Shown: piece after piece, positions 1-64,000 of the stretch | Numbering within the stretch: the stretch's first letter is position 1 | Layout of the letters: each line of letters begins with the position of its first letter | DNA from: Spinacia oleracea | Lineage: Eukaryota; Streptophyta; Magnoliopsida; Caryophyllales; Amaranthaceae | Assembly: GCF_020520425.1 (NCBI RefSeq) | Contig: NC_079492.1 | Location: 137,706,361 to 137,770,360, forward strand | Reading direction: 5' to 3' | Length of the DNA stretch: 64,000 nucleotides | Translations under genes and position numbers: made by a program | The notes under the pieces: generated by a model | What the model was told of the DNA's origin: nothing | What the model saw: the letters and a program-made list of their open reading frames with translations, nothing else | Databases searched by the model: none

Positions 1-987
1 ACCAAAAAAATATGGCGGACTAAGTACATATATACCTCCAAAAAAAAGAGTGGCACGCACAATTTTTTTGGGATAGAGGGTTTTAGTTCATGATAGAGAT
101 ATATGTCAACGAGTCAAACAGAGCCAAATATTGGGTAGTTCAAGGTGGGTTTGATAATAAATTTCCAGGCTCAACCGGACTTCCATTTTTTCTATTTGAT
201 CTGATTGGCTCGTCTAATTTTTCATTGTTGCTCATCTAAATCAAGATCGAGCTAATATAATTATTATTAAATTTTGTGTACATGCTCAATGTTGTTTATC
301 CGGACAAAGTTAAAAAAAACAACATACTCTGAACAATGTTTATTATGGAGTAATTTTTATACATACAACGAAATTCGTACAATATTATGAGGAGGAAGTA
401 CATGCAACTTGTACAAAAATGTTGACATAGGGTCAAACAGGAGACAGAACAAAAGGGAGTTATTGTCAAAAGTAGCTCATTTCTTTTTAAGAGAAAAATC
501 TTATGAACATATCTTTGAAACTTAATCATGCGATCGAGAAGTAGTGCATGTTTTGAATACAAGGGAATTTCTCCTACATAAACATAATTAATTGTTTCTT
601 TTTAAATGGATCGAATGAGTCATGGCCACCAGGGATAGATGCAAACACAACTAGCTAGTTTATTTTAAGTGGAAATAAGTCAAATCGTTGATTATATATG
701 GGAGGTTGAGTACGGATCACCTTCAATCTTATGTGACTACAAATGCCGATGGCCTAAAGTTGGTGTAATATTATATGTACACTACTATTATTTATTTAAT
801 ACACAACATTAAAATGAGAAACATGTATATATATACACTTATATATTGTTGAGAAAACTAACTCATATGTGAGTTGTGACTAGTTGTCACATCTAGAAGA
901 AATAGAGTTATATTGGCTAACATATACTACGTATAAGATAATGAACTACTTCACCTATCACCAATACGTTTTATGATGGAACTTTTT
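1..987. other. AT-rich intergenic spacer, no gene seen
   Basis: No open frame, splice pattern or repeat structure here supports a gene. The sequence is AT-rich single-copy-looking DNA leading up to the TTTTT target site of the Copia element. The only long open frame, on the minus strand near 296-562, has low-complexity hydrophobic composition and no family resemblance. Confidence 0.6.
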
Positions 988-2275
988 TGTTGACCCTAAA
1001 GTTTTGATGATGACAAAGCAAACTCCTGACAATTGGTTAAGTTATGTTGCATAATAGGTTCCGAGATCCTTAGAGGGATAATGCTAAGTTAAGGAGATCC
1101 TGAGTTGGATAAACTAAGCAACGTGGAATATAAGCAAGTAATTGATCCATGTCAGACACTACATTGAAGATATAATCATTAAGCAAGTTTACAAAGGCGA
1201 GATCCTTAGGCGAGTTCCTAAGGCGAGATCCTCATATATTATGTGGATCCTCGATGTTCCAGAGAAGGAACAAATTGGGAAGTCTTCGAGTGAAGCTTCT
1301 AAAGGTGCAACATGAAGACTACAACATATGAGTTTATGTTTAGGATTTATGTAAGTATTTAATATTGTTTATACGTAATTTGGAACGAAAGGAACCTAAG
1401 TATTTTGGTACGTTTTAAATTGAAATATATTAACTGTAATTATAGAAGAGCTTTAAGTTGGAAAATCTTTGTTAATAAATAAAATGAATTTAATTAATAA
1501 ATGTAAACATAGGATTCTGTTTTCATTCTCCTTGTTTCTCAAGCAAAAGATTTTCCATGATCCTTAAAACTCTCCCACGTATTTCTGTTTAAACGTGCAA
1601 GTAGTGTTTTGATTTGGTCTCCCTGTTTCTCTCCAACTATGCCCATGTTACTGAGCAGTAACAGTTAGTGGGTAGTTGAGGAGAACATGGGTACCCAATC
1701 TTAGGTAAAACTCTCCTATAAAAGGAGAAGAGTTTTGGCTTTTCAAAACACAACTGATTTCTACAAAATCTATCTTAAAGAGCTTAAACGTTTTAAAAGA
1801 ATCAGTTGGCAAAATAGAGTGTTCCTTGAGTTCCTTATTATTATAAGCTTTATTACGTACTAGAATCTATATATCATATTGTATTTTGGGTATAAGGATT
1901 GAGTGATCCTTGAGTGACTTAGAGTTAAGTCAAAGAGAGAAAGAGTGACTTAGAGTTAAGTCAAAGAGAAAAGGAGCGACTTAGAGTTAAGTCAGAGAGA
2001 GAAAGAGTAGCACAGTAATCGAAGGGGATTGCTGTGGGGAACTCGTGTTCGAGAGGAACTCGAGTTAAAGAGTGTATTTGTAATAGAGTTATTGCATTAA
2101 TACAAAAGAGTAGTGAGGTTCTTCTTGATTAGGGTCAAGAAGGTTCCTCCGTTTTATATCTTTCTTCGCTCATTGTTCTCAGTCTCTTTATTGTTTGAAT
2201 TCCGCAAGAAACTTACCCAAGTTCCCAAGAAACAATTCACCCCGCCTCTTGTCAAGTGTTCCTACTGAACTATCA
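988..2275 (+). repeat. 5' LTR of the Copia element
   Basis: The 1288 bp LTR starts TGTTGACC and ends ACTATCA. A TATAAAAG box at about 717-724 bases past position 1000 (1717-1724) is a probable Pol II promoter. Between about 1909 and 2010 a unit containing GACTTAGAGTTAAGTC is repeated three times in tandem with purine-rich GAGAGAAAG spacers, probably within or just after the transcribed R region. Both LTRs carry this structure. Confidence 0.95.
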
Positions 2276-2277
2276 GT

Positions 2278-2289
2278 TGGTATCAGAGC
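2278..2289 (+). promoter_or_regulatory. Primer-binding site (tRNA-iMet)
   Basis: TGGTATCAGAGC begins two bases after the 5' LTR. It is the standard complement of the 3' end of plant initiator methionine tRNA used to prime minus-strand synthesis. Confidence 0.9.
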
Positions 2290-2341
2290 ATGATCTCACA
2301 AAAATACAGGAAACCCTGTTGAGAAAAAGTTCCTGGAAAGT

Positions 2342-3322
2342 ATGAACGCTTACGAGAAACTCGAGGAAGGTTATTCCACTCAAAAACCTCCAATGTTCAA
2401 CGGGAAATTCTACACCTACTGGAAGAACAGGCTGGAGATCTATATCAAGGTAGAGAACTATCAAGTCTGGCGAGTCATAGAAGTCGGTGATTTCGAGGTA
2501 ACAATGACCAATGCTCAAAATGAGGTAGTTCCTAAACCATGTCTGGATTTACTAAGGAAGATTTTGAGAAATTTGAACAACGCAATGGCTGTGAAAATCC
2601 TGCATTGCGGCCTTGGACCTCATGAACATAACAGAGTTATGGGGTGCAAGAGCGCAAAGCGAATTTGGGATCTCCTTCAAATAACTCATGAAGGAACTAA
2701 TGAGGTCAAACGTTCAAAAATTGATTTATTAATGTCTAAGTATGAACGTTTCGAAATGCAACCAAGAGAAACAATACAAGAAATGTTTACTCGTTTCACT
2801 AACATTACTAATGAGCTAGTTTCTCTTGGAAGAATTATTCCCTCTGATGAACAGGTTCGGAAGATCCTAAGGAGCATGCCACAGGATGATAGATGGACAA
2901 CCAAGGTCACGGCACTGTTTGAAACAAAGGACTTCACCAAATTCAACGTTGAACAATTGGCGGGATCCTTGATGACTCACGAATTACATCTAGGAGCAGC
3001 TGTTCCTGGGAACCGAAGCCTTGCTCTCAAGGCTGAGGAACAGGAGGACTCAGAACCCGATGAAGAAGAGGTTGCTACGTTGGTCAGAAGAGTGAAAAGA
3101 TTTTACAGGAACTCTAAACCTAGAAATCTAAGAGGAAGGAACTCAATGAGAAAACCAAGCAGTTCCAAGTCTGACCAAGGATGTTTCAAGTGCGGTGATT
3201 CTGACCATCAAATCAAAGACTACCCTCAGTGGAAAAATGAAAAAGGGAAAGGCAAGGGAAAGGATCAATACAAAGATTCAACAAATCCACCTTTTCCAAG
3301 CCCAACTTCAAGAAGGCAATGA
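2342..3322 (+). CDS. gag: Copia Gag (UBN2-type nucleocapsid protein)
   Basis: The 326-aa open frame encodes a retrotransposon Gag that would package element RNA. Residues about 10-230 show the Copia gag pattern (FNGKFYTYWKNRLEIYI near the N-terminus, then the helical UBN2-like region with RFTNITNELVSLGR). An acidic stretch follows, then a basic region, then a zinc knuckle at about residues 281-294. The knuckle reads C-x2-C-x4-H-x4-Y: the final cysteine of the CCHC motif is tyrosine, which should weaken zinc and RNA binding. The start at 2342 lies 52 bases after the PBS and is the first ATG in frame. The stop overlaps the next frame's ATG by four bases (ATGA at 3319-3322). The frame itself is open, so Gag could still be made. 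Confidence 0.85.
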   Translation: MNAYEKLEEGYSTQKPPMFNGKFYTYWKNRLEIYIKVENYQVWRVIEVGDFEVTMTNAQNEVVPKPCLDLLRKILRNLNNAMAVKILHCGLGPHEHNRVMGCKSAKRIWDLLQITHEGTNEVKRSKIDLLMSKYERFEMQPRETIQEMFTRFTNITNELVSLGRIIPSDEQVRKILRSMPQDDRWTTKVTALFETKDFTKFNVEQLAGSLMTHELHLGAAVPGNRSLALKAEEQEDSEPDEEEVATLVRRVKRFYRNSKPRNLRGRNSMRKPSSSKSDQGCFKCGDSDHQIKDYPQWKNEKGKGKGKDQYKDSTNPPFPSPTSRRQ

Positions 3323-3978
3323 TCGAAGCTTGGGAAGAAGCCACTGACTCGGAAGAAGATGAGGATCAACCAGAAGAAACAGCAAACCTTTGTCTTATGG
3401 CAAAGATCGATGAATCAATCCAAGATCCATCAAGTGAAGTAAGTTCCTCAACTCTTCAATCTCTGTCTGTAAATAAATTAGTGGAATTATTGATAGAAAC
3501 TCTAGACAATTTTAAAAAGCTTAGCGTAATAAAGGCTCAAAGTGACAAGGCAATGGAACTTAGCAAAGAACACATAACCTACCTCAATAATGTTAAATCT
3601 GATGTACATGGTAGGTTCTTTCAGTTGCCTGACAGGAACACCTCTCTTAAAGACTCTTTTGAAAGAGTTAAAATTGTATATATTATGTTTGATGAAGCTG
3701 ACAATCTTGATGAAGTTCAGGAACAGGAAGATTTTGAAATTGGTTTAATTCGTTTTACAGATAATGATGAGGAAATCTCTCCTGGAAGACAGCAAAATGA
3801 AATAGCAGATCCACAAACACGAGAAACTACCACTAACCAAGAAGTTCCTGTAAGAAGAAATCCAAGAGTTCCTAATCCTGCGGAACCAGAAACTGCTGAT
3901 CCTGAGGAACCAGAAACTGCTGATCCTAAGGAACCGAAAGAAGATCAAGAAACTTCTGATGCAGAGGATCTATTATAA
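3319..3978 (+). pseudogene. Deleted Copia pol remnant (Gag C-terminus joined to post-integrase linker)
   Basis: The 219-aa frame starts with an acidic segment ending in ANLCLMA, typical of the region just before or around the protease in this Copia type. It then runs about 90 residues of coiled-coil-like sequence and jumps directly to VYIMFDEADN, which resembles the segment found after the integrase core. No DTGA/DSGA protease motif and no HHCC or DD35E integrase motifs lie between, so an internal deletion removed both. The tail is a Pro/Glu-rich tandem repeat (DPEEPETADPKEP-like). A stop at 3976-3978 separates it from the reverse transcriptase frame. Confidence 0.75.
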
Positions 3979-4044
3979 GTTACCGTTCAACAAGAACAAG
4001 GATCTCAGGAAACAGAAGGAATTGAGGAAACCTTAGATGTTCCA

Positions 4045-4827
4045 GTGGCACAATCTCAACCTAAGCCCTGGAAACTTCAAAGTTCTCACCCAATGGAACT
4101 GATCATCAGTGACATTAGGAAAGGAACTCACACAAGGTCTCAACTAAGGAACTTCTGTGTTTTTCATGCGTTTCTCTCCATAATCAAACTAAGGAACCAC
4201 ACTGAAGCATTGGGAGATGCTGATTGGATCACTGCCATGCTAGATGAGTTAAATGAGTTCCAAAGGAACAGGGCATGGCATCTAAAACCCAAACCAAAGA
4301 ATCAGAAGGTCATAGGTTTGAAGTGGGTGTTCAGGAACAAGCTCGATGAACGTGCAACAATCATCAGGAACAAGGCAAGGTTAGTAGTCAAAGGCTACAA
4401 TCAACAGGAAGGTATTGATTTCGAAGAAACTTTTGCACCTGTTGCTAGATTAGAAGCTATTCGAATTCTAATTGCTTTTGCAGCCTTTATGGGATTTAAG
4501 TTGTATCATATGGACGTCTATGCTTTCTTAAATGGTTTTCTTGAAGAAGACGTCTATGTGGAACAACCCCCCGGTTTTGAGAATCCCGAATTTCCGAACC
4601 ACATCTATAAGCTTGACAAAGCTCTTTATGGGTTAAAGCAGGCTCCTAGATCGTGGTACGAGAAATTATCCAAGTTTCTTATACAAAATGATTTTAAACG
4701 AGGAAGAATTGATAAAATTCTATTTTTAAAATCAAAAGGATCTGACTTACTAGTTGTACACATTTACATTGATAATATACTGTTTGGTACAACTAATGAA
4801 ATTTTGTGCAAGGAACTTGCAAAGTAA
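4045..4827 (+). pseudogene. Copia reverse transcriptase remnant, catalytically impaired
   Basis: The 260-aa frame matches the RVT_2 domain of Copia polymerases. Readable landmarks are [43 protein letters not shown] (normally MDVKSAFLNG), QPPGFE and [12 protein letters not shown]. The catalytic box reads YIDNI at 4765-4779, where the family has YVDDI, so the second catalytic aspartate is asparagine. The frame ends about 20 residues later and the RNase H domain is missing. One substitution and the truncation each predict an inactive enzyme. The MDV box looks one residue short, a further sign of decay. Confidence 0.85.
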
Positions 4828-5872
4828 GCAAGCAGAGAGAAGCACGAGAAAATGAGATTGGAACTCGGAATGATCAAGATAAGATAAGTAAGCAGGACAG
4901 TTCCTCACGAGGTATGACTTTTATAGATTTATGCATAACTACTGTATACCATTATAAATACATGTGCGTAAAGCATAACTGAAGTTTACCATTGTTAAGG
5001 AACAACCGAATATTTAGAATTAAAATATGTATTTAATTAGTCAGTAATATGAGATACGTTATTTAATTAGTTTCACTAAAATAGGAGGATCATGGATATA
5101 ATCTTTTTGTTACAATTTTTTTCCATCTTTTATTTTTCCACAAATTATTTTTATTTTTTTTATTTCTTTTTATATATCCATATTTTTATTTATTTATTCC
5201 ATTAAATTTTAATTTTTCCAAAATTAAAAGCTAATGGATCACACCTATGGATCTCTCATACCCAAGGCCACCACAAATTCAAATCTCACCAATTCAAACA
5301 CAAGGACCCTAAAAATCAAACAATCACCAAATTCAAACCTAACAATGAAAAATCCCCAAATTGAAACCCTAACCACCACCACCGGCGGCCCTACGCGGCC
5401 AGCCATGACCGACGGCCACCCACGCTGACCCAGCGGCCGGTCTCGCTCCATCCCTCAACCCCATCCGGTCGTTCCGCCTGTCCACTCGCCGGAAACCCAG
5501 AAATATCCCACGAAGAAACGCGGTTCGTTGGTGGCTGTCGCTGACCCTAAGGCGACGCAACCTCGCCGGCGAACACACACATATTAGCACAGCCGCGGCA
5601 GTAACCCACGACCCAGACTCGCCTAACCACCACTGACAACAACCAACACCCCTAGCCCCGACCCGTAGCCACCCTAAACTCCCCCTTCCTCTCTGTCTAG
5701 TTCGAACCACCCGAAAAAGAGGGCGCTCCACCGACCCGCGAAATACAGCGGAGGTCGAGTGGGGGGGGGGTGCTTTCAAAAACGCGAATGAAAGAAAAGA
5801 AGCAGCACGTTCTCAGGGGGAACAAGAATGGGTTATGAATTATGATGTATATATTAAGGGGACGTTGTTATA

Positions 5873-5907
<35 letters not shown>

Positions 5908-6665
5908 AAAGGTATGAAAGGGTTAACAAAAGTGGTTCCTAAGGTGAACAGTTCTCTGTTGTTTGTTGATATATATTATGATAATGAGAATGATGATGAG
6001 AAATTGGAAGAATGAAAAGACGCAATTGAGAAAGGATATGGATCTATATGCAGTTGAAAAAGGAACAACCTAAACTTGCTACATACCCAAGCCATCTTTC
6101 CTGATCCTATCCATTTGTGTTACATTACGCTTTTGATTTTTTTTGGAACTTTTTATTTTATTTTTTTATTTCTTTTTGGTATGTAACCATCTGTTGGGAA
6201 ACATACAATTTTTCTTCCTTTATTTCTGTGGAACTCCTAAAAGATCGTATCTCTAAAAACTTGGCTTGTTAATTATTATGTTTTATATTCGAATTTAATA
6301 CGTTGGAACTTAACTTTGAGGCTAACTCAGTTTGCCAACCGTTGATCGGAGGGCGCTATAATCGGTATATATTAGTATTGTGTATTTCTACTTTTTGTTA
6401 ATGCCAACAGGGGGAAATTAATGCAAACTTAACTTAAATTGATCACTTGAGTCCGTCTCACTACTCTCTTCTCGATGTAAGTTTATAAAATTTTATTTCT
6501 CGTTTTTAATTTTATTTTCGTTTATTAAAATTAATTTCAATTTTCCTTAATTTCATTTAGGAAATTTAGATTAATTTTTATAATAATACTTTATTTAATT
6601 TATTGCTTTATATTTATGCTAATTGATTATTATTGCATTTAGTGAAAGTTTGCTTTTGTTGTCAT
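4828..6665 (+). other. Non-coding 3' part of the Copia element with a GC-rich insert and poly(A) tract
   Basis: No element protein can be recognised here. About 5220-5860 is strikingly GC-rich and gene-like against an AT-rich background, with many codons rich in Arg, Gly and Ala on the minus strand and Pro or Thr on the plus strand. About 15 bases after it comes an uninterrupted run of 32 A (5874-5905). A first polypurine-like block, ACAGGGGGAAATT, sits at about 6407-6419. The GC-rich segment could be host sequence acquired by template switching, with the A run as a remnant mRNA tail, but I cannot name the source. Confidence 0.5.
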
Positions 6666-6669
6666 CACC

Positions 6670-6680
6670 AAAAAGGGGGA
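6670..6680 (+). promoter_or_regulatory. Polypurine tract of the Copia element
   Basis: AAAAAGGGGGA lies four bases before the TG of the 3' LTR, the expected place and composition for the plus-strand primer. Confidence 0.85.
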
Positions 6681-6684
6681 ATAT

Positions 6685-7971
6685 TGTTGACCCTAAAGTT
6701 TTGATGATGACAAAGCAAACTCCTACAATTGGTTAAGTTATGTTGCATAATAGGTTCCGAGATCCTTAGAGGGATAATGCTAAGTTAAGGAGATCCTGAG
6801 TTGGATAAACTAAGCAACGTGGAATATAAGCAAGTAATTGATCCATGTCAGACACTACATTGAAGATATAATCATTAAGCAAGTTTACAAAGGCGAGATC
6901 CTTAGGCGAGTTCCTAAGGCGAGATCCTCATATATTATGTGGATCCTCGATGTTCCAGAGAAGGAACAAATTGGGAAGTTTTCGAGTGAAGCTTCTAAAG
7001 GTGCAACATGAAGACTACAACATATGAGTTTATGTTTAGGATTTATGTAAGTATTTAATATTGTTTATACGTAATTTGGAACGAAAGGAACCTAAGTATT
7101 TTGGTACGTTTTAAATTGAAATATATTAACTGTAATTATAGAAGAGTTTTAAGTTGGAAAATCTTTGTTAATAAATAAAATGAATTTAATTAATAAATGT
7201 AAACATAGGATTCTGTTTTCATTCTCCTTGTTTCTCAAGCAAAAGATTTTCCATGATCCTTAAAACTCTCCCACGTATTTCTGTTTAAACGTGCAAGTAG
7301 TGTTTTGATTTGGTCTCCCTGTTTCTCTCCAACTATGCCCATGTTACTGAGCAGTAACAGTTAGTGGGTAGTTGAGGAGAACATGGGTACCCAATCTTAG
7401 GTAAAACTCTCCTATAAAAGGAGAAGAGATTTGGCTTTCCAAAACACAACTGATTTCTACAAAATCTATCTTAAAGAGCTTAAACGTTTTAAAAGAATCA
7501 GTTGGCAAAATAGAGTGTTCCTTGAGTTCCTTATTATTATAAGCTTTATTACGTACTAGAATCTATATATCATATTGTATTTTGGGTATAAGGATTGAGT
7601 GATCCTTGAGTGACTTAGAGTTAAGTCAAAGAGAGAAAGAGTGACTTAGAGTTAAGTCAAAGAGAAAAGGAGCGACTTAGAGTTAAGTCAGAGAGAGAAA
7701 GAGTAGCACAGTAATCGAAGGGGATTGCTGTGGGGAACTCGTGTTCGAGAGGAACTCGAGTTAAAGAGTGTATTTGTAATAGAGTTATTGCATTAATACA
7801 AAAGAGTAGTGAGGTTCTTCTTGATTAGGGTCAAGAAGGTTCCTCCGTTTTATATCTTTCTTCGCTCATTGTTCTCAGTCTCTTTATTGTTTGAATTCCG
7901 CAAGAAACTTACCCAAGTTCCCAAGAAACAATTCACCCCCCCTCTTGTCATGTGTTCCTACTGAACTATCA
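6685..7971 (+). repeat. 3' LTR of the Copia element
   Basis: The 1287 bp copy is nearly identical to 988-2275. Differences seen by eye are a deleted G near the start (CCTACAATT against CCTGACAATT), GTTTTCG for GTCTTCG, GAGTTTTAAG for GAGCTTTAAG, two changes just after the TATA region and two near the 3' end. Confidence 0.95.
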
Positions 7972-8527
7972 TTTTTCATACTTATATGTGGTCAATTTCT
8001 TCTTATGTACAGATTTGTGTATGACCCGTTAATTTTATCATTTTATCATATTTATACATATATTTTCTAATATATACGAATATATATATTGAAAAAGTGA
8101 GTCCATTGATTAAAAATATAATGTACTGTTATTCTGATCGACTAAAGTAGAGTTCTAGACGATCACGAAATGGTCAGGCTTAAGCCGTATGAATTGACAC
8201 GCTTATATATAATAATAAAAGCACTAAAAGAAGGACATCGATTTTAATTTACAGAAGTTGGACATACAACCAAACTAAGCTGAGTAGTACTGTAATAATG
8301 TGAGTTTGCTTGCAATTGGCAACAACACACTCATAGGTATGACAATATGTCTTTGTACGTACTCTAGTCTCTAGGCAAGGAGGACTTAAAGGAAGCCACC
8401 CTTTTTTCGAATCATTGATCAGGATTGTCAGTTTGTCACGTACCTATACATATACAGGGATGTGCACGGTCTAAAACCGGTTTGGTCTTAACTGGAATTG
8501 GAATCCAAATTTTTATAGGCACGGACT

Positions 8528-9360
8528 TGATATTATTTTACACACTTAAAACCTACCCTTAATAAGGTAGATAATGGGTTAAGAAGCTTTATTTTAGTGG
8601 GAGTCCAACAACGAGGTCAGGCCCAACAAAAGGACGAAGACAACCCAGTATAGGTGAAGCCCACTAAGGACGTGAGCCCATGCAAACGAAAACCCATCGC
8701 CAATTGCGGGGTAATTAGAAACGCAGATCAGGTCAAAGAAGAAAGAAGCTGACGTGGCCACAACCAGCCGGTTTTCTTCTTTCATTTAAGCAGTTATGGG
8801 GAGTAACTCTCACTCTCCCTCAACAGCAACATAGCCACATCATTTAATGAGTATAAATAGTGCAGAAACCGGCAGATTGAGTACAAGTGGACAACATCAA
8901 CACACAAACAAAACATTTCATATTTCGTAACTTTCCTTAATTAGCTTTGGCCGTAGCACATAGTTTAGCCCTTTAGTAGTCTAGCAGTAGCGTAGCAGTA
9001 TTTCGTACGTAGTCTTCCTCATGTATTGAAGACCTTCAACTGGTTAGTGTCAGTGTGTTTTCCAAGCATTCAACTATGGAGGTACATTTTTCGTGATTTA
9101 ATATTTGTCCAATTATACTTCATATCAATCAATGATATTTACTTATTTTGTATTGCTATTATCGATCTTAAGCATTTCATTTCGCATTATTCTCTCAAAA
9201 ATGGGTTGTAACTTGGTGATTTCTTATGAAATGACTCGTATACGAGTGAGACCTGTACATAAAAAGGTCAGTCGTCACTAAGGACAATACCCCTAAACAT
9301 CTTGATCACCCTACAAGATAAGGTGTTATTGTTTGTTTGCGTATAGGCATATAGCGTCAA
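8528..9360 (+). repeat. Possible solo LTR or promoter-bearing repeat
   Basis: The stretch begins TGATATTATTTTACAC. A strong TATA box (GTATAAATAG at about 8851-8860) sits about 30 bases before a GCAGAAACC start-like context, and a T-rich segment with polyadenylation-like signals follows. That is how a plant LTR is laid out, and nothing protein-coding follows. I could not find a matching second LTR, and no convincing target duplication or 3' end was identified, so the right edge is a guess. Confidence 0.3.
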
Positions 9361-9854
9361 TTAACATATATATGTTTATCTATGTCTTATGTTATACGGA
9401 GTATTATTTCACATAATATATATGTTTTCAAATATAATACTACTATCTAATTCTTTTCGGCCATATAATTTAAGAGGATGTTTACACTAGCTTAGTTATG
9501 TTGCACACTCGCACCTAATGAAAATATGGGTTGTTATATACATATATACATAGGATGATAAGTTTATTTTATAATGATCGAGCCCACGCAATTACTACGC
9601 ATAATGAGAAGTTGCTAACACTTGATTTGAATCTCATGCTTGAATATAGAATGTTCTTCAGTTAATTATTGGCGGAGTAAATATATTTAGAAGATTAAGT
9701 GCACGAGTTAAACGTATCCATTGTAGGTCCCGCTCTAGCTAACCGTTATACCATTCCAATTTCCACATACATGAATGATTCTTCTTAAATCCTTCAATTC
9801 ATTACCCATGTTGAATTCCGAAGTCGGTACTTTCTAAAATAGTTTAAAGATTGA

Positions 9855-10013
9855 TTTTTTTTTTGTTAGCACCCGATTCACCCTTAAGGCTAATCTAGAT
9901 TTCGGGCGAGTTCTGGTGGATATGTTCCAGTCCCCTCCCAATTGTTGTTGCGTGTGATCGAATACGAGTTCTCCCTAACAAGTTCAGCCTCAATCACCAC
10001 TAAACCAACAGAC
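9855..10013 (-). mobile_element. tRNA-derived SINE, minus strand
   Basis: Read on the minus strand, the sequence starts with TTGGTTTAGTGGTGATTGAGG, which contains a consensus Pol III A box (TGGTTTAGTGG). It continues to a B-box-like ATTCGATCAC and ends in a run of ten A (T 9855-9864 on the plus strand). The size of about 160 bp and the A tail fit a plant SINE. Flanking AAAGATTGA / AAAGATGAT may be a degraded target duplication. Confidence 0.7.
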
Positions 10014-11954
10014 AATTGATAAAGATGATCGACTATTATAATCTTAATAAGTAAGAATAATATCTATATATCACACATCTTTTGGCATCTCACACCTAGA
10101 CATCCAATTTCATTCAAATCTGATATACACCTAATTACATAAACTTGCAGGGGTTCTAAGTTCTAACGTACGTAACATATTTCAAGAATTTGTTGTTATT
10201 TCTAAGTGGGAAAACTCTATGATAAAGTCAATTTTTTGCTAAAGCTCAACGCGTCAACTTAATTAACATGAATTCATTTTTAACGTTCTTCAAAAAGTTT
10301 CAAATTCTACTACACGTAAGTTTGCAGCTGTCGGAGAGATGCCATACTATTTATAGTAAGTCAAAACTTGTATAGCACATGGAAATGGTGGTACGGTACT
10401 AGCTTCTTTGTGTTATTTCCTTCACTAGTAAGTTATAGTACTTCCTCTGTAAATTAACTTTTTATTTACAACGTTCTCCTTTCATGCTTTACTATTCATC
10501 TTTTGGTATTTAAAAAACTTTAAGCGGTGAAAATATATATTAAAAATGATCTAAAAACGGAGGATGTATATATATGTTTCAAAAATAATTATCAAATAAC
10601 CAATTGTTTTTATTAGGCAAGAAGATGACCCTACTGAACCAACACCGTACCTATCAAATACAAGTTAGGCCGCTTAGCTACGCAAATTTGAATCACTCCC
10701 GACCATTTTATAAATATCAAAGAACCATGCAGCCTGAGCTACCCTTAACTTCGTGGATTTTTAAAATACTGTTAAAAGTTTCATGAATATTTTAGAAATA
10801 AGGCATATTAATATTTTTTTTGTATAATAATATACACGCATGTAGCGTTCCGTATATTAACATGCATCATTGATCGAGTATTATTAAAAAGTTTCTCACG
10901 AGACTTTCATTTTTGAATTAATTATGTACTGCGTATCAAATACAGTACACTTAAAATGAATAAAATTGCAAAATAACTTGAGTGTTAGTTTAATTTGGTA
11001 CCAAAGTGAACATAATTTATTTTTTAAATGTTTAAATTAAACTTAGGGTCTTGTGACACATTAATGCTTAGAATCGATATATTAGAATGAAAATAATTCA
11101 AAAAGAATTATTTTACTTTCTAAGACCTGAAAATTATTAGGTGCACCATGATCTACCGTGTACCTAAGAATATTTTTATGCCTATCGATGGTCTCTACCA
11201 CATCTTTTTCCTCACATATAAGAAGAAAAAAAATGTGAGGTAATATGCTCTATCTAAGACCTACATACGCCTGCATGCGGGGTCTTATTATTTTTATTAT
11301 CAACATAACGTACTTATCGACAATCAACACGTACTGGTGAAATGATAAATTTTCACACATATGTGCATACTCGATCACACACTATATAATACACCGTATA
11401 AAATACTTCTTTCAAAATGGTATCAATTCAAAACCATGTAGTCCGTACTCCGTACTTGGCCATCGCTTCAAATAAAAAAGAAGAATACTCGTAACAAACT
11501 CAACTCGACCGGTTTCTATTAGAAATTGGTGGATAATAATTACATTACTTATCATCATAATGGCAAAGAGAAAACGTATAAATTAGTTGGCTAGGTAGCT
11601 AGCTAATTAATGATTACCCTAAAAACTACTAGGAGGATTAATGCCCAAAGAAACCTAAATTTATTAGGGAGACTAAAATGAAGTGCAATTTATACATAAA
11701 TGATGAATATTAAAAATAAACATTTAAAATTAACTAGCTAATCTAGTTCATTAACTTTACTAATTTCCTCATTAAATTAAATAAAAAGACAACATTAAAA
11801 AGGAAAAGAAAAACAATAACAAATTAAACTAACCTTAGGTTGTGCATGATCTAGCTAAAAAGCTACAACATTTGATGATGATGAAGAAGAAGAAGAAGAA
11901 TGTAGAAGATCGACGAATAATAGAACATGGTTGGATTTGTTGGTAGCTAATGAA
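10014..11954. other. Intergenic spacer downstream of the trihelix gene
   Basis: AT-rich sequence without a supportable gene. The last roughly 100 bases contain the probable 3' UTR of the minus-strand trihelix gene, including a GAAGAAGAAG microsatellite near 11881-11900. Confidence 0.5.
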
Positions 11955-13496
11955 TTAATCTTCTCTTCTAAGCTTGTTTAAAAGAGTAGTAATAAGAGCA
12001 TCCCTTTTCTCAGCCCTAGCTTCTTCCCTCATTTTCCTCTGCTCTTCTCTCTCTCTCCATCTCCTTTCCATTAACACTCTCTCATTCTCTAACGCCTCCA
12101 TTCTCTGTCTCCACTCCATCTCCGCCCTCATCCTCTCCTCCTCCCTCGCCTCGTACGCCTCCCTCCATTGCACCTCCATCTGCAACTGTTGTTTCATGAA
12201 ATCCTCCAACATTTCCTTCATTGCATTTATACTATTGTTACTGTTTGTTATTGTACCAACATTAGCAACACTAGTTGTCGTCGTCGTCTTTGCTTTCTTG
12301 GCTTTCTTCTTGACGTGACCGACTTTTTCTCCGTCTGTGTCTTCGTCTTCTTCCTCGTCAGAGGTTAACCCTTGCTTGTTCTTCTTTGATGATGTACCCG
12401 GCCCGCTTTCTTCCTCGGCCCACATCATCCTCTGCATCCTTGCTGAGAATATTGCTTGCATCTCGTTGTAGAATGGGAATTGTTGTCTCATCACTTCCGG
12501 TTCCATTGTCTCACACCCCTAAACTTCCCTCAACAAACAAACTTTAATCAATGTACACATTACATTAGTCTGAATAAGTATTATACTATGAATTTTCCAT
12601 GCCACATATAAATTAATACTAGCTTTTATATAAAAATTAATAAAAAGTATTACATCCGTTCCTAAATATTTGCATCGATTTGAATTGTGTACTATCCAGA
12701 CATTAATTAATTTTGACCAAATTTTCTTACTAATATATAAAATCAAATGTTATTGTTTACTACTCCTTATGTTGTTGATCATTCTTAATGTACATTTTTC
12801 AAATATCAATTTTTTAAAGCTTTAATAACATGTAATTGTGGTATAATTACGATCAAGCTAGTATATTGATAACTATGCCAGTCAAACTGTTACCCGTATT
12901 AAGGAAAAGAGGAGTATGTTCTATTTCCTAAATCGGTTAAAAAAAACGCGTTATTGTTATTTCTTGCAAGTAAAACAAATCTTTTCTGTAACACAAAGTT
13001 GGAAATAATGAAGAGACAAAAGAGATAACAGTAGCATAGAGCATGATTATGTACGTGATCGCGGTCGAAGAATAATAGGAATATCTATCGTGTATCCGGG
13101 AACACCTAATAATATGTAACGGGGCTAGTATTAGCTAACCTTGTAACGGGTGACGAGATTTTTCCACTTGCACTTGCACTGCTCAGCGCTACGATTGAAT
13201 CCTTTCTCTCTCATCTTAGTAGAGATAACTTCCCACAGAAGCTTGTTCCGTTTCGTCTCCATAAAATTCCGGTCTAAATCGGACCGGATAATTAAAAACT
13301 CTTTTGTCTCTTGAATACTCCACTGAGGGAATCTATCCCCTGTGTCTACCCCCACCGTAGCGCCGCCACTCATTTGATGCTGCTGCGGCGGCGCTTGATG
13401 TTGTTGTTGTTGTTGTTGTTGCTGCTGTTGTTGATGATGATACTGATGTTGTTGTTGATGATGCATATGTCCTTCCATTTTCAGACAAATATCCAA
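11955..13496 (-). CDS. GT-3: GT-3-type trihelix transcription factor (two exons)
   Basis: CDS is the complement of join(11955..12518, 13140..13496), 306 codons. The donor (AAG^GTTAGC at 13139) and acceptor (TTTAG^GGG at 12519) join in phase 0 to give RYK-GCETMEPEV, exactly as in the Arabidopsis GT-3a/GT-3b family. Exon 1 encodes a His/Gln-rich N-terminus with an 11-Gln run, then the trihelix DNA-binding domain (residues about 53-119: FPQWSIQETKEFL, NKLLWEVISTKM, CKCKWKNLVTRYK). Exon 2 carries the fourth amphipathic helix (QQFPFYNEMQAIF), an acidic stretch, a Lys-rich likely nuclear localisation signal (VKKKAKKAK) and a C-terminal Glu/Arg coiled coil (about 85 residues) used for dimerisation. 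Family members are nuclear proteins that bind GT elements and related sites. Length matches the family. GT-3a against GT-3b cannot be settled. Confidence 0.9.
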
Positions 13497-13725
13497 AACA
13501 TAAAAGGAAATTCTCCGTTTATATAAATTAAATCAAAAAATGAAAATTAGATTAAAATAAAAAGATGGATGATGATTGGGGAAAAGGATGGAAGTAAGAT
13601 AAGTTTGATCATTGTTTTGGGTTTATGGAAAATTCAGTCGCTAAACATCGAAACGAAAGGGATGGCAGAAAGAGGAGGGGGAAGATAGAGATTGAAGCTA
13701 GAAAAGTGAAGAGTAAAGAATAAGA

Positions 13726-13736
13726 AATATTTATAT
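13726..13736 (-). promoter_or_regulatory. Probable TATA box of the trihelix gene
   Basis: The minus strand reads ATATAAATATTTC about 235 bases upstream of the ATG. The intervening sequence is AG/CT-biased, like a plant 5' UTR. A position this far upstream implies a leader of about 200 bases. Confidence 0.4.
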
Positions 13737-14062
13737 GGAAAAAATATTGAAGTGTGAATGGAAAGAATTAAAATTAATTAAGAGAGGATTTGTATATATT
13801 TGGAGGGCGATGACATGTTCATAAGAGAAAGACAGAGAATCTAAGAAATGGGGGAGGGAGAGAGAGGCAATTGATTTAGTTTTGTTCATCTTTATATTAT
13901 ATTTTAATTTAAGGTTAAGAATTATATTTGTAGTTGTCTCAATCAAACAAGTCTAATTACCTCATCTTTCGACGCGGAATTCTTTCCATTCTCTTTTTTC
14001 TCTCTCCTAAGATATCGCCTGTGTACCTGTTTTATCAGAATATTCTTTCCCCTTTTCTTTTA

Positions 14063-14389
14063 CTCCCTCCGTCCCGGAATACTTGACTTGTTTTCCTTAT
14101 CGGGCCGTCCCTTAATACTTGACCTGTTTCTAAAAATGGAAATATTCTAACAATATTATATTATTTCTCACTCCACCCCTATTAACCCACCTACTCCCTA
14201 CTCCATACAAAAAATAATTAAAAATTCAACCCATACTCTCCCCAACCCCACCTCTTAACCCACCTCCCACTAACTATATTAAAATAATACCCCACTATCA
14301 ACTACTACCTATTAAAATAAATAAGTCAATTTAAGTCCCTTAAACTCTGTGCCGGTCAAACCGGGTCGAGTATTCCGGGACGGAGGGAG
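14063..14389 (+). mobile_element. Stowaway-like MITE (copy 1)
   Basis: Terminal inverted repeats CTCCCTCCGTCCCGGAATAC and its complement bound a 327 bp element flanked by TA/TA, the Tc1/mariner target site. It has no coding capacity. The same family recurs inverted at 16950-17277. It lies about 570 bp upstream of the trihelix start codon. Confidence 0.9.
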
Positions 14390-14454
14390 TACATTTTTAA
14401 TTGTACATATATCATATATGAGTTCAATTTTTTAATTCTTTTTCTTCTCAGGTG

Positions 14455-14745
14455 ATGTTTAGTTGCACTTGGGAAGTTATACTTCCCTTGTATTTGCAAT
14501 TCCCATATGTTTTAACTTCCTAGGAATTGAGTATTCTTGTTTGGTTGAGCATAGGAAGTTAGAATTCTCATGGGAAGTTCTATTTACCGAGGGAGGACTA
14601 GGTAAGCAACATCCTCCATTTTAGGGGAAGTAGAACTTCTTATGAAGTTTCACTTCCTATACACATGTTAACCAAACAACCTCAAAGCTCTTCACTTCTT
14701 AGGAAATAAAACTTCTCATGTATTAGAATGTCAACCAAACTAGCC
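14455..14745. mobile_element. MITE of the GTTTGGTTGA family (copy 1)
   Basis: The edges read GTTTAGTTGCAC and, inverted at the right, GTCAACCAAACTAG. Short CTTGGGAAGT / ACTTCCTA motifs recur internally in both orientations. A related sequence lies at 20514-20768. The target duplication is not certain (CTCAG appears on both sides), so the superfamily is not assigned. Confidence 0.55.
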
Positions 14746-16670
14746 CTCAGTAAGGTTATGGGATAACAAGTCTAAGAGGGGATTAGTATCCTCGCTATGA
14801 AGTTAATAGTTATCGTGCCTCGTATCCTAATAAGTCGTGCCTTAAATATATCAAGTGAAAGTCATGTCATGTCATGGCTCGTGTTTTTCTTTCGTAATTA
14901 AAGTCAATGCACGGTCTGTCCCACGTGTCGTGTCGTGTCGTGTCGCGTCGGATCATATTTTAAAAAACGGGATTCCTAACTAATTTTACGATCTTTTTAA
15001 TAATTGCTTAAAATGTAAGCAGAGTTGTCCGCCGGGCTCGTATCAGATTTCTAAATGATTTCCATGTACGACTTATAACCCATCATTTCAGTTCTCATTT
15101 TCATAAACATATTACAACAAGTTCTGAGTCAAATTCGATTTGTAGGATGAGTTTTGCAACATAATATTTGCATTAAAATAATTAAAGTACAAATGAATAA
15201 AATAAATAAATACGTACTCCGTAGTACGTAGTAAGTAAAAATGAGTAAAGAAAACACCTATTGGATAATATATCCAGAATAATATGACGATCGATTTGGT
15301 AATTAAGGAACACCAAAAATGAGGATTTGTAGAGTGATGTAGCACAATTGCACAAATGAGCAAAAAGATGGTCGATGGAAAAACAGCAGTGCAACAAAAA
15401 GGTTATAGTTTGTGAATCTTATCTGATATATGTTGAATTAATTAAATTAAGTGAGTACTATAATAATTAATGTGTGATTTCTTTGATATGTGGGTCCATG
15501 CTATTTACTTTCTAAAGATTTTCCCATTTGTTCCCATTGCGTTGAGGGAGCGTCATGCTTACGCATTAAAAATTGAATTGTATCGTTGGATTTTAAAAAT
15601 TATGGAGTACTCGTATGTCGCATGTTATTTTCAGATAAATACAAATTACGGACGTGAAAGGAGAGATTTGAATTTGTATCTATAGATTATGGAGTATGTA
15701 TCAGTTTTAGTCTATAACTAAAGATGGTCATGGCCTCATGGGCCGTGCTTCATACGGAGTAGTGTGCTATGTGCCTGAATGGCCCGGTCCACATCAACCG
15801 CACTTGTTCTTTATCGGGCTAGGTTGGACCAAAAATTCCAAAAGGATACTTAGCACGTGCCCTCGGGCCGTACCTTTAGTAATCTAACAACTTCATTCAA
15901 TTTAATGTGTTTTGTTGTGTTGTATATTATCATAAATTAAATAAATTTAAACAAAAAACGTATCTTGAGTCAATCCAGCAATTTTTGCTCGTGTCAGATT
16001 GTGCCGGGCCGTCTTTAACTACAGTCTACGCGACGTATATAGGTTGTAGGTACGTAAAAGGGGAAACTTGCAGCGTAAGGAAACACTAAGCTCCGTGTGT
16101 ATATAAAATCGTTAAGAAGTGTATACATCACAAAAGTCAATCTTTAGCCTTCCAGGGTGTTCATTTCAGGGTCTCACCCATGACGGCATGACCCATTCAT
16201 CATTCTTCCCTTCTTTATTTTTTGGAATTTTGTTTATTTATATTTTTACCTTTTCGGAATATTTTCTTTTGAAATCAAATGTAATTTGGTGGGTTAATGT
16301 TTATATTTTTACTATTTACTTTGTTTTTACTTTACCCCGAGCTCGATCGCTCGAGCTAGTTATTTGAATATTTCCCGATTCTTTTGTTTTACCATATTAA
16401 TTAGTTTTGAAATTTAGGTGGTGTTATTTTTCGCCCTTATTTACTATAATTGTCAACATTTTATTTTGAAAAGTTATAAAGTGCAATCCTCAAACTAAAT
16501 TAAAGTCCCCGACTTTCACCACTGCCTGACTACCTCTACCACCAGTCCACCCCCTCTACAACCACCACCATAAATGACAAGAGAAACTATCAAATTTAAA
16601 AAAAAAAAAAAAATTATGTATAAAAATCAAATACTACTACGTACAACTTAACGTACTAAATGGTTATATA
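14746..16670. other. Intergenic spacer with a short GTCGT microsatellite
   Basis: No gene is supported. A GTCGT/GTCGC pentamer run lies at about 14926-14950. Around 15740-15890 and 16000-16015 are short GC-richer pieces with GGGCC/GGCCC words that look like decayed repeats. Confidence 0.45.
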
Positions 16671-16928
16671 CTTCCTCCGTTCTTATTTACATGACACAAT
16701 TGGGTTTTAAAAACTATTCACACCAGCTCTTTTTACCTCATTTTGTGATTTATACTTAAGAAAAAATATAGTCATGTGGGGTCTTATTAGATTCCTCTCA
16801 ATAAATAATTTTTAAATATCAACTTTTTATAATATTTTCATCTTCATAATTGAAGATATTAATGTTTAAAATCGTGCGTTAGCAAACGTGCCTAAATAAT
16901 TGTGTCATTTAGAAAAGAACAGAGGAAG
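16671..16928. mobile_element. Stowaway-like MITE, older subfamily
   Basis: The termini are CTTCCTCCGTTCTTATTTAC and an inverted partner ending AGAACAGAGGAAG, flanked by TA on both sides. Internal ACACAATT / AATTGTGT continues the inverted repeat. The length is 258 bp with no coding capacity. Confidence 0.75.
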
Positions 16929-16949
16929 TACGTAGTACCGTAGTTGCTA

Positions 16950-17277
16950 CTCCCTCCGTCCCGGAATACTCGACCCGGTTTGACCGGCACAGAGTTTAAG
17001 AGACTTGAATTGACTTATTTAATTTAATAGGTAGTAGTTGATAGTGGGGCATTATTTTAATGTAGTTAGTGGGAGGTGGGTTAAGAGGTGGGGTTGGAGG
17101 AGAGTAGGAGTTGAATTTTTAATTATTTTCTATATGGAGTATGGGGTAGGTGGGTTAATAGGGGTGGAGTGAGAAATAATATAATATTGTTAGAATATTT
17201 CCATTTTTAGAAACAGGTCAAGTATTAAGGGACGACCCGATAAAGAAAACAGGTCAAGTATTCCGGGACGGAGGGAG
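16950..17277 (-). mobile_element. Stowaway-like MITE (copy 2, inverted)
   Basis: This is the same element as 14063-14389 in the opposite orientation, with the same CTCCCTCCGTCCCGGAATAC ends and a TA target duplication (16948-16949 and 17278-17279). The two copies look about 95% identical by eye, so both were active in the not-distant past. Confidence 0.9.
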
Positions 17278-17279
17278 TA

Positions 17280-18421
17280 GCTTGGTACTTAATTAAATTC
17301 ACGAGCATGCATTGTGCATGACTTGATGGAGGGAGTACATATATGATATATATATGAATTATGTGATTAATAACATCATAGTAAATGTAGATTATAAGTT
17401 TTTAGGAATAGCGATCATCTATCATGTGGTTGATACGTAAATCTCCTCAACATTATTTGCCATACGTTTTTATGTGTTATATACAGAAGAAACAAAAAAT
17501 GAAATCATTTGATTGATGTTACATGTAAATGATTAGTTACGTATTTAGAAGCACAAATGGACGAAGGAAACCCTAAAGTATACGTCTTAACATGCATATA
17601 AAACTTGCGTACTTGGTACGTGGCAGCTATATATTGGTCGACATGGTTCAAGTAGATGTAAACGTGTAATCCAAATGCTGCCAACTCATTATCGACTCAG
17701 AAAGTGAATGAATACACTCTATAATAGCGAGTGTACTTGAATTCGTATAATTTGTTTGTTTTCATATAATTTTTGTTTATTTATGGTTTTGAGGGGTCTA
17801 TTTCTTTGTTGTTCTTTGTGGAAATGCTAAAACAGATCGATGTTTCTTTGAATCTTTAGGGATTATGTCGATCTTATGTGGTATACCTTATACGTACCTA
17901 AACGTCGGTACACACAACAAAATTTAATTTTGTAGAATTGTAGGATATAAATAATTAAATAAATTATATGATCCTCAGTTGTTTGTAATTAATAGCTAGC
18001 TAGCACCTGATCCTCAATAGTGATTCTGCATGTGATCTATACATTAAGTTTACTCCTTGCTCCATACAAGTCCTTATGTAATTATTTTTTATGATCACAG
18101 TGACAGGGCCTTGTTACTGTCACATTGACTCACATAGTTTTAGAAGCTAGATGTTTTTTTTCACGGATAAAATGTAGAGTGAGACAACTAGGACGTATAA
18201 AATTAATCTTATTGCGAACATAATTTAAAACTGTATTTTCAAATGAATTTGACTTAAATTGAAAAGAACTTATTTGTGTATTAAAAGTGTCTAAATAAAA
18301 AACTTATTTGCTTAAACACACTTATTTGTGTGTGTAAATTGTTTGAGAAAAAAAATATTTTCCCTGAATTGAACTTATAAGAACTTATCATGACTTATTT
18401 AAACTAAGTTGAGCAAAACAT
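17280..18421. other. Intergenic spacer, nothing recognised
   Basis: AT-rich sequence without a coding pattern, inverted-repeat boundaries or tandem structure that I can support. Confidence 0.5.
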
Positions 18422-18806
18422 TAGGGGTGAAGGTTCGGTTTTCGGTTTGGATTAAGGCCCAAACCGAATCCAAACTAAATAACCTTTAAATCCAAACCAA
18501 ACCAAACCAGATTTTTAATTTTCAATCCAATCCAAACCACAAAACTGAATTTTCATGGGCATTTCATTTGCGCCTGTTTTTGGGCCTATATTATACATGT
18601 TTTAACTAATTTTCGGGAACTTGTTATACTTTTTAGCCAAGTTCGATTTGTTCGGTTTCAGACTTTTCAGTCCAATCCAAACCATAAAACCAATTTTTTT
18701 AAAAAAAATCTCAGTCCAAACCCAACCGAATAGGGAAAAAAATCGAACCGAATTTCTTATTCGGTTCGGTTCGGTTCGATTTTTGGTTTTTTTCTACTCA
18801 CCCCTA
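18422..18806. mobile_element. hAT-type MITE with CCAAACC-rich interior
   Basis: The ends TAGGGGTGA and TCACCCCTA are inverted. A perfect 8-bp duplication CAAAACAT (18414-18421 and 18807-18814) is the hAT signature. The 385 bp interior is a low-complexity alternation of AAACCGAA/CAAACC and its complement. Confidence 0.85.
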
Positions 18807-20513
18807 CAAAACATAGCCTAATTCTAGGTATATGACTCCATGAGAAACCATGATGTGATTTTTTTTTTTTTTTTTTTTTTTTGCGAAGAGGCACAGAGAT
18901 TAAACGGACAATTAAACGATATTGACAAGATTCAATCTCATGTATTGGGTACCACTTTTAATTACCAATTAATTAAGCCAATTGATATCCAACAATTAAT
19001 AACAACCCAATGAACTCTCAAAAGGAAAACTTTTGCAATGGTTATTCATGGATCAGATAAATTATTGAGTTGTATTAGAATAAAAATCCAAAAAGCAAAG
19101 GAGGGGGCTGGTCCAAGTTCAACAATACAAACTTTTATTATGACCGTATATTTTTTAAGACTCGAACTTAGAGTACAAATGTATGGTAAAATAAGTTAAG
19201 TGAGGAAAAGTAAAGAATAGATTAAGGATCGACGCGGTATTTCGTTAAGTGTGATATGTGAATATGATGTCCCACCTCACGTGTGAGCGCCTACCTCGTC
19301 CATCCACGTGGTCATCATGCAGGCCTCAAAGCTAGATTGCCTGCTATACAAGAATATGGGTCCCATCTAGAGCTGCCTCACACTTCACACCTCGCATCTC
19401 ATACGATCCACCACTACTTTCTTAGTACCAAGTACTCCGTATAATCGTACTTCAACGCGTCTCTTCTGTGATGAGACGCACCATCAACTTGACGGAGTAA
19501 CGTGTATGCACAACTCTTTTATGTGTATCTACTTTGAAGAACGTTATTAACTGGTGTTATTTGACTTTCTATTCTGATGTTAATTATATATGTTTAATAG
19601 CAGTTCATTCAATTTCATGTTAGATGTTCCTTGTATAGATTGGTGTTGCTTTATTTTCTATGTTAATGTTACATTTACGTTCCGTTAACCAACGCGTTGA
19701 ACTTATTTTTAAGTGTGAACACGCCACACCATCAAGTTGATGGTGTGACTAATCCCATATAAAACATGAGGATCGTACTTGTGGGGTTGGCTAAAAACAC
19801 ATCTGGTTTGTCACTAACATTTTTTTTTGTCACTAACATGATTTATTGGCATAAGTTAATTTGTTATTAGGAGTGATGTCGTGACTATCAATAAAGATTT
19901 TATTAGTACCAATAAAGTAAAATGTTGCCTTACTGGTAGCAACAAATTGTGTATTTGATAATACCAATAACATACCAATGTATAACTTTGTAACAATTGT
20001 TAGCGTCATAAATGGCCAGTTTTGTTATGCTCAAGACTTTTTCCATAAATAACTAGTCTTATATGCACGTATTTCGTGCGAATGTAAGAAATAGATTTTT
20101 GTTATTATATTTAAACCTGAAATAACATGTAAAAAAATATAAATGCGATGCGTGTGAATATAAGAAACATATAAGTTAGATAGAACCGAACGCATATAAA
20201 CAGATTGATTGAAATGGGAAGAATTTATTTAAAGGGATACATTGATTAAAATGTTTCTTTGGGCTTTTTCTATTGGAGGTTGTCATTATATTCTCTATTC
20301 TATAAGTGTGGATGGTATTTTAGTAATTCAAAGGAGACACCAAAAATGAATTTACTAAAATAACTTCACCTCTTTACTTATACTTCCATATATAATACAG
20401 ACCTGACAATTTGTAGTTCGATTTCGGTCAACTCGATTCAGGTGAATTTGCGTCAATTATATTTTTAGTTCGGTTTAAGTTACTTTGGATTTAATTTGAT
20501 TTGATTTGAGTGT
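18807..20513. other. Intergenic spacer with poly(T) tract
   Basis: A run of 24 T occupies 18859-18882, possibly the tail of a retroposed minus-strand sequence. Near 19725-19747 is a 23-base near-perfect palindrome (CACACCATCAA / TTGATGGTGTG around one central base), with a related CACCATCAACTTGA near 19481-19494. No gene is supported. Confidence 0.45.
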
Positions 20514-20768
20514 TTGGTTGACTTGGGTAGTAACTTCCCTTGGGAAGTTTCATTTTATGGAAAGTTAATTCCTTAGTTAATTTCCTAGGAAGTAGGTTGA
20601 TGATGTTTGGTTGAACTTGGGCATTTGTAATTTATGGGAAATGGCATGGAAAATGTGACTTACCAAGGGGAGGGTAGGTAAGTCACTTCCCGTGTTTCAT
20701 TGGAATTACAACTTCCCAAGGAAGTTCCAATTCCTCCATTATACTCATTTCATGCCAACTAAACAACT
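20514..20768. mobile_element. MITE of the GTTTGGTTGA family (copy 2)
   Basis: It is related to 14455-14745 by GTTTGGTTGA-type edges, internal ACTTGGG / CCCAAGGAAGT motifs and a central GGGAGGGTAGGTAAG block seen in both. Boundaries are approximate. Confidence 0.5.
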
Positions 20769-20908
20769 TGATATATATGCAATTCCAAGGAACTCAATTG
20801 GACATCTCGAGTTAGATCAAATATTATTTCACTGCATATAGTTTATCTGCCAAATAGGAATTTAACACCCAATGGAATACTCCTACAAACTCTAGATTCT
20901 AGCTAGTA

Positions 20909-21243
20909 AGAACAAAAGGTCTTGCTCATACAAAGTGTATAATAAATTTATTTTACACCAAGATAACTTTTACTTAATTTTTTGTACTTTTTACCTAGTT
21001 TTTCGTAATATTTATATTATTAAAAGAAAAGTTGATAGATAAACCTATTAAAGAGTTAAATAATTCATTTTATGGAGTATATATTATTAGTGATTTTGAA
21101 GAAATAATAATGATTAAAATGGATAATTTTATTACTAAAAATTCGAAAATTTTCACATATATAGGGGTAATTTTTTAACATTTTGAGTTGGCTTTTACTC
21201 AAATGTACAATATTTATTGTACACCACTTGTAACTAAGAACTA
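20909..21243. mobile_element. AT-rich MITE with TACAATATTTATTGTAC end (copy 1)
   Basis: The left edge reads CAAAAGGTCTTGC...GTGTATAATAAATTTATTTTACAC and the right edge TGTACAATATTTATTGTACACC, partial inverted repeats. A second copy lies at 57627-57950 with the same interior order, so this is a defined repeat family. Exact ends and superfamily are not resolved. Confidence 0.6.
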
Positions 21244-22355
21244 GATGGTGTCAAGGTCTTCTAGACAACCTTGCTTAGGTATTAAATTATTTTATCAATT
21301 GTCAACCAATGACAACGAATTGTGTACTATTATGAAGAATTCCACATTGTAATGTGTTTGCTAATTGGGAACAAAAGTCACTCTCTTTTTGTCTCAAATT
21401 TGGTTTCGTATACCGTAAATAATATTTAACCATGCTTTCAACTAAACGGCCTGAAATTTGACCACCTTTAAATAAGAATTTACATGTTCTCGATCTCAAA
21501 CTTCATGTTTACTACCTCGTTCAATACTAGTTGTTCATATTGGTATGTAAAAATTGATCCGGACCAAAAAAAAAAGGACCGGACCGGATTGGACCGATCC
21601 AAATCGGACCGGACCTGACCTGACCGAAGGCAATCGGTCCGATTTTCGAGTCGAGAAATTTCAATTTCCAGTCTTCAGTCCGGTCCAAAATTCGATTTTT
21701 GCTTAACAAAATATAATAAAACCTATTTAAAAGTTTTATTCTCTCTTTTATTATGTTGTAAACATTACTCCCTCCGTTTCTTTTTGTTGTATCCGTTTCC
21801 TTTTTAGTCGTTTCATAATGTTGTATCCACTTAGAATCTTTCCATTTTTGGACATACTTTTTTTCCTAAAATACCCTTATATTTCAATCTAATAACCAAA
21901 AAACCTAAAGAATCTACCCATATTCCCACCTAATTTTCCCCACCCATAATATTTTATTCATTTAACCCACCCACCTCCCTTATTAAATTAATAAAACCCT
22001 AACGTCACTCTCACCTCTCTCTCCTTATAACCCGTCCCTCTCACCCTCTCTCTCCTCATTCTCTTCGGATCCCTCTCTCCTCCTGTCTCCCTCTCTCTCC
22101 TCAAGAAATCTCTCTGTTTCTCTAAAAATCCTAACCTTCTCCGCCCCTGTTCTTCGTTTTTTTTGGTGAGATCTCTCAGATCTTTGGGGTTTTCGCTCAA
22201 AATTGTTCTCAAACTTTAACCGGAACGACATTCCGGTGAGATCCCCTCTAGTTTTGTCCCCTTTGTCGTCCCAAATCCCGGTTGGTAATCGATTCTCTGG
22301 TGAAATTTTTTTGGGGATAAAATCGGAGTTTTATTAGGGTTTTATTAATTTCTTA

Positions 22356-23481
22356 ATGGGATCCTCTTCCTCCAAATATCTTCCGACTTATTCGGTTGGT
22401 ACTTCTGGGCAACGAATTCCTGACTCAAACTGTGATTGGGGCTCGAAATGCATTTGTCCCAACAACGAGCACTCGTATTCTGGCGAGTATCTGAATAATT
22501 TGAGGTTGGCCCAGAAGGAGAACACGAGTACCCGAAATTATCTCAAAGCTTGGTTTGAGAAAATGGAAGTGGAGCCTGGTGAAGAGGTGGAGTCCAAATA
22601 CGACGATCGAGTCCCCACACCAGCAGATCTGAGATTCTTTGGAGGAGACGAATCTGATGAGGTATATTTCCTTATTTTTGGGTTTTTTTTCCTGATTTTT
22701 CGAGTTAATTAGGGTTTACTCTGTTTTTGGGATTTTTTGTGTTTCTTGGAGAAAATCTGTGATTTTTGGTTGAAACGTAGGTTTTCTAATAAAATTAGGG
22801 TTACTCTGCATGTTCTGATTTTTTGAGATTTTTTGTGAATTTTAATGATTTTTTTTCATTTGTTGATGATTTTTGTGAATTGTTTTAGATTTAACATTGG
22901 TTCATTTTTGTGATCATGCATGTCCCATAAATGTTTGATTTTTGTGTTAAATGATGAAGTTTTCGAATTGCATGTCAGAGATTCGTTGATAATTTTTGTT
23001 AAATGATGAAGTTTTCTAATTGCATGTAAGAGATCCCTTGATTTATTTTGTTAAATGATAAATTTTCGAATTGCATGTCAGAGATCCCTTGATTTTTTTG
23101 TTAAATGATGAAGTTCATGAATTGCATGTTAGAGATCCCTTGATTTTTCTCGATTTTTATGAGTTTATTTAAATTGCATGTTGAATACCATGAATGTTGG
23201 TCTGTTTTGGTTGATTTGGATGTTCAATTCCATGATTACTTTGATGATGTTGTTCTTTGATCTTGTTAAGTTGATGTGAAATATATTAAACATATTTTAT
23301 GTCCCCTCTTGATTGCAAGGAACCCAATCACTCTGATTCATTCGACCTATACTATGTGGGTGAGTGTGAGAACACAACTGCTGGTCCAGAGGTTTCTGAT
23401 GGGCAATGTTCGGTTTCGTCCCCAAACGTGAAGGAAGATGAAATAAAAAAAAAGCCACCTAAGGGTGTTGATGATGCTTAG
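22356..23481 (+). CDS. Unrecognised 155-aa protein gene inside the mariner-like element (two exons)
   Basis: Predicted CDS is join(22356..22661, 23320..23481). The donor GAG^GTATAT and acceptor TGCAAG^GAA are both canonical and the join keeps phase 0, giving DESDE-EPNHSD. About 330 bases of CT-rich sequence ahead of the ATG looks like a plant 5' UTR. The protein is hydrophilic. It starts MGSSSSKYLP, which is compatible with N-myristoylation. A Cys cluster follows at residues about 27-40 (C-x5-C-x-C-x4-H), then an Asn/Lys-rich middle, an acidic segment and a Lys-rich tail ending KKPPKGVDDA. I do not recognise a family. It runs convergently to the transposase gene and upstream of the foldback array. 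It could be an accessory transposon protein or captured host sequence. Expression and splicing are not proven. Confidence 0.5.
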
Positions 23482-23639
23482 AGATAAGTGTGTCTTCTAT
23501 AAACCCTCTTTTAATTATATTTGGATTGCTGGTTAGCTGTGGAGACATAAGGTGGAGTAGCCAACAACTGTGATCTGTTGTTGGCAAGGGGTGTTGTTGT
23601 TTTGTTGATGATGTGATAGGGTTTGGAGTGTATTCATGT

Positions 23640-23830
23640 CCTCTATTATTGCCTTGTTGCTTGAAACATGTTGCCTTGTTGATTGATGAATGTTGCCTTG
23701 TTGATTGATGAATGTTGCCTTGTTGATTGATGAATGTTGCCTTGTGTGCTTGCTGATTTAATAATGTTGCCTGTTGAAACTGTCATATGTTTGCTGGTTG
23801 ATTAGTGTTGCCTTGAGAGGGGTGAAAGCA
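23640..23830 (+). repeat. Interspersed and tandem TTGCCTTG repeats
   Basis: The word TTGCCTTG or TGCCTTG appears about eight times. It includes a three-fold tandem of a 22-base unit (GTTGCCTTG then TTGATTGATGA) around 23670-23740. The same word returns at 24780-24800, 25190-25220 and 25720-25830. Clustering inside a DNA transposon suggests transposase-binding subterminal repeats, or simply slippage. Confidence 0.6.
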
Positions 23831-23951
23831 TATGGGATGGGTTTATGAATAAAATTTTAACATGTGATTGGAAAAAAACAGTTTCATTAAAGTCCCCTCT
23901 TATTGTTTGTCTTTCCTGAATGCTTGGTCTGTGATGTTAGGGTTTGAATGA

Positions 23952-24105
23952 GGTCTATGATGAGTCTTTCAGTGCTGAGAAACTATCCATGTTTCATAAA
24001 CCACAGTGCGCCATTAGCATCCAGCCGTAGGCTGTATGAGGCTTTTGTGTGCTAATGGTTTGTGAACATGGTGTGGTTCAATGAAGCTTGGGGACATCTG
24101 AGACC
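23952..24105 (+). ncRNA. Foldback unit A (C/D-box-like architecture)
   Basis: Closing stem GGTC (23952-23955) pairs with GACC (24102-24105). Inside it come ATGATGA (957-963 past 23000), an 11-base spacer, CTGA (23975-23978), an imperfect stem-loop of about 95 bases (arms sharing CCATGTTTC / GAACATGG and ACCA...CCATTAGCA / TGCTAATGGT), a degenerate AATGAAG, the spacer CTTGGGGACAT and CTGA (24098-24101). I infer a structured RNA; transcription is unproven. Confidence 0.45.
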
Positions 24106-24117
24106 AAATTTAACATG

Positions 24118-24170
24118 ATGATGAGTCTTTCATATGCTGAGTCTTTCATATGCTGAGAAACAATTCAAGT
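24118..24170 (+). repeat. Truncated duplicate of the unit B 5' half
   Basis: ATGATGAGTCTTTCATATGCTGA is followed by a second GTCTTTCATATGCTGA and the first bases of the next stem (GAAACAATTCAAGTTAC). It then breaks off just before unit B restarts at 24173. This looks like local tandem duplication of the 5' end of a unit. Confidence 0.7.
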
Positions 24171-24172
24171 TA

Positions 24173-24321
24173 CATCGATGATGAGTCTTTCATATGCTGA
24201 GAAACAATTCAAGTTACCTACACTCACTCGTGCTGCCATTAGTATCAGTGATGATGCTTCTCAGGCGCTAAGTGTGTGTAGGTTGAATTTGTTTCAATGA
24301 TGCTTGGGGACATCTGAGATG
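24173..24321 (+). ncRNA. Foldback unit B (best-preserved C/D-box-like unit)
   Basis: Closing stem CATC/GATG (24173-24176, 24318-24321). ATGATGA (24178-24184) is followed by a 12-base spacer and CTGA (24197-24200). A stem of about 30 bp follows, with arms GAAACAATTCAAG and TTGAATTTGTTTC continuing into CCTACACTCAC / GTGTGTGTAGG. Then come ATGATG (24297-24302), the spacer CTTGGGGACAT and CTGA (24314-24317). The order C, D', C', D with 11-12 nt spacers and an internal stem matches a compact box C/D RNA. An alternative is one long imperfect MIRNA-like hairpin. Confidence 0.5.
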
Positions 24322-24358
24322 AATTTTGATGTCATGCATGTTTTACTTTTGTTAGTTA

Positions 24359-24443
24359 GGTGGTCCTTCAAAGGGGATTGACTTATTTTTAAATATCCAA
24401 TGCGATAGTTCACAATTTGTCAATTCCCTTTGGAAGGACCACC
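24359..24443 (+). ncRNA. Near-perfect hairpin, MIRNA-precursor-like
   Basis: The 5' arm GGTGGTCCTTCAAAGGGGA continuing to TTGAC (24359-24382) pairs with the 3' arm GTCAATTCCC continuing to TTTGGAAGGACCACC (24419-24443). There is one bulged base and one mismatch over about 24 bp, and a loop of 36 bases. Weaker pairing continues outward. Arm length and quality fit a plant MIRNA or siRNA-producing foldback. I recognise no known miRNA in it. Confidence 0.5.
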
Positions 24444-24483
24444 ATGACACTTAAACAACATGTTTGATTGTGGTGTTAATGAT

Positions 24484-24679
24484 AATCAATGATGTTAAAG
24501 GTTGATATCCTGAGATTTATGTTTCAATACTTGTCCTTTAACTCCTTTTGTCGAATGGAGTGATTGTCATTTCACATGATCAGTAGTGAATATCAATCAT
24601 TCCGTTCGGCAAAAGGATGTTAAAGTTGAGAAAATATTGATACAATAGATCAATGATGCTATTCAACAACTCTGAGATT
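24484..24679 (+). ncRNA. Foldback unit D (C/D-box-like, longer internal stem)
   Basis: Closing stem AATC/GATT (24484-24487, 24676-24679). ATGATG (24489-24494), a 15-base spacer and CTGA (24510-24513) follow. The stem is long, with arms about 24514-24568 and 24591-24650; the best part is CTTTAACTCCTTTTGTCGA against the complement of TTCGGCAAAAGGATGTTAAAG. Then come ATGATG (24653-24658), a 13-base spacer and CTGA (24672-24675). It has the same order of parts as units A to C but a different stem sequence. Confidence 0.45.
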
Positions 24680-24819
24680 GGAACCCTAATGTTTGCTAAT
24701 GTCCCATGTGTGAGTTTGGTCATTGTTAAAATTTGGAAACATACTACATATATGCTGTAAATCAACCTATCTGAGATTGTTGTGCCTTGTCCATTGCTGC
24801 CTTGTTATTTGTTTTGAGT

Positions 24820-24964
24820 CATCTATGATGAGTCTTCATTTGCTGACACTCAAACCCTATATTCCATTAACACTCATGCGCCATTAGCATGAATAATGCT
24901 TCTCAGGAGCTAAGTGTTGGTGGATGGGGTTTGTGTGAGGGATGCTTGGGGACATTCTGAGATG
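24820..24964 (+). ncRNA. Foldback unit C (C/D-box-like)
   Basis: Closing stem CATC/GATG (24820-24823, 24961-24964). ATGATGA (24825-24831), spacer GTCTTCATTTG and CTGA (24843-24846) follow. The stem carries CAAACCCTAT / ATGGGGTTTG-type arms and a central CGCCATTAGCAT shared with unit A. The second C-like box is degraded to GGGATG before spacer CTTGGGGACATT and CTGA (24957-24960). The length of 145 bp is close to units A (154) and B (149), so the three are related copies. Confidence 0.45.
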
Positions 24965-25018
24965 GTTGTGTGTACTTGCTTCTATGTACTTGATGCCTTC
25001 TTCTTCATGCTTTGTTCA

Positions 25019-25145
25019 ATGATGAATTGGTTTAAGCATATCGAATTTTACTTTTGTTGACGCATCGGTATCTAGGTGGTAAGATTTTCCATCTGAAAAT
25101 GATGTGATATGCATTCTTTCCACTTAGATGACGATGTGTTTAGAG
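25019..25145 (+). ncRNA. Foldback unit F (partial, apical CTGA/ATGATG)
   Basis: ATGATGA (25019-25025) leads to an imperfect hairpin with arms about 25060-25090 (CGCATCGGTATCTAGGTGG) and 25111-25138 (CCACTTAGATGACGATGTG). CTGA and ATGATG lie side by side in the loop (25093-25104). No 3' CTGA closes it, so it looks like a decayed or incomplete copy of the unit G first stem. Confidence 0.4.
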
Positions 25146-25229
25146 AAGTGATTTTGCATATGACTTTCTAAGTATGTTGTAAGTAAATACCTTGCCTTTG
25201 CTGCCTTGCTCATGGCCTTGTTTTTTTGA

Positions 25230-25528
25230 GTTGTTCAATGATGAAATGATTTAGTAACTCGAATATTACATCTTTTGACGCATCGGTTTCAAAATGGGAA
25301 TAAATTCCATCTGAAAATGATGTGATATTCATTCTTTCCATTTTGAAGCTGATGTGTTTAGAGTTGTGATTTTGCATGTCCTGAGTTTCCTACACTTTTA
25401 GTATCCTCTGTCAAATGGAGTGACTTTCCTTTCCCATTTCTGTTTGTGTTAGTCATTCACTCCATTTGGGAGGAGGATATTAAAGTTTAGGATTCAATGA
25501 TGATGAACACATACAAACTGAGAACAAC
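25230..25528 (+). ncRNA. Foldback unit G (two-stem composite with 7-bp closing stem)
   Basis: GTTGTTC (25230-25236) pairs perfectly with GAACAAC (25522-25528). Inside come ATGATGA (25238-25244), then a stem-loop with CTGA and ATGATG in its apex (25311-25322; arms TTTCAAAATGGGAAT / ATTCTTTCCATTTTGAA). CTGA (25381-25384) follows, then a second stem (GTATCCTCTGTCAAATGGAGTGA against AGTCATTCACTCCATTTGGGAGG), ATGATGA (25497-25503) and CTGA (25518-25521). It is the largest unit and its closing stem is the clearest in the array. Confidence 0.45.
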
Positions 25529-25715
25529 ATGTCCCCATGCTTTGCCTTGGCTTGAAAATGAATTCATGTGTTGCCTTGAAAACATAAAGTTGTCCCCTTA
25601 ATGGTTTAAGGAATGGCTGACTCATTAAATTGGTGTTTTGTGTTTCAATTACAACTACAAATAAGAAACATGATTGTGAATATGATGAACAAAAACTAAA
25701 CTATGATTGTGATAA

Positions 25716-25940
25716 CCTAGTTATTGTTGCCTTGTTGATGCTGTCTTGTTCATATTGCCTTGTGCATTGCTGCCTAGTTATTGTTGCCTTGTTGATGCTG
25801 TCTTGTTCATATTGCCTTGTGCATTGTTGCCTTATGATTTTGACTTATCCTGAAATCATATGTTAATATGCAATGTACATGTTCCCTTATGATTTTGAAT
25901 AATCCTGAAATCATATGTTAATATGCAATGTACATGAATA
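25716..25940 (+). repeat. Two adjacent tandem duplications (57 bp and 55 bp)
   Basis: A 57-base unit starting CCTAGTTATTGTTGCC occurs at 25716-25772 and 25773-25829, almost identical. Immediately after, a 55-base unit starting CTTATGATTTTGA occurs at 25831-25885 and 25886-25940. Both lie in the mariner-like element between the foldback array and the end of the transposase gene. Confidence 0.85.
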
Positions 25941-26154
25941 ACTACAAATATGTGAGTATGATGAACAAAAACTAAAGATTAACAACAACAAATTGATTCA
26001 TTCATTCTTCCAGTTGATATGTTGCTTCCAAAATGTTTTAAATACATGTGATGCTTTCATTCAAGCTTACAAAAGTGACATTTTGTTTGCTCTTGTAACT
26101 TTTAAAACATGTTCCCAAAACACAAAAAGTAATCTCTCGTTCTTGCTCTATACT

Positions 26155-26538
26155 TCACTGATTTGCTCTCCATTCATCAACAAGTTGTTTGCATTCATTC
26201 ACAGCCCACCTTGGGGCCTTAACTTGTTCTGGCAGATTCCCCTCATCTTCTAAAATCTTTTTCTTGTTGTGTGGGAGTTGGTAGTCATTGTCCCCCTTGT
26301 GTTTCAAAATTTCATTTCCAACATATTGAAGTGACATCCACACATTAGATAGAGTCTTTGCATGCAGTTCATTATATGCCTCAGTCACAGCACCACTTAA
26401 ATCTTCAACTGTTTTAGGCATCTTTTTGTGCATTAGTGATTGAATTGACCTAAAGAACCCCAAGTCTAATATGTTACAATCTGGACTGTTTGCTGGCTGC
26501 TGAGTCAATATCAATGTGAAGCCATCTTGCTTGTAATG
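26155..26538 (-). pseudogene. Mariner-like transposase, C-terminal part (severed)
   Basis: This is the 3' portion of the transposase gene, separated from the rest by the LTR element. If the LTR element and one copy of TAATG are removed, the frame runs on from 36798 without a stop: QQHY continues into KQDGF. It supplies the third catalytic aspartate (LDLGFF, in the plant mariner context NSPDCNILDLGFF), 39 residues after the second, giving the plant-type DD39D triad. The C-terminus ends EWRANQ before the TGA at 26155-26157. Confidence 0.85.
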
Positions 26539-27839
26539 TGTTAGGTTATGATACATATGACATTACATAGATCATGCGGAAACAACCATTAACCCAGGAC
26601 AACATATTATTTACACATAATCATATAGCATAATTTAGATGCATACTCTTTGTTGCGTGCCTTCCCTAGCTGCGCCCGAACCGAACAAGAACAAGTCTTT
26701 AGGACTCCAAGTGTCGTCCCTCCGTAGATAGTCCACAGCACGTCCGGATCCGCCTTAAGATTGACCAACTAGAATCGCCCTTAAGGTTCTAATATTTTCG
26801 GTTAGGTAGGCAACAATATTGGCTGATTTTTCTGCTTAAAAATCTTAGTTTTGAATACTTAAAACTTGTGTATAAATTATGACCCCTAGGCCTTTATTTA
26901 TAGAGTTATGGAAAAGGAATCGTAATCCTAGTAGGATGCGAATTAATTGGAATTAGAATTCTACATGAATTCTACTTAATCAATTTATCCAATAGGAATA
27001 GACATTTAATCATACACTGACTCTTGCAGATTCAGGAATCTCGCATGAGCTCAAACTCACACACACACGGCAGCCACAAGGGCTGCCCACGCATGCGAGC
27101 AGCAGCCCACGCAGCGCGGCCCACGCATGCGTGGCCTTGTGCGCGCTGGGCTGTGGCGTGCGTGCTTGCTGGGCGATGGCCTGGCTTCGTGCTGGGCCTT
27201 CGTCCGGCAGGCCTCGTCCGATGCTAATTCGTACGATACGCTTCCGATTAAAATTCCATTTCCGGAATCTATTTCCGATACGAACAATATTCAATATTTC
27301 CGATTCCGGAATTAATTTCCGTTTCGAACAAATATTTAATATTTCCGTTTCCGGAATTATTTTCCGATTCCGGTAATATTTCCGATTCTGACAATATTTC
27401 CGTTTCCAACAATATTTTCCGATACGTACCATGTTTCCGTTTCCGGCAACATCTACGACTTGGATAATATTCATATTTCCGATACGATCCATATTTCCGT
27501 TTCCGGCAATATCATCGTTTCCGGAGTATTCATTTCTTGCCTGTGACGATCTTAGCTCCCACTGAAACCAAGATCCGTCGGTTCCGAATATTCATAGATG
27601 GAGTATTTAATGCCATTAAATACTTGATCCGTTTACGTACTATTTGTGTGACCCTACGGGTTCAGTCAAGAGTAAGCTGTGGATTAATATCATTAATTCC
27701 ACTTGAACTGAAGCGGCCTCTAGCTAGGCATTCAGCTCACTTGATCTCACTGAATTATTAGCTTGTTAATTAATACTGAACCGCATTTATTAGACTTAAC
27801 ATAGAATGCATACTTGGACCAAGGGCATTATTTCCTTCA
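26539..27839 (-). repeat. 3' LTR of the LARD-like element
   Basis: 1301 bp. On the minus strand it contains TATAAATA (26895-26902). It also contains a GC-rich block (about 27060-27230, GCATGCG and GCTGGGC words) and a region of about 295 bp (27241-27535) built from TTTCCG/TTCCGG words. The open frames across this region are products of these repeats, not genes. Confidence 0.95.
27241..27535. repeat. TTTCCG / TTCCGG word array within the LTR
   Basis: About twenty imperfect repeats of TATTTCCG(A/T)TTCCGG-like units with AATATT spacers. The same array appears in the other LTR at 36199-36493. TTCCGGAA is self-complementary, so the array reads as degenerate palindromes. Confidence 0.85.
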
Positions 27840-30800
27840 GTCTCCCACTTGTCCTTAGGGACAAGTGTGCATTTCCTAATTCCTTTGTCGCTCGATGCTT
27901 GCTCTTGAACATAAGGTAAGAGTTGTCATCCTTATTATGTCCAGAGGTGTTCCTCGGTTTCAGAGTTCAACTGATCAAATAAACAGATAATCATAGCCTA
28001 TGATTCATCCGAGCACGGCCATGCATTTCACAGTTTCTAGCTCTCCGAGTGGCCTTGTACAACTTTTAAGCATCTCATCCCGATTTATGGGAGGACAATC
28101 CCAATCTTGCGATCTTGAGATTAGACTTCGTTTGATAGGTGATTACCTGAGCGTTGCCTTTATAGCCTCCTTTTACGGTGCGACGGTTGGTCAACGTCAA
28201 AGCAACCAGTTCTCAAACAAGTAATCTCAAATCACTCAGGTATTGAGGATTTAGTGTCTAATAATTTAATGAAATTTACTTATGACAGACTTTCATCTCT
28301 TACAGTAAAGTTTCATAGGTCTTGTCCGATACTAGTCTTCCCAAAGTAAGTATCTATGCAAATGATTATGACATTGCCATGTCCACATAGTTCAAGAAAC
28401 AGAACTACTAGTCATCTTGCATTCTAATCGTCTAACGTTTTCTATGCGTCCAATTTTATAGAAAACTCCGACTAGGGACCATTTTCAACCTTTGACATTC
28501 AAGTTCACTTGATAGACATTTCTTAGTCACAGGACTGGTCCTGACAGTCTATCTTGAATATATCGTCAAATTTGAAGGGACTCATCATTTAATACTAAAC
28601 CAAGATTAAATGGAATATGAAAATACATTTCATATATGATAAATGTTCAACCCCAATGTTTTATAACCATGGGCCTCAAACCCATCTTCTAAAACAATTC
28701 ATGGAATTCAAAGCTATGCTTGATTTCCAGTGCTACAACGTGAGTGTTGCTTCTCACTTGTTGCATAGGTTTAGTTATCATGCTTTGCCAATCTTAATAT
28801 CCTTTTCATCGAATGTTCTTCGAGATATGATGATAAGATCTTTTCGAGTTTGTTTATTATGTGATCTAGTCTTTCTTACTTCGATGGTGGTATTACTCAT
28901 TTTGCAATGAAGAACCATCAAGTTAGCAGACGTTTTTCTTGCTTCAAGAGTGGTTCCACGCATTTTTCAATGAAGAACCATCAAGCCAGCAGATAGGTGA
29001 TCTACCCAAGTTCAGTGAAGAACTTTAAACAACCCTGTTTTATTGCTTCTTAGGCAATAATTACTTTTACTTCAACTGTATAGGTTGCTAGTGATGCTTT
29101 GTTTGGATTTACCTATCCAAGCAGTTCATAGATATGTGGTAGACTCTCCAACTATATCTTAGAACATAGAAATTAATATTTTAATTTCCCACGCAACAAC
29201 TCATGGTCTCCAATCCATGTTGCCATTTCAAAACACGATGCTCTATAGCTCGTCTTTATCAATGGTTAACTCCAAAGGGTCTTGCTTGATCCTTTGCCAG
29301 TGTTTATGCGTGTAGCATCAATATTTAGCGTATCTTTATTTCCTTGAATCAAGAACTATTCCTATGTACCTTTTCAAGTACCATAAGTATTCTTGATCTC
29401 AATCTAGTTGATCTTCACTTAGATCAATAGAGATTGGTATATGTTCGTCATGCCTAAAGTCATACGATACGTTTTTGGCGATCCTCATATTATATCATAC
29501 ATGATAAATTCTTTTGCAGAATAATTCCTAATTGAATTCTATTCATGTAACTTTAGCTTATTCAATTTCAGCAGATACTGAATCCAGCTAAATTCTTTGA
29601 CATATAATATAGGTTAAGAATCTCATTTAGACTCTTTGATGTTTAACTTAGTAAATGCTTATACATAGTTCAAACATTCTTTACTTAGATTTATTCATAT
29701 GGGTCGAATATCTCCAATGGAGTCTTTCGTGTTTGATTTAGTAAATGCCATTACTTAATCCAAAACAATATCATAAGATCTTTGTAAATAGATCTTAATA
29801 CCCAGTATGTACTAAGTTTCGCCATGGTCCATCATTGATAAATAATCTCAAGTCTAAGTCATTAGCATTTGAATGTTATTTTACAATAGAGAGATATGTG
29901 TGTGATACACATAGGACCAATTAAGTTTTTATGTACTCCCACTAAACTTCTTATATATCTATAAGAATCATGTATATTTTATGAAACTAAAATACTTATT
30001 AGCTTCACTAAAATACATTTCTAATTCCCAATTGCTTGCTTAAATCTGTACTTTAGATTTCATAAGCTAGCTTTCTTTTTCAAGCATTTATTTGGATCCA
30101 CAAATCCTATGACATACCATGTACATAGTTTATTCCAACATTTGATTGAGGAATACGTTTTGTCATCCAATTGCTATATGTACCAATATGCAATCATTGC
30201 TTGAATTATAGACTTGAGCATTACGATTATGCATGAGGTTTCAACACAATCCATGCCATGAATTTGCTTGTAACCTTTAGCAACTAATCTAGCTTTGTGT
30301 GTGAACACAATTCTTGTTTGATGGTTTTTATCCTTAAAACAAACTTGCAACCAATAGGTGTGAAACTATTCTTGCAAATCAACAAAATTTCAATTTTGTC
30401 ATCAAAACATTGAGTATGGTTTATGGCCTCTAACCATTTAAAACATTTGAGTCTATATATGGCCTCTAACCATTTTAGGGAATCTAGGTTTCGTCATAGC
30501 TTTCTTACAAGTCACAAACTCATTAATCTACATGATAATAGTTTGACTGCAAGTTGTAGGTTTCTTCACTATTTAATAGAAGAATCTCATAGTTTCATTG
30601 ACCTGATCTCTATGTTTCTTTACTATCTAATAGAAGAATCTCATAGTTTCAGTGACTTGAATTCTATGCCTACTTGGGTATAGAACATCAAACATTAGAA
30701 TATCAATAGCCACTTAAAGTCCTTTGAATATTCTGTTCTCCTTGAAGCACTTGTAAAGTCTTCTAAGAGATGTCTATTCTTTAAAGCCACTTCTAAAGTC

Positions 30801-33800
30801 TTAAAGAATAAGTTTGGATTTTCTGAAGCACTTCGAAAAGCCTCCGGAATGTCCGTTTTATGTTTGTTGTTCGCCTCGAAAACTTTCGAGGTCTATTTTC
30901 TCCCACTTGTCATTTTGGAAACGAATCTCCAAAAGGACATTATTTCGAGCAAACAAACATTATGTTCTCAAAAATTCGTGGTAGAAACAATACCCTTGTG
31001 TCTCATTTGAATAAATCACAATGAAACATATATCTAGACTTGGGCCTTAGTTTGTTGAATAACAAACACTAAGCTCCCACTGAGTTTAGCAACTCTTTAG
31101 ATATATATAATTGAAAAGATATCCTGAAATTACTTTTCAATAGCTTTGACGAATTTGGTTTAGTTTGGTGGTAGTTGAGCATTTTGTTTTAGAAATTATA
31201 GGAAAAGTCTTTATGATTCATCATTGATCGAATCAAGTACTAATTGACTTCGATCATTCCAACGTAGATATGCCATATCTTATGGAGCTAGATTGTGAAA
31301 TTACAACACACAATCATTGATGATCATATTTGGTCTCAAGTAATCATCAACATGATCTAACCTAGATCTTTATGATTTCTTGCCGAGTGGATTTTATACT
31401 TCTGAATCTTTGAACTAGCCAAACAGATTCAACTTATATCACATTTGAGTAAATAAACCTATATTCACTCAAATCCATGTGAAATAATAAAGTCATAAAA
31501 CCTTTCTTTAGCTTTGAACTCTATCGTCTAGGCGTTCTAACAATAGTTCATATTCTTTGTTACTTTCAACAAGTAAGACTAGCTTGTCTTAAGTTGATTT
31601 AGAAATCAACCAACTTTCAAAAGTCCATCAAAATAGAGCTTATGAATGTTAACTTGTTGATATGGTCTAAGCAACAATGCCAAAGATTTAATGGAACTCA
31701 AATCAAGGGTTTGATTTGAACCTAGTAAAGTTCTTTAAAGAGTTGTTTGTTTTAATCAAGCATATTGACTCAACCAGTAATTGACCATTTCATTCAAATA
31801 AACAAACAAACAAGCATTGTTTTTGTTCTTCTGAATGTGAGTCTTTCTGTGTTTGAAGCAGAAATTTAGGTATGCTGATTATGGAACAAAATAGCCATTA
31901 AGTTCCAGCCTTTGAAAGGACTTAAAACAAACTAGATGACCCTACAACTAATGTAGCATTGCCATGCTTCATTTCCCACTTGTAGGTCATTAGTGTATCC
32001 TAGCTTCCATTGTTTGAGTTATTACCGAAGTAAGAACCTCAAGCGGTATATGATACCAAGGAAGTTTGATTGCTAGGTCACTTTTCTTTAAACATAAACT
32101 TATAGGTAGAACCGGAATCGTAAATTCCTTTCATTTGTTCCTTTGTTTTCCTATTTCTTGTACCCTTTCTTATAGTCTTAAGAATTGAGTTCTCTAGTGT
32201 TGACTTTTATACTTTGTTAGACATTCCAATGTCACCAACAAGGTTCTTTAACATTTAATTTATGTTGAATATTAAGTTTCAACTAGATGATCTTACCAGA
32301 AGCTTCTAAAGTTCTCTAAGCATCGATCTATTCGAATGTCTAGGGACTAGACTCATTCGAGAATTAAATGGACAAAGATATTAGGTTGTTAACCATTGGT
32401 AAAGCTGAGCGTTTAAGCTCAATGCTTTATGATCTCAAAACTACAGTGTATTTTGAATTCACAAGCACCAATTGGTTTGCCATTCGAATTTGATATTCGA
32501 AAACAACCATAAAAGTCGATATAAGAAACGTACATTTTAAATTGCTCACTTTCTCTCTTTTCCGTGAATCGTTCTTGGATTCACTACCAATCGAGGAAAT
32601 TTACTGTTACCTTTCTAAAAGGATTTATTGCAGTGCAAGATATTTAATTATAAATAATAATTAAAACATACATTGAAGCATGCAAAGTCTAAACATTTAT
32701 CATGAATAATAACTTGAAATTAAAGCAACCATGCAATTCAAACAAGTTATTAGCATTTTATTCGATTTTATTGTTCCGGCAGGTGTGAATAAAATGATTC
32801 CAAGATCCTAAAACCATTGAAGAATTAAGCACAGTTTGTCGACTCAATTCTAAAACATTTTAGGTAAGCAAAAGCCTTTTGCTAATAGTCTAAAAACTAC
32901 TCTTGGTTGATAGGTACGTCTAAGAACTTATTAGGTAAACCTATCGATGTTGCCACGACATAAAAGGACTCCTTACTTATATCGTTGAGTTTCACCAAAA
33001 CTAACATGTACTCACAATTATTTGTGTACCTTGCCCCTTTAGGACCAATAAGTAACACCTCGCTGAGCGAAAACTATTACTAGATTGATGTAAAGGATAT
33101 CCAAGCAAGTGTATATTTTGGCATGGCACCTTTTAACTCAATTTTTAAGTTTGGAACTTAAGGCTCTTACTATGTTGGTTAGATTTTAAGTGAACTAAAA
33201 TCCTTAATCATGCAACATAATCAAGCTTTTGATCTCATGCATTTTAAGACATATTTAAAAGCAATAAATAACTTAAAACATGCATAAGATATTTGTGAAC
33301 TAGTATGGCCCGACTTCATCTTGAAGCTTTGACTTCAAAGTCCGTCTTGAAAATCTCCGTGGGAGGCACCATTTTCTTCAAATAGGATAAGCTATAACTA
33401 ATTACAACTATGTGATGGTTCGCAGACCATATTTGAATTGAAAAATAACTTTGGTACTTTAGACCAATTACATTCAAATTAATGGTACGCAGACCATATT
33501 TTCTATCCTATTTGGGCCATACTAGTCACTTCATAACCTGCAAAACAGTACATATACAATATATACCATTCACCCATTCATTATCATGAATGGCCCACAT
33601 AGCTGGTTAGTAAAACACATTATGCATCACGTAAACATTTGCAGCAATTAATCAAGGGCACCAATAATCTACCAATTATTCAGTCCTTATTAATTCTAAT
33701 CAAGTTGTTTTAACCTTAAGGATTTGTAGACCTAATCAAGAGTTTATGACTAAAAAGCGCTCCCACTCAAACCAATAAATTCATATGCTTTACTAATTTT

Positions 33801-34090
33801 AAACATAAAATTGTATTTCTAGTCTAACCGGAAACATACAAATTTAATTAAAATTTAAAGCTCATATAAATTTATAATTGAATCCAAAAATTTAATTTAA
33901 TTTAATTTCAGTCGCATTTAAATTAATTCATCATTTTAATTTTAGTAAAATAATTAGAATAAATACCATTTATTATAATTATAATATTCAAAATTAAAAT
34001 CCAAGAAATTAATTCAAATTATTAATTTTAAAATTAATTAAAATTACGTGAACTGAAATTTTCAAATTAAACATTCAAAACGATCTAATC
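27840..34090 (-). other. Non-coding interior of the LARD-like element
   Basis: On the minus strand this ends in a polypurine tract next to the 3' LTR (complement of GTCTCCCACTTGTCC at 27840-27854). No long frame or recognisable Copia/Gypsy motif survives. Near 33415-33505 the word ATGGT(T/A)CGCAGACCATATTT occurs twice, 67 bases apart. Whether the interior is decayed pol or unrelated sequence cannot be told by eye. Confidence 0.6.
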
Positions 34091-34094
34091 GTAA

Positions 34095-34730
34095 CGCAAA
34101 CACCCTACGCGTTGTACGCCCATGGGCCGTACGCACACAGCCATTGCTGGCCATGTGCGCGCAGCCCATGCGCTCGTCGCATAGCTGCTGCTGTCCTATC
34201 GCAAGCCTCCGCACAGCGCCCCATCGCACGCGAGCTATCGCTCGCAGTGCGCGCGAGATCGCTCGCTGGGCGCGCTGGCTCGCTCGCTGTGCGCGCGAGC
34301 CATCGCTCGCTGGGGCGCGACATCGCTCGCTGGGCGGGCGACATCGCGCGCTGTGCGCGCGAGCCATCGCACGCTGGGGCGCGACATCGCTCGCTGGGCG
34401 AGCGACATCGCGCGCTGTGCGCGCGAGTAGTGCTGGGCGCAGCGCTCGTGGCACGCGAGCTTGCGCTCGCTGCGCGCGAGGCTGCGCGCACTTGTGCGAG
34501 GCAGCGCGCGTTGTGGCGCAGCTCGCTTGCTGCCCACACGCGACTGCCTTGGCTCGCCCCTTCGCCCATGCCCATTCGTTCATTGCTCGTGGCACACGAC
34601 ACAAGGCAGGGCTGCTGCCTTGTGCTCGTGCACTACGCCCTTGCTCATTGCATTCGTGCCGCACGGGCGACGAGCTCCCTTGCTCGTCGTCGCATGCCCG
34701 CATTATACAACACCCCTTAAGGGTAACACG
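34095..34730. repeat. GC-rich low-complexity island in the leader of the LARD-like element
   Basis: About 630 bp built from CGCTCGCTGGGCG, GCGCGCGAG and GCCATCGC words. It has many CpG and self-complementary runs, while flanks on both sides are extremely AT-rich. All six frames are open for long stretches, which explains several spurious Ala/Arg-rich frames here. It lies about 0.8 to 1.4 kb downstream of the PBS in element orientation. It resembles the GC-rich block of the LTRs in word content (GCGCGCTGGG). Confidence 0.8.
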
Positions 34731-35483
34731 AAGCGTCCATTGCTTCGCGCGTGCAAGTTATTTGAACGAATCGCATAAAATTTAAAATTTATATTTAAAA
34801 TTAATGACAAATTAATAAATAATATTAATTTCATAATTTTAGGGCGAAAAAATCGAAAATTTATTATCCAATTGATTTCCGATTGATATGGATTCAAGTC
34901 TAGGTCATAAAAATTTAAAATTTATCGTAAATTTACAATTTTTATGGTGGTTTTTTAATCATAGGTTTCTAATTAAATTACAATTAATTATGAAAATCAA
35001 ATTAATTCTAAATTATTCTAATTTTCAACAAATTAATCATAATTACAAATTAGATTGCATAATTAACAAGACTAGGCATTCAAACTTGTTAAACATATGC
35101 AGTAGGTCAATCAAAAATTCAAGATTTATCAACAGGAATCGCAAATATTTAATTTAACATCTTAAATTTACGAAATTTTGCATTCGAAAAACTAAAACCT
35201 TCGAAAAGTCATAGTTAGGCTTCGAATTTGAGAATTCTGGGTTCGGCAGAAAAATACTATTTTTGTCAAAATTTTAGAATGCCTTTTACATGCGGAATTG
35301 ACACAAAAATCACTCAATTCGGATGAGTAATGAAGAAACTGCCGAAAAACTGCGTACGTATAATTAAATAAACGCAATTTGCAACTAATTAACAATTACG
35401 AAAATTAATCACCCCTTTTAATTCTTGCAAATTTGTAATATTTAACCATGTTCATGCAATTTAGATTATGAAAATAATAAGGG

Positions 35484-35495
35484 GCTCTGATACCA
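35484..35495 (-). promoter_or_regulatory. Primer-binding site of the LARD-like element
   Basis: The minus strand reads TGGTATCAGAGC one base inside the right-hand (5') LTR, complementary to initiator Met-tRNA. It fixes the element's orientation. Confidence 0.9.
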
Positions 35496-35496
35496 C

Positions 35497-36797
35497 TGTT
35501 AGGTTATGATACATATGACATTACATAGATCATGCGGAAACAACCATTAACCCAGGACAACATATTATTTACACATAATCATATAGCATAATTTAGATGC
35601 ATACTCTTTGTTGCGTGCCTTCCCTAGCTGCGCCCGAACCGAACAAGAACAAGTCTTTAGGACTCCAAGTGTCGTCCCTCCGTAGATAGTCCACAGCACG
35701 TCCGGATCCGCCTTAAGATTGACCAACTAGAATCGCCCTTAAGGTTCTAATATTTTCGGTTAGGTAGGCAACAATATTGGCTGATTTTTCTGCTTAAAAA
35801 TCTTAGTTTTGAATACTTAAAACTTGTGTATAAATTATGACCCCTAGGCCTTTATTTATAGAGTTATGGAAAAGGAATCGTAATCCTAGTAGGATGCGAA
35901 TTAATTGGAATTAGAATTCTACATGAATTCTACTTAATCAATTTATCCAATAGGAATAGACATTTAATCATACACTGACTCTTGCAGATTCAGGAATCTC
36001 GCATGAGCTCAAACTCACACACACACGGCAGCCACAAGGGCTGCCCACGCATGCGAGCAGCAGCCCACGCAGCGCGGCCCACGCATGCGTGGCCTTGTGC
36101 GCGCTGGGCTGTGGCGTGCGTGCTTGCTGGGCGATGGCCTGGCTTCGTGCTGGGCCTTCGTCCGGCAGGCCTCGTCCGATGCTAATTCGTACGATACGCT
36201 TCCGATTAAAATTCCATTTCCGGAATCTATTTCCGATACGAACAATATTCAATATTTCCGATTCCGGAATTAAATTCCGTTTCGAACAAATATTTAATAT
36301 TTCCGTTTCCGGAATTATTTTCCGATTCCGGTAATATTTCCGATTCTGACAATATTTCCGTTTCCAACAATATTTTCCGATACGTACCATGTTTCCGTTT
36401 CCGGCAACATCTACGACTTGGATAATATTCATATTTCCGATACGATCCATATTTCCGTTTCCGGCAATATCATCGTTTCCGGAGTATTCATTTCTTGCCT
36501 GTGACGATCTTAGCTCCCACTGAAACCAAGATCCGTCGGTTCCGAATATTCATAGATGGAGTATTTAATGCCATTAAATACTTGATCCGTTTACGTACTA
36601 TTTGTGTGACCCTACGGGTTCAGTCAAGAGTAAGCTGTGGATTAATATCATTAATTCCACTTGAACTGAAGCGGCCTCTAGCTAGGCATTCAGCTCACTT
36701 GATCTCACTGAATTATTAACTTGTTAATTAATACTGAACCGCATTTATTAGACTTAACATAGAATGCATACTTGGACCAAGGGCATTATTTCCTTCA
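35497..36797 (-). repeat. 5' LTR of the LARD-like element
   Basis: 1301 bp, the same as 26539-27839 apart from about two substitutions. It has a minus-strand TATAAATA at 35853-35860. It abuts the TAATG target duplication at 36798-36802. Confidence 0.95.
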
Positions 36798-38065
36798 TAA
36801 TGTTGCTGCCATTCTTGATCATTTTGCAAAATGTGTGCCTTTGCATTGTCTTGAATGATGTATATCACCCTTTCCCCCTCATGTGGTGGCCATTTCTCTT
36901 TAATTGCTGGGATTAGGTAGTTGATTAGCATGGCCCTAGTTGCAATCTGATTAACTGACTTGATTGGTTTAGTCTCAATTGTCCCCTTGACTCTATTTTT
37001 GGATGTTCTCTTTGCTGCCACTGCATCTGTGAATGGAAATATACCAAGTTTCCCATCCCACTCACACTGCCCATCTTGTCCCCACCTTGGCCTTGCTACT
37101 GCTGCCATAAACATGAACTTTGGAATCTTAGTTCTTGATTTTCCCTTCCTGTGTGGAAATGGTTCATTGTTTGCTAAATAAACTCTTTGACTTTTTTGTG
37201 TAAGATAGAACCATTTCTCATCGATGTGAATGAAATCATACATGCTGTAATATGTGGGATCATTTGGTATTGAGTAGTCCATTAAGAGACCAAGTACCCA
37301 CTTCATCCTTGCCATCTTGCATTCTTCTGAAATGCCTGGATTCAATGGACTTGAATGTGGTTTTATCTGTTTTCTTTTCACCATTCTCCAAACTGTTGTG
37401 GGACTCAAATTGAGCATCCTTGCTAGATCAATAATGGTTGTTCTATCCCCCATGGCTATGGAGGCTATAGACTCATATGTTACTTGAATTCTCTTTCTCC
37501 CACAGTTGTGATATTTGCTATCATAGAAATACGAATCCATGGCTGCCTTATGTGCCAATGCTCTCTGCCATATTAGTCTAATTGTCTTCCTTGTGTAACC
37601 AAACTTTATAACAGCCTGCCTATTTGTCCCATGAATGAGTTCATCTGAATGCTTTTCTTTTCTTAAGAGAAGGAACAACAAGATTTCCAACCTTAATTCG
37701 TTGTTAATCCTTGGGGTTCTAGGCTTATGATGATTTTGCTCTGTTTCTGTTTGATGAATTGGAGATGGTGGGAACTCTTGTTGTGTTGGCATGTTCAAAT
37801 CAAACAAAAATGGAACTGAGTGGTTATCTGATATACCTGATGTATGATGTGGTCCCACTTCACATTCTTGTGCATATTCTTGTCCCACTTCATTCAGATC
37901 TGGCAATTGTTGATTTTGCTCAAAGTCCCCTATTTGATGAGCATTTACTTCACTTACAGCATTTTGGGTTGCTTCATCATCATTATAATCTGAATCAGAG
38001 TTCGTGCCGTCTCCTTCATCATCGGAAAAACCGAGGAACTCGTCCTCCTCTTGATCTGAAGCCAT
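36798..38065 (-). pseudogene. Mariner-like transposase, N-terminal and catalytic part (severed)
   Basis: The gene starts at ATG 38065 with a long acidic, Asp/Glu/Asn-rich N-terminal region (residues 1-120). A DNA-binding region follows, with a helix-turn-helix at about residues 195-235 (TIIDLARMLNLSPTTVWRMV). Then comes the catalytic domain, with first Asp in HIDEKWFYL (about residue 282) and second in IIQDNAKAH (about residue 406). The frame is open to the LTR insertion at 36797. Together with 26155-26533 it would make 548 residues with no stop or frameshift, so the only visible lesion is the insertion. Plant mariner transposases cut and paste at TA sites and also mobilise Stowaway MITEs, whose CTCCCTCC ends this element shares. 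Confidence 0.9.
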
Positions 38066-38178
38066 TAATGTCCCCTTGCTGATTAATTGTAGTGCATTTA
38101 TTGCCTTTGGTTTTTTGTTGTTGTAACTGATATTAAAACAGTTGGAATTTATGAGGGTTTTTGGGTAGAAATTGTCCC

Positions 38179-38187
38179 CTATTTATA
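38179..38187 (-). promoter_or_regulatory. TATA box of the mariner transposase gene
   Basis: The minus strand reads TTTATAAATAGGGG about 115 bases before the ATG, implying a leader of about 85 bases. It lies inside the element, about 430 bp from its right end. Confidence 0.55.
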
Positions 38188-38928
38188 AAGGGTGGTAAAT
38201 GTATAAAGTTTGGAGGGAAAAAGTTTGGAGGGAAAACTTTTTGGTAAATTTCTGTTTTTGGAGGGAAGTGTAAAAAGGGAAGTGGACTTTCCCAATTTGG
38301 GAAGTCTTCCCTCCGTTTTTTTCTGTTGCTGTAATCTCATTGGATGAAATAAATCCACCTCATGTACTTTGGTCCCCACTTCAATCAGATTTTTTCTGAT
38401 TTTTGATTAATTAAATGAAAATATCCCCTTTCCCATAATTCTTTAATATTTTCTCTCTCCTTACTTTAATCTTTAAAAAAGAATCTCTTACACATTCTTA
38501 CACACAATCATTTCTCTTACACCCAATCATTACACTTATACCCATACAAACCAAGATTCTATTTTTCTTAAAAACCCCCCAAGATTCCAAATGGATACAA
38601 CATTTAGAAATGGAGGGAGTACTATATTGTGATATATTTTATTTTAGCTTCCAAAAAAAGCCTTAAACAATTAGTTTTTTTTTTATATATTTTTTCTTTT
38701 TTACCATAATTTTTATAAAAATAAAAAAAAATATAGAAATAGGTCTATAACCGGTCCAAACCGGTCCGGTCCGGGTTTTGGACCGATTTTTCCGGTCCAG
38801 TCCGGGTTCGGTCCAAGCATAATCGGTCCGGTCTTCGGGTCTTGAATTATCACAATTTCGGTCTTCGGTCGGTCCGAGTCAGTCTGGTTCGGTCCGGGTT
38901 TGGACCGATGAACACCCCTAGTTGTTCA

Positions 38929-39265
38929 TATGGATAAAGTCCGATAAACTAACAACGTGCCTAAAATGACAACTAAATTCGGACGATAGTAATACGGCTA
39001 ATACGTTGTTAAGTTATGTTAATAGAGTATAAGTCTTTTATATGGTGAGTTTTGTTGTTGGGAATTATCCCATATTGATAGAATGAAGATGGAAGGAATA
39101 GTTTAAATTAGTAGTCCCACCTTTTATGTTTGGATAAAAGTAGGCCTACTAGTTGGGCTTGTGTGTGCTTTGGGTTTGGGAGCGGGTTATATATATTAAT
39201 AATCAAGATTAGCACTTTGCACGAGGCGTGAGCGTGAGATTAATTAAGAGTAGTTAATAATTTAA
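38929..39265. other. Spacer between nested elements
   Basis: Nothing recognisable beyond AT-rich sequence. Confidence 0.5.
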
Positions 39266-39900
39266 GGGAAATTCTCCTTGGTGGCCATAAACTATTGCAA
39301 ATTCTCAATGATAGCCAAATATTTACCAAATCCTCTTAAATAGCATTAGTTTTTAAAATTTTCTCTATGATAGCATTATTTTTGTAATTACCACCTAGTT
39401 ATAAAATAATCAATATTTTGTAACATTAGTAGTTTCGAAGCTAATGTTTTTTTTTTTTTGGTGATCAAGGGGGACACAGCCCCAAAAGGAAGAGCAAAAG
39501 CTAAAACAACTAAGAAAACAAAATGAACGAAAAGGCAAAATAGGAAAAGCAAACTACGAAATCAGAAACTGAAGTAAAAAACTAAGGGACTAGCTTGCGT
39601 CCAAGCCTCCTGCAATAGCTAACCCAAGGACCATACGGGGCCAAGAAACACCACTTTGATCCTCCAATAAAATGGCACGAAGGTCCTTCGGGACCGCCGA
39701 GAAGAGCACCATTTATTTTTAATTGGGATTGCGAAGTGCGAACGGGTTAGTTTTATTTTATTTATTAAGTGGTAATTATATAAAAAAAAATGCTACTACA
39801 GAGAAAAATTATAGAAGCAATGCTATATGGGAGGATTTGGCAAAAACTTTGCTACCATTGAGAATATGACAAAGTTCATTGCTACCAAATAGAATTTCCC
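39266..39900. mobile_element. TIR element (GGGAAATTCT ends) with a LINE tail inside
   Basis: The left end GGGAAATTCTCCTTGGTGGCC and the complement of the right end GGGAAATTCTATTTGGTAGC are imperfect inverted repeats of about 50 bp. Both continue through ATTCTCAATG(A/G)TAGC. Flanks share ATAATTTA, so a target duplication of about 8-9 bp is likely. The interior is interrupted by the LINE fragment at 39447-39715. Confidence 0.7.
39447..39715 (-). mobile_element. 3' end of an L1-type LINE, minus strand
   Basis: On the minus strand the sequence ends in a 13-A tail (T 39447-39459). The upstream part translates to an uninterrupted C-terminal stretch (LRAILLEDQSGVSWPRMVLG) before a stop, then a 3' UTR with GGGGCTGTGTCCCCC. 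Heavy 5' truncation and the A tail are typical of plant L1 insertions. Assignment to L1 is by layout, not by a conserved domain. Confidence 0.55.
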
Positions 39901-40254
39901 ATAATTTAATTACGTTTTTTGTTTTTTGTTTAGGAAAATCTTGAAAGTATCTTAGCCGGTAACCCATAGCAAAAACTAGTGGAAACTAATATTACTTTAA
40001 GGACAGTGATAATCACGGCCCTACTTCTTCATCCCGTATATTTATTCCTAACATATATAATGTGAGTTTGGATTTGGATATTTACAAGTTGGTAGCATGT
40101 TGGATGTGCCTTGATATCTTCAGGTATCATCTGCAACGTACAGGAGATAAAAGACAACGGCCAACGCGGAAACTATCTGTTTACCATATCACTCAAAATA
40201 ATAACAATAAAAATAAAAATAAAAAACAAGCGATTAAGTCGACAACCCTAACAC

Positions 40255-41141
40255 TAGAGCTGTCAAAAACTGACCCGACCTGAAAACCCGACCTGAACCG
40301 ACCGAACTCGTAACCGACCATGACCCGAAATTACGGTAAAATAGGTAATCCGAAACCCGACCTGTACCCGACCCGAAAAAACCGATAACCGATTTTAACC
40401 CGATTTTGTAACACCCGAACCCGAACCCGACACCCGACCCGAAAATGACCGATAACCGAACTGACCCGACCGAACAATGACCCGAACCCGATTCGATACC
40501 CGACCCGATGTCAACCCAAAACCGATTGTAACTCGATGAAACCTGCTATTGACCCGACTTGTGACAACCCGCTACCCGATTTACCCGAGTTATCAATGAC
40601 ACGACCAAATATTAACTACATTGATAAATCTATTTTAATTATTTATTGCTAGATATTGAAAATTTTAACTCTAAAATAAGTTAAACAAAATTTTTTAGAA
40701 TATAAAATAATTAAAATGTATAGGTTAATTATCACACCCGAGTTTGACCCGTCCTTGAGAGTGACCCGATCTGAATTCTATTTGATCTGATTATTATCCG
40801 ATCCAAACTAAGACACGAACCCGAAAATAACTGTGTTGCAAACCGACTTAAACCCGACTCGATAAGACCCGAACCCGAAATTATCTGCTACAAACCGACT
40901 TAAACCCGACCCGATAAGACCTGAACCCGAAATCAAACCTGACCGAAATGTAACCCGACCCGAACCCGACCTGAACCCGGGATAGGAAAAAACCAGATAT
41001 GACCCGACCTGAAATCGACCCGACCGAACCCGAACTCAACCCGAATGAAATATTGACCCGACACGACCCGACCTGATCATGACCCGAGACCCGAGATGAC
41101 CCGACCCAAACCCGACCCGATGACCTGTTTTGACAGCTCTA
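40255..41141. mobile_element. hAT-type MITE with ACCCGACCCGA interior (copy 1)
   Basis: The ends TAGAGCTGTCAAAA and TTTTGACAGCTCTA are inverted. A perfect 8-bp duplication CCTAACAC occurs at 40247-40254 and 41142-41149. The 887 bp interior is dominated by CCCGACC, CCCGAAC and their relatives. It belongs to the same family as 52897-53444. Confidence 0.9.
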
Positions 41142-41149
41142 CCTAACAC

Positions 41150-42148
41150 CTTTTTAGAACTTGTTCGAGAAAATTTTGTTTTGGATTGACAATTCACATT
41201 CACATTACACTATTCTATTAATCACTCAACCATGATGTAGTGTTCATCAATAATAGTACCTCCATTTAAATTAGCCACTAATTAAAAATTTGCACTAACA
41301 GTCCTTTTGATGTCTGATGAAAATTTACAATTAAGAATGTGAATGAATCTAAATGTGATATGGTAAAGATAATAACATCACAATATTCATGCTACTGAAC
41401 GCTCATCCAGATTCTCAAACTTCGTTTTTTTCCCCATAGATTTTCATTCTCACACAGCAACACAACCTCCTCAAGTTCATTCTGGTTAACATTATTACCG
41501 GCTATCAAAAGACTTGTACCTTTTTTTTATATGTAGATTTAAGAGATGATTTGCCTTGGAATTTTGAAAGAGTTGATTTGGAGAAGGGAATTTCCGTGCA
41601 CAATGATCAGAGTGTCGGATTTTGACAGGGGCAGACCTATATGATTGCCTTACAACTTCATTTTTGTTATTTTATTTTTTCTTTGTTGGTTGTTTTATCA
41701 CTCATAGGAATGTTATTCAAACATATCCACTAGCCAAACCTCCCCCATCCCCGCCTACTTAGGGAGTTAGGGCAGATGCGTGGTGGATCACCATAAAACC
41801 CGTCCAACTAATATTCTTAATCAGCCCAGTGTGCAAACAAACCCCAAAGGCCCAAACCAATTCTAACTGGAATTCACACAAACATGACCTAAACTTGAAC
41901 TCGATCCGAACAACTTCAATATAAGCTTGTGAAGAGGGATAGAGGGGAGAGCTCCAACACATGCCAAATAAAGCAATAATATGATATTCATGCTAGGGTG
42001 ACTTGTTACTTTTTTGGGATCTTCAGATATTGGTCTTGTTTCACATATTATTATTATTATTGTAAGGCGATCTAACCCAAAGGCTTGATTCAATTCCCAA
42101 CTAGTCGAAAAACAAAAGGGGCGCATATTCACTACTGAACTAAATCTC
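41150..42148. other. Spacer downstream of CESA
   Basis: No gene supported. A short ATT microsatellite lies at about 42045-42060. Confidence 0.5.
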
Positions 42149-42505
42149 TTTTTTTTTGAGAAAGGTAGGAAGAAATTACATTAGGAGTCCCTCCGCTTGA
42201 GGGTTACTGCTAAGAAGTCAGTTCGGAGAATAAAAAGTAATTAGGGACTATTACAAGGATTAAAGAATATAGTATAGGGACTAAGTGACCAACATTCGCA
42301 ATCCAATCGGTTGCTTTGTTAGCTTCTCTAAATATATGTGTGATGTCCCAAGTGTCGGGGATAGTTCTTGATTATATTTGATATGTTCTGAAGTTTCCAC
42401 GGAGTCTCCCATATACCTTTAGTGGTGTTGACAATAAGCAGGTTGTCTCCTTCAATTTGAATGTTGCCTAGACGCCTTTGTGTAAAGCACAAGGTTCTGC
42501 CATGT
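42149..42505 (-). mobile_element. LINE 3' fragment with RNase H-like sequence, minus strand
   Basis: On the minus strand the fragment reads through IQIEGDNLLIVN, then GIWETPWKLQNI and, in a shifted frame, an ANKATDWIANVGH-like end. This matches the C-terminal RNase H (RVT_3) domain of plant L1 elements, followed by an A tail (T run at 42151-42159). It is frameshifted and truncated, so it is inactive. Confidence 0.6.
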
Positions 42506-42754
42506 CCGGTTTTGAGAAATGCAGAGATAAAAGATCTTGATGCACAAATACGTGCTAACGTCTATGTACTTCGTATTATATAATGGGTTCAAAAAGAATA
42601 GTACGTCTGAAGTATGTTTTCTTTACAAAACAGTAATAAATAAAATTAATAATAATAATGCTACATAAATAACAACAAAATGAGACACACATGATACATG
42701 TCTTGGTATTTACACAAAGCTGAACCAAAAAGAGGTTTACGTTGCCTCCTTAAT

Positions 42755-45700
42755 CTAGCAATTGATACCACATTGATTACCAGCTGCAGCCTTCTCAGCA
42801 TCAGTGGTGAAAGGATTAATCCGAACCCAGAGCAACGAGAAGATGGAAGCGAGAAGAACGGACCAAACAATAACAATGGTTGGTGTCCTGTTTTGACGAC
42901 CCAATAGACCCTTGAGGAAGGGATACAAGTGAGCAATCACCCAGAATGAGAAAAACAGTTTCCCAAACAGTGGGCCCCATGACTGGTAACCACTGTTAAT
43001 GGCGTAAGAAACACCCGCCACTACACCAACCAAGTTCACGATCAGGACGGTGGTGGGAGGGATAAGAAGCGCCGTCCATTTAAATATGTAAAGTTCTGCA
43101 AAATCACCGTCTTCGTCGGCTGCCTTGGAAGTGACGGTGAAGTTGGTATCGATACCGGCTAGCACCTTTAGCAAACCTTGGAACACGGCAAACAGATGGG
43201 CTGATGTACCTCCAATAACCCAGAACTGCTCGTTTCTCCACCAGTCTTCTATGGATACTCCACTCCATCTCAGCTCAAGAATACCCGTTGCAGCAATGGA
43301 CATGAAGAGCATGATAAACAGTATACTAGCAAAGTTGCTTAGCTGCAACAAAACACAACCAACATCAACATTAGGAACCGTAAATGCAAATGAAGAAGCT
43401 GTTTCCTATTTTATTTTATTTTATTTTTGGGAAGAAAAGCAGCGAAATCCTATTACTTAAGGCTTTGTTCTTTCACCAATTCTTAAAATGGATCTGGTCC
43501 ACACTAAACTTATTGTGGACCATGCCTAAAAAAGGTCAACAACTTATTCCTAATTTATTTTGGCATGTTTATTAGGATTATTATGAAAAAAAGAATCAAA
43601 TTGGTGTGGTTTATACATTATTGTGCGTGAATAATGTGATTTTATGTTACAATTCATTTTAAAAAACATAGGGTTACTATGGTTCAAAAAAATGGTTAAT
43701 ATATGTGTTTAATTATTATGGTCACTATATGAACCATAAAGGTCATGTACATAAAAATGGATGTTAGAGAAAATTATTGGTTTTGGGTCACAATAATATT
43801 ATTGTGGACCTGGTCCACGCAAAAATAATCCCCTTTCTTTTCACCTTGAAAAAGTTCGAGAAAAAATATAAGATAAGGGCAAAAAGGTTCAGAAAAGCTG
43901 AGAAAAGGGGAAAATAATGCAGAGAAGTTCAGGAAGGAGCGTAAGGAGAGTGATACAATATGCTGAATGGTGGAAGTCTAGAAGAACATATTTTGGGCTG
44001 TTCCAAATTTATTGACAGAATCACAATTCACTAAAAATTATTCTACTACACTAAAGTATGCAGCTCCATGCTCCTAATAGATCTTTATATGCATTGTTCT
44101 TCTTTTTACAAGGATGTCATGGAAAATAGATTTATTCTACGCAAGCAAACAACAACCCAAAAGACACTCACTACAACCAAAGGAACAAAAATTCTGAAAA
44201 TAAACAAGTGGAAAAAACAAGACTTACCGTGGGAATGATGAACTTATTGGTCAATAGACAGATAGCTGGGAGAATACAGTAGGCAATAAGTGGAATAGAC
44301 GTTAGGGGATAAACGACAGTGTTGATGTAAGCCAATCTCTCCAAAAACCTTAACCTTCCCTTGTAGCCATACCAAACGGGGCAATGCCTGCTAAGCATAA
44401 TCTCAATAGAACCTAGAGCCCATCGAAGAACTTGGTTCAAACGATCAGAAAGATTGAGGGGAGCTGAACCCTTGAAAGCTGGCCTTGGTGGCATGCAGTA
44501 GATCGACATCCACCCACGAGCATGCATCTTAAATCCAGTCAAAATATCTTCTGTCACTGAACCATATATCCACCCAATCTGGACACAGTATGCAAGATTA
44601 GCTTTTCAAATCATGTCAAACCCAAGCTTTGATTATCATAAACAAAATTAACATCTAGTTATGCTAATCTGGATACACACTATGCAACCATTATGCAAGA
44701 TTAGCTTTTCAAATCATGTCAAACCCAAGCTTTGATTATCATAAACAAAATTAACATCTAGTTATGCTAATCTGGATACACACTATGCAACCATTAGCTT
44801 CACAAACCAACGAAAAATGTGAAAGTTCACATTATGAAAACTCCTCATGTAGAAAAATCATTAGTTTATTTCAAACCCAAGGTTTTCACTGGATAACCCA
44901 TATATTTATTTCTCTTCATTTATTTACTGGAAGTCTTAAATATCTCTTAAAATGAAAAATTAACTTGCATAGCAAATGAGATTTCAGAAACATAGAATTT
45001 CCTTCATCTCCTTTAACAGAATAAACTATTGGTAGGATCTTAAATTTTCAAACACTTAAAAGGAAAATAACAAAAGGTTAATAAAGCATGAAGGGGTAGT
45101 TTTGAGCAAATTGGCATAAATAAGGGCGTTACTATAGACAAATTTCCCAATAGCAGAAAAACATTGCTAAATTTTTTTGGGGAGGTGAATGAAGGTTGCT
45201 ACTTTTCTCACCTCTTTACCCCATTCAGACTTGTCCTCGTATCCACAGCTAATAACATGAATGGCTTCTTTCAGTAGTGTGGCAGGATTAGTTGTAGGTG
45301 GAATACCCCCCATTTCCATGAAGGTAGCTGCAATGAACACTGGTGATTGACCAAATCGCTTCTCTAGTCTCTTCTGAGACATAAGATGAGACTTCTCATC
45401 CTCATAGCCTGTCCAACAAGAATAACGGCGAATTATTACCTTTTTTTGACCTCCAAACACTTAATTTTACGGTACCCCTTACAATTATCCCCAAGCAAAA
45501 ATTATAAGACAACCAAGGGAGTGAGTAAAATGCACTTTGTTTTACCTTCAACACCCTCTTCGATGTCTTCCATGTTGAAAATTGGTATGGAAGATTCACT
45601 TCTTTTAGGTCCCCTCTTCTTGTCCATGTACTTTTTGTTACCACTCTTCCCCTTCTTCCTTGATCCAAAACAACTTTTGATGATGAAATTTGGCTCGAAA

Positions 45701-48700
45701 TCTTCTTCAGTCAATACTGGATCATACCCATAAAGTGCTTGTCTGTTGAAACAACATCCAGTTCCCACATAAACTGGCCCTTGGATGCCGTCCTGACCCT
45801 TCATGTTAATCTGTATAGTACAAGGACAACAAATTAATCAAGCTTTGATGTGTAAACAGGAAAACGGGTCTAGAAAATCTTTCCAATTATAGAGAAATGG
45901 GCACCAATAATAGAGAAATGGGAACATACATCAAAGAACACAATATTTCTGTTAGCATATCGATCGTGTAAATCAATGCCATCGAATCTTTGGGGAAACT
46001 GCACGTAGCATACTTTCTTTCCAAGAGCAGGATCCATCATGAAACACATGGCTTCTTTAAGACATTTGCTGTTGTTGAAGTAGTGATCACAATCGACATT
46101 CAGTATATATGCACCATTTGTCAGTACTGCGGAAACACGGATCTGCAGGATCCAGTAAAAGTTGTAATCAAACTCTTATAGTCTCTGATAATGGAAAAAT
46201 ATAACTTACTGGAAAATAAATAATGAAGCATATAACACTAGTGCAAACCAAACTGCCTAAGGAAATCAAACATCATAAAAGAGAAGAAAAACAAAACAAA
46301 ACATGAAAAGCAAAAAAAGAAACATCATAATGAAAAGATTGTAGGAAACATGGCATTAACTCCAGTCAAAAAATACTTCTCAGAAATAAAAATAAAGGAA
46401 GAACGTGATCGAATGTGTCAAAGGACTCAAATAGCACATGAGTACTGAAAGAGTGCACACTGTATAAGAAAAGGAGGGGAGAACCCGAAAGGGTTAAAAC
46501 AGTAAACTAACCAAAGCATTCATGGCACCAGCTTTCTTGTGATGTTGGAAGCCAGGTCTCTTTTCACGAGAAACATAAACTAATCGTGGCAATTCATTTC
46601 CATCCATGTCAAGACCTCCACTGTGGCCCAAAAACACCTGTAAACCAAGGATTGTAAGTTCCGGAAGGCAGACAAGAAAATAAATAGTAATAATTCTAGT
46701 AGCTAAGAGACGAGGATTTTACCTGGATCATTCCTGGGTGGTCCCTGGGGTTATTTCCAGGCCAAGCTGTTCCATCTTGCATTGTCCATCCTTCTTCAGG
46801 CTCTTTCTGTGCTTTTGCAACAAGGCCATTGATTCGGACCTTAAATTCTTCGTACTCCCTCTGCATTTAATTAAGTATCAGTAATTACTCTCCAGTCTCC
46901 AGACTAGTGATGGCCAGTGGGCCGGTTCAAGACCAAACAGGCCAGGGAAAGATGGAGCCAAGCAGAGTATTATAGGGCCCGTCAAATCCGGGATGGGCCA
47001 GCTAGGCCACACGGCCCGTCAAATCAGGAATATCTAATAAAGCCCAAACTATATCATTAATTACCTTCATTGCTCTGCGTTCCTTGACAAAAGAAGGCTG
47101 AATCTTGTCTTTTAAGTAATCAATCTTCTGTTGAAAGTAGAATTCTGGTGCCCTTGGCTCAATACTGAACTTCTTACAGAATGGCACCCATTTCCTGGCG
47201 AACTCAGCAGTTTCAGAAAGACCTTCAAATGTCAGCATCGCAGACCCATCATCTGAAACATAGCAAGAAACTTTGTCGACTGGGTAGTCCACTGCTAGAA
47301 TGGACAACACGGTATTAGCTGTGATGATAGGCGGCTCTTTCAAAGGATCCACTGTACTGACAAACACATCAATAGGAGCTAACTGCGACGGCTCTCCTTC
47401 GCGGTCATGCCTAGCAAAAGAATGCATGGTTTTCAAGTTCAGAGCCTTATCCCAATGACCTCAAAAATAACAATAATTCGCCATAAAAAAATTAATTAAA
47501 AAAAAAAGCAGTTGTGGGTGGGTGATTACACCAATAACACATACTTCGTACATATTAAGAGCAAGACATTAGTAAAGCACGCTGACCTGAATGCGAGCCT
47601 GTCAAGGTACGTCTCACGGTTGATAGGATACCATTTTGGAAACTGATCCAAAATCCATGACATTGCAAACCAGATCTCACAGATGACTGATGTGAGCCAT
47701 AGCGGATATGCATCCTCCACAGGATGGGTAATACGAAATTGCAAGAAGAAGACTAAAATGATAAGCCGGAAAATGATCACAGCTCGGTAAGGAGTGAGAT
47801 GTGATGAAGGGATAGGGACAATACGACTCATTGGTTGACGCACATCATCAGCCCTGCAAAAGAAAATTAAGGTTTCAATTTCAATGTTCCACCTCAAGAA
47901 TTGCATGATATAAACCCAAATCTTAATCTCCATTTAGTGTAAGTTGAGCATAAAAATGAAAGCACCCAGAACTTTGGAAAGCATTCATTCAGAGAAAACC
48001 CACCCCCAGGGCGGAGAAAAGATGAGAATAAGAGAAGGACAGATGCTCACAACTGGAATTCTTCACCATTTGAACCAGAGCCTTCAACATCGCCCCCTTT
48101 TCCTTCTGAATATCGATTTCCCGTATGAGTCATATTCTTCTCCTGCTTCAGTTTCCAACTTTCAACTCTTTCCTTCCAGTCCACACTACCAATCCCATAA
48201 GAATTCAAGTCCTTTGAAGGGTCCACAATTCTCACAGGAACTGTCAAAACACATGGCATTAGCATTTAGCATCGAGTACAACATACAAAGTGAAGAATAC
48301 TGAGATTCGTAACAATACAGCAGCATAAACAACAAGATTACCTGGCAGGCATGGATCAACATAAGGAAGGGAATGGTTACCACGCTTCTCAGGGCCTATA
48401 GGACCTGATGTGCTTCTCACAGATTGATTGTCTGGTGTCGCACTTGGTATTTCCCCAGAAACCTGTGACAAATAATGAATATCTTAATAAGCAGCTACTT
48501 TTCAGCCATAAACAGTAACCTAAATCCACCCAACAGACAAATGAGCTGTATATACTCTATTACTACACTGTCGAGCACATCCAATAAAAATAGAAAGAGG
48601 TCCTAGGTTGATGGTGATCAACAGGATAAACTCATAAATATTCACAAACACGTAGCATGTTAAATAGAATATAGACAGAATAAATTAAAACATTGTTTCA

Positions 48701-50715
48701 AGTCAACAAGACTATCAACATAGATAACATACACCACCACACAGCCAGACTTTGAGCTGCATGTAACACAGCCATCAAACTGATAATTGACCAACAACAG
48801 CTTCTCAAGGATTTTACTTATGAGCCAGTAGAGTTCACTGAAACCCCATATTAGTGATATTACTACCAGAAAAAGTTTGAAAGCCTGCGGTCACTAACAA
48901 GTAATTGCAGTTCACATACCTTGGAACAAACTAAATATCTCCACCATCAACTTGTAGCATCAAATCACTATGTAGTTTGAAGCTTCTTTCAAAAACTTAT
49001 GCTTCCAGATTTGAAAGACTGAATATAGGCTTATTTCCCAAAACTATACTTCTATTAAAAAAAAAAACTGACCATTTGGGAACTAACCACAATGCAAGAT
49101 GCACATTACACATATATGACAAGCCTAGTCCAACAATTAAAATACGAAAAGAACATGAACAAGAAAGTTGGCATTTGTCACCTACCACTTGACCATTGGT
49201 AAGGAGAGGGATTGGCTGAGATTCATGCCTAGAAGATGACGAGAGATCTACATCTTCTCCCTGCCATTGATGTCTAGCCTTGCTGGTTCCCCTTTCATAA
49301 TTGAATTCATTATCCAAATCATCAACATCCTCCTCTTCATCATCGCCCTGCACTCGAAGACTCCCTGGTGCAAAACTCATGTTATTTAGGTAGTCACCTA
49401 TGCTAAAATGGCAGAACTTGATACAAACAAAATAAGGATTATTGAAAGGTATAAAGACTATAAACTAAAGCAAGCAAACCTTTCTGTCTCTTGTATCTTG
49501 TCTTGCATTGGGGGCAACACTGGTTTCCATCTTTTCTCTCATACTCATAACAAGGCCTGCAAACTGGAAAAGCACATTCATTGCAAGCGACAAAGACACC
49601 ACCATTCGAAGTAACTCCCACGGTATCCCCACAGATCTGACAGATTTGTCCATCCAAATTCTTCAAAGATTTGGACTGCAATTAACCCAAAAAAAAAAAA
49701 ACTCGTGTCAAATTACTATAATTTAGGAAGCAGACCGATGATCACAGTGAAACAAGCCTCACAACAAGAGATTAAAAACAAAAAATAGTCATGAATCGAT
49801 AGGACAATGGAATATAACGACATCTGAAGTAGAAACCCAAATGTATCAATTGATCTCAGTCAAATGCAAGAACTGAAAAGGATGAATTCAAAGATCTTTT
49901 CTTGTCAAACAATCTCAATTAAATCAACCGACATGAATTCTGCTCCGACCCACGTCAACATTTTTAATCCATTAACTCCATCTTTCACAACAGTCATGAA
50001 TTGTTGTAATACAAATCATTGTAGTCACATGCACACAATTACAAACTAAAAATGTAAATAGCATCGTCGCGAACTCTATAGTTCAACATTCCACAAGGAA
50101 GCTTATCTTCCAAGTTCCAATCAACCCGAACATCTAAGCATCGCAAGTCAGATCACTCTTTGAAGCACGGGATTAAGAATAACAGTGGAAAACAACATTT
50201 AAGAACAAAATCCTACTCAAATTACCAATTGATCTCATAGTTAGTCACTTCCAAGTAGTTCCAACAACCTAAATTACTAAAAATGTAGTCAGTTGAAACT
50301 ACATAACCAAAAATCCAGCTAAATTAGCCGAAAAACAGAATGAACTGTAGAGTACTACAGTCTCACTTCTTAAAACACAAACTAAACTCAAATTTGATTA
50401 CTTTCGGTGATCATAACCTCACTCTTACATCAACTGATCTGAATTACAAATTAACAAATTCCAATTTCAATTCTCAAAACAGTTCAAATTACTTATTTCA
50501 GCAATCAACGTAGATCTAATAACTTAAGAAGAACAGAAATGTAAATCTAAATTAAAAGTAATTAAAAATAAATAAGTAGAAGATGCAAAATCAGATCAAA
50601 TCAAGATCAAAACTTGATTAGGAAAACTCACCCCACTATCAGTACTATCATGGCGAATTCTAACAAGTTCGTTCCTTTTGTAAGATCCAGCCACCATTCC
50701 ACCTGTCGCCTCCAT
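42755..50715 (-). CDS. CESA1: Cellulose synthase catalytic subunit, CESA1 type (14 exons)
   Basis: Complement of join(42755..43342, 44228..44578, 45212..45408, 45546..45810, 45930..46142, 46512..46637, 46723..46860, 47065..47410, 47587..47853, 48051..48240, 48342..48462, 49186..49364, 49480..49675, 50632..50715), 1086 aa. All junctions are GT-AG and all phases agree. The plasma-membrane enzyme adds glucose from UDP-glucose to beta-1,4-glucan within the rosette complex. Visible landmarks are the N-terminal [18 protein letters not shown], an eight-Cys RING-like zinc finger (residues 40-85), two N-terminal membrane helices in exon 6, catalytic DD (about 399-400), DCD (566-568), TED (783-785) and QVLRW (823-827), and about six C-terminal helices. 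It ends CGINC. The N-terminus, acidic region ([14 protein letters not shown]) and overall length fit the primary-wall CESA1 clade best. No lesion is visible. Confidence 0.93.
43489..43817. mobile_element. MITE in CESA intron 13 (GGTCCACAATAAT family)
   Basis: The left edge TGGATCTGGTCCACACTAA and the complement of the right edge TGGACCAGGTCCACAATAA are inverted. A related copy lies at 57510-58060. It sits in the 885-bp last intron in an otherwise normal gene, so it is probably tolerated. Superfamily not assigned. Confidence 0.65.
44590..44795. repeat. 103-bp tandem duplication in CESA intron 12
   Basis: A block starting ATGCAAGATTAGCTTTTC is repeated head to tail with period 103, apparently identical in both copies. 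It begins only about 12 bases from the acceptor of exon 13, so the upstream branch-point region is duplicated too. Confidence 0.9.
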
Positions 50716-50843
50716 TGCTGGATTTTCAGCTAAAAAATTGAACCCCAAATTTTGCAGAATGTTTGTGTGTCAGGGGTATTATTGGGAGATCTGAGTTGAG
50801 TTATTGCTCAATTTCTAAGAAATCCAATCAATGGAAATGGGGG

Positions 50844-50872
50844 ATATCATATCATATCATATCATATCATAA
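50844..50872. repeat. ATATC pentanucleotide microsatellite in the CESA 5' region
   Basis: Five to six copies of ATATC lie about 130-160 bases upstream of the CESA start codon, followed by a CT-rich block (minus strand GA-rich) to about 50925. These probably lie in the 5' UTR or core promoter. Confidence 0.8.
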
Positions 50873-52209
50873 TCCCCTGCTTCTTCGCCTCCCTTTCTTT
50901 CTCTCTCCTCCTCTACTGAAATTTACACAACACTCTATCTTTTAAGTGCGGTTTTATTAGTTTAATGTGTGCTCCTAATGCATTACTTAATCATTTTATT
51001 ATGATTGTAAAATGCTAAATGATGGCTTGTTGAAATAATGGAAAATAAATTTTTGGGTTTTCAAAATATTTTAACTTATTTCAAATAAAATAAATTCAGA
51101 TAAGTTCATAACAAAAAAAGTTTTTTCTGTATATGATATGCAAGTAAGTTTTTTCAGTTAAAATAAATTTAGATAATATAAGTTCAAATAAAATTAGTCA
51201 AATAAAATTGTACAAACTTTTGTATAAGGCGGTCTTTCTTGTAAGACCGCCTTGTTGTCACCAAGCTGTCATGTATGAGCTGAGTCAGCGTTTTTTCCCC
51301 CCAAAAAATATATTTACATATTTTCCATTTCTTTTTCATTTTTATTTTCATAACCCTAATTCTCTCTCCTCCAAACTTCTCTGACCCTCTCTCTCTCCTC
51401 CAAACCTCTCTGACCCTCTCTCTCTCGTCCAAACCTCTCGGCCAATGCCGGTGATAATCGGGTTCCAATCTTCGAATCGTGTAGCAATTCGTAGGAGCAA
51501 ACTACAAATTTCGGCTGACGGAGGAGGCCAGTTTCTGGAGAATCGAGGTCGACGGCGGAGGATACCGGCGAGGCGGTTAGGGCGGAGGTGAGAATTGTTC
51601 ACTCGGCTTCCATCTGTCTCCTTCATTTCTCCTTCATTCTTCATTTAATTTAGTTAGGGTTTTGATTTTCCTTTTTATTGTTTAGTTTTGTTGATTTTGT
51701 AGATTAATTTTGCCGGAAAGATGAGAATGTGGTGGCCGGCGAGCAGCGGTGAAGGGAGGAAGGAGATCGTGCGATGTTCGGGAAGAGGAGAGGAGAGACC
51801 GAGGAGGTTGCGCGATGAGTCGCCGTGGCTGCTGCTGCTCCTCGTCGGACAACCTGGTTAGGAAATTGCATGAGGAATATGAGGTGTTCGTTATGAGGTG
51901 ATTCCTTATCTTTGACATGTTGACATGTTGATTTGTTGATTTAGATTTGATTTTGTTTTGTTTCGATTGAATTGATTAAGTTTTTCCAATCTCCTCTTTT
52001 GATTTAGATTTTTTTGATTTTTGAATTCATGGCAGGAGGAGGCGGATTTGCCATTGGTTGATGGTGGTGGTTGCCGCTGCCGCAAGCAGAGGAAGGAGAA
52101 GTCGCGCTTCAGTCATGCGGTGGCTGCGAGGCGAACGAAGCGAAGCTGCTAAGCCTCGCTAGGGTTTCGTAGCTGGAAGGAAGCGCTACTTTGTTGGTCG
52201 ATTATGCTG

Positions 52210-54710
52210 TTGTTGGTGTTTAATTTCGTTTTAGTTAAGAATTGTAATGTTTTAGTTATGGTTTTCCTGTATTTAGTTAAGAAATAAATGGTTTAGTTGA
52301 TTTTTTTTAAGTGAATAATTGTTTAGTTAAAATTCATATGATTTTAGTCAACATTTTGGGAGGTTTAGTTAATATTTTTTGTGTTCCATTTGTCGGAGTT
52401 TTAGTCGTGGTTTAAGAAGTTTTAGTTAAGAATTATTTTGTTTTAGTTATGAATATTGTCGTTTTAGTTAAGGTTAAATTTATTTTGGTTGAGAATATAT
52501 TTTTGTTTTAATTAATAATCACTTTTTAGGTTTTTTGAGTTTTAGTTAAGATTTCTTTAGTGTTAGTTACGATTTTCTAGGAATTAGTTAAAATTTTTTG
52601 AGTTTTATTTACCTATTTTGAGTTTTAGACAACGAATTTCATGGTTTTAGTTAAGATGCACACTTTTAAACATGCAATTAAACTAATTAGTTAAGTAATG
52701 GAATCAATTAGTTAAACATTGAAACCAAGTAGTTAAGCAATATAACCTATTAGTTAAGCTATGAAAACACTAAGTTTACAGATATAAAGAAAGTACTGTT
52801 AAGCCTGAAATTCAATTAGTTAAGCAATGAAACCAATTAGTTAAGAATTGAAACCAATTAGTTAAGCAATGAAACCAATTAGTTAAGAATTGAAACTAGA
52901 ACTGTCAAAAATCGACCCGACCCGAAAACCGACCCGAACCCGACCCGAAAATAATGGGTCCTGAACAAGATTTTGTGACCCGTAACCCGATTTTATCCGA
53001 ACCCGAGCAACCCGAAATGTAATGGGTCAAAACCCGACCGAACCCGTTTTGGACCCGACCGATTGAAAATCATTGTATTTATACTAAAAAATGAGATTAT
53101 GAGAAAATTTAAGCATAATAAACACGTTGTTTTTACTATTGTTGTGTGTAATATAATTTTAATTTGAATTATACGCCATTTTATGGTTGAATTTGACTAA
53201 ATATAAACTTGTGTAGGAAAATTTGTTAATTTTTGCTCATATTTTGTATATTTATCACCTAAATTAATGAAAATATAATGTGCGTTTTAAAATCTCTCAA
53301 CCCGTTGGGTCGACCCGAACCCGAAAGTTCTGGGTCTTGAACAAGCATTTGCAAACCCGAACCCGAAAGTGACCGACCCGATTCAACCTGAACCCGGAAA
53401 TAATTTTTTACAACCCGACCCGACCGACCCGTTTGACAGGTCTAATTGAAACCAATTAGTTAAGCTATTAAACCAATTAGTTAATATTTTAAGAGTTTTA
53501 GTTAATAATAAGTTTGTTTAAAAATAATAACTATTCAACTCATACGTTTAACTATTTGTCTTTGTACCTTATCTATTTTGTTATTCGATTAGTTAAGATT
53601 TTATTACTTTTAGTTATGTTTTACACTAGTTTAGTTAGTACCAAAAAAAGTTTGAAAACTTTAATTTTTTTTTAAAAATAATCTAAAAAAGGAATTCGGG
53701 AAAAAAAAGTTCGGAAAAAAAGAAATTCGAAAAAAGAATTTCTGGGTTTTTGTTATGATTTTCTTAGGTTTAGTTAAGAATTATTTCGTTCTGTTTAAGA
53801 TTTTTCTTACTTTTTTTTCTTAAAATAGTTTTAGTTAACCTTTTCTGAATATTTGTTACTCCGTGTATGTTTTAAAGTTTCAGTTATGATTTCAAAAGTT
53901 GTAGTTAAAAATGAAATCGTTTTAGTTAAACAAAGAAACCAATTAGTTAAGCACTGGAACTAATTAGTTAATCAATGCAACCAATTAGTAAAACAATGGA
54001 ACCAATTAGTTAAGCACTGAAACTAATTAGTTAAGAAATACAACCAATTAGTTAAGCAATGGAGCCAATTGGTTAAGTATTGAGGCCAATTAGTTAAGCA
54101 TTGGAATCGATTAGTTAAGCTTTGTAACTAACTAGTTAAGCAATGAAACCAATAAGTTTACAGTATAAATAAAGTATTAGTTAAGCCTGAAATCCAATTA
54201 GTTAAGCAATGGAACGAATTAGTTTAGCAATGGACCCAATTAGTTAAGCAGTGTAACGAATTAGTTAAGCAACGAAACCAATTAGTTAAGAAATGGAACC
54301 AATAAGTTTACATATATAATGAAAGTATTAGTGAAGTTTGAAATTTAATTAGTTAAGGCCAAAATCCAATTAGTTAAACAATGGAACGAATTAGTTAAAA
54401 CCATGAAACCAATCAGTTAAGCTTAAAATTCAATTAGTTAAGCACTACAAATAATTAGTTAAGCAATGGAACGAATTAGTTAAGCAATGGAACAAATTAG
54501 TTAAAACAATAGAAACAACTAGTTAAGCATTGGAACTAATTAGTTAAGCATTGGAACTAATTAGTTAATCAATGGAACAAATTAAATAATTTACAAATAT
54601 AAAGTTTGTTACGCCTGAAATTCAATTAGTTAAGTAATGAAACCAATTAAGTAAGCAATAAAACCAATTAGTTAAACAATGAAACCATTTTAGTTAAGCA
54701 ATTGAGTTTT
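52210..54710 (+). repeat. Array of TTAGTTAA motifs, forward orientation
   Basis: Dozens of copies of TTAGTTAA(G) occur. First they sit in a loose TTTTAGTTAAGAATT context (52210-52640). Then they form a regular 22-base period of the form CAATTAGTTAAGCAATGGAAC (52660-52890 and 53450-54710). The array is interrupted by the hAT MITE at 52897-53444 and ends at a poly(T) run near 54706-54726. Confidence 0.85.
52897..53444. mobile_element. hAT-type MITE with ACCCGACCCGA interior (copy 2)
   Basis: The ends TAGAACTGTCAAAA and TTTGACAGGTCTA are inverted. The 8-bp duplication ATTGAAAC occurs at 52889-52896 and 53445-53452, and both copies belong to the surrounding TTAGTTAA repeat. It is a shorter member of the family at 40255-41141. 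Confidence 0.9.
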
Positions 54711-54779
54711 TTTTTTTTTTTTTTTTGGTGTGTAAAAGAGGAATAAGACCCGGAAATAAACTAAACGGCATGATGGTCC

Positions 54780-55930
54780 TCAATTCCATAAACAAAATAA
54801 TTCTAACTTAAAAACAAATCTAATCTTAACTAGAACAAATTTAATCATAACTAAACGAAAGTTATTATTAACTAAATATAACTCAAGTATAACTAAAACA
54901 AAGTGACTTAATTAAATTCCAATAAAAGAAGTAACTAAACCATTACATTTTATAACTAAACATAACATATTATAACTAAAAACAATACATCTTTATCTTT
55001 TAACTAATTCCATGAATAACTAAATGAAATTAAAGAAAAACAAGCACATTAAAGCTTGATGAAGCGTCGACGCTTAGAGAGTGCTCAAGAGGCAGACCAA
55101 ATCAACAATCATCTCAACAACTCAAAGTCTGGCCTCCCAATTTTTGCCCACCTGACAACTCCTTATCCAACCAGGCTGCTGAACTCTCTGTCAGACCAAC
55201 AGAAGGTGCAGCTAGTGCAGTTCCATGTACTCCCTAACTTTATTTAATGGTGAAGGGTTGTCCAGCAGTTGCCATATTACTAAATCGAAAGGGAAATACG
55301 GTTGCAGGATGTTCTCCATTTTGCAAAGGGAGTAACAAAACTGCAGAGAGAAAGAGCAGCACCAGCAGCAGCAGTACTCATGATGGAGTCGTATGTTGCC
55401 TGATATCACTCGGTCTGTGGCCAAATATAGCTCGGTCACAAACACTGTAATGCCGTCCATGCCGGGGCTGCAATGTGGAAGGATCATTATCCATCTTCCT
55501 GCCTTGTACACCAAATTGACAGCAACAATGCGTGTAGTTGCAGAACTCTGGGAGTTTGAGGGTGTATTATCAGTTACCATATTGATAAAACAAATCTAAT
55601 TGTAATATGTAACTAAAGCAAATTTAATCCTAACTAAACATACATTATTCTTAACTAACATGATATTATTCTTAACTAAGTATAACAAAAATATAACTAA
55701 AACAAACAAAAAAGAATTATCAGTACAACCCCTGAATTTTACCAGTTCACTAGGTTAGAACCAGTCAATCTCTTCTTGTTGATATTAGTCCACGTTCATG
55801 TCTGTCCCAAAATCATTGAGAAATCCCACAACTTCCACAAAGCTTAACTAAACAAATCAAATTCTTAACTAAATATGACCATGACTTAACTAATTCATAC
55901 TGAAAAATAAACACAACAAAAACATAACTA
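54780..55930 (-). repeat. TTAGTTAA motifs in reverse orientation
   Basis: From about 54780 the same motif appears as TTAACTAA / TAACTAAA (54780-55030 and 55580-55930), flanking the FLA-like segment on both sides. The flip gives the element two oppositely oriented motif fields. Confidence 0.75.
55131..55247 (+). pseudogene. Fragment of a fasciclin-like arabinogalactan protein gene
   Basis: About 38 residues including LLNSLSDQQKVQLVQFHVLP match the core of the fasciclin domain of plant FLA proteins (family pattern xLNSLSDQQKxxLxxFHVLP). The leading FAPTDSAF motif is altered to FAHLTTPYP, there is no signal peptide or GPI tail, and a stop follows at 55245. Downstream sequence to about 55590 could be further decayed FLA exon, but I cannot show that. 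It lies inside the MULE-like element and is best read as captured sequence. Confidence 0.65.
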
Positions 55931-56814
55931 AATATGAGAAATCTCTTTGATAGCACGGTGGAGGCGACGAATACACCGGTGGTGGTTGGCGGGACTGAAG
56001 AAACAATGGCAACAACAAATTAATCATGGATCCATGACTCATCAAGAATTCAGATGATAAACCACCACCGCTACCGCAACTAATCAGAGGCAAAAAAGAC
56101 CTAAAATCAAAAACCTAAATTCACTTAAATTAATTTCAAAAATTAATTTGAAAAATCAAAATCTAAAATAACTGAAGAATAGAGGAGAGATGAAGGAGAG
56201 AGATGAAAGAGTTACCTAATTCCGAGACAACGCCGCCGCCGTCCTCGCCATTTTCAGTTCCGCCAACCTAACCACCACCGCCGTGGATTCCGTCGCGAAG
56301 CGATTTCGCTTCACTCTTCATATTCCTTCTTCAGCCTCCCCACCAAAGACGTTGAAAAAAATCAACAAAATTTATCAAAAACCTAACTAAGTGAAGAATA
56401 TGAAGGAGAGACTTGGATAGAGATTGAAGAATTACCTCAACGGCGACCTAACTTCCGCAGTTTTCCGATCTACATCGAGCGCCGCTACTCCGTGTGGATC
56501 TAGGTCTTGCGTCGCCGTCGGCATCTGAAAACCTACTTCATCACTGTTGCTTCGCCACTATTTCAACGGTGGTGTGGCTGCGATGGAAGGAGGAAGAGAA
56601 GAGAGAGAAAATGAGGTGGGAGTGGGAGGAGGAGGAGAGAGAAAAGAGAAACCAAAGAGAAGATGAAGAATAGCGTATTGCAGGAGAAGAATGAAGGAGA
56701 GAGAAAAAAATCTACTTATACTGCGCGTGAGGCCACGCGCGCGTGGTTGACTCACTCGGTCTTTCCTACACGCGCCCGTAGGGCGGTCCTACCGAAAAGC
56801 TGCTGATAAAATTG

Positions 56815-57509
56815 AGGCTTAGTGATTTTTTAAGCTAATGATATGTTTTGTATCAATTTATTTGGACTTATTTCATCAAAATTAAGTTAAGGAGGCGCTC
56901 TTGTCGCCAATAAGCAAGAGTGTTCATTCCAAATCAAGCACTCACTCATGTCGCACGAGTCTTGTGATACACTATCAGCAAAAGGCTGCCGCCCTTTTCG
57001 ACGTAAAGGCAAGAGCGCGCCGCACGATCCAGTGTCAAAACACTTGGACTGTGACGCATACACATTTCTATAGGGAAAAACCAAGATGTTATTACCATAA
57101 TAACCTCAAGGGTTTTCTTATATAATAGAGATAATTGCACAATCCTTTTAAACCTATGTGCCCATACAAGTGATATGTTACACACACATAAACACAAAAA
57201 TAGCAAAAATACACACATACACACAAAAATAGCAAAAACCCAGAGGGAGTACCTATTATATTTACTAACGCATTAATACATTTCTTTAAATGGAAAAGGA
57301 ATCATCTTCCATATTTTGAAAAATATCAATGTAATAAAAAAATATTAATCCGTTACAATATGATTGCACTATTTACATTTTAAAGAAGTTTCACAAATAT
57401 TGCACCATTTTCATAGGAAATTTTGCAAATATTGCATCTTTTAAGGAAGTTTTCACAAATATTTTCTATATTTAGAAATTGAGTAAAATTTATTACACTA
57501 ATTCGTAAA
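56815..57509. other. Spacer with simple CACACA / AAAATAGC repeats
   Basis: No gene supported. Short low-complexity stretches (ACACACAT, ACAAAAATAGCAAAAA) lie around 57178-57240. Confidence 0.5.
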
Positions 57510-58060
57510 TGGATCTGGTTCACACTAAATTTATTGTGGACCATGCCTAAAAACAGTTAAGAACTTGATTCTATTTTATTTTGACGTATTTATTCAACTT
57601 ATTATAAAAAATAAAAAATAAAAAAAGCAAAAGGTCTTGCGTGTATAAGGTGTATAATAAATCTATTGTACACCAAGATAACTTTTATGCATTTTTTTGT
57701 AACTTTAACCTAGTTTTTTATAACTTTTATATTATTAAAAAAAAGTTGTTAGATAAACATTTTAAAGAATTAAATGATTAATTTTATACATTATTAGTAA
57801 CGTTGAAGATTTTTTTTTTTATTAAAATGAAAAAAATTATCACTAAAAAATAGATAACTTTTACCTATATAAAGGTAAATTTCAAGCATTTTAAGTCAAC
57901 TTTTACTCCGGTGTACAATATTTATTGTACAACACTTGTAAATAAGAATTTGTGAAAAAAAGTATCAAATTAGTGTTGTTAGTACATGTTGTGATTGGAT
58001 AATGTGATTTTAAGTCACGATTTTATTTTTAAACATAGAGTTACTTTGAGCCAAAAAAAC
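57510..58060. mobile_element. MITE of the GGTCCACA family (copy 2), split by another MITE
   Basis: It begins TGGATCTGGTTCACACTAA like the CESA intron copy. After an interruption (57627-57950) it resumes with the same order of words (AAAAAAGTATCAAATT, ATAATGTGATTTTA, AACATAGAGTTACT). The right boundary is approximate. Confidence 0.6.
57627..57950. mobile_element. AT-rich MITE (copy 2), nested
   Basis: Same family as 20909-21243, with GCAAAAGGTCTTGC at the left, GTACAATATTTATTGTAC near the right, and matching interior order. It is inserted in the MITE at 57510-58060. Confidence 0.65.
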
Positions 58061-58119
58061 GCAAGAATATCTAATTTATTGAGCTAGTCATCCACCGTAC
58101 ATTATACTACTTCGTATTA

Positions 58120-58524
58120 GAGCATGTACATTGGGGCTCTTGGAGTGGCTCTCCAAGTAGCTCTCCAACAAGAACTATCTCTTGGCCAACATTGAGGCTC
58201 TTGAGTGGTTCTTGAGGGGCTCTTGAGTAGCTTTTCGTGGAGAGCTACTTCAAGGTAGCTCTTGTCCAAGAGTCCTTCAAGAGTTGATTCTTGTTGAAAA
58301 GTGGGGAGTAACTTTGAAAATTGGATAGTAACTTTGGTTACAAACAAAATTAATTGTGAACCACCAAATGGTCAAAATAATAATGGAGAGCTCATTTGAG
58401 GAACCAACCAATGTTCGGTGTTTTTAAGAATGAATTCTTGAGTGTGTCTTGCAGAGAGATAGTGGTAGAGAGAGAGGATAGTCCTCCAAGAGCTCTTTTG
58501 AAGAGCCAACCAATGTACATGCTC
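58120..58524. mobile_element. Tourist/PIF-Harbinger-like MITE
   Basis: The ends GAGCATGTACATTGG and CCAATGTACATGCTC are perfect 15-bp inverted repeats flanked by TTA on both sides (58117-58119, 58525-58527), the Harbinger target. The 405 bp interior has repeated CTCTTGAG / CTCCAAG words. It ends about 100 bp upstream of the probable uL30 leader. Confidence 0.9.
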
Positions 58525-58529
58525 TTATA

Positions 58530-58591
58530 GTAAAAAAAAAAAAAAAATACAAAAAAAAAAAAAAAAAAAAAAATACAAAAAAAAAAAAAAA
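58530..58591. repeat. A-rich tract (poly-A with TAC interruptions)
   Basis: Three runs of 15-22 A are separated by ATAC, between the Tourist MITE and the uL30 leader. It may act as an AT-rich promoter spacer or be the tail of a lost retroposon. Confidence 0.85.
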
Positions 58592-58619
58592 AGTTGATGT
58601 CAAGATAATTTTTTCTCTC

Positions 58620-60672
58620 CTGAAACTCCAAAGCTGTGTTCTGCATCTCCTTCCCCCTCTTCTCAAAACCCTAACAACAAAAGCCGCGTCTTGTTATTCT
58701 TGTAGTTGTAATCGGTGTCGCTTCTGCCAACTACCTCTCCTCTGCTGCTATTCTCGGTAATTATCTACAAGAATTTTAATCGATTTTTCTGTTGATTTTA
58801 TTGTACTTTATTGATTCAAAGATGTAAATTTCTAAATTACTAATTGTTTTCTGTTGGGTTTTTTGCTAGCTTTGGTTTGGTGTTGTGAAATGCATATTAT
58901 ACTTTTTTGATATGTTTCGATTTTTCTTATATGGTGGATTTCAAATTGTTAAATAAATGCTGTTGCGTTTGTTTTGGTGTTTTTCATGAGAAATTCTAAT
59001 TGAAATTCGTATAATCCTCTTTAATATGATTCAATTTTTCTTACAATCACCGTTCATATATCCTTGGGCCCAGGGCGGGCGCCCCTCCTGCCCTGCCTCA
59101 GGGACGGGCATGGTAATATGAAGTCATTGTTGCTGTAGTCATTCTGAAAGATAGTATAAGTGATGAAAAAGCTGATTCGAAGGGCTGACTCTGTGTGGGA
59201 CTTGTGAGGATGCATGGTTCCAATTTGAGGGGCTGATTCAAAGGAGTGCACATATTCTAAAATCAGCTAACCGGTTTTACTGGGTTAGTTCATGGATGGT
59301 AATAAATGGCGGTAGTGGAAATGGATTGAAATGTGCGCACTGGAATTCAATTTCTGATTATGAGCTAAGCTTAATTCTCTATCATGCCAGGGAGTTTAAT
59401 GTGTGGATATTTGAATTTGGTAGTGATTCTTAATTGGGTGGAGCTTTAGTTGTTGAACTTGCTCCATTTATTCAGGGGTTTTTAGAATGTAATGGAGAAA
59501 ATGCTAAAAGAGGTGACTTTGAAGAGATCGGGAGGAAGACAGAGATTGGGGTGGGTTGCACTGGAGTAGGAGATGAGAATAGAGTGGAGAGAAATGCCTA
59601 GTCGGTAGCGCCGCATGACCCAAGTGTACTGTATGCATGAAAATGACATGGCTGCAGTCCTAAAATTTATGGATGTATGTTTAAGTAACTATGCACTGGA
59701 TCATACAAAGTATGTTATAATAACTTTTAGATAGTACATGATATAGTGGTTAAACTGGATTTTAGAACCCAGAGGATGCTACTGTCATAATAGTGCTCAG
59801 AAGAGGCTAGGTGGTATAAGAGTGCTGGCTAGTTGGTTGGTTGGGTTTTTTTTTTTTTTGGTGGTGGGAGTCGGAAGAGGGAGCTTTGGAATACAGCTGG
59901 CTGCCAAAAGTTGGAAAAGGTCAAATTAGGCTCAGTTCAAAGTTTAGCTTGGCTAAACCCCTTTATAATTAAGGGAAACTTGAGCGTGAAAATTCAGCTT
60001 GTTTATCAAATGAGCGAAGGTTATTGATGTTTTACTGCAAAGCTTGTTAGTCTCAGTTAACAATTTAATTTCAATTATCCTTTAACGTTTTGATATAATG
60101 AAGAAAAAAAATGAATAATGATTCGTTGATAGCTGAGAGAAGACGAGAAGCTATACCAACGTGTGAATGTATGATTGAAAAGGTTGAAGCTGTTTTACTG
60201 TGCTATGGAAATTGCACATTGCCTAGCTTTTGATCTGTTTAAAGCTTGCATTTGTCCATATTTTTTCATTCTTACACTTTTCTTTGTTCGTTTCTTATTT
60301 AAGCTTTTGGCTTTATATTAGATAAAAGGTTAACACAACTTTACATCAGAACAAGTGTTATATTGAACTGGAAATTGTAGCTGGTTCAATCCATTGGAGA
60401 ACCTCTGAAGTAATTTCTTCAGTTTTTCCTGTATTGATATTTTTACAAGGAAAGAATCAGAATGACATTTGAAGCTTTAGCAGCATGTAACTGTAAATGG
60501 TTTCCTTTGGAATTTAGCATGCTTCAGTAATATTTTTAGAAAGTTGGAAATTCAAGTATTTTTGGTCTTTGAAGAATCTGGATTTTTTTTCAAGTGGCGG
60601 TCCATTTTGTTTTCTGGAAGAATATTTCTCTCTTTTACCTACTATCATGGTCGTCATTGTAGGTTGAAAGAG
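58620..60672 (+). other. 5' UTR exon and leader intron of the uL30 gene (inferred)
   Basis: A CT-rich leader with AAACCCTAACAAC (58620-58756) ends at a good donor CTCG^GTAATT (58757). The next good acceptor before the ATG is CATTGTAG^GTTGAAAGAG at about 60662, leaving ten leader bases before ATG 60673. That gives a leader intron of about 1.9 kb. A GC-rich palindromic patch (GGGCGGGCGCCC) lies at about 59074-59087. No coding sequence is seen in the intron. Confidence 0.5.
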
Positions 60673-61080
60673 ATGAGTGCATTTAAGGCTTTCAAGGCAC
60701 AGGTTCCTGTTGCATGGAGCCCCAACTTGTATATAACTTTAGTGAGGGGAATGCCGGGAACCAGAAAACTTCACAGACGAACCTTGGAGGCATTACGTCT
60801 TGGCAAGTGCAACAGGACTGTGATGAGATGGAACACTCCAACTGTTAGGGGAATGATACAGCAGGTTTGACATTGACATGTCTACTAATAATTGGCTGTT
60901 GAGTTCTATTTTTGTTTATATAGCACCTAATTTTTTATTCTTATTCAGGTTAAAAGATTGGTGGTTGTTGAGACTGAAGAGATGTACAAGGCCCGAAAGG
61001 AAAACCAGGAGAAGCATCGAGCTTTACGTCCTCCACTGGTTGTCAGCCATCTACCTACTCCTGCTAGTGAATCTTCTTAG
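60673..61080 (+). CDS. Ribosomal protein uL30 family, probably mitochondrial (two coding exons)
   Basis: CDS join(60673..60864, 60949..61080), 107 aa, with donor CAG^GTTTGA, acceptor TTCAG^GTT and phase 0. The protein starts MSAFKAFKAQVPVAWSPNLYI and has the L30 fold motifs ITLVRGMPGT, RRTLEALRLGKCNRTV and RGMIQQVKRLVVVETEEMY. It then has a short Lys/Glu-rich extension ending in a Ser-rich tail. The closest family I recognise is the plant L30-family protein of the bacterial/mitochondrial type, part of the large ribosomal subunit. Length and exon structure fit. No separate cleavable presequence is obvious, as in other plant members, so the mitochondrial assignment is by family resemblance. Confidence 0.9.
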
Positions 61081-63156
61081 ATCCCATTCCGAAATTTTGA
61101 GGTTAGCTGTTAGCTATTACTTCTCGTTTTCGTTTACAAGTCTTGTTATTTGATGTTGTTGCGATTAATTTGTATCTATGAAATTTATCATAGTTGATCC
61201 ACATAGGTTTACTTGTGACAGAGTTTTGACCTTTATCATAGTTTTATTATCTTAATTTTGAAATCAACATGTTGGTGGAGGTTAAAAGGAACTGACAATA
61301 TGCTCAAGGAAATATTGTTTTCCACTTTTCCTTGTTTTAAACTTGAGATTGAAAACCTAATTATTTGTGATCTTATTATGTCAAAAGGTTTTATTTCAGG
61401 GGTGTGGACCTTGTGGTGCCTCGTTTTTAAGTTCTAGCAGAAAGGAGTTAAACAAATCTTTGTTAAGGCTGGTTGTCATGCTTTTAGTTTTTGGGGTGAT
61501 ATTTCTGGAAGCACCTTGTTAGATACATAGAGTCCTACCACTAAAATTGCAGAAGACTTTGATCCTTTGAGTCATTTAATTAGAAGGCAGGAATAATCCA
61601 CTACTTCAGACCAGATAATGAGGGATAGTCGGACAGCTGAGTAAAGCATAACTATTCACACGAGCCTATCACCAACATACTCGAGTTAACTTCATATCCT
61701 TTAACACCAGGTAATTGGAATTTAGCTCACTGGCTCCTAAGTATTAAATCCTGTGAAGTGTATAAAAGGAGTTAGCTGGACTAAATCGAATTATTAGCTG
61801 GAACTTAGCTCCCTCCTGCTCTTCTATGTACCTTTTTCCATGTCACTGTTGTGATTGGAAGATGCTATCACAAATGTATATGTAGCTTTTGCATCCTCGT
61901 AACATGGATTGTTTAAGTGTTGTTTTAATATTAGGCTGTTTGTTACCATTGGAAGAAATATTATGGTCTGTAGCTTCATGCTTTTACTAGTCTCGGGCTT
62001 GATTTTCTGAAAGCAATGAGCTGTTAATTCAGTCTTCCTAGGGACCAGACTTTGTGAATTTGCAAATTCTAGTGGTATGAAAAGGATTTCCTTTTTTTAA
62101 GTAAAACATATCTTCTGTGACTGTAGACAGAAATAGATTAAGGTTTGAGAGAATAGATGAAGGATATTAAGTTTTAAATTTGAGCATCAATAGGGTTTGG
62201 TATTCACCATAGTAGTGTAACTTGTAACTTAAGACCAACTAGTTGGCTTAGATGCTGTGAGTTCGAGTTTTAATGCTGGTTTACTTATAGCTCGAGTCCG
62301 ATCTCTTTCCGTCTCAACTTGCAAAGACTTTGCCTTTTCTGAAGTTGATGTCTTCTCATTTCGGGAAGCCCACAAAAGACTTGTGCTGAATTAACTAGCT
62401 CTTAAAAGTAGATTTCTGAAGTTCCAGAATCTAAATTGTGATGAACTTAGTTTCGTATTTTATATGGATCCCATCTTTGCATATTATTCTCAGAAAATCT
62501 TCTGTTATTCAACACAGTGACCGATTTTCCTTAATCCGAGTTCTTTTTCTTGACGACTGTCGTGGGAACAGATTTCTGATGAAATGCTCAACTGTTTATG
62601 GACACGCAGGTCAGCCAAACGTGATTTAGGAATCAAGAGTTGAAGACCACTCTTTCGCTCAGTAGGAAGCCATTCGTAAGTTAATCCGGATTTGCTGATG
62701 ATTTCAAATTTGATGCTCTAGTTGTTTCCATGTGGTTGCAAAGCATATGAAAAAAAAAAGTTTGTTTCAGAAACATATTGTAATCAATCAAGGGTTGTGC
62801 TGAGATAGGATCTGTTACTAGAGATGATAAACACAACTCGTGGTTTTAAGAAAACCTGATGGCAAATCTGCAATGTTGACCAGATTTTTTGTTGTTAACT
62901 AGTCCGTCCGTATGGCTCATTTGACTCTTGATTATCGAATAATTCAACTTGACTGTTGCTTTGCTTCTAATCATTTTACCATAGTATAATTGTAAAATTA
63001 CGATCTAACTAAAATATGTCCTAATTTTTTACACTGTAATGCAGTACAATTTTACAAGCTAGTTTTGACCATCAAATCAAATTTGCCGAATGTTAACAGA
63101 CGAAGCCACGAAGGTCGTACCAAATACAATCTTAGATCTTCACTAAGTTTGTATTC
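61081..63156 (+). other. 3' UTR of the uL30 gene and spacer
   Basis: After the TAG stop the sequence is AT-rich. Several short open frames have no coding character. I cannot place the polyadenylation site. No further gene is supported. Confidence 0.5.
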
Positions 63157-63189
63157 ATGTACTGAACTACTCGTGTATAATTGTATACA

Positions 63190-63371
63190 GAATGGTTATA
63201 CATAAGTTGGTGGGGAACTTACCTTGTGACTTGGAGGTCACAAGGTTAAGCCTCATCAACTGCAAAAATGCTTGGGAGTGACTCAAGTGAAGACCTATGT
63301 AGCTGGGCTGGTTAACTTGTGCTAGGTGTTGGTTTAGTAGAGTCCCTTTTTCTTGCCTATTAAAAAAAAAA
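63190..63371 (+). mobile_element. SINE-like retroposon copy 1
   Basis: It contains GTTGGTGGGGAACTTACC near the start, a B-box-like GGTCACAAGGTTAAGCC and an A10 tail at about 63362-63371. A related copy follows immediately. The A box is not clear, so SINE identity is probable only. Confidence 0.5.
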
Positions 63372-63389
63372 GTCAAAACGGCAAACATT

Positions 63390-63908
63390 TACCAGCACAC
63401 GTTGGTGGAATTTCACTTTGTGACTTGGAGGTTACAGGGTCGGGTCCCATCAACTGCAACATGCTTGGTAGTAGCTGAAACGAAGACCTGCGTAGTTAAG
63501 CTAACTAACTTGTACTCCCTCCGTTTCTTTTTTATCTTCCTGTTTGGAGTTTTGGGTGAAAATTAAGAAACTGGAATCTTTTAATGATTGGGTGTAAAGA
63601 GTAATGATTGGGTGTAAAAGAAAATAATAAATAAATGAAGAAAGTAATAAAGAAATGAAGGAGAGAGAAGATATTTTTATGAAAGTAATAAAAAATCATA
63701 AAAGTGGGGTTGGGTGGTTGAATAGGGAAATGTGAATGAATTGAATAAGGGATGGTGGGGAAATTTATGGTAAAAAGTCATGTCCCAAAATAGAAACAGG
63801 AAGATCAAATAGGAACGACATTTATAAAAACAGGAAGATCAAAAAGAAATGGAGGGAGTAATAATATTGGTTTTGTAGGGTCCTCTCTTACCCTTTGCTA
63901 AAAAAACA
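63390..63908 (+). mobile_element. SINE-like retroposon copy 2, split by a Stowaway MITE
   Basis: It is the same sequence type as copy 1 (GTTGGTGGAA, GTTACAGGGTCGGGTCCC as B-box-like, ATCAACTGCAACATGCTTGG). It is interrupted at 63513 and resumes after 63860 with ATTGGTTTTGTAGGGTCC and a short A tail. Copy 1 is continuous across the same point (TTGTGCTAGGTGTTGGTTTAGTAG), which confirms the insertion. Confidence 0.6.
63515..63858. mobile_element. Stowaway MITE inserted in the SINE-like copy
   Basis: CTCCCTCCGTTTC-type ends are inverted, followed by CTTCCTGTTT / AAACAGGAAG, with TA on both sides (63513-63514 and 63859-63860). The length is 344 bp with no coding capacity. Its ends match those of the mariner-like element at 21768-38619 over the first 13 bases. 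Confidence 0.9.
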
Positions 63909-64000
63909 CCTGGCAAACATGTATTGAACTGCTTGATGTATATTGTATACATAATGGTTATACTAGTTTCCAAGTTACAAATATTTACAAGAAAGAATTA

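Follow-up and report, generated by a model that had tools for sequence, protein, structure and literature searches.

Genes for C/D-type small RNAs usually serve host housekeeping. Mammalian snoRNA retroposons (snoRTEs) are retroposed copies of host snoRNAs that have been spread by mobile elements, and VANDALs, to which we return below, are Mutator-like transposons. The box C/D snoRNAs of plants have a box C (RUGAUGA), a box D (CUGA), a C'/D' pair, a closing stem and the one-nucleotide register of a kink-turn, all of which recur at the locus described here. Plant snoRNA clusters are polycistronic, and a telo-box is a mark of their promoters (PMC4660826). TIGR arrays, from the TIGR-Tas systems of phages and parasitic bacteria, are tandem arrays on mobile elements with units of stem-loop form and dual spacers between C/D-like boxes, and the bridge RNA of IS110 is a transposon-encoded structured RNA of a design related to C/D RNAs (both as described in an excerpt of PMC12045711).

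Our analysis concerns an array of foldbacks at positions 23952-25528 of a 64,000-nucleotide stretch of the spinach genome (the window). It is part of a mariner-like transposon of the DD39D class, 3' of the element's second gene, ORF2, and on the strand opposite the transposase. The best explanation as a whole, including its inferred steps, is that this transposon, of which intact copies exist, carries in the array a polycistronic set of box C/D-type RNAs, and we consider this probable. On our best reading, the RNAs would be transposon-encoded and either orphan or self-directed. If this is true, and a cut-and-paste transposon retains and amplifies a C/D set of its own under selection for RNA structure, it would represent a new use of host RNA-protein machinery, and a eukaryotic example to compare with the connection recently drawn among C/D RNAs, TIGR arrays and IS110 bridge RNAs.

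Five units follow one plan: the first side of a closing stem is followed by a single unpaired nucleotide and box C (RTGATG), then come D', an extended inner stem and C', and box D (CTGA) leads into the second side of the closing stem. Spacers are mostly 10-14 nt and units 145-300 nt long. Box content and register are those of a back-to-back pair of kink-turns, C/D and C'/D'; the unit is closed by a stem, and an extended inner stem replaces the D'-C' loop. Three units, all on the + strand, are of type I: unit A (23952..24105; stem GGTC/GACC; box C at 23957, D' at 23975, D at 24098), unit B (24173..24321; stem CATC/GATG; box C at 24178, D' at 24197, D at 24314) and unit E (24820..24964; stem CATC/GATG; box C at 24825, D' at 24843, D at 24957). 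They score 142.6, 166.9 and 161.9 bits, respectively, against model R1, of which the L009 copy of each is a row. The D spacer is CTTGGGGACAT in units A (24087-24097) and B (24303-24313), both on the + strand, and unit E has the spacer CTTGGGGACATT. The start of unit B (ATGATGAGTCTTTCATATGCTGA) is partially duplicated in tandem at 24115..24172 (+). A type II unit with a long inner hairpin occupies 24484..24679 (+; box C at 24489, D' at 24510, D at 24672); the closure scan described below is the one line of evidence for its closing stem, AATC/GATT. By eye, the two spacers of type II units look partly complementary to one another. The type III unit (25230..25528, +; stem GTTGTTC/GAACAAC; box C at 25238, D' at 25381, D at 25518) has two stems, and closures like it, of 5-7 bp, occur in L010, L023, L026, L027, L029, L031, L036 and L042. 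A sequence-only reading of this DNA had named these boxes and five closing stems, and all are where it placed them. Two further foldbacks, at ~24359-24443 and ~25032-25159, have no boxes at the base; we count these, and the 145-300 nt length of the units, against the C/D reading.

Chance does not account for the boxed stems. We scanned for [AG]TGATG with CTGA 60-320 nt downstream and four Watson-Crick closing pairs at an offset of 0-2. The array gave seven matches for its five units, two of them alternative partners, compared with a mean of 0.0965 in dinucleotide shuffles (n = 2000), none of which reached seven; the reverse strand of the array gave none. The count of five C/D-boxed units, two-stem variant included, stands. 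A stricter test required the full box [AG]TGATGA in 12 loci, namely copy L010 and 11 diverged loci. On the + strand there were 34 closures at offset 1, versus 0, 1, 0, 0 and 1 at offsets 0, 2, 3, 4 and 5; there were none at any offset on the - strand, and two of the 12 loci (L033 and L039) had no closure under this rule. A one-nucleotide register is the kink-turn signature, and a closing stem that flanks boxes C and D in this register is what is found in C/D snoRNAs. These data support, at the level of predicted structure, the suggestion that the boxes form kink-turns as in C/D RNAs.

Homologous units are present in 11 of 14 diverged subfamily loci; the other three (L030, L035 and L040) resemble the element only up to a point short of the array. 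Type I units scoring >100 bits against R1, most of them rows of that model, occur in 11 of the 14, always oriented as ORF2, and exact D halves number 536 genome-wide, versus 0 for a reversed control pattern. The number and order of units vary among copies, and units multiply inside arrays, e.g. in L036, which has five type I D halves. A type I D-half search gave 94 matches, four of them without box C, from which 46 distinct sequences remained; removal of a false match (L039:305) and of sequences >97.5% similar left an alignment of 24 type I rows. Box C (RTGATGA) is present in 24/24 and box D (CTGA) is in register in 23/24, the remaining one being displaced by an alignment gap, so that box positions are conserved in other copies, as the C/D interpretation predicted. 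Box D' is CTGA in 21/24 and box C' is ATGATG or ATGAAG in 16/24, the others being degenerate; a C'/D' pair is thus a regular part of the unit. Few stretches of the alignment are as conserved as the D spacer.

The stems have been kept while their letters changed. In type I, 95.7% of cells are paired, versus 28.1-42.5% when partners are slid; double compensatory changes occur at 15 of 24 stem pairs, and counting on a tree gives 15 coincident double steps, versus 2-6 in slid controls. The closing helix (helix 1) has 92.7% of cells paired and two of its four pairs doubly changed. Its outermost pair is open in five of 24 rows, one via an alignment shift, and we count this against the C/D reading. 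For type II, we aligned 10 of 13 units (excluding L022, L023 and L027); the inner hairpin is 95.8% paired, with 12 of 31 pairs doubly changed. Further pair types are a measure that did not exceed controls: 9 of 500 shuffles were as good for type I, and 162 of 500 for type II. G-U pairs are much more numerous than A-C mismatches (43 versus 7 in type I, 41 versus 4 in type II), and hence the folding molecule is the + strand RNA. Both stems of type I and the inner stem of type II thus covary across diverged subfamilies, as + strand RNA. That pairing-preserving changes reflect selection on RNA structure had been proposed from the window, with a comparison of homologous copies as the check; the comparison bears the proposal out. 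Maintenance of the fold while the letters changed is a hint that these RNAs are produced and used by the transposon.

In energy-based folding, z was -7.9 for the type II unit and -7.2 for the type III unit, far better than shuffles. The consensus folds draw no kink-turns, which we count against the C/D reading: for type II, a spacer is paired with box C' and the closing stem is open, and for type I, parts of the spacers are paired.

The sequence-only reading had placed the array in a transposon, and the element can now be delimited. It spans 21768..38619 (~6.6 kb minus a nested insertion), has CTCCCTCC terminal inverted repeats and is flanked by TA duplications at 21766-21767 and 38620-38621. 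Among 20 other copies, the left end is TA+CTCCCTCC in 19 and TA+CACCCTCC in one; the right end, located in 18 of the 20 stretches, is GGAGGGAG+TA in all 18. Ends of the CTCCCTCC type with a TA duplication mark plant mariner-like elements. The nested insertion (26540..36797), which paired repeats suggest is an LTR retrotransposon, splits the transposase gene on the - strand into a C-terminal part (26155..26539) and the remainder (~36798-38065); the 20 other copies lack the insertion and align straight across its site. Copy L010 has an intact transposase ORF of 548 aa. Its HTH_24 domain passes the Pfam cut-off, no Pfam transposase model scores above its own cut-off and PDB gives no match; the spacing D..D(39)D, counted by eye, is that of a DD39D transposase.

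ORF2 lies at 22356..23481 (+), with exon 1 at 22356-22661, exon 2 at 23320-23481 (stop TAG) and a putative intron at 22662-23319 whose splice sites we deduce from the sequence. At least 150 places score against the exon 1 protein, with 75-100% identity, and nothing in Pfam or PDB matches it above cut-off. Median dN/dS for exon 1 is 0.21 across the 66 of 78 pairs with dS of 0.1-2; L030 and L033, from which no clean exon 1 was extracted, are outside this set. The pair formed by the window and L029 has a dN/dS of 1.38 at a dS of 0.015. Between the window and the subfamilies, ORF2 dS ranges from 0.015 to 1.9, with one pair beyond estimate. ORF2 is a conserved second gene, upstream of the array and on the same strand, and its predicted transcript would run on into the array. 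The putative promoter of this gene contains a telo-box, AAACCCTAA, at 21994..22002 (+) and a reversed telo-box, TTAGGGTTT, at 22334; an exact Site II element is absent from 21766-22400. We count the telo-box in favor of the C/D reading. Neither ORF2 nor the spacer complementarity described next was part of the sequence-only reading.

What might the RNAs recognize? GGGGACA, the complement of TGTCCCC, lies in the conserved spacer that precedes box D in type I units, and this pair is the top 7-mer of L010 (12 occurrences versus 0.95 expected). In the window element, TGTCCCC occurs outside the units at nine + strand sites, one (23300..23306) close to the 3' end of the putative ORF2 intron and the others starting at 22255, 25530, 25591, 26289, 36980, 37077, 38069 and 38173; the remaining 57,404 bases of the window have none. 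Across the 12 loci, the + strand has 61 TGTCCCC and 32 GGGGACA, a count that excludes L030, L035 and L040 (0, 1 and 0 TGTCCCC in a separate count), and 64,605 flanking bases contain neither motif. We propose that the units would be excised from the ORF2 transcript, like those of plant snoRNA clusters, and bound by the host C/D proteins SNU13/15.5K, NOP56, NOP58 and fibrillarin. More tentatively, the type I spacer CTTGGGGACAT might pair with UGUCCCC repeated on the same strand of the element, such that the RNP would label or shield RNA of the transposon itself, or be retained there. Type II units, with two spacers apparently capable of mutual pairing, would then have a structural rather than a guiding role. 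In its fullest form, this would be a C/D guide array that reads the element's own motif, i.e. RNA-guided self-recognition in which C/D proteins borrowed from the host would mark, protect or de-silence the transposon, the RNA equivalent of a VANC protein. We regard this fullest form as doubtful. The base after TGTCCCC is T in 36 of 45 contexts, whereas pairing with the spacer needs A, and five of the nine L010 sites fall on the antisense strand of the transposase gene, within its coding sequence or a short way upstream. Against the + strand of the element itself, the D spacer reaches a duplex of at most 10 nt, one pair being G-U, equaled by 6, 5 and 10 of 60 shuffles; because no single duplex is outstanding, the case depends on the number of sites. 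Complementarity between the spacer core and the element's motif makes a self-directed function directly testable.

Leaving the C/D boxes aside, TGTCCCC could instead act at the DNA level, as a motif recognized by an element-encoded protein, either the transposase or ORF2 as a VANC-like anti-silencing factor, its inverse in the spacers being a coincidence fixed in an ancestral unit. We give this slightly less than even credence. The motifs of VANDAL21 bound by VANC21 lie in one orientation, and the VANC6 motif AGTTGTCC is found on the + strand in nine of the 11 array-bearing loci counted (VANC data from an excerpt of PMC5735166). The sites lie upstream of both genes, at the intron end and in coding sequence, and the preferred T clashes with the spacer. 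Against this, 30 of the 32 + strand GGGGACA sit just before CTGA (≤7 nt upstream), ORF2 exon 1 has no Pfam or PDB match above cut-off, and a DNA motif is silent on boxes, register and covariation.

An unlikely alternative is that the structures are real but act as cis elements of the ORF2 transcript, in stability, nuclear retention or 3' shielding by kink-turn binding proteins, and are never excised or guiding. The position of the array 3' of ORF2, on its strand, fits such a role, as does the apparent mutual complementarity of the type II spacers. In the RNAalifold consensus of type I, GTC in one spacer is likewise paired with GAC in the second, in 22-24 of the 24 rows. Nor did we find a convincing rRNA target, which also counts against the C/D reading: ten spacers of the window gave no convincing match to Arabidopsis 18S (95% identical to the spinach genome) and 25S (68-98% in pieces). 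The conserved D spacer pairs over 9 nt, with one G-U, in 25S (equaled, for the three forms of this spacer, by 11, 11 and 17 of 60 shuffles), the unit B D' spacer, which varies among units, over 10 nt with 18S (1 of 60), and two further spacers over 10 nt including a G-U (3 and 8 of 60). These comparisons with 18S and 25S give no support to a role as rRNA modification guides. What a cis role leaves unexplained is that every unit is closed by a stem of its own in C/D register, that unit number and order vary, as expected of separate RNAs, and that the type I D spacer is highly conserved.

We consider it very unlikely that the array is a captured host snoRNA cluster, hitch-hiking without function for the transposon. 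A telo-box in the putative promoter recalls the polycistronic plant clusters (PMC4660826, excerpt), but structure has been kept across subfamilies as far apart as the ORF2 dS values above, units multiply within arrays as in L036, and no rRNA guide was found. Rfam gave no family at gathering score in the window, and every match listed for eight diverged loci falls below that score, a result that we also count against the C/D reading. Lastly, we find it scarcely credible that the units are DNA-level palindromes, either nested-MITE foldbacks or repeats bound by the transposase, whose resemblance to the boxes is accidental: long inverted repeats are present, two of them box-less, but the shuffle and register tests, the compensatory changes and a G-U excess that shows pairing to be kept only on + strand RNA all speak against this.

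How, then, do these putative transposon-encoded C/D-type RNAs compare with described systems? No report of C/D RNAs inside a DNA transposon was among the literature matches listed, a search of titles and abstract openings with most subscription papers and all preprints outside its scope. Like plant box C/D snoRNAs, the units form tandem clusters with a telo-box upstream (PMC4660826, excerpt). Unlike them, they lie inside a DNA transposon in hundreds of copies, have a long D'-C' stem that extends them to 145-300 nt, and have a spacer core complementary to the element's own motif, with no rRNA guide found among them. TIGR arrays share the tandem arrangement and dual spacers, but here the host is eukaryotic, the kink-turn boxes are of snoRNA type and the D spacer is near-identical among type I units; Pfam finds no Nop domain, the domain of the TIGR-Tas effector, in the transposase or ORF2 exon 1. 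IS110 differs in that the transposase here is of the DD39D mariner type, with no sign of RNA guidance. VANDALs share an extra protein gene and a short motif that is dense in the element in one orientation, and the VANC6 motif resembles the TGTCCCC sites; no C/D RNA array is described there, in the excerpt of PMC5735166. Finally, snoRTEs also link snoRNA copies with mobile elements, but as retroposed copies of host snoRNAs, whereas the array described here is an internal part of a DNA transposon.

Between 23952 and 25528 on the + strand lies a conserved RNA structure, with C/D boxes paired in kink-turn register and repeated in tandem, inside a transposon that has a copy with an intact transposase. 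Five units make up the array: three of type I (a short closing stem with an inner stem), one of type II (a long inner hairpin) and one of type III (a two-stem variant). Each opens with one half of a 4–7 bp closing stem and a single unpaired nucleotide, continues through box C, box D′, an inner stem, box C′ and box D, and ends with the partner half of that closing stem; most inter-box spacers are 10–14 nt long. The five box-bearing units with closing stems proposed in the sequence-only reading were borne out by a closure scan, which gave seven closures (the five units and two alternative partners) against a mean of 0.0965 over 2000 dinucleotide shuffles, none of which reached seven; the same scan gave no closures on the reverse strand. 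Folding energy is far below that of shuffled sequences for type II (z −7.9) and type III (z −7.2). Two foldbacks of the array, at 24359–24443 and 25032–25159, have no C/D boxes at their base, and the latter duplicates part of the type III unit (81%). In the 11 array-bearing loci counted, TGCCTTG is repeated on the + strand, often between units (for example at 23649–23830 and 24780–25835), and never occurs on the − strand (11 versus 0 in L010, an intact copy of the transposon, and 33 versus 0 in L033, another locus).

Box positions are conserved in diverged copies. Among 24 non-redundant type I units, box C reads RTGATGA in 24/24 rows, with A or G in the first place, and box D reads CTGA in 23/24, being shifted by a gap in the other; D′ is CTGA in 21/24 and C′ is ATGATG or ATGAAG in 16/24. 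Across 12 loci, a single nucleotide separates the stem from box C in 34 closures, versus 0, 1, 0, 0 and 1 at offsets of 0, 2, 3, 4 and 5, and none were found on the other strand; two of these loci, L033 and L039, have no closure under the strict rule. The one-nucleotide register is that of the C/D kink-turn, as in the archaeal L7Ae–box C/D structure.

The closing stem of type I units varies (GGTC/GACC, CATC/GATG, GATC/GATC, GTTC/GAAC), and three rows carry an intermediate with one mismatch, GATC/GATG. The outermost closing pair is unpaired in 5/24 rows, in one of them by alignment shift. Overall, 95.7% of type I stem cells are paired, versus 28.1–42.5% with partners slid, and 15 of the 24 stem pairs show double changes, which upholds the earlier observation that stem changes preserve pairing. 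Covariation among homologous copies, a check set beforehand, was found: a tree built on the unpaired columns gives 15 coincident double steps, versus 2–6 in slid controls. In type II (10 rows from eight loci), 95.8% of cells in the inner hairpin pair, and double changes occur in 12 of its 31 pairs; the pair-type count is not above shuffles (162/500 as good), and the RNAalifold consensus leaves the closing stem open. G-U cells exceed A-C cells in type I (43 versus 7) and type II (41 versus 4); hence, it is the + strand RNA, not the DNA, that keeps the pairing.

The transposon spans 21768–38619, limits set by aligning 20 further copies from the 894 Mb genome to the window and comparing their ends, which are CTCCCTCC inverted repeats with TA duplications. 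TA is found at the left end of 20/20 copies, one of which reads CACCCTCC, and at 18/18 right ends found; no right end was found in two copies, L022 and L026. In the window's copy, an LTR-type insertion splits the transposase gene; this nested sequence, at 26540–36797, is LTR-retrotransposon-like. An intact transposase ORF of 548 aa is present on the − strand of L010, with one helix-turn-helix model above its cut-off and the DD39D arrangement of plants, the spacing counted by eye. The plant DD39D class is named in passages of PMC4054914.

Type I units scoring >100 bits occur in 11 of 14 diverged subfamily loci and total 34 with the three of the window, all oriented as ORF2, the second gene of the transposon; these scores are not independent evidence, since 21 of the 34 units are rows of the model itself and the window's three are copies of three further rows, from L009, a copy whose element matches that of the window at 99.8% identity. 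In the other three diverged loci (L030, L035 and L040), similarity to the element stops before the array. The type I D half has 536 exact genomic copies, versus 0 for a reversed control pattern.

ORF2 starts at 22356 on the + strand, and the array is downstream on the same strand. Its first-exon protein has at least 150 scored places in the genome, 75–100% identical, and exon 1 matched no family above cut-off. Median dN/dS is 0.21 (66 of 78 subfamily pairs), so ORF2 very probably encodes a genuine second protein. In these mariner-like elements, the stretch 22356–23481 appears as a conserved protein gene without recognised family, opposite the transposase strand and bearing the mark of purifying selection, and the inferred intron includes a 51-bp tandem repeat (22935–23148). 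A telo-box is located at 21994; no Site II element turned up between 21766 and 22400. Telo-boxes with Site II elements are described in passages of PMC4660826 as a mark of plant snoRNA and ribosomal protein promoters. We consider it probable that the units are box C/D-type RNAs, which would be excised from the ORF2 transcript and bound by host C/D proteins.

What might such RNAs guide? We compared ten spacers with the rRNA sequences of Arabidopsis (18S 95% identical to this genome, 25S matching in 68–98% pieces). The conserved D spacer, just before box D in type I units, has no convincing match in this 18S/25S. One D′ spacer matches the 18S over 10 nt (1/60 shuffles as good) but varies from unit to unit, and two others reach 10 nt with a G-U (3/60 and 8/60 shuffles as good). 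The two spacers of type II look, by eye, partly complementary to each other and would not be free guides.

The D spacer core, GGGGACA, is with its complement TGTCCCC the most over-represented 7-mer of L010 (12 versus 0.95 expected). The + strand of 12 loci has 61 TGTCCCC and 32 GGGGACA, and in 30 of the latter a CTGA follows within 7 nt. Elsewhere in the window (57,404 bases) the counts are 0 and 1, respectively, and neither occurs in the 64,605 bases that flank 20 copies, two of which lack the right flank. Given this abundance of TGTCCCC, the D spacer of conserved units can, as judged from sequence, pair over 8–9 nt with many + strand places of the element, among them one at the 3′ end of the intron inferred for ORF2 and another immediately following the final unit. 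Self-directed guiding, with the D spacer reading the element's own TGTCCCC sites, would be a weaker extension of the C/D reading, and we regard it as unlikely. An alternative would explain the motif as well or better: TGTCCCC would be a DNA motif, set in one orientation, to which an anti-silencing protein binds, as happens in VANDAL elements. Against self-directed guiding, T is preferred after CCCC (36/45 contexts) and cannot pair with the spacer; the longest single duplex that the spacer forms with the + strand does not exceed chance expectation (6/60, 5/60 and 10/60 shuffles as good); and five of the nine TGTCCCC sites in L010 fall within the transposase coding sequence or a short way upstream of it, on the antisense strand. 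Passages of PMC5735166 describe VANC21 motifs arrayed in one orientation and a VANC6 motif, AGTTGTCC. At 38173–38190, on the transposase strand, TATAAAT is directly followed by AGGGGACAAT; this TGTCCCC-type motif may therefore be close to where the transposase transcript begins. For the array itself, cis-acting 3′ structures and passive capture are the rivals to box C/D-type RNAs.

Among the matches listed in our literature searches, none reports a DNA transposon that carries C/D RNAs. Of the arrays known from mobile elements, TIGR arrays come nearest; according to passages of PMC12045711, they have a Nop-domain effector, whereas none was seen beside this array. With box C/D snoRNAs, the array has in common the sequence features that could be tested, but it failed the rRNA target test that relates to their role as rRNA guides. 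For these reasons, on sequence grounds, we call the units C/D-type and do not file them as rRNA-guide snoRNAs.
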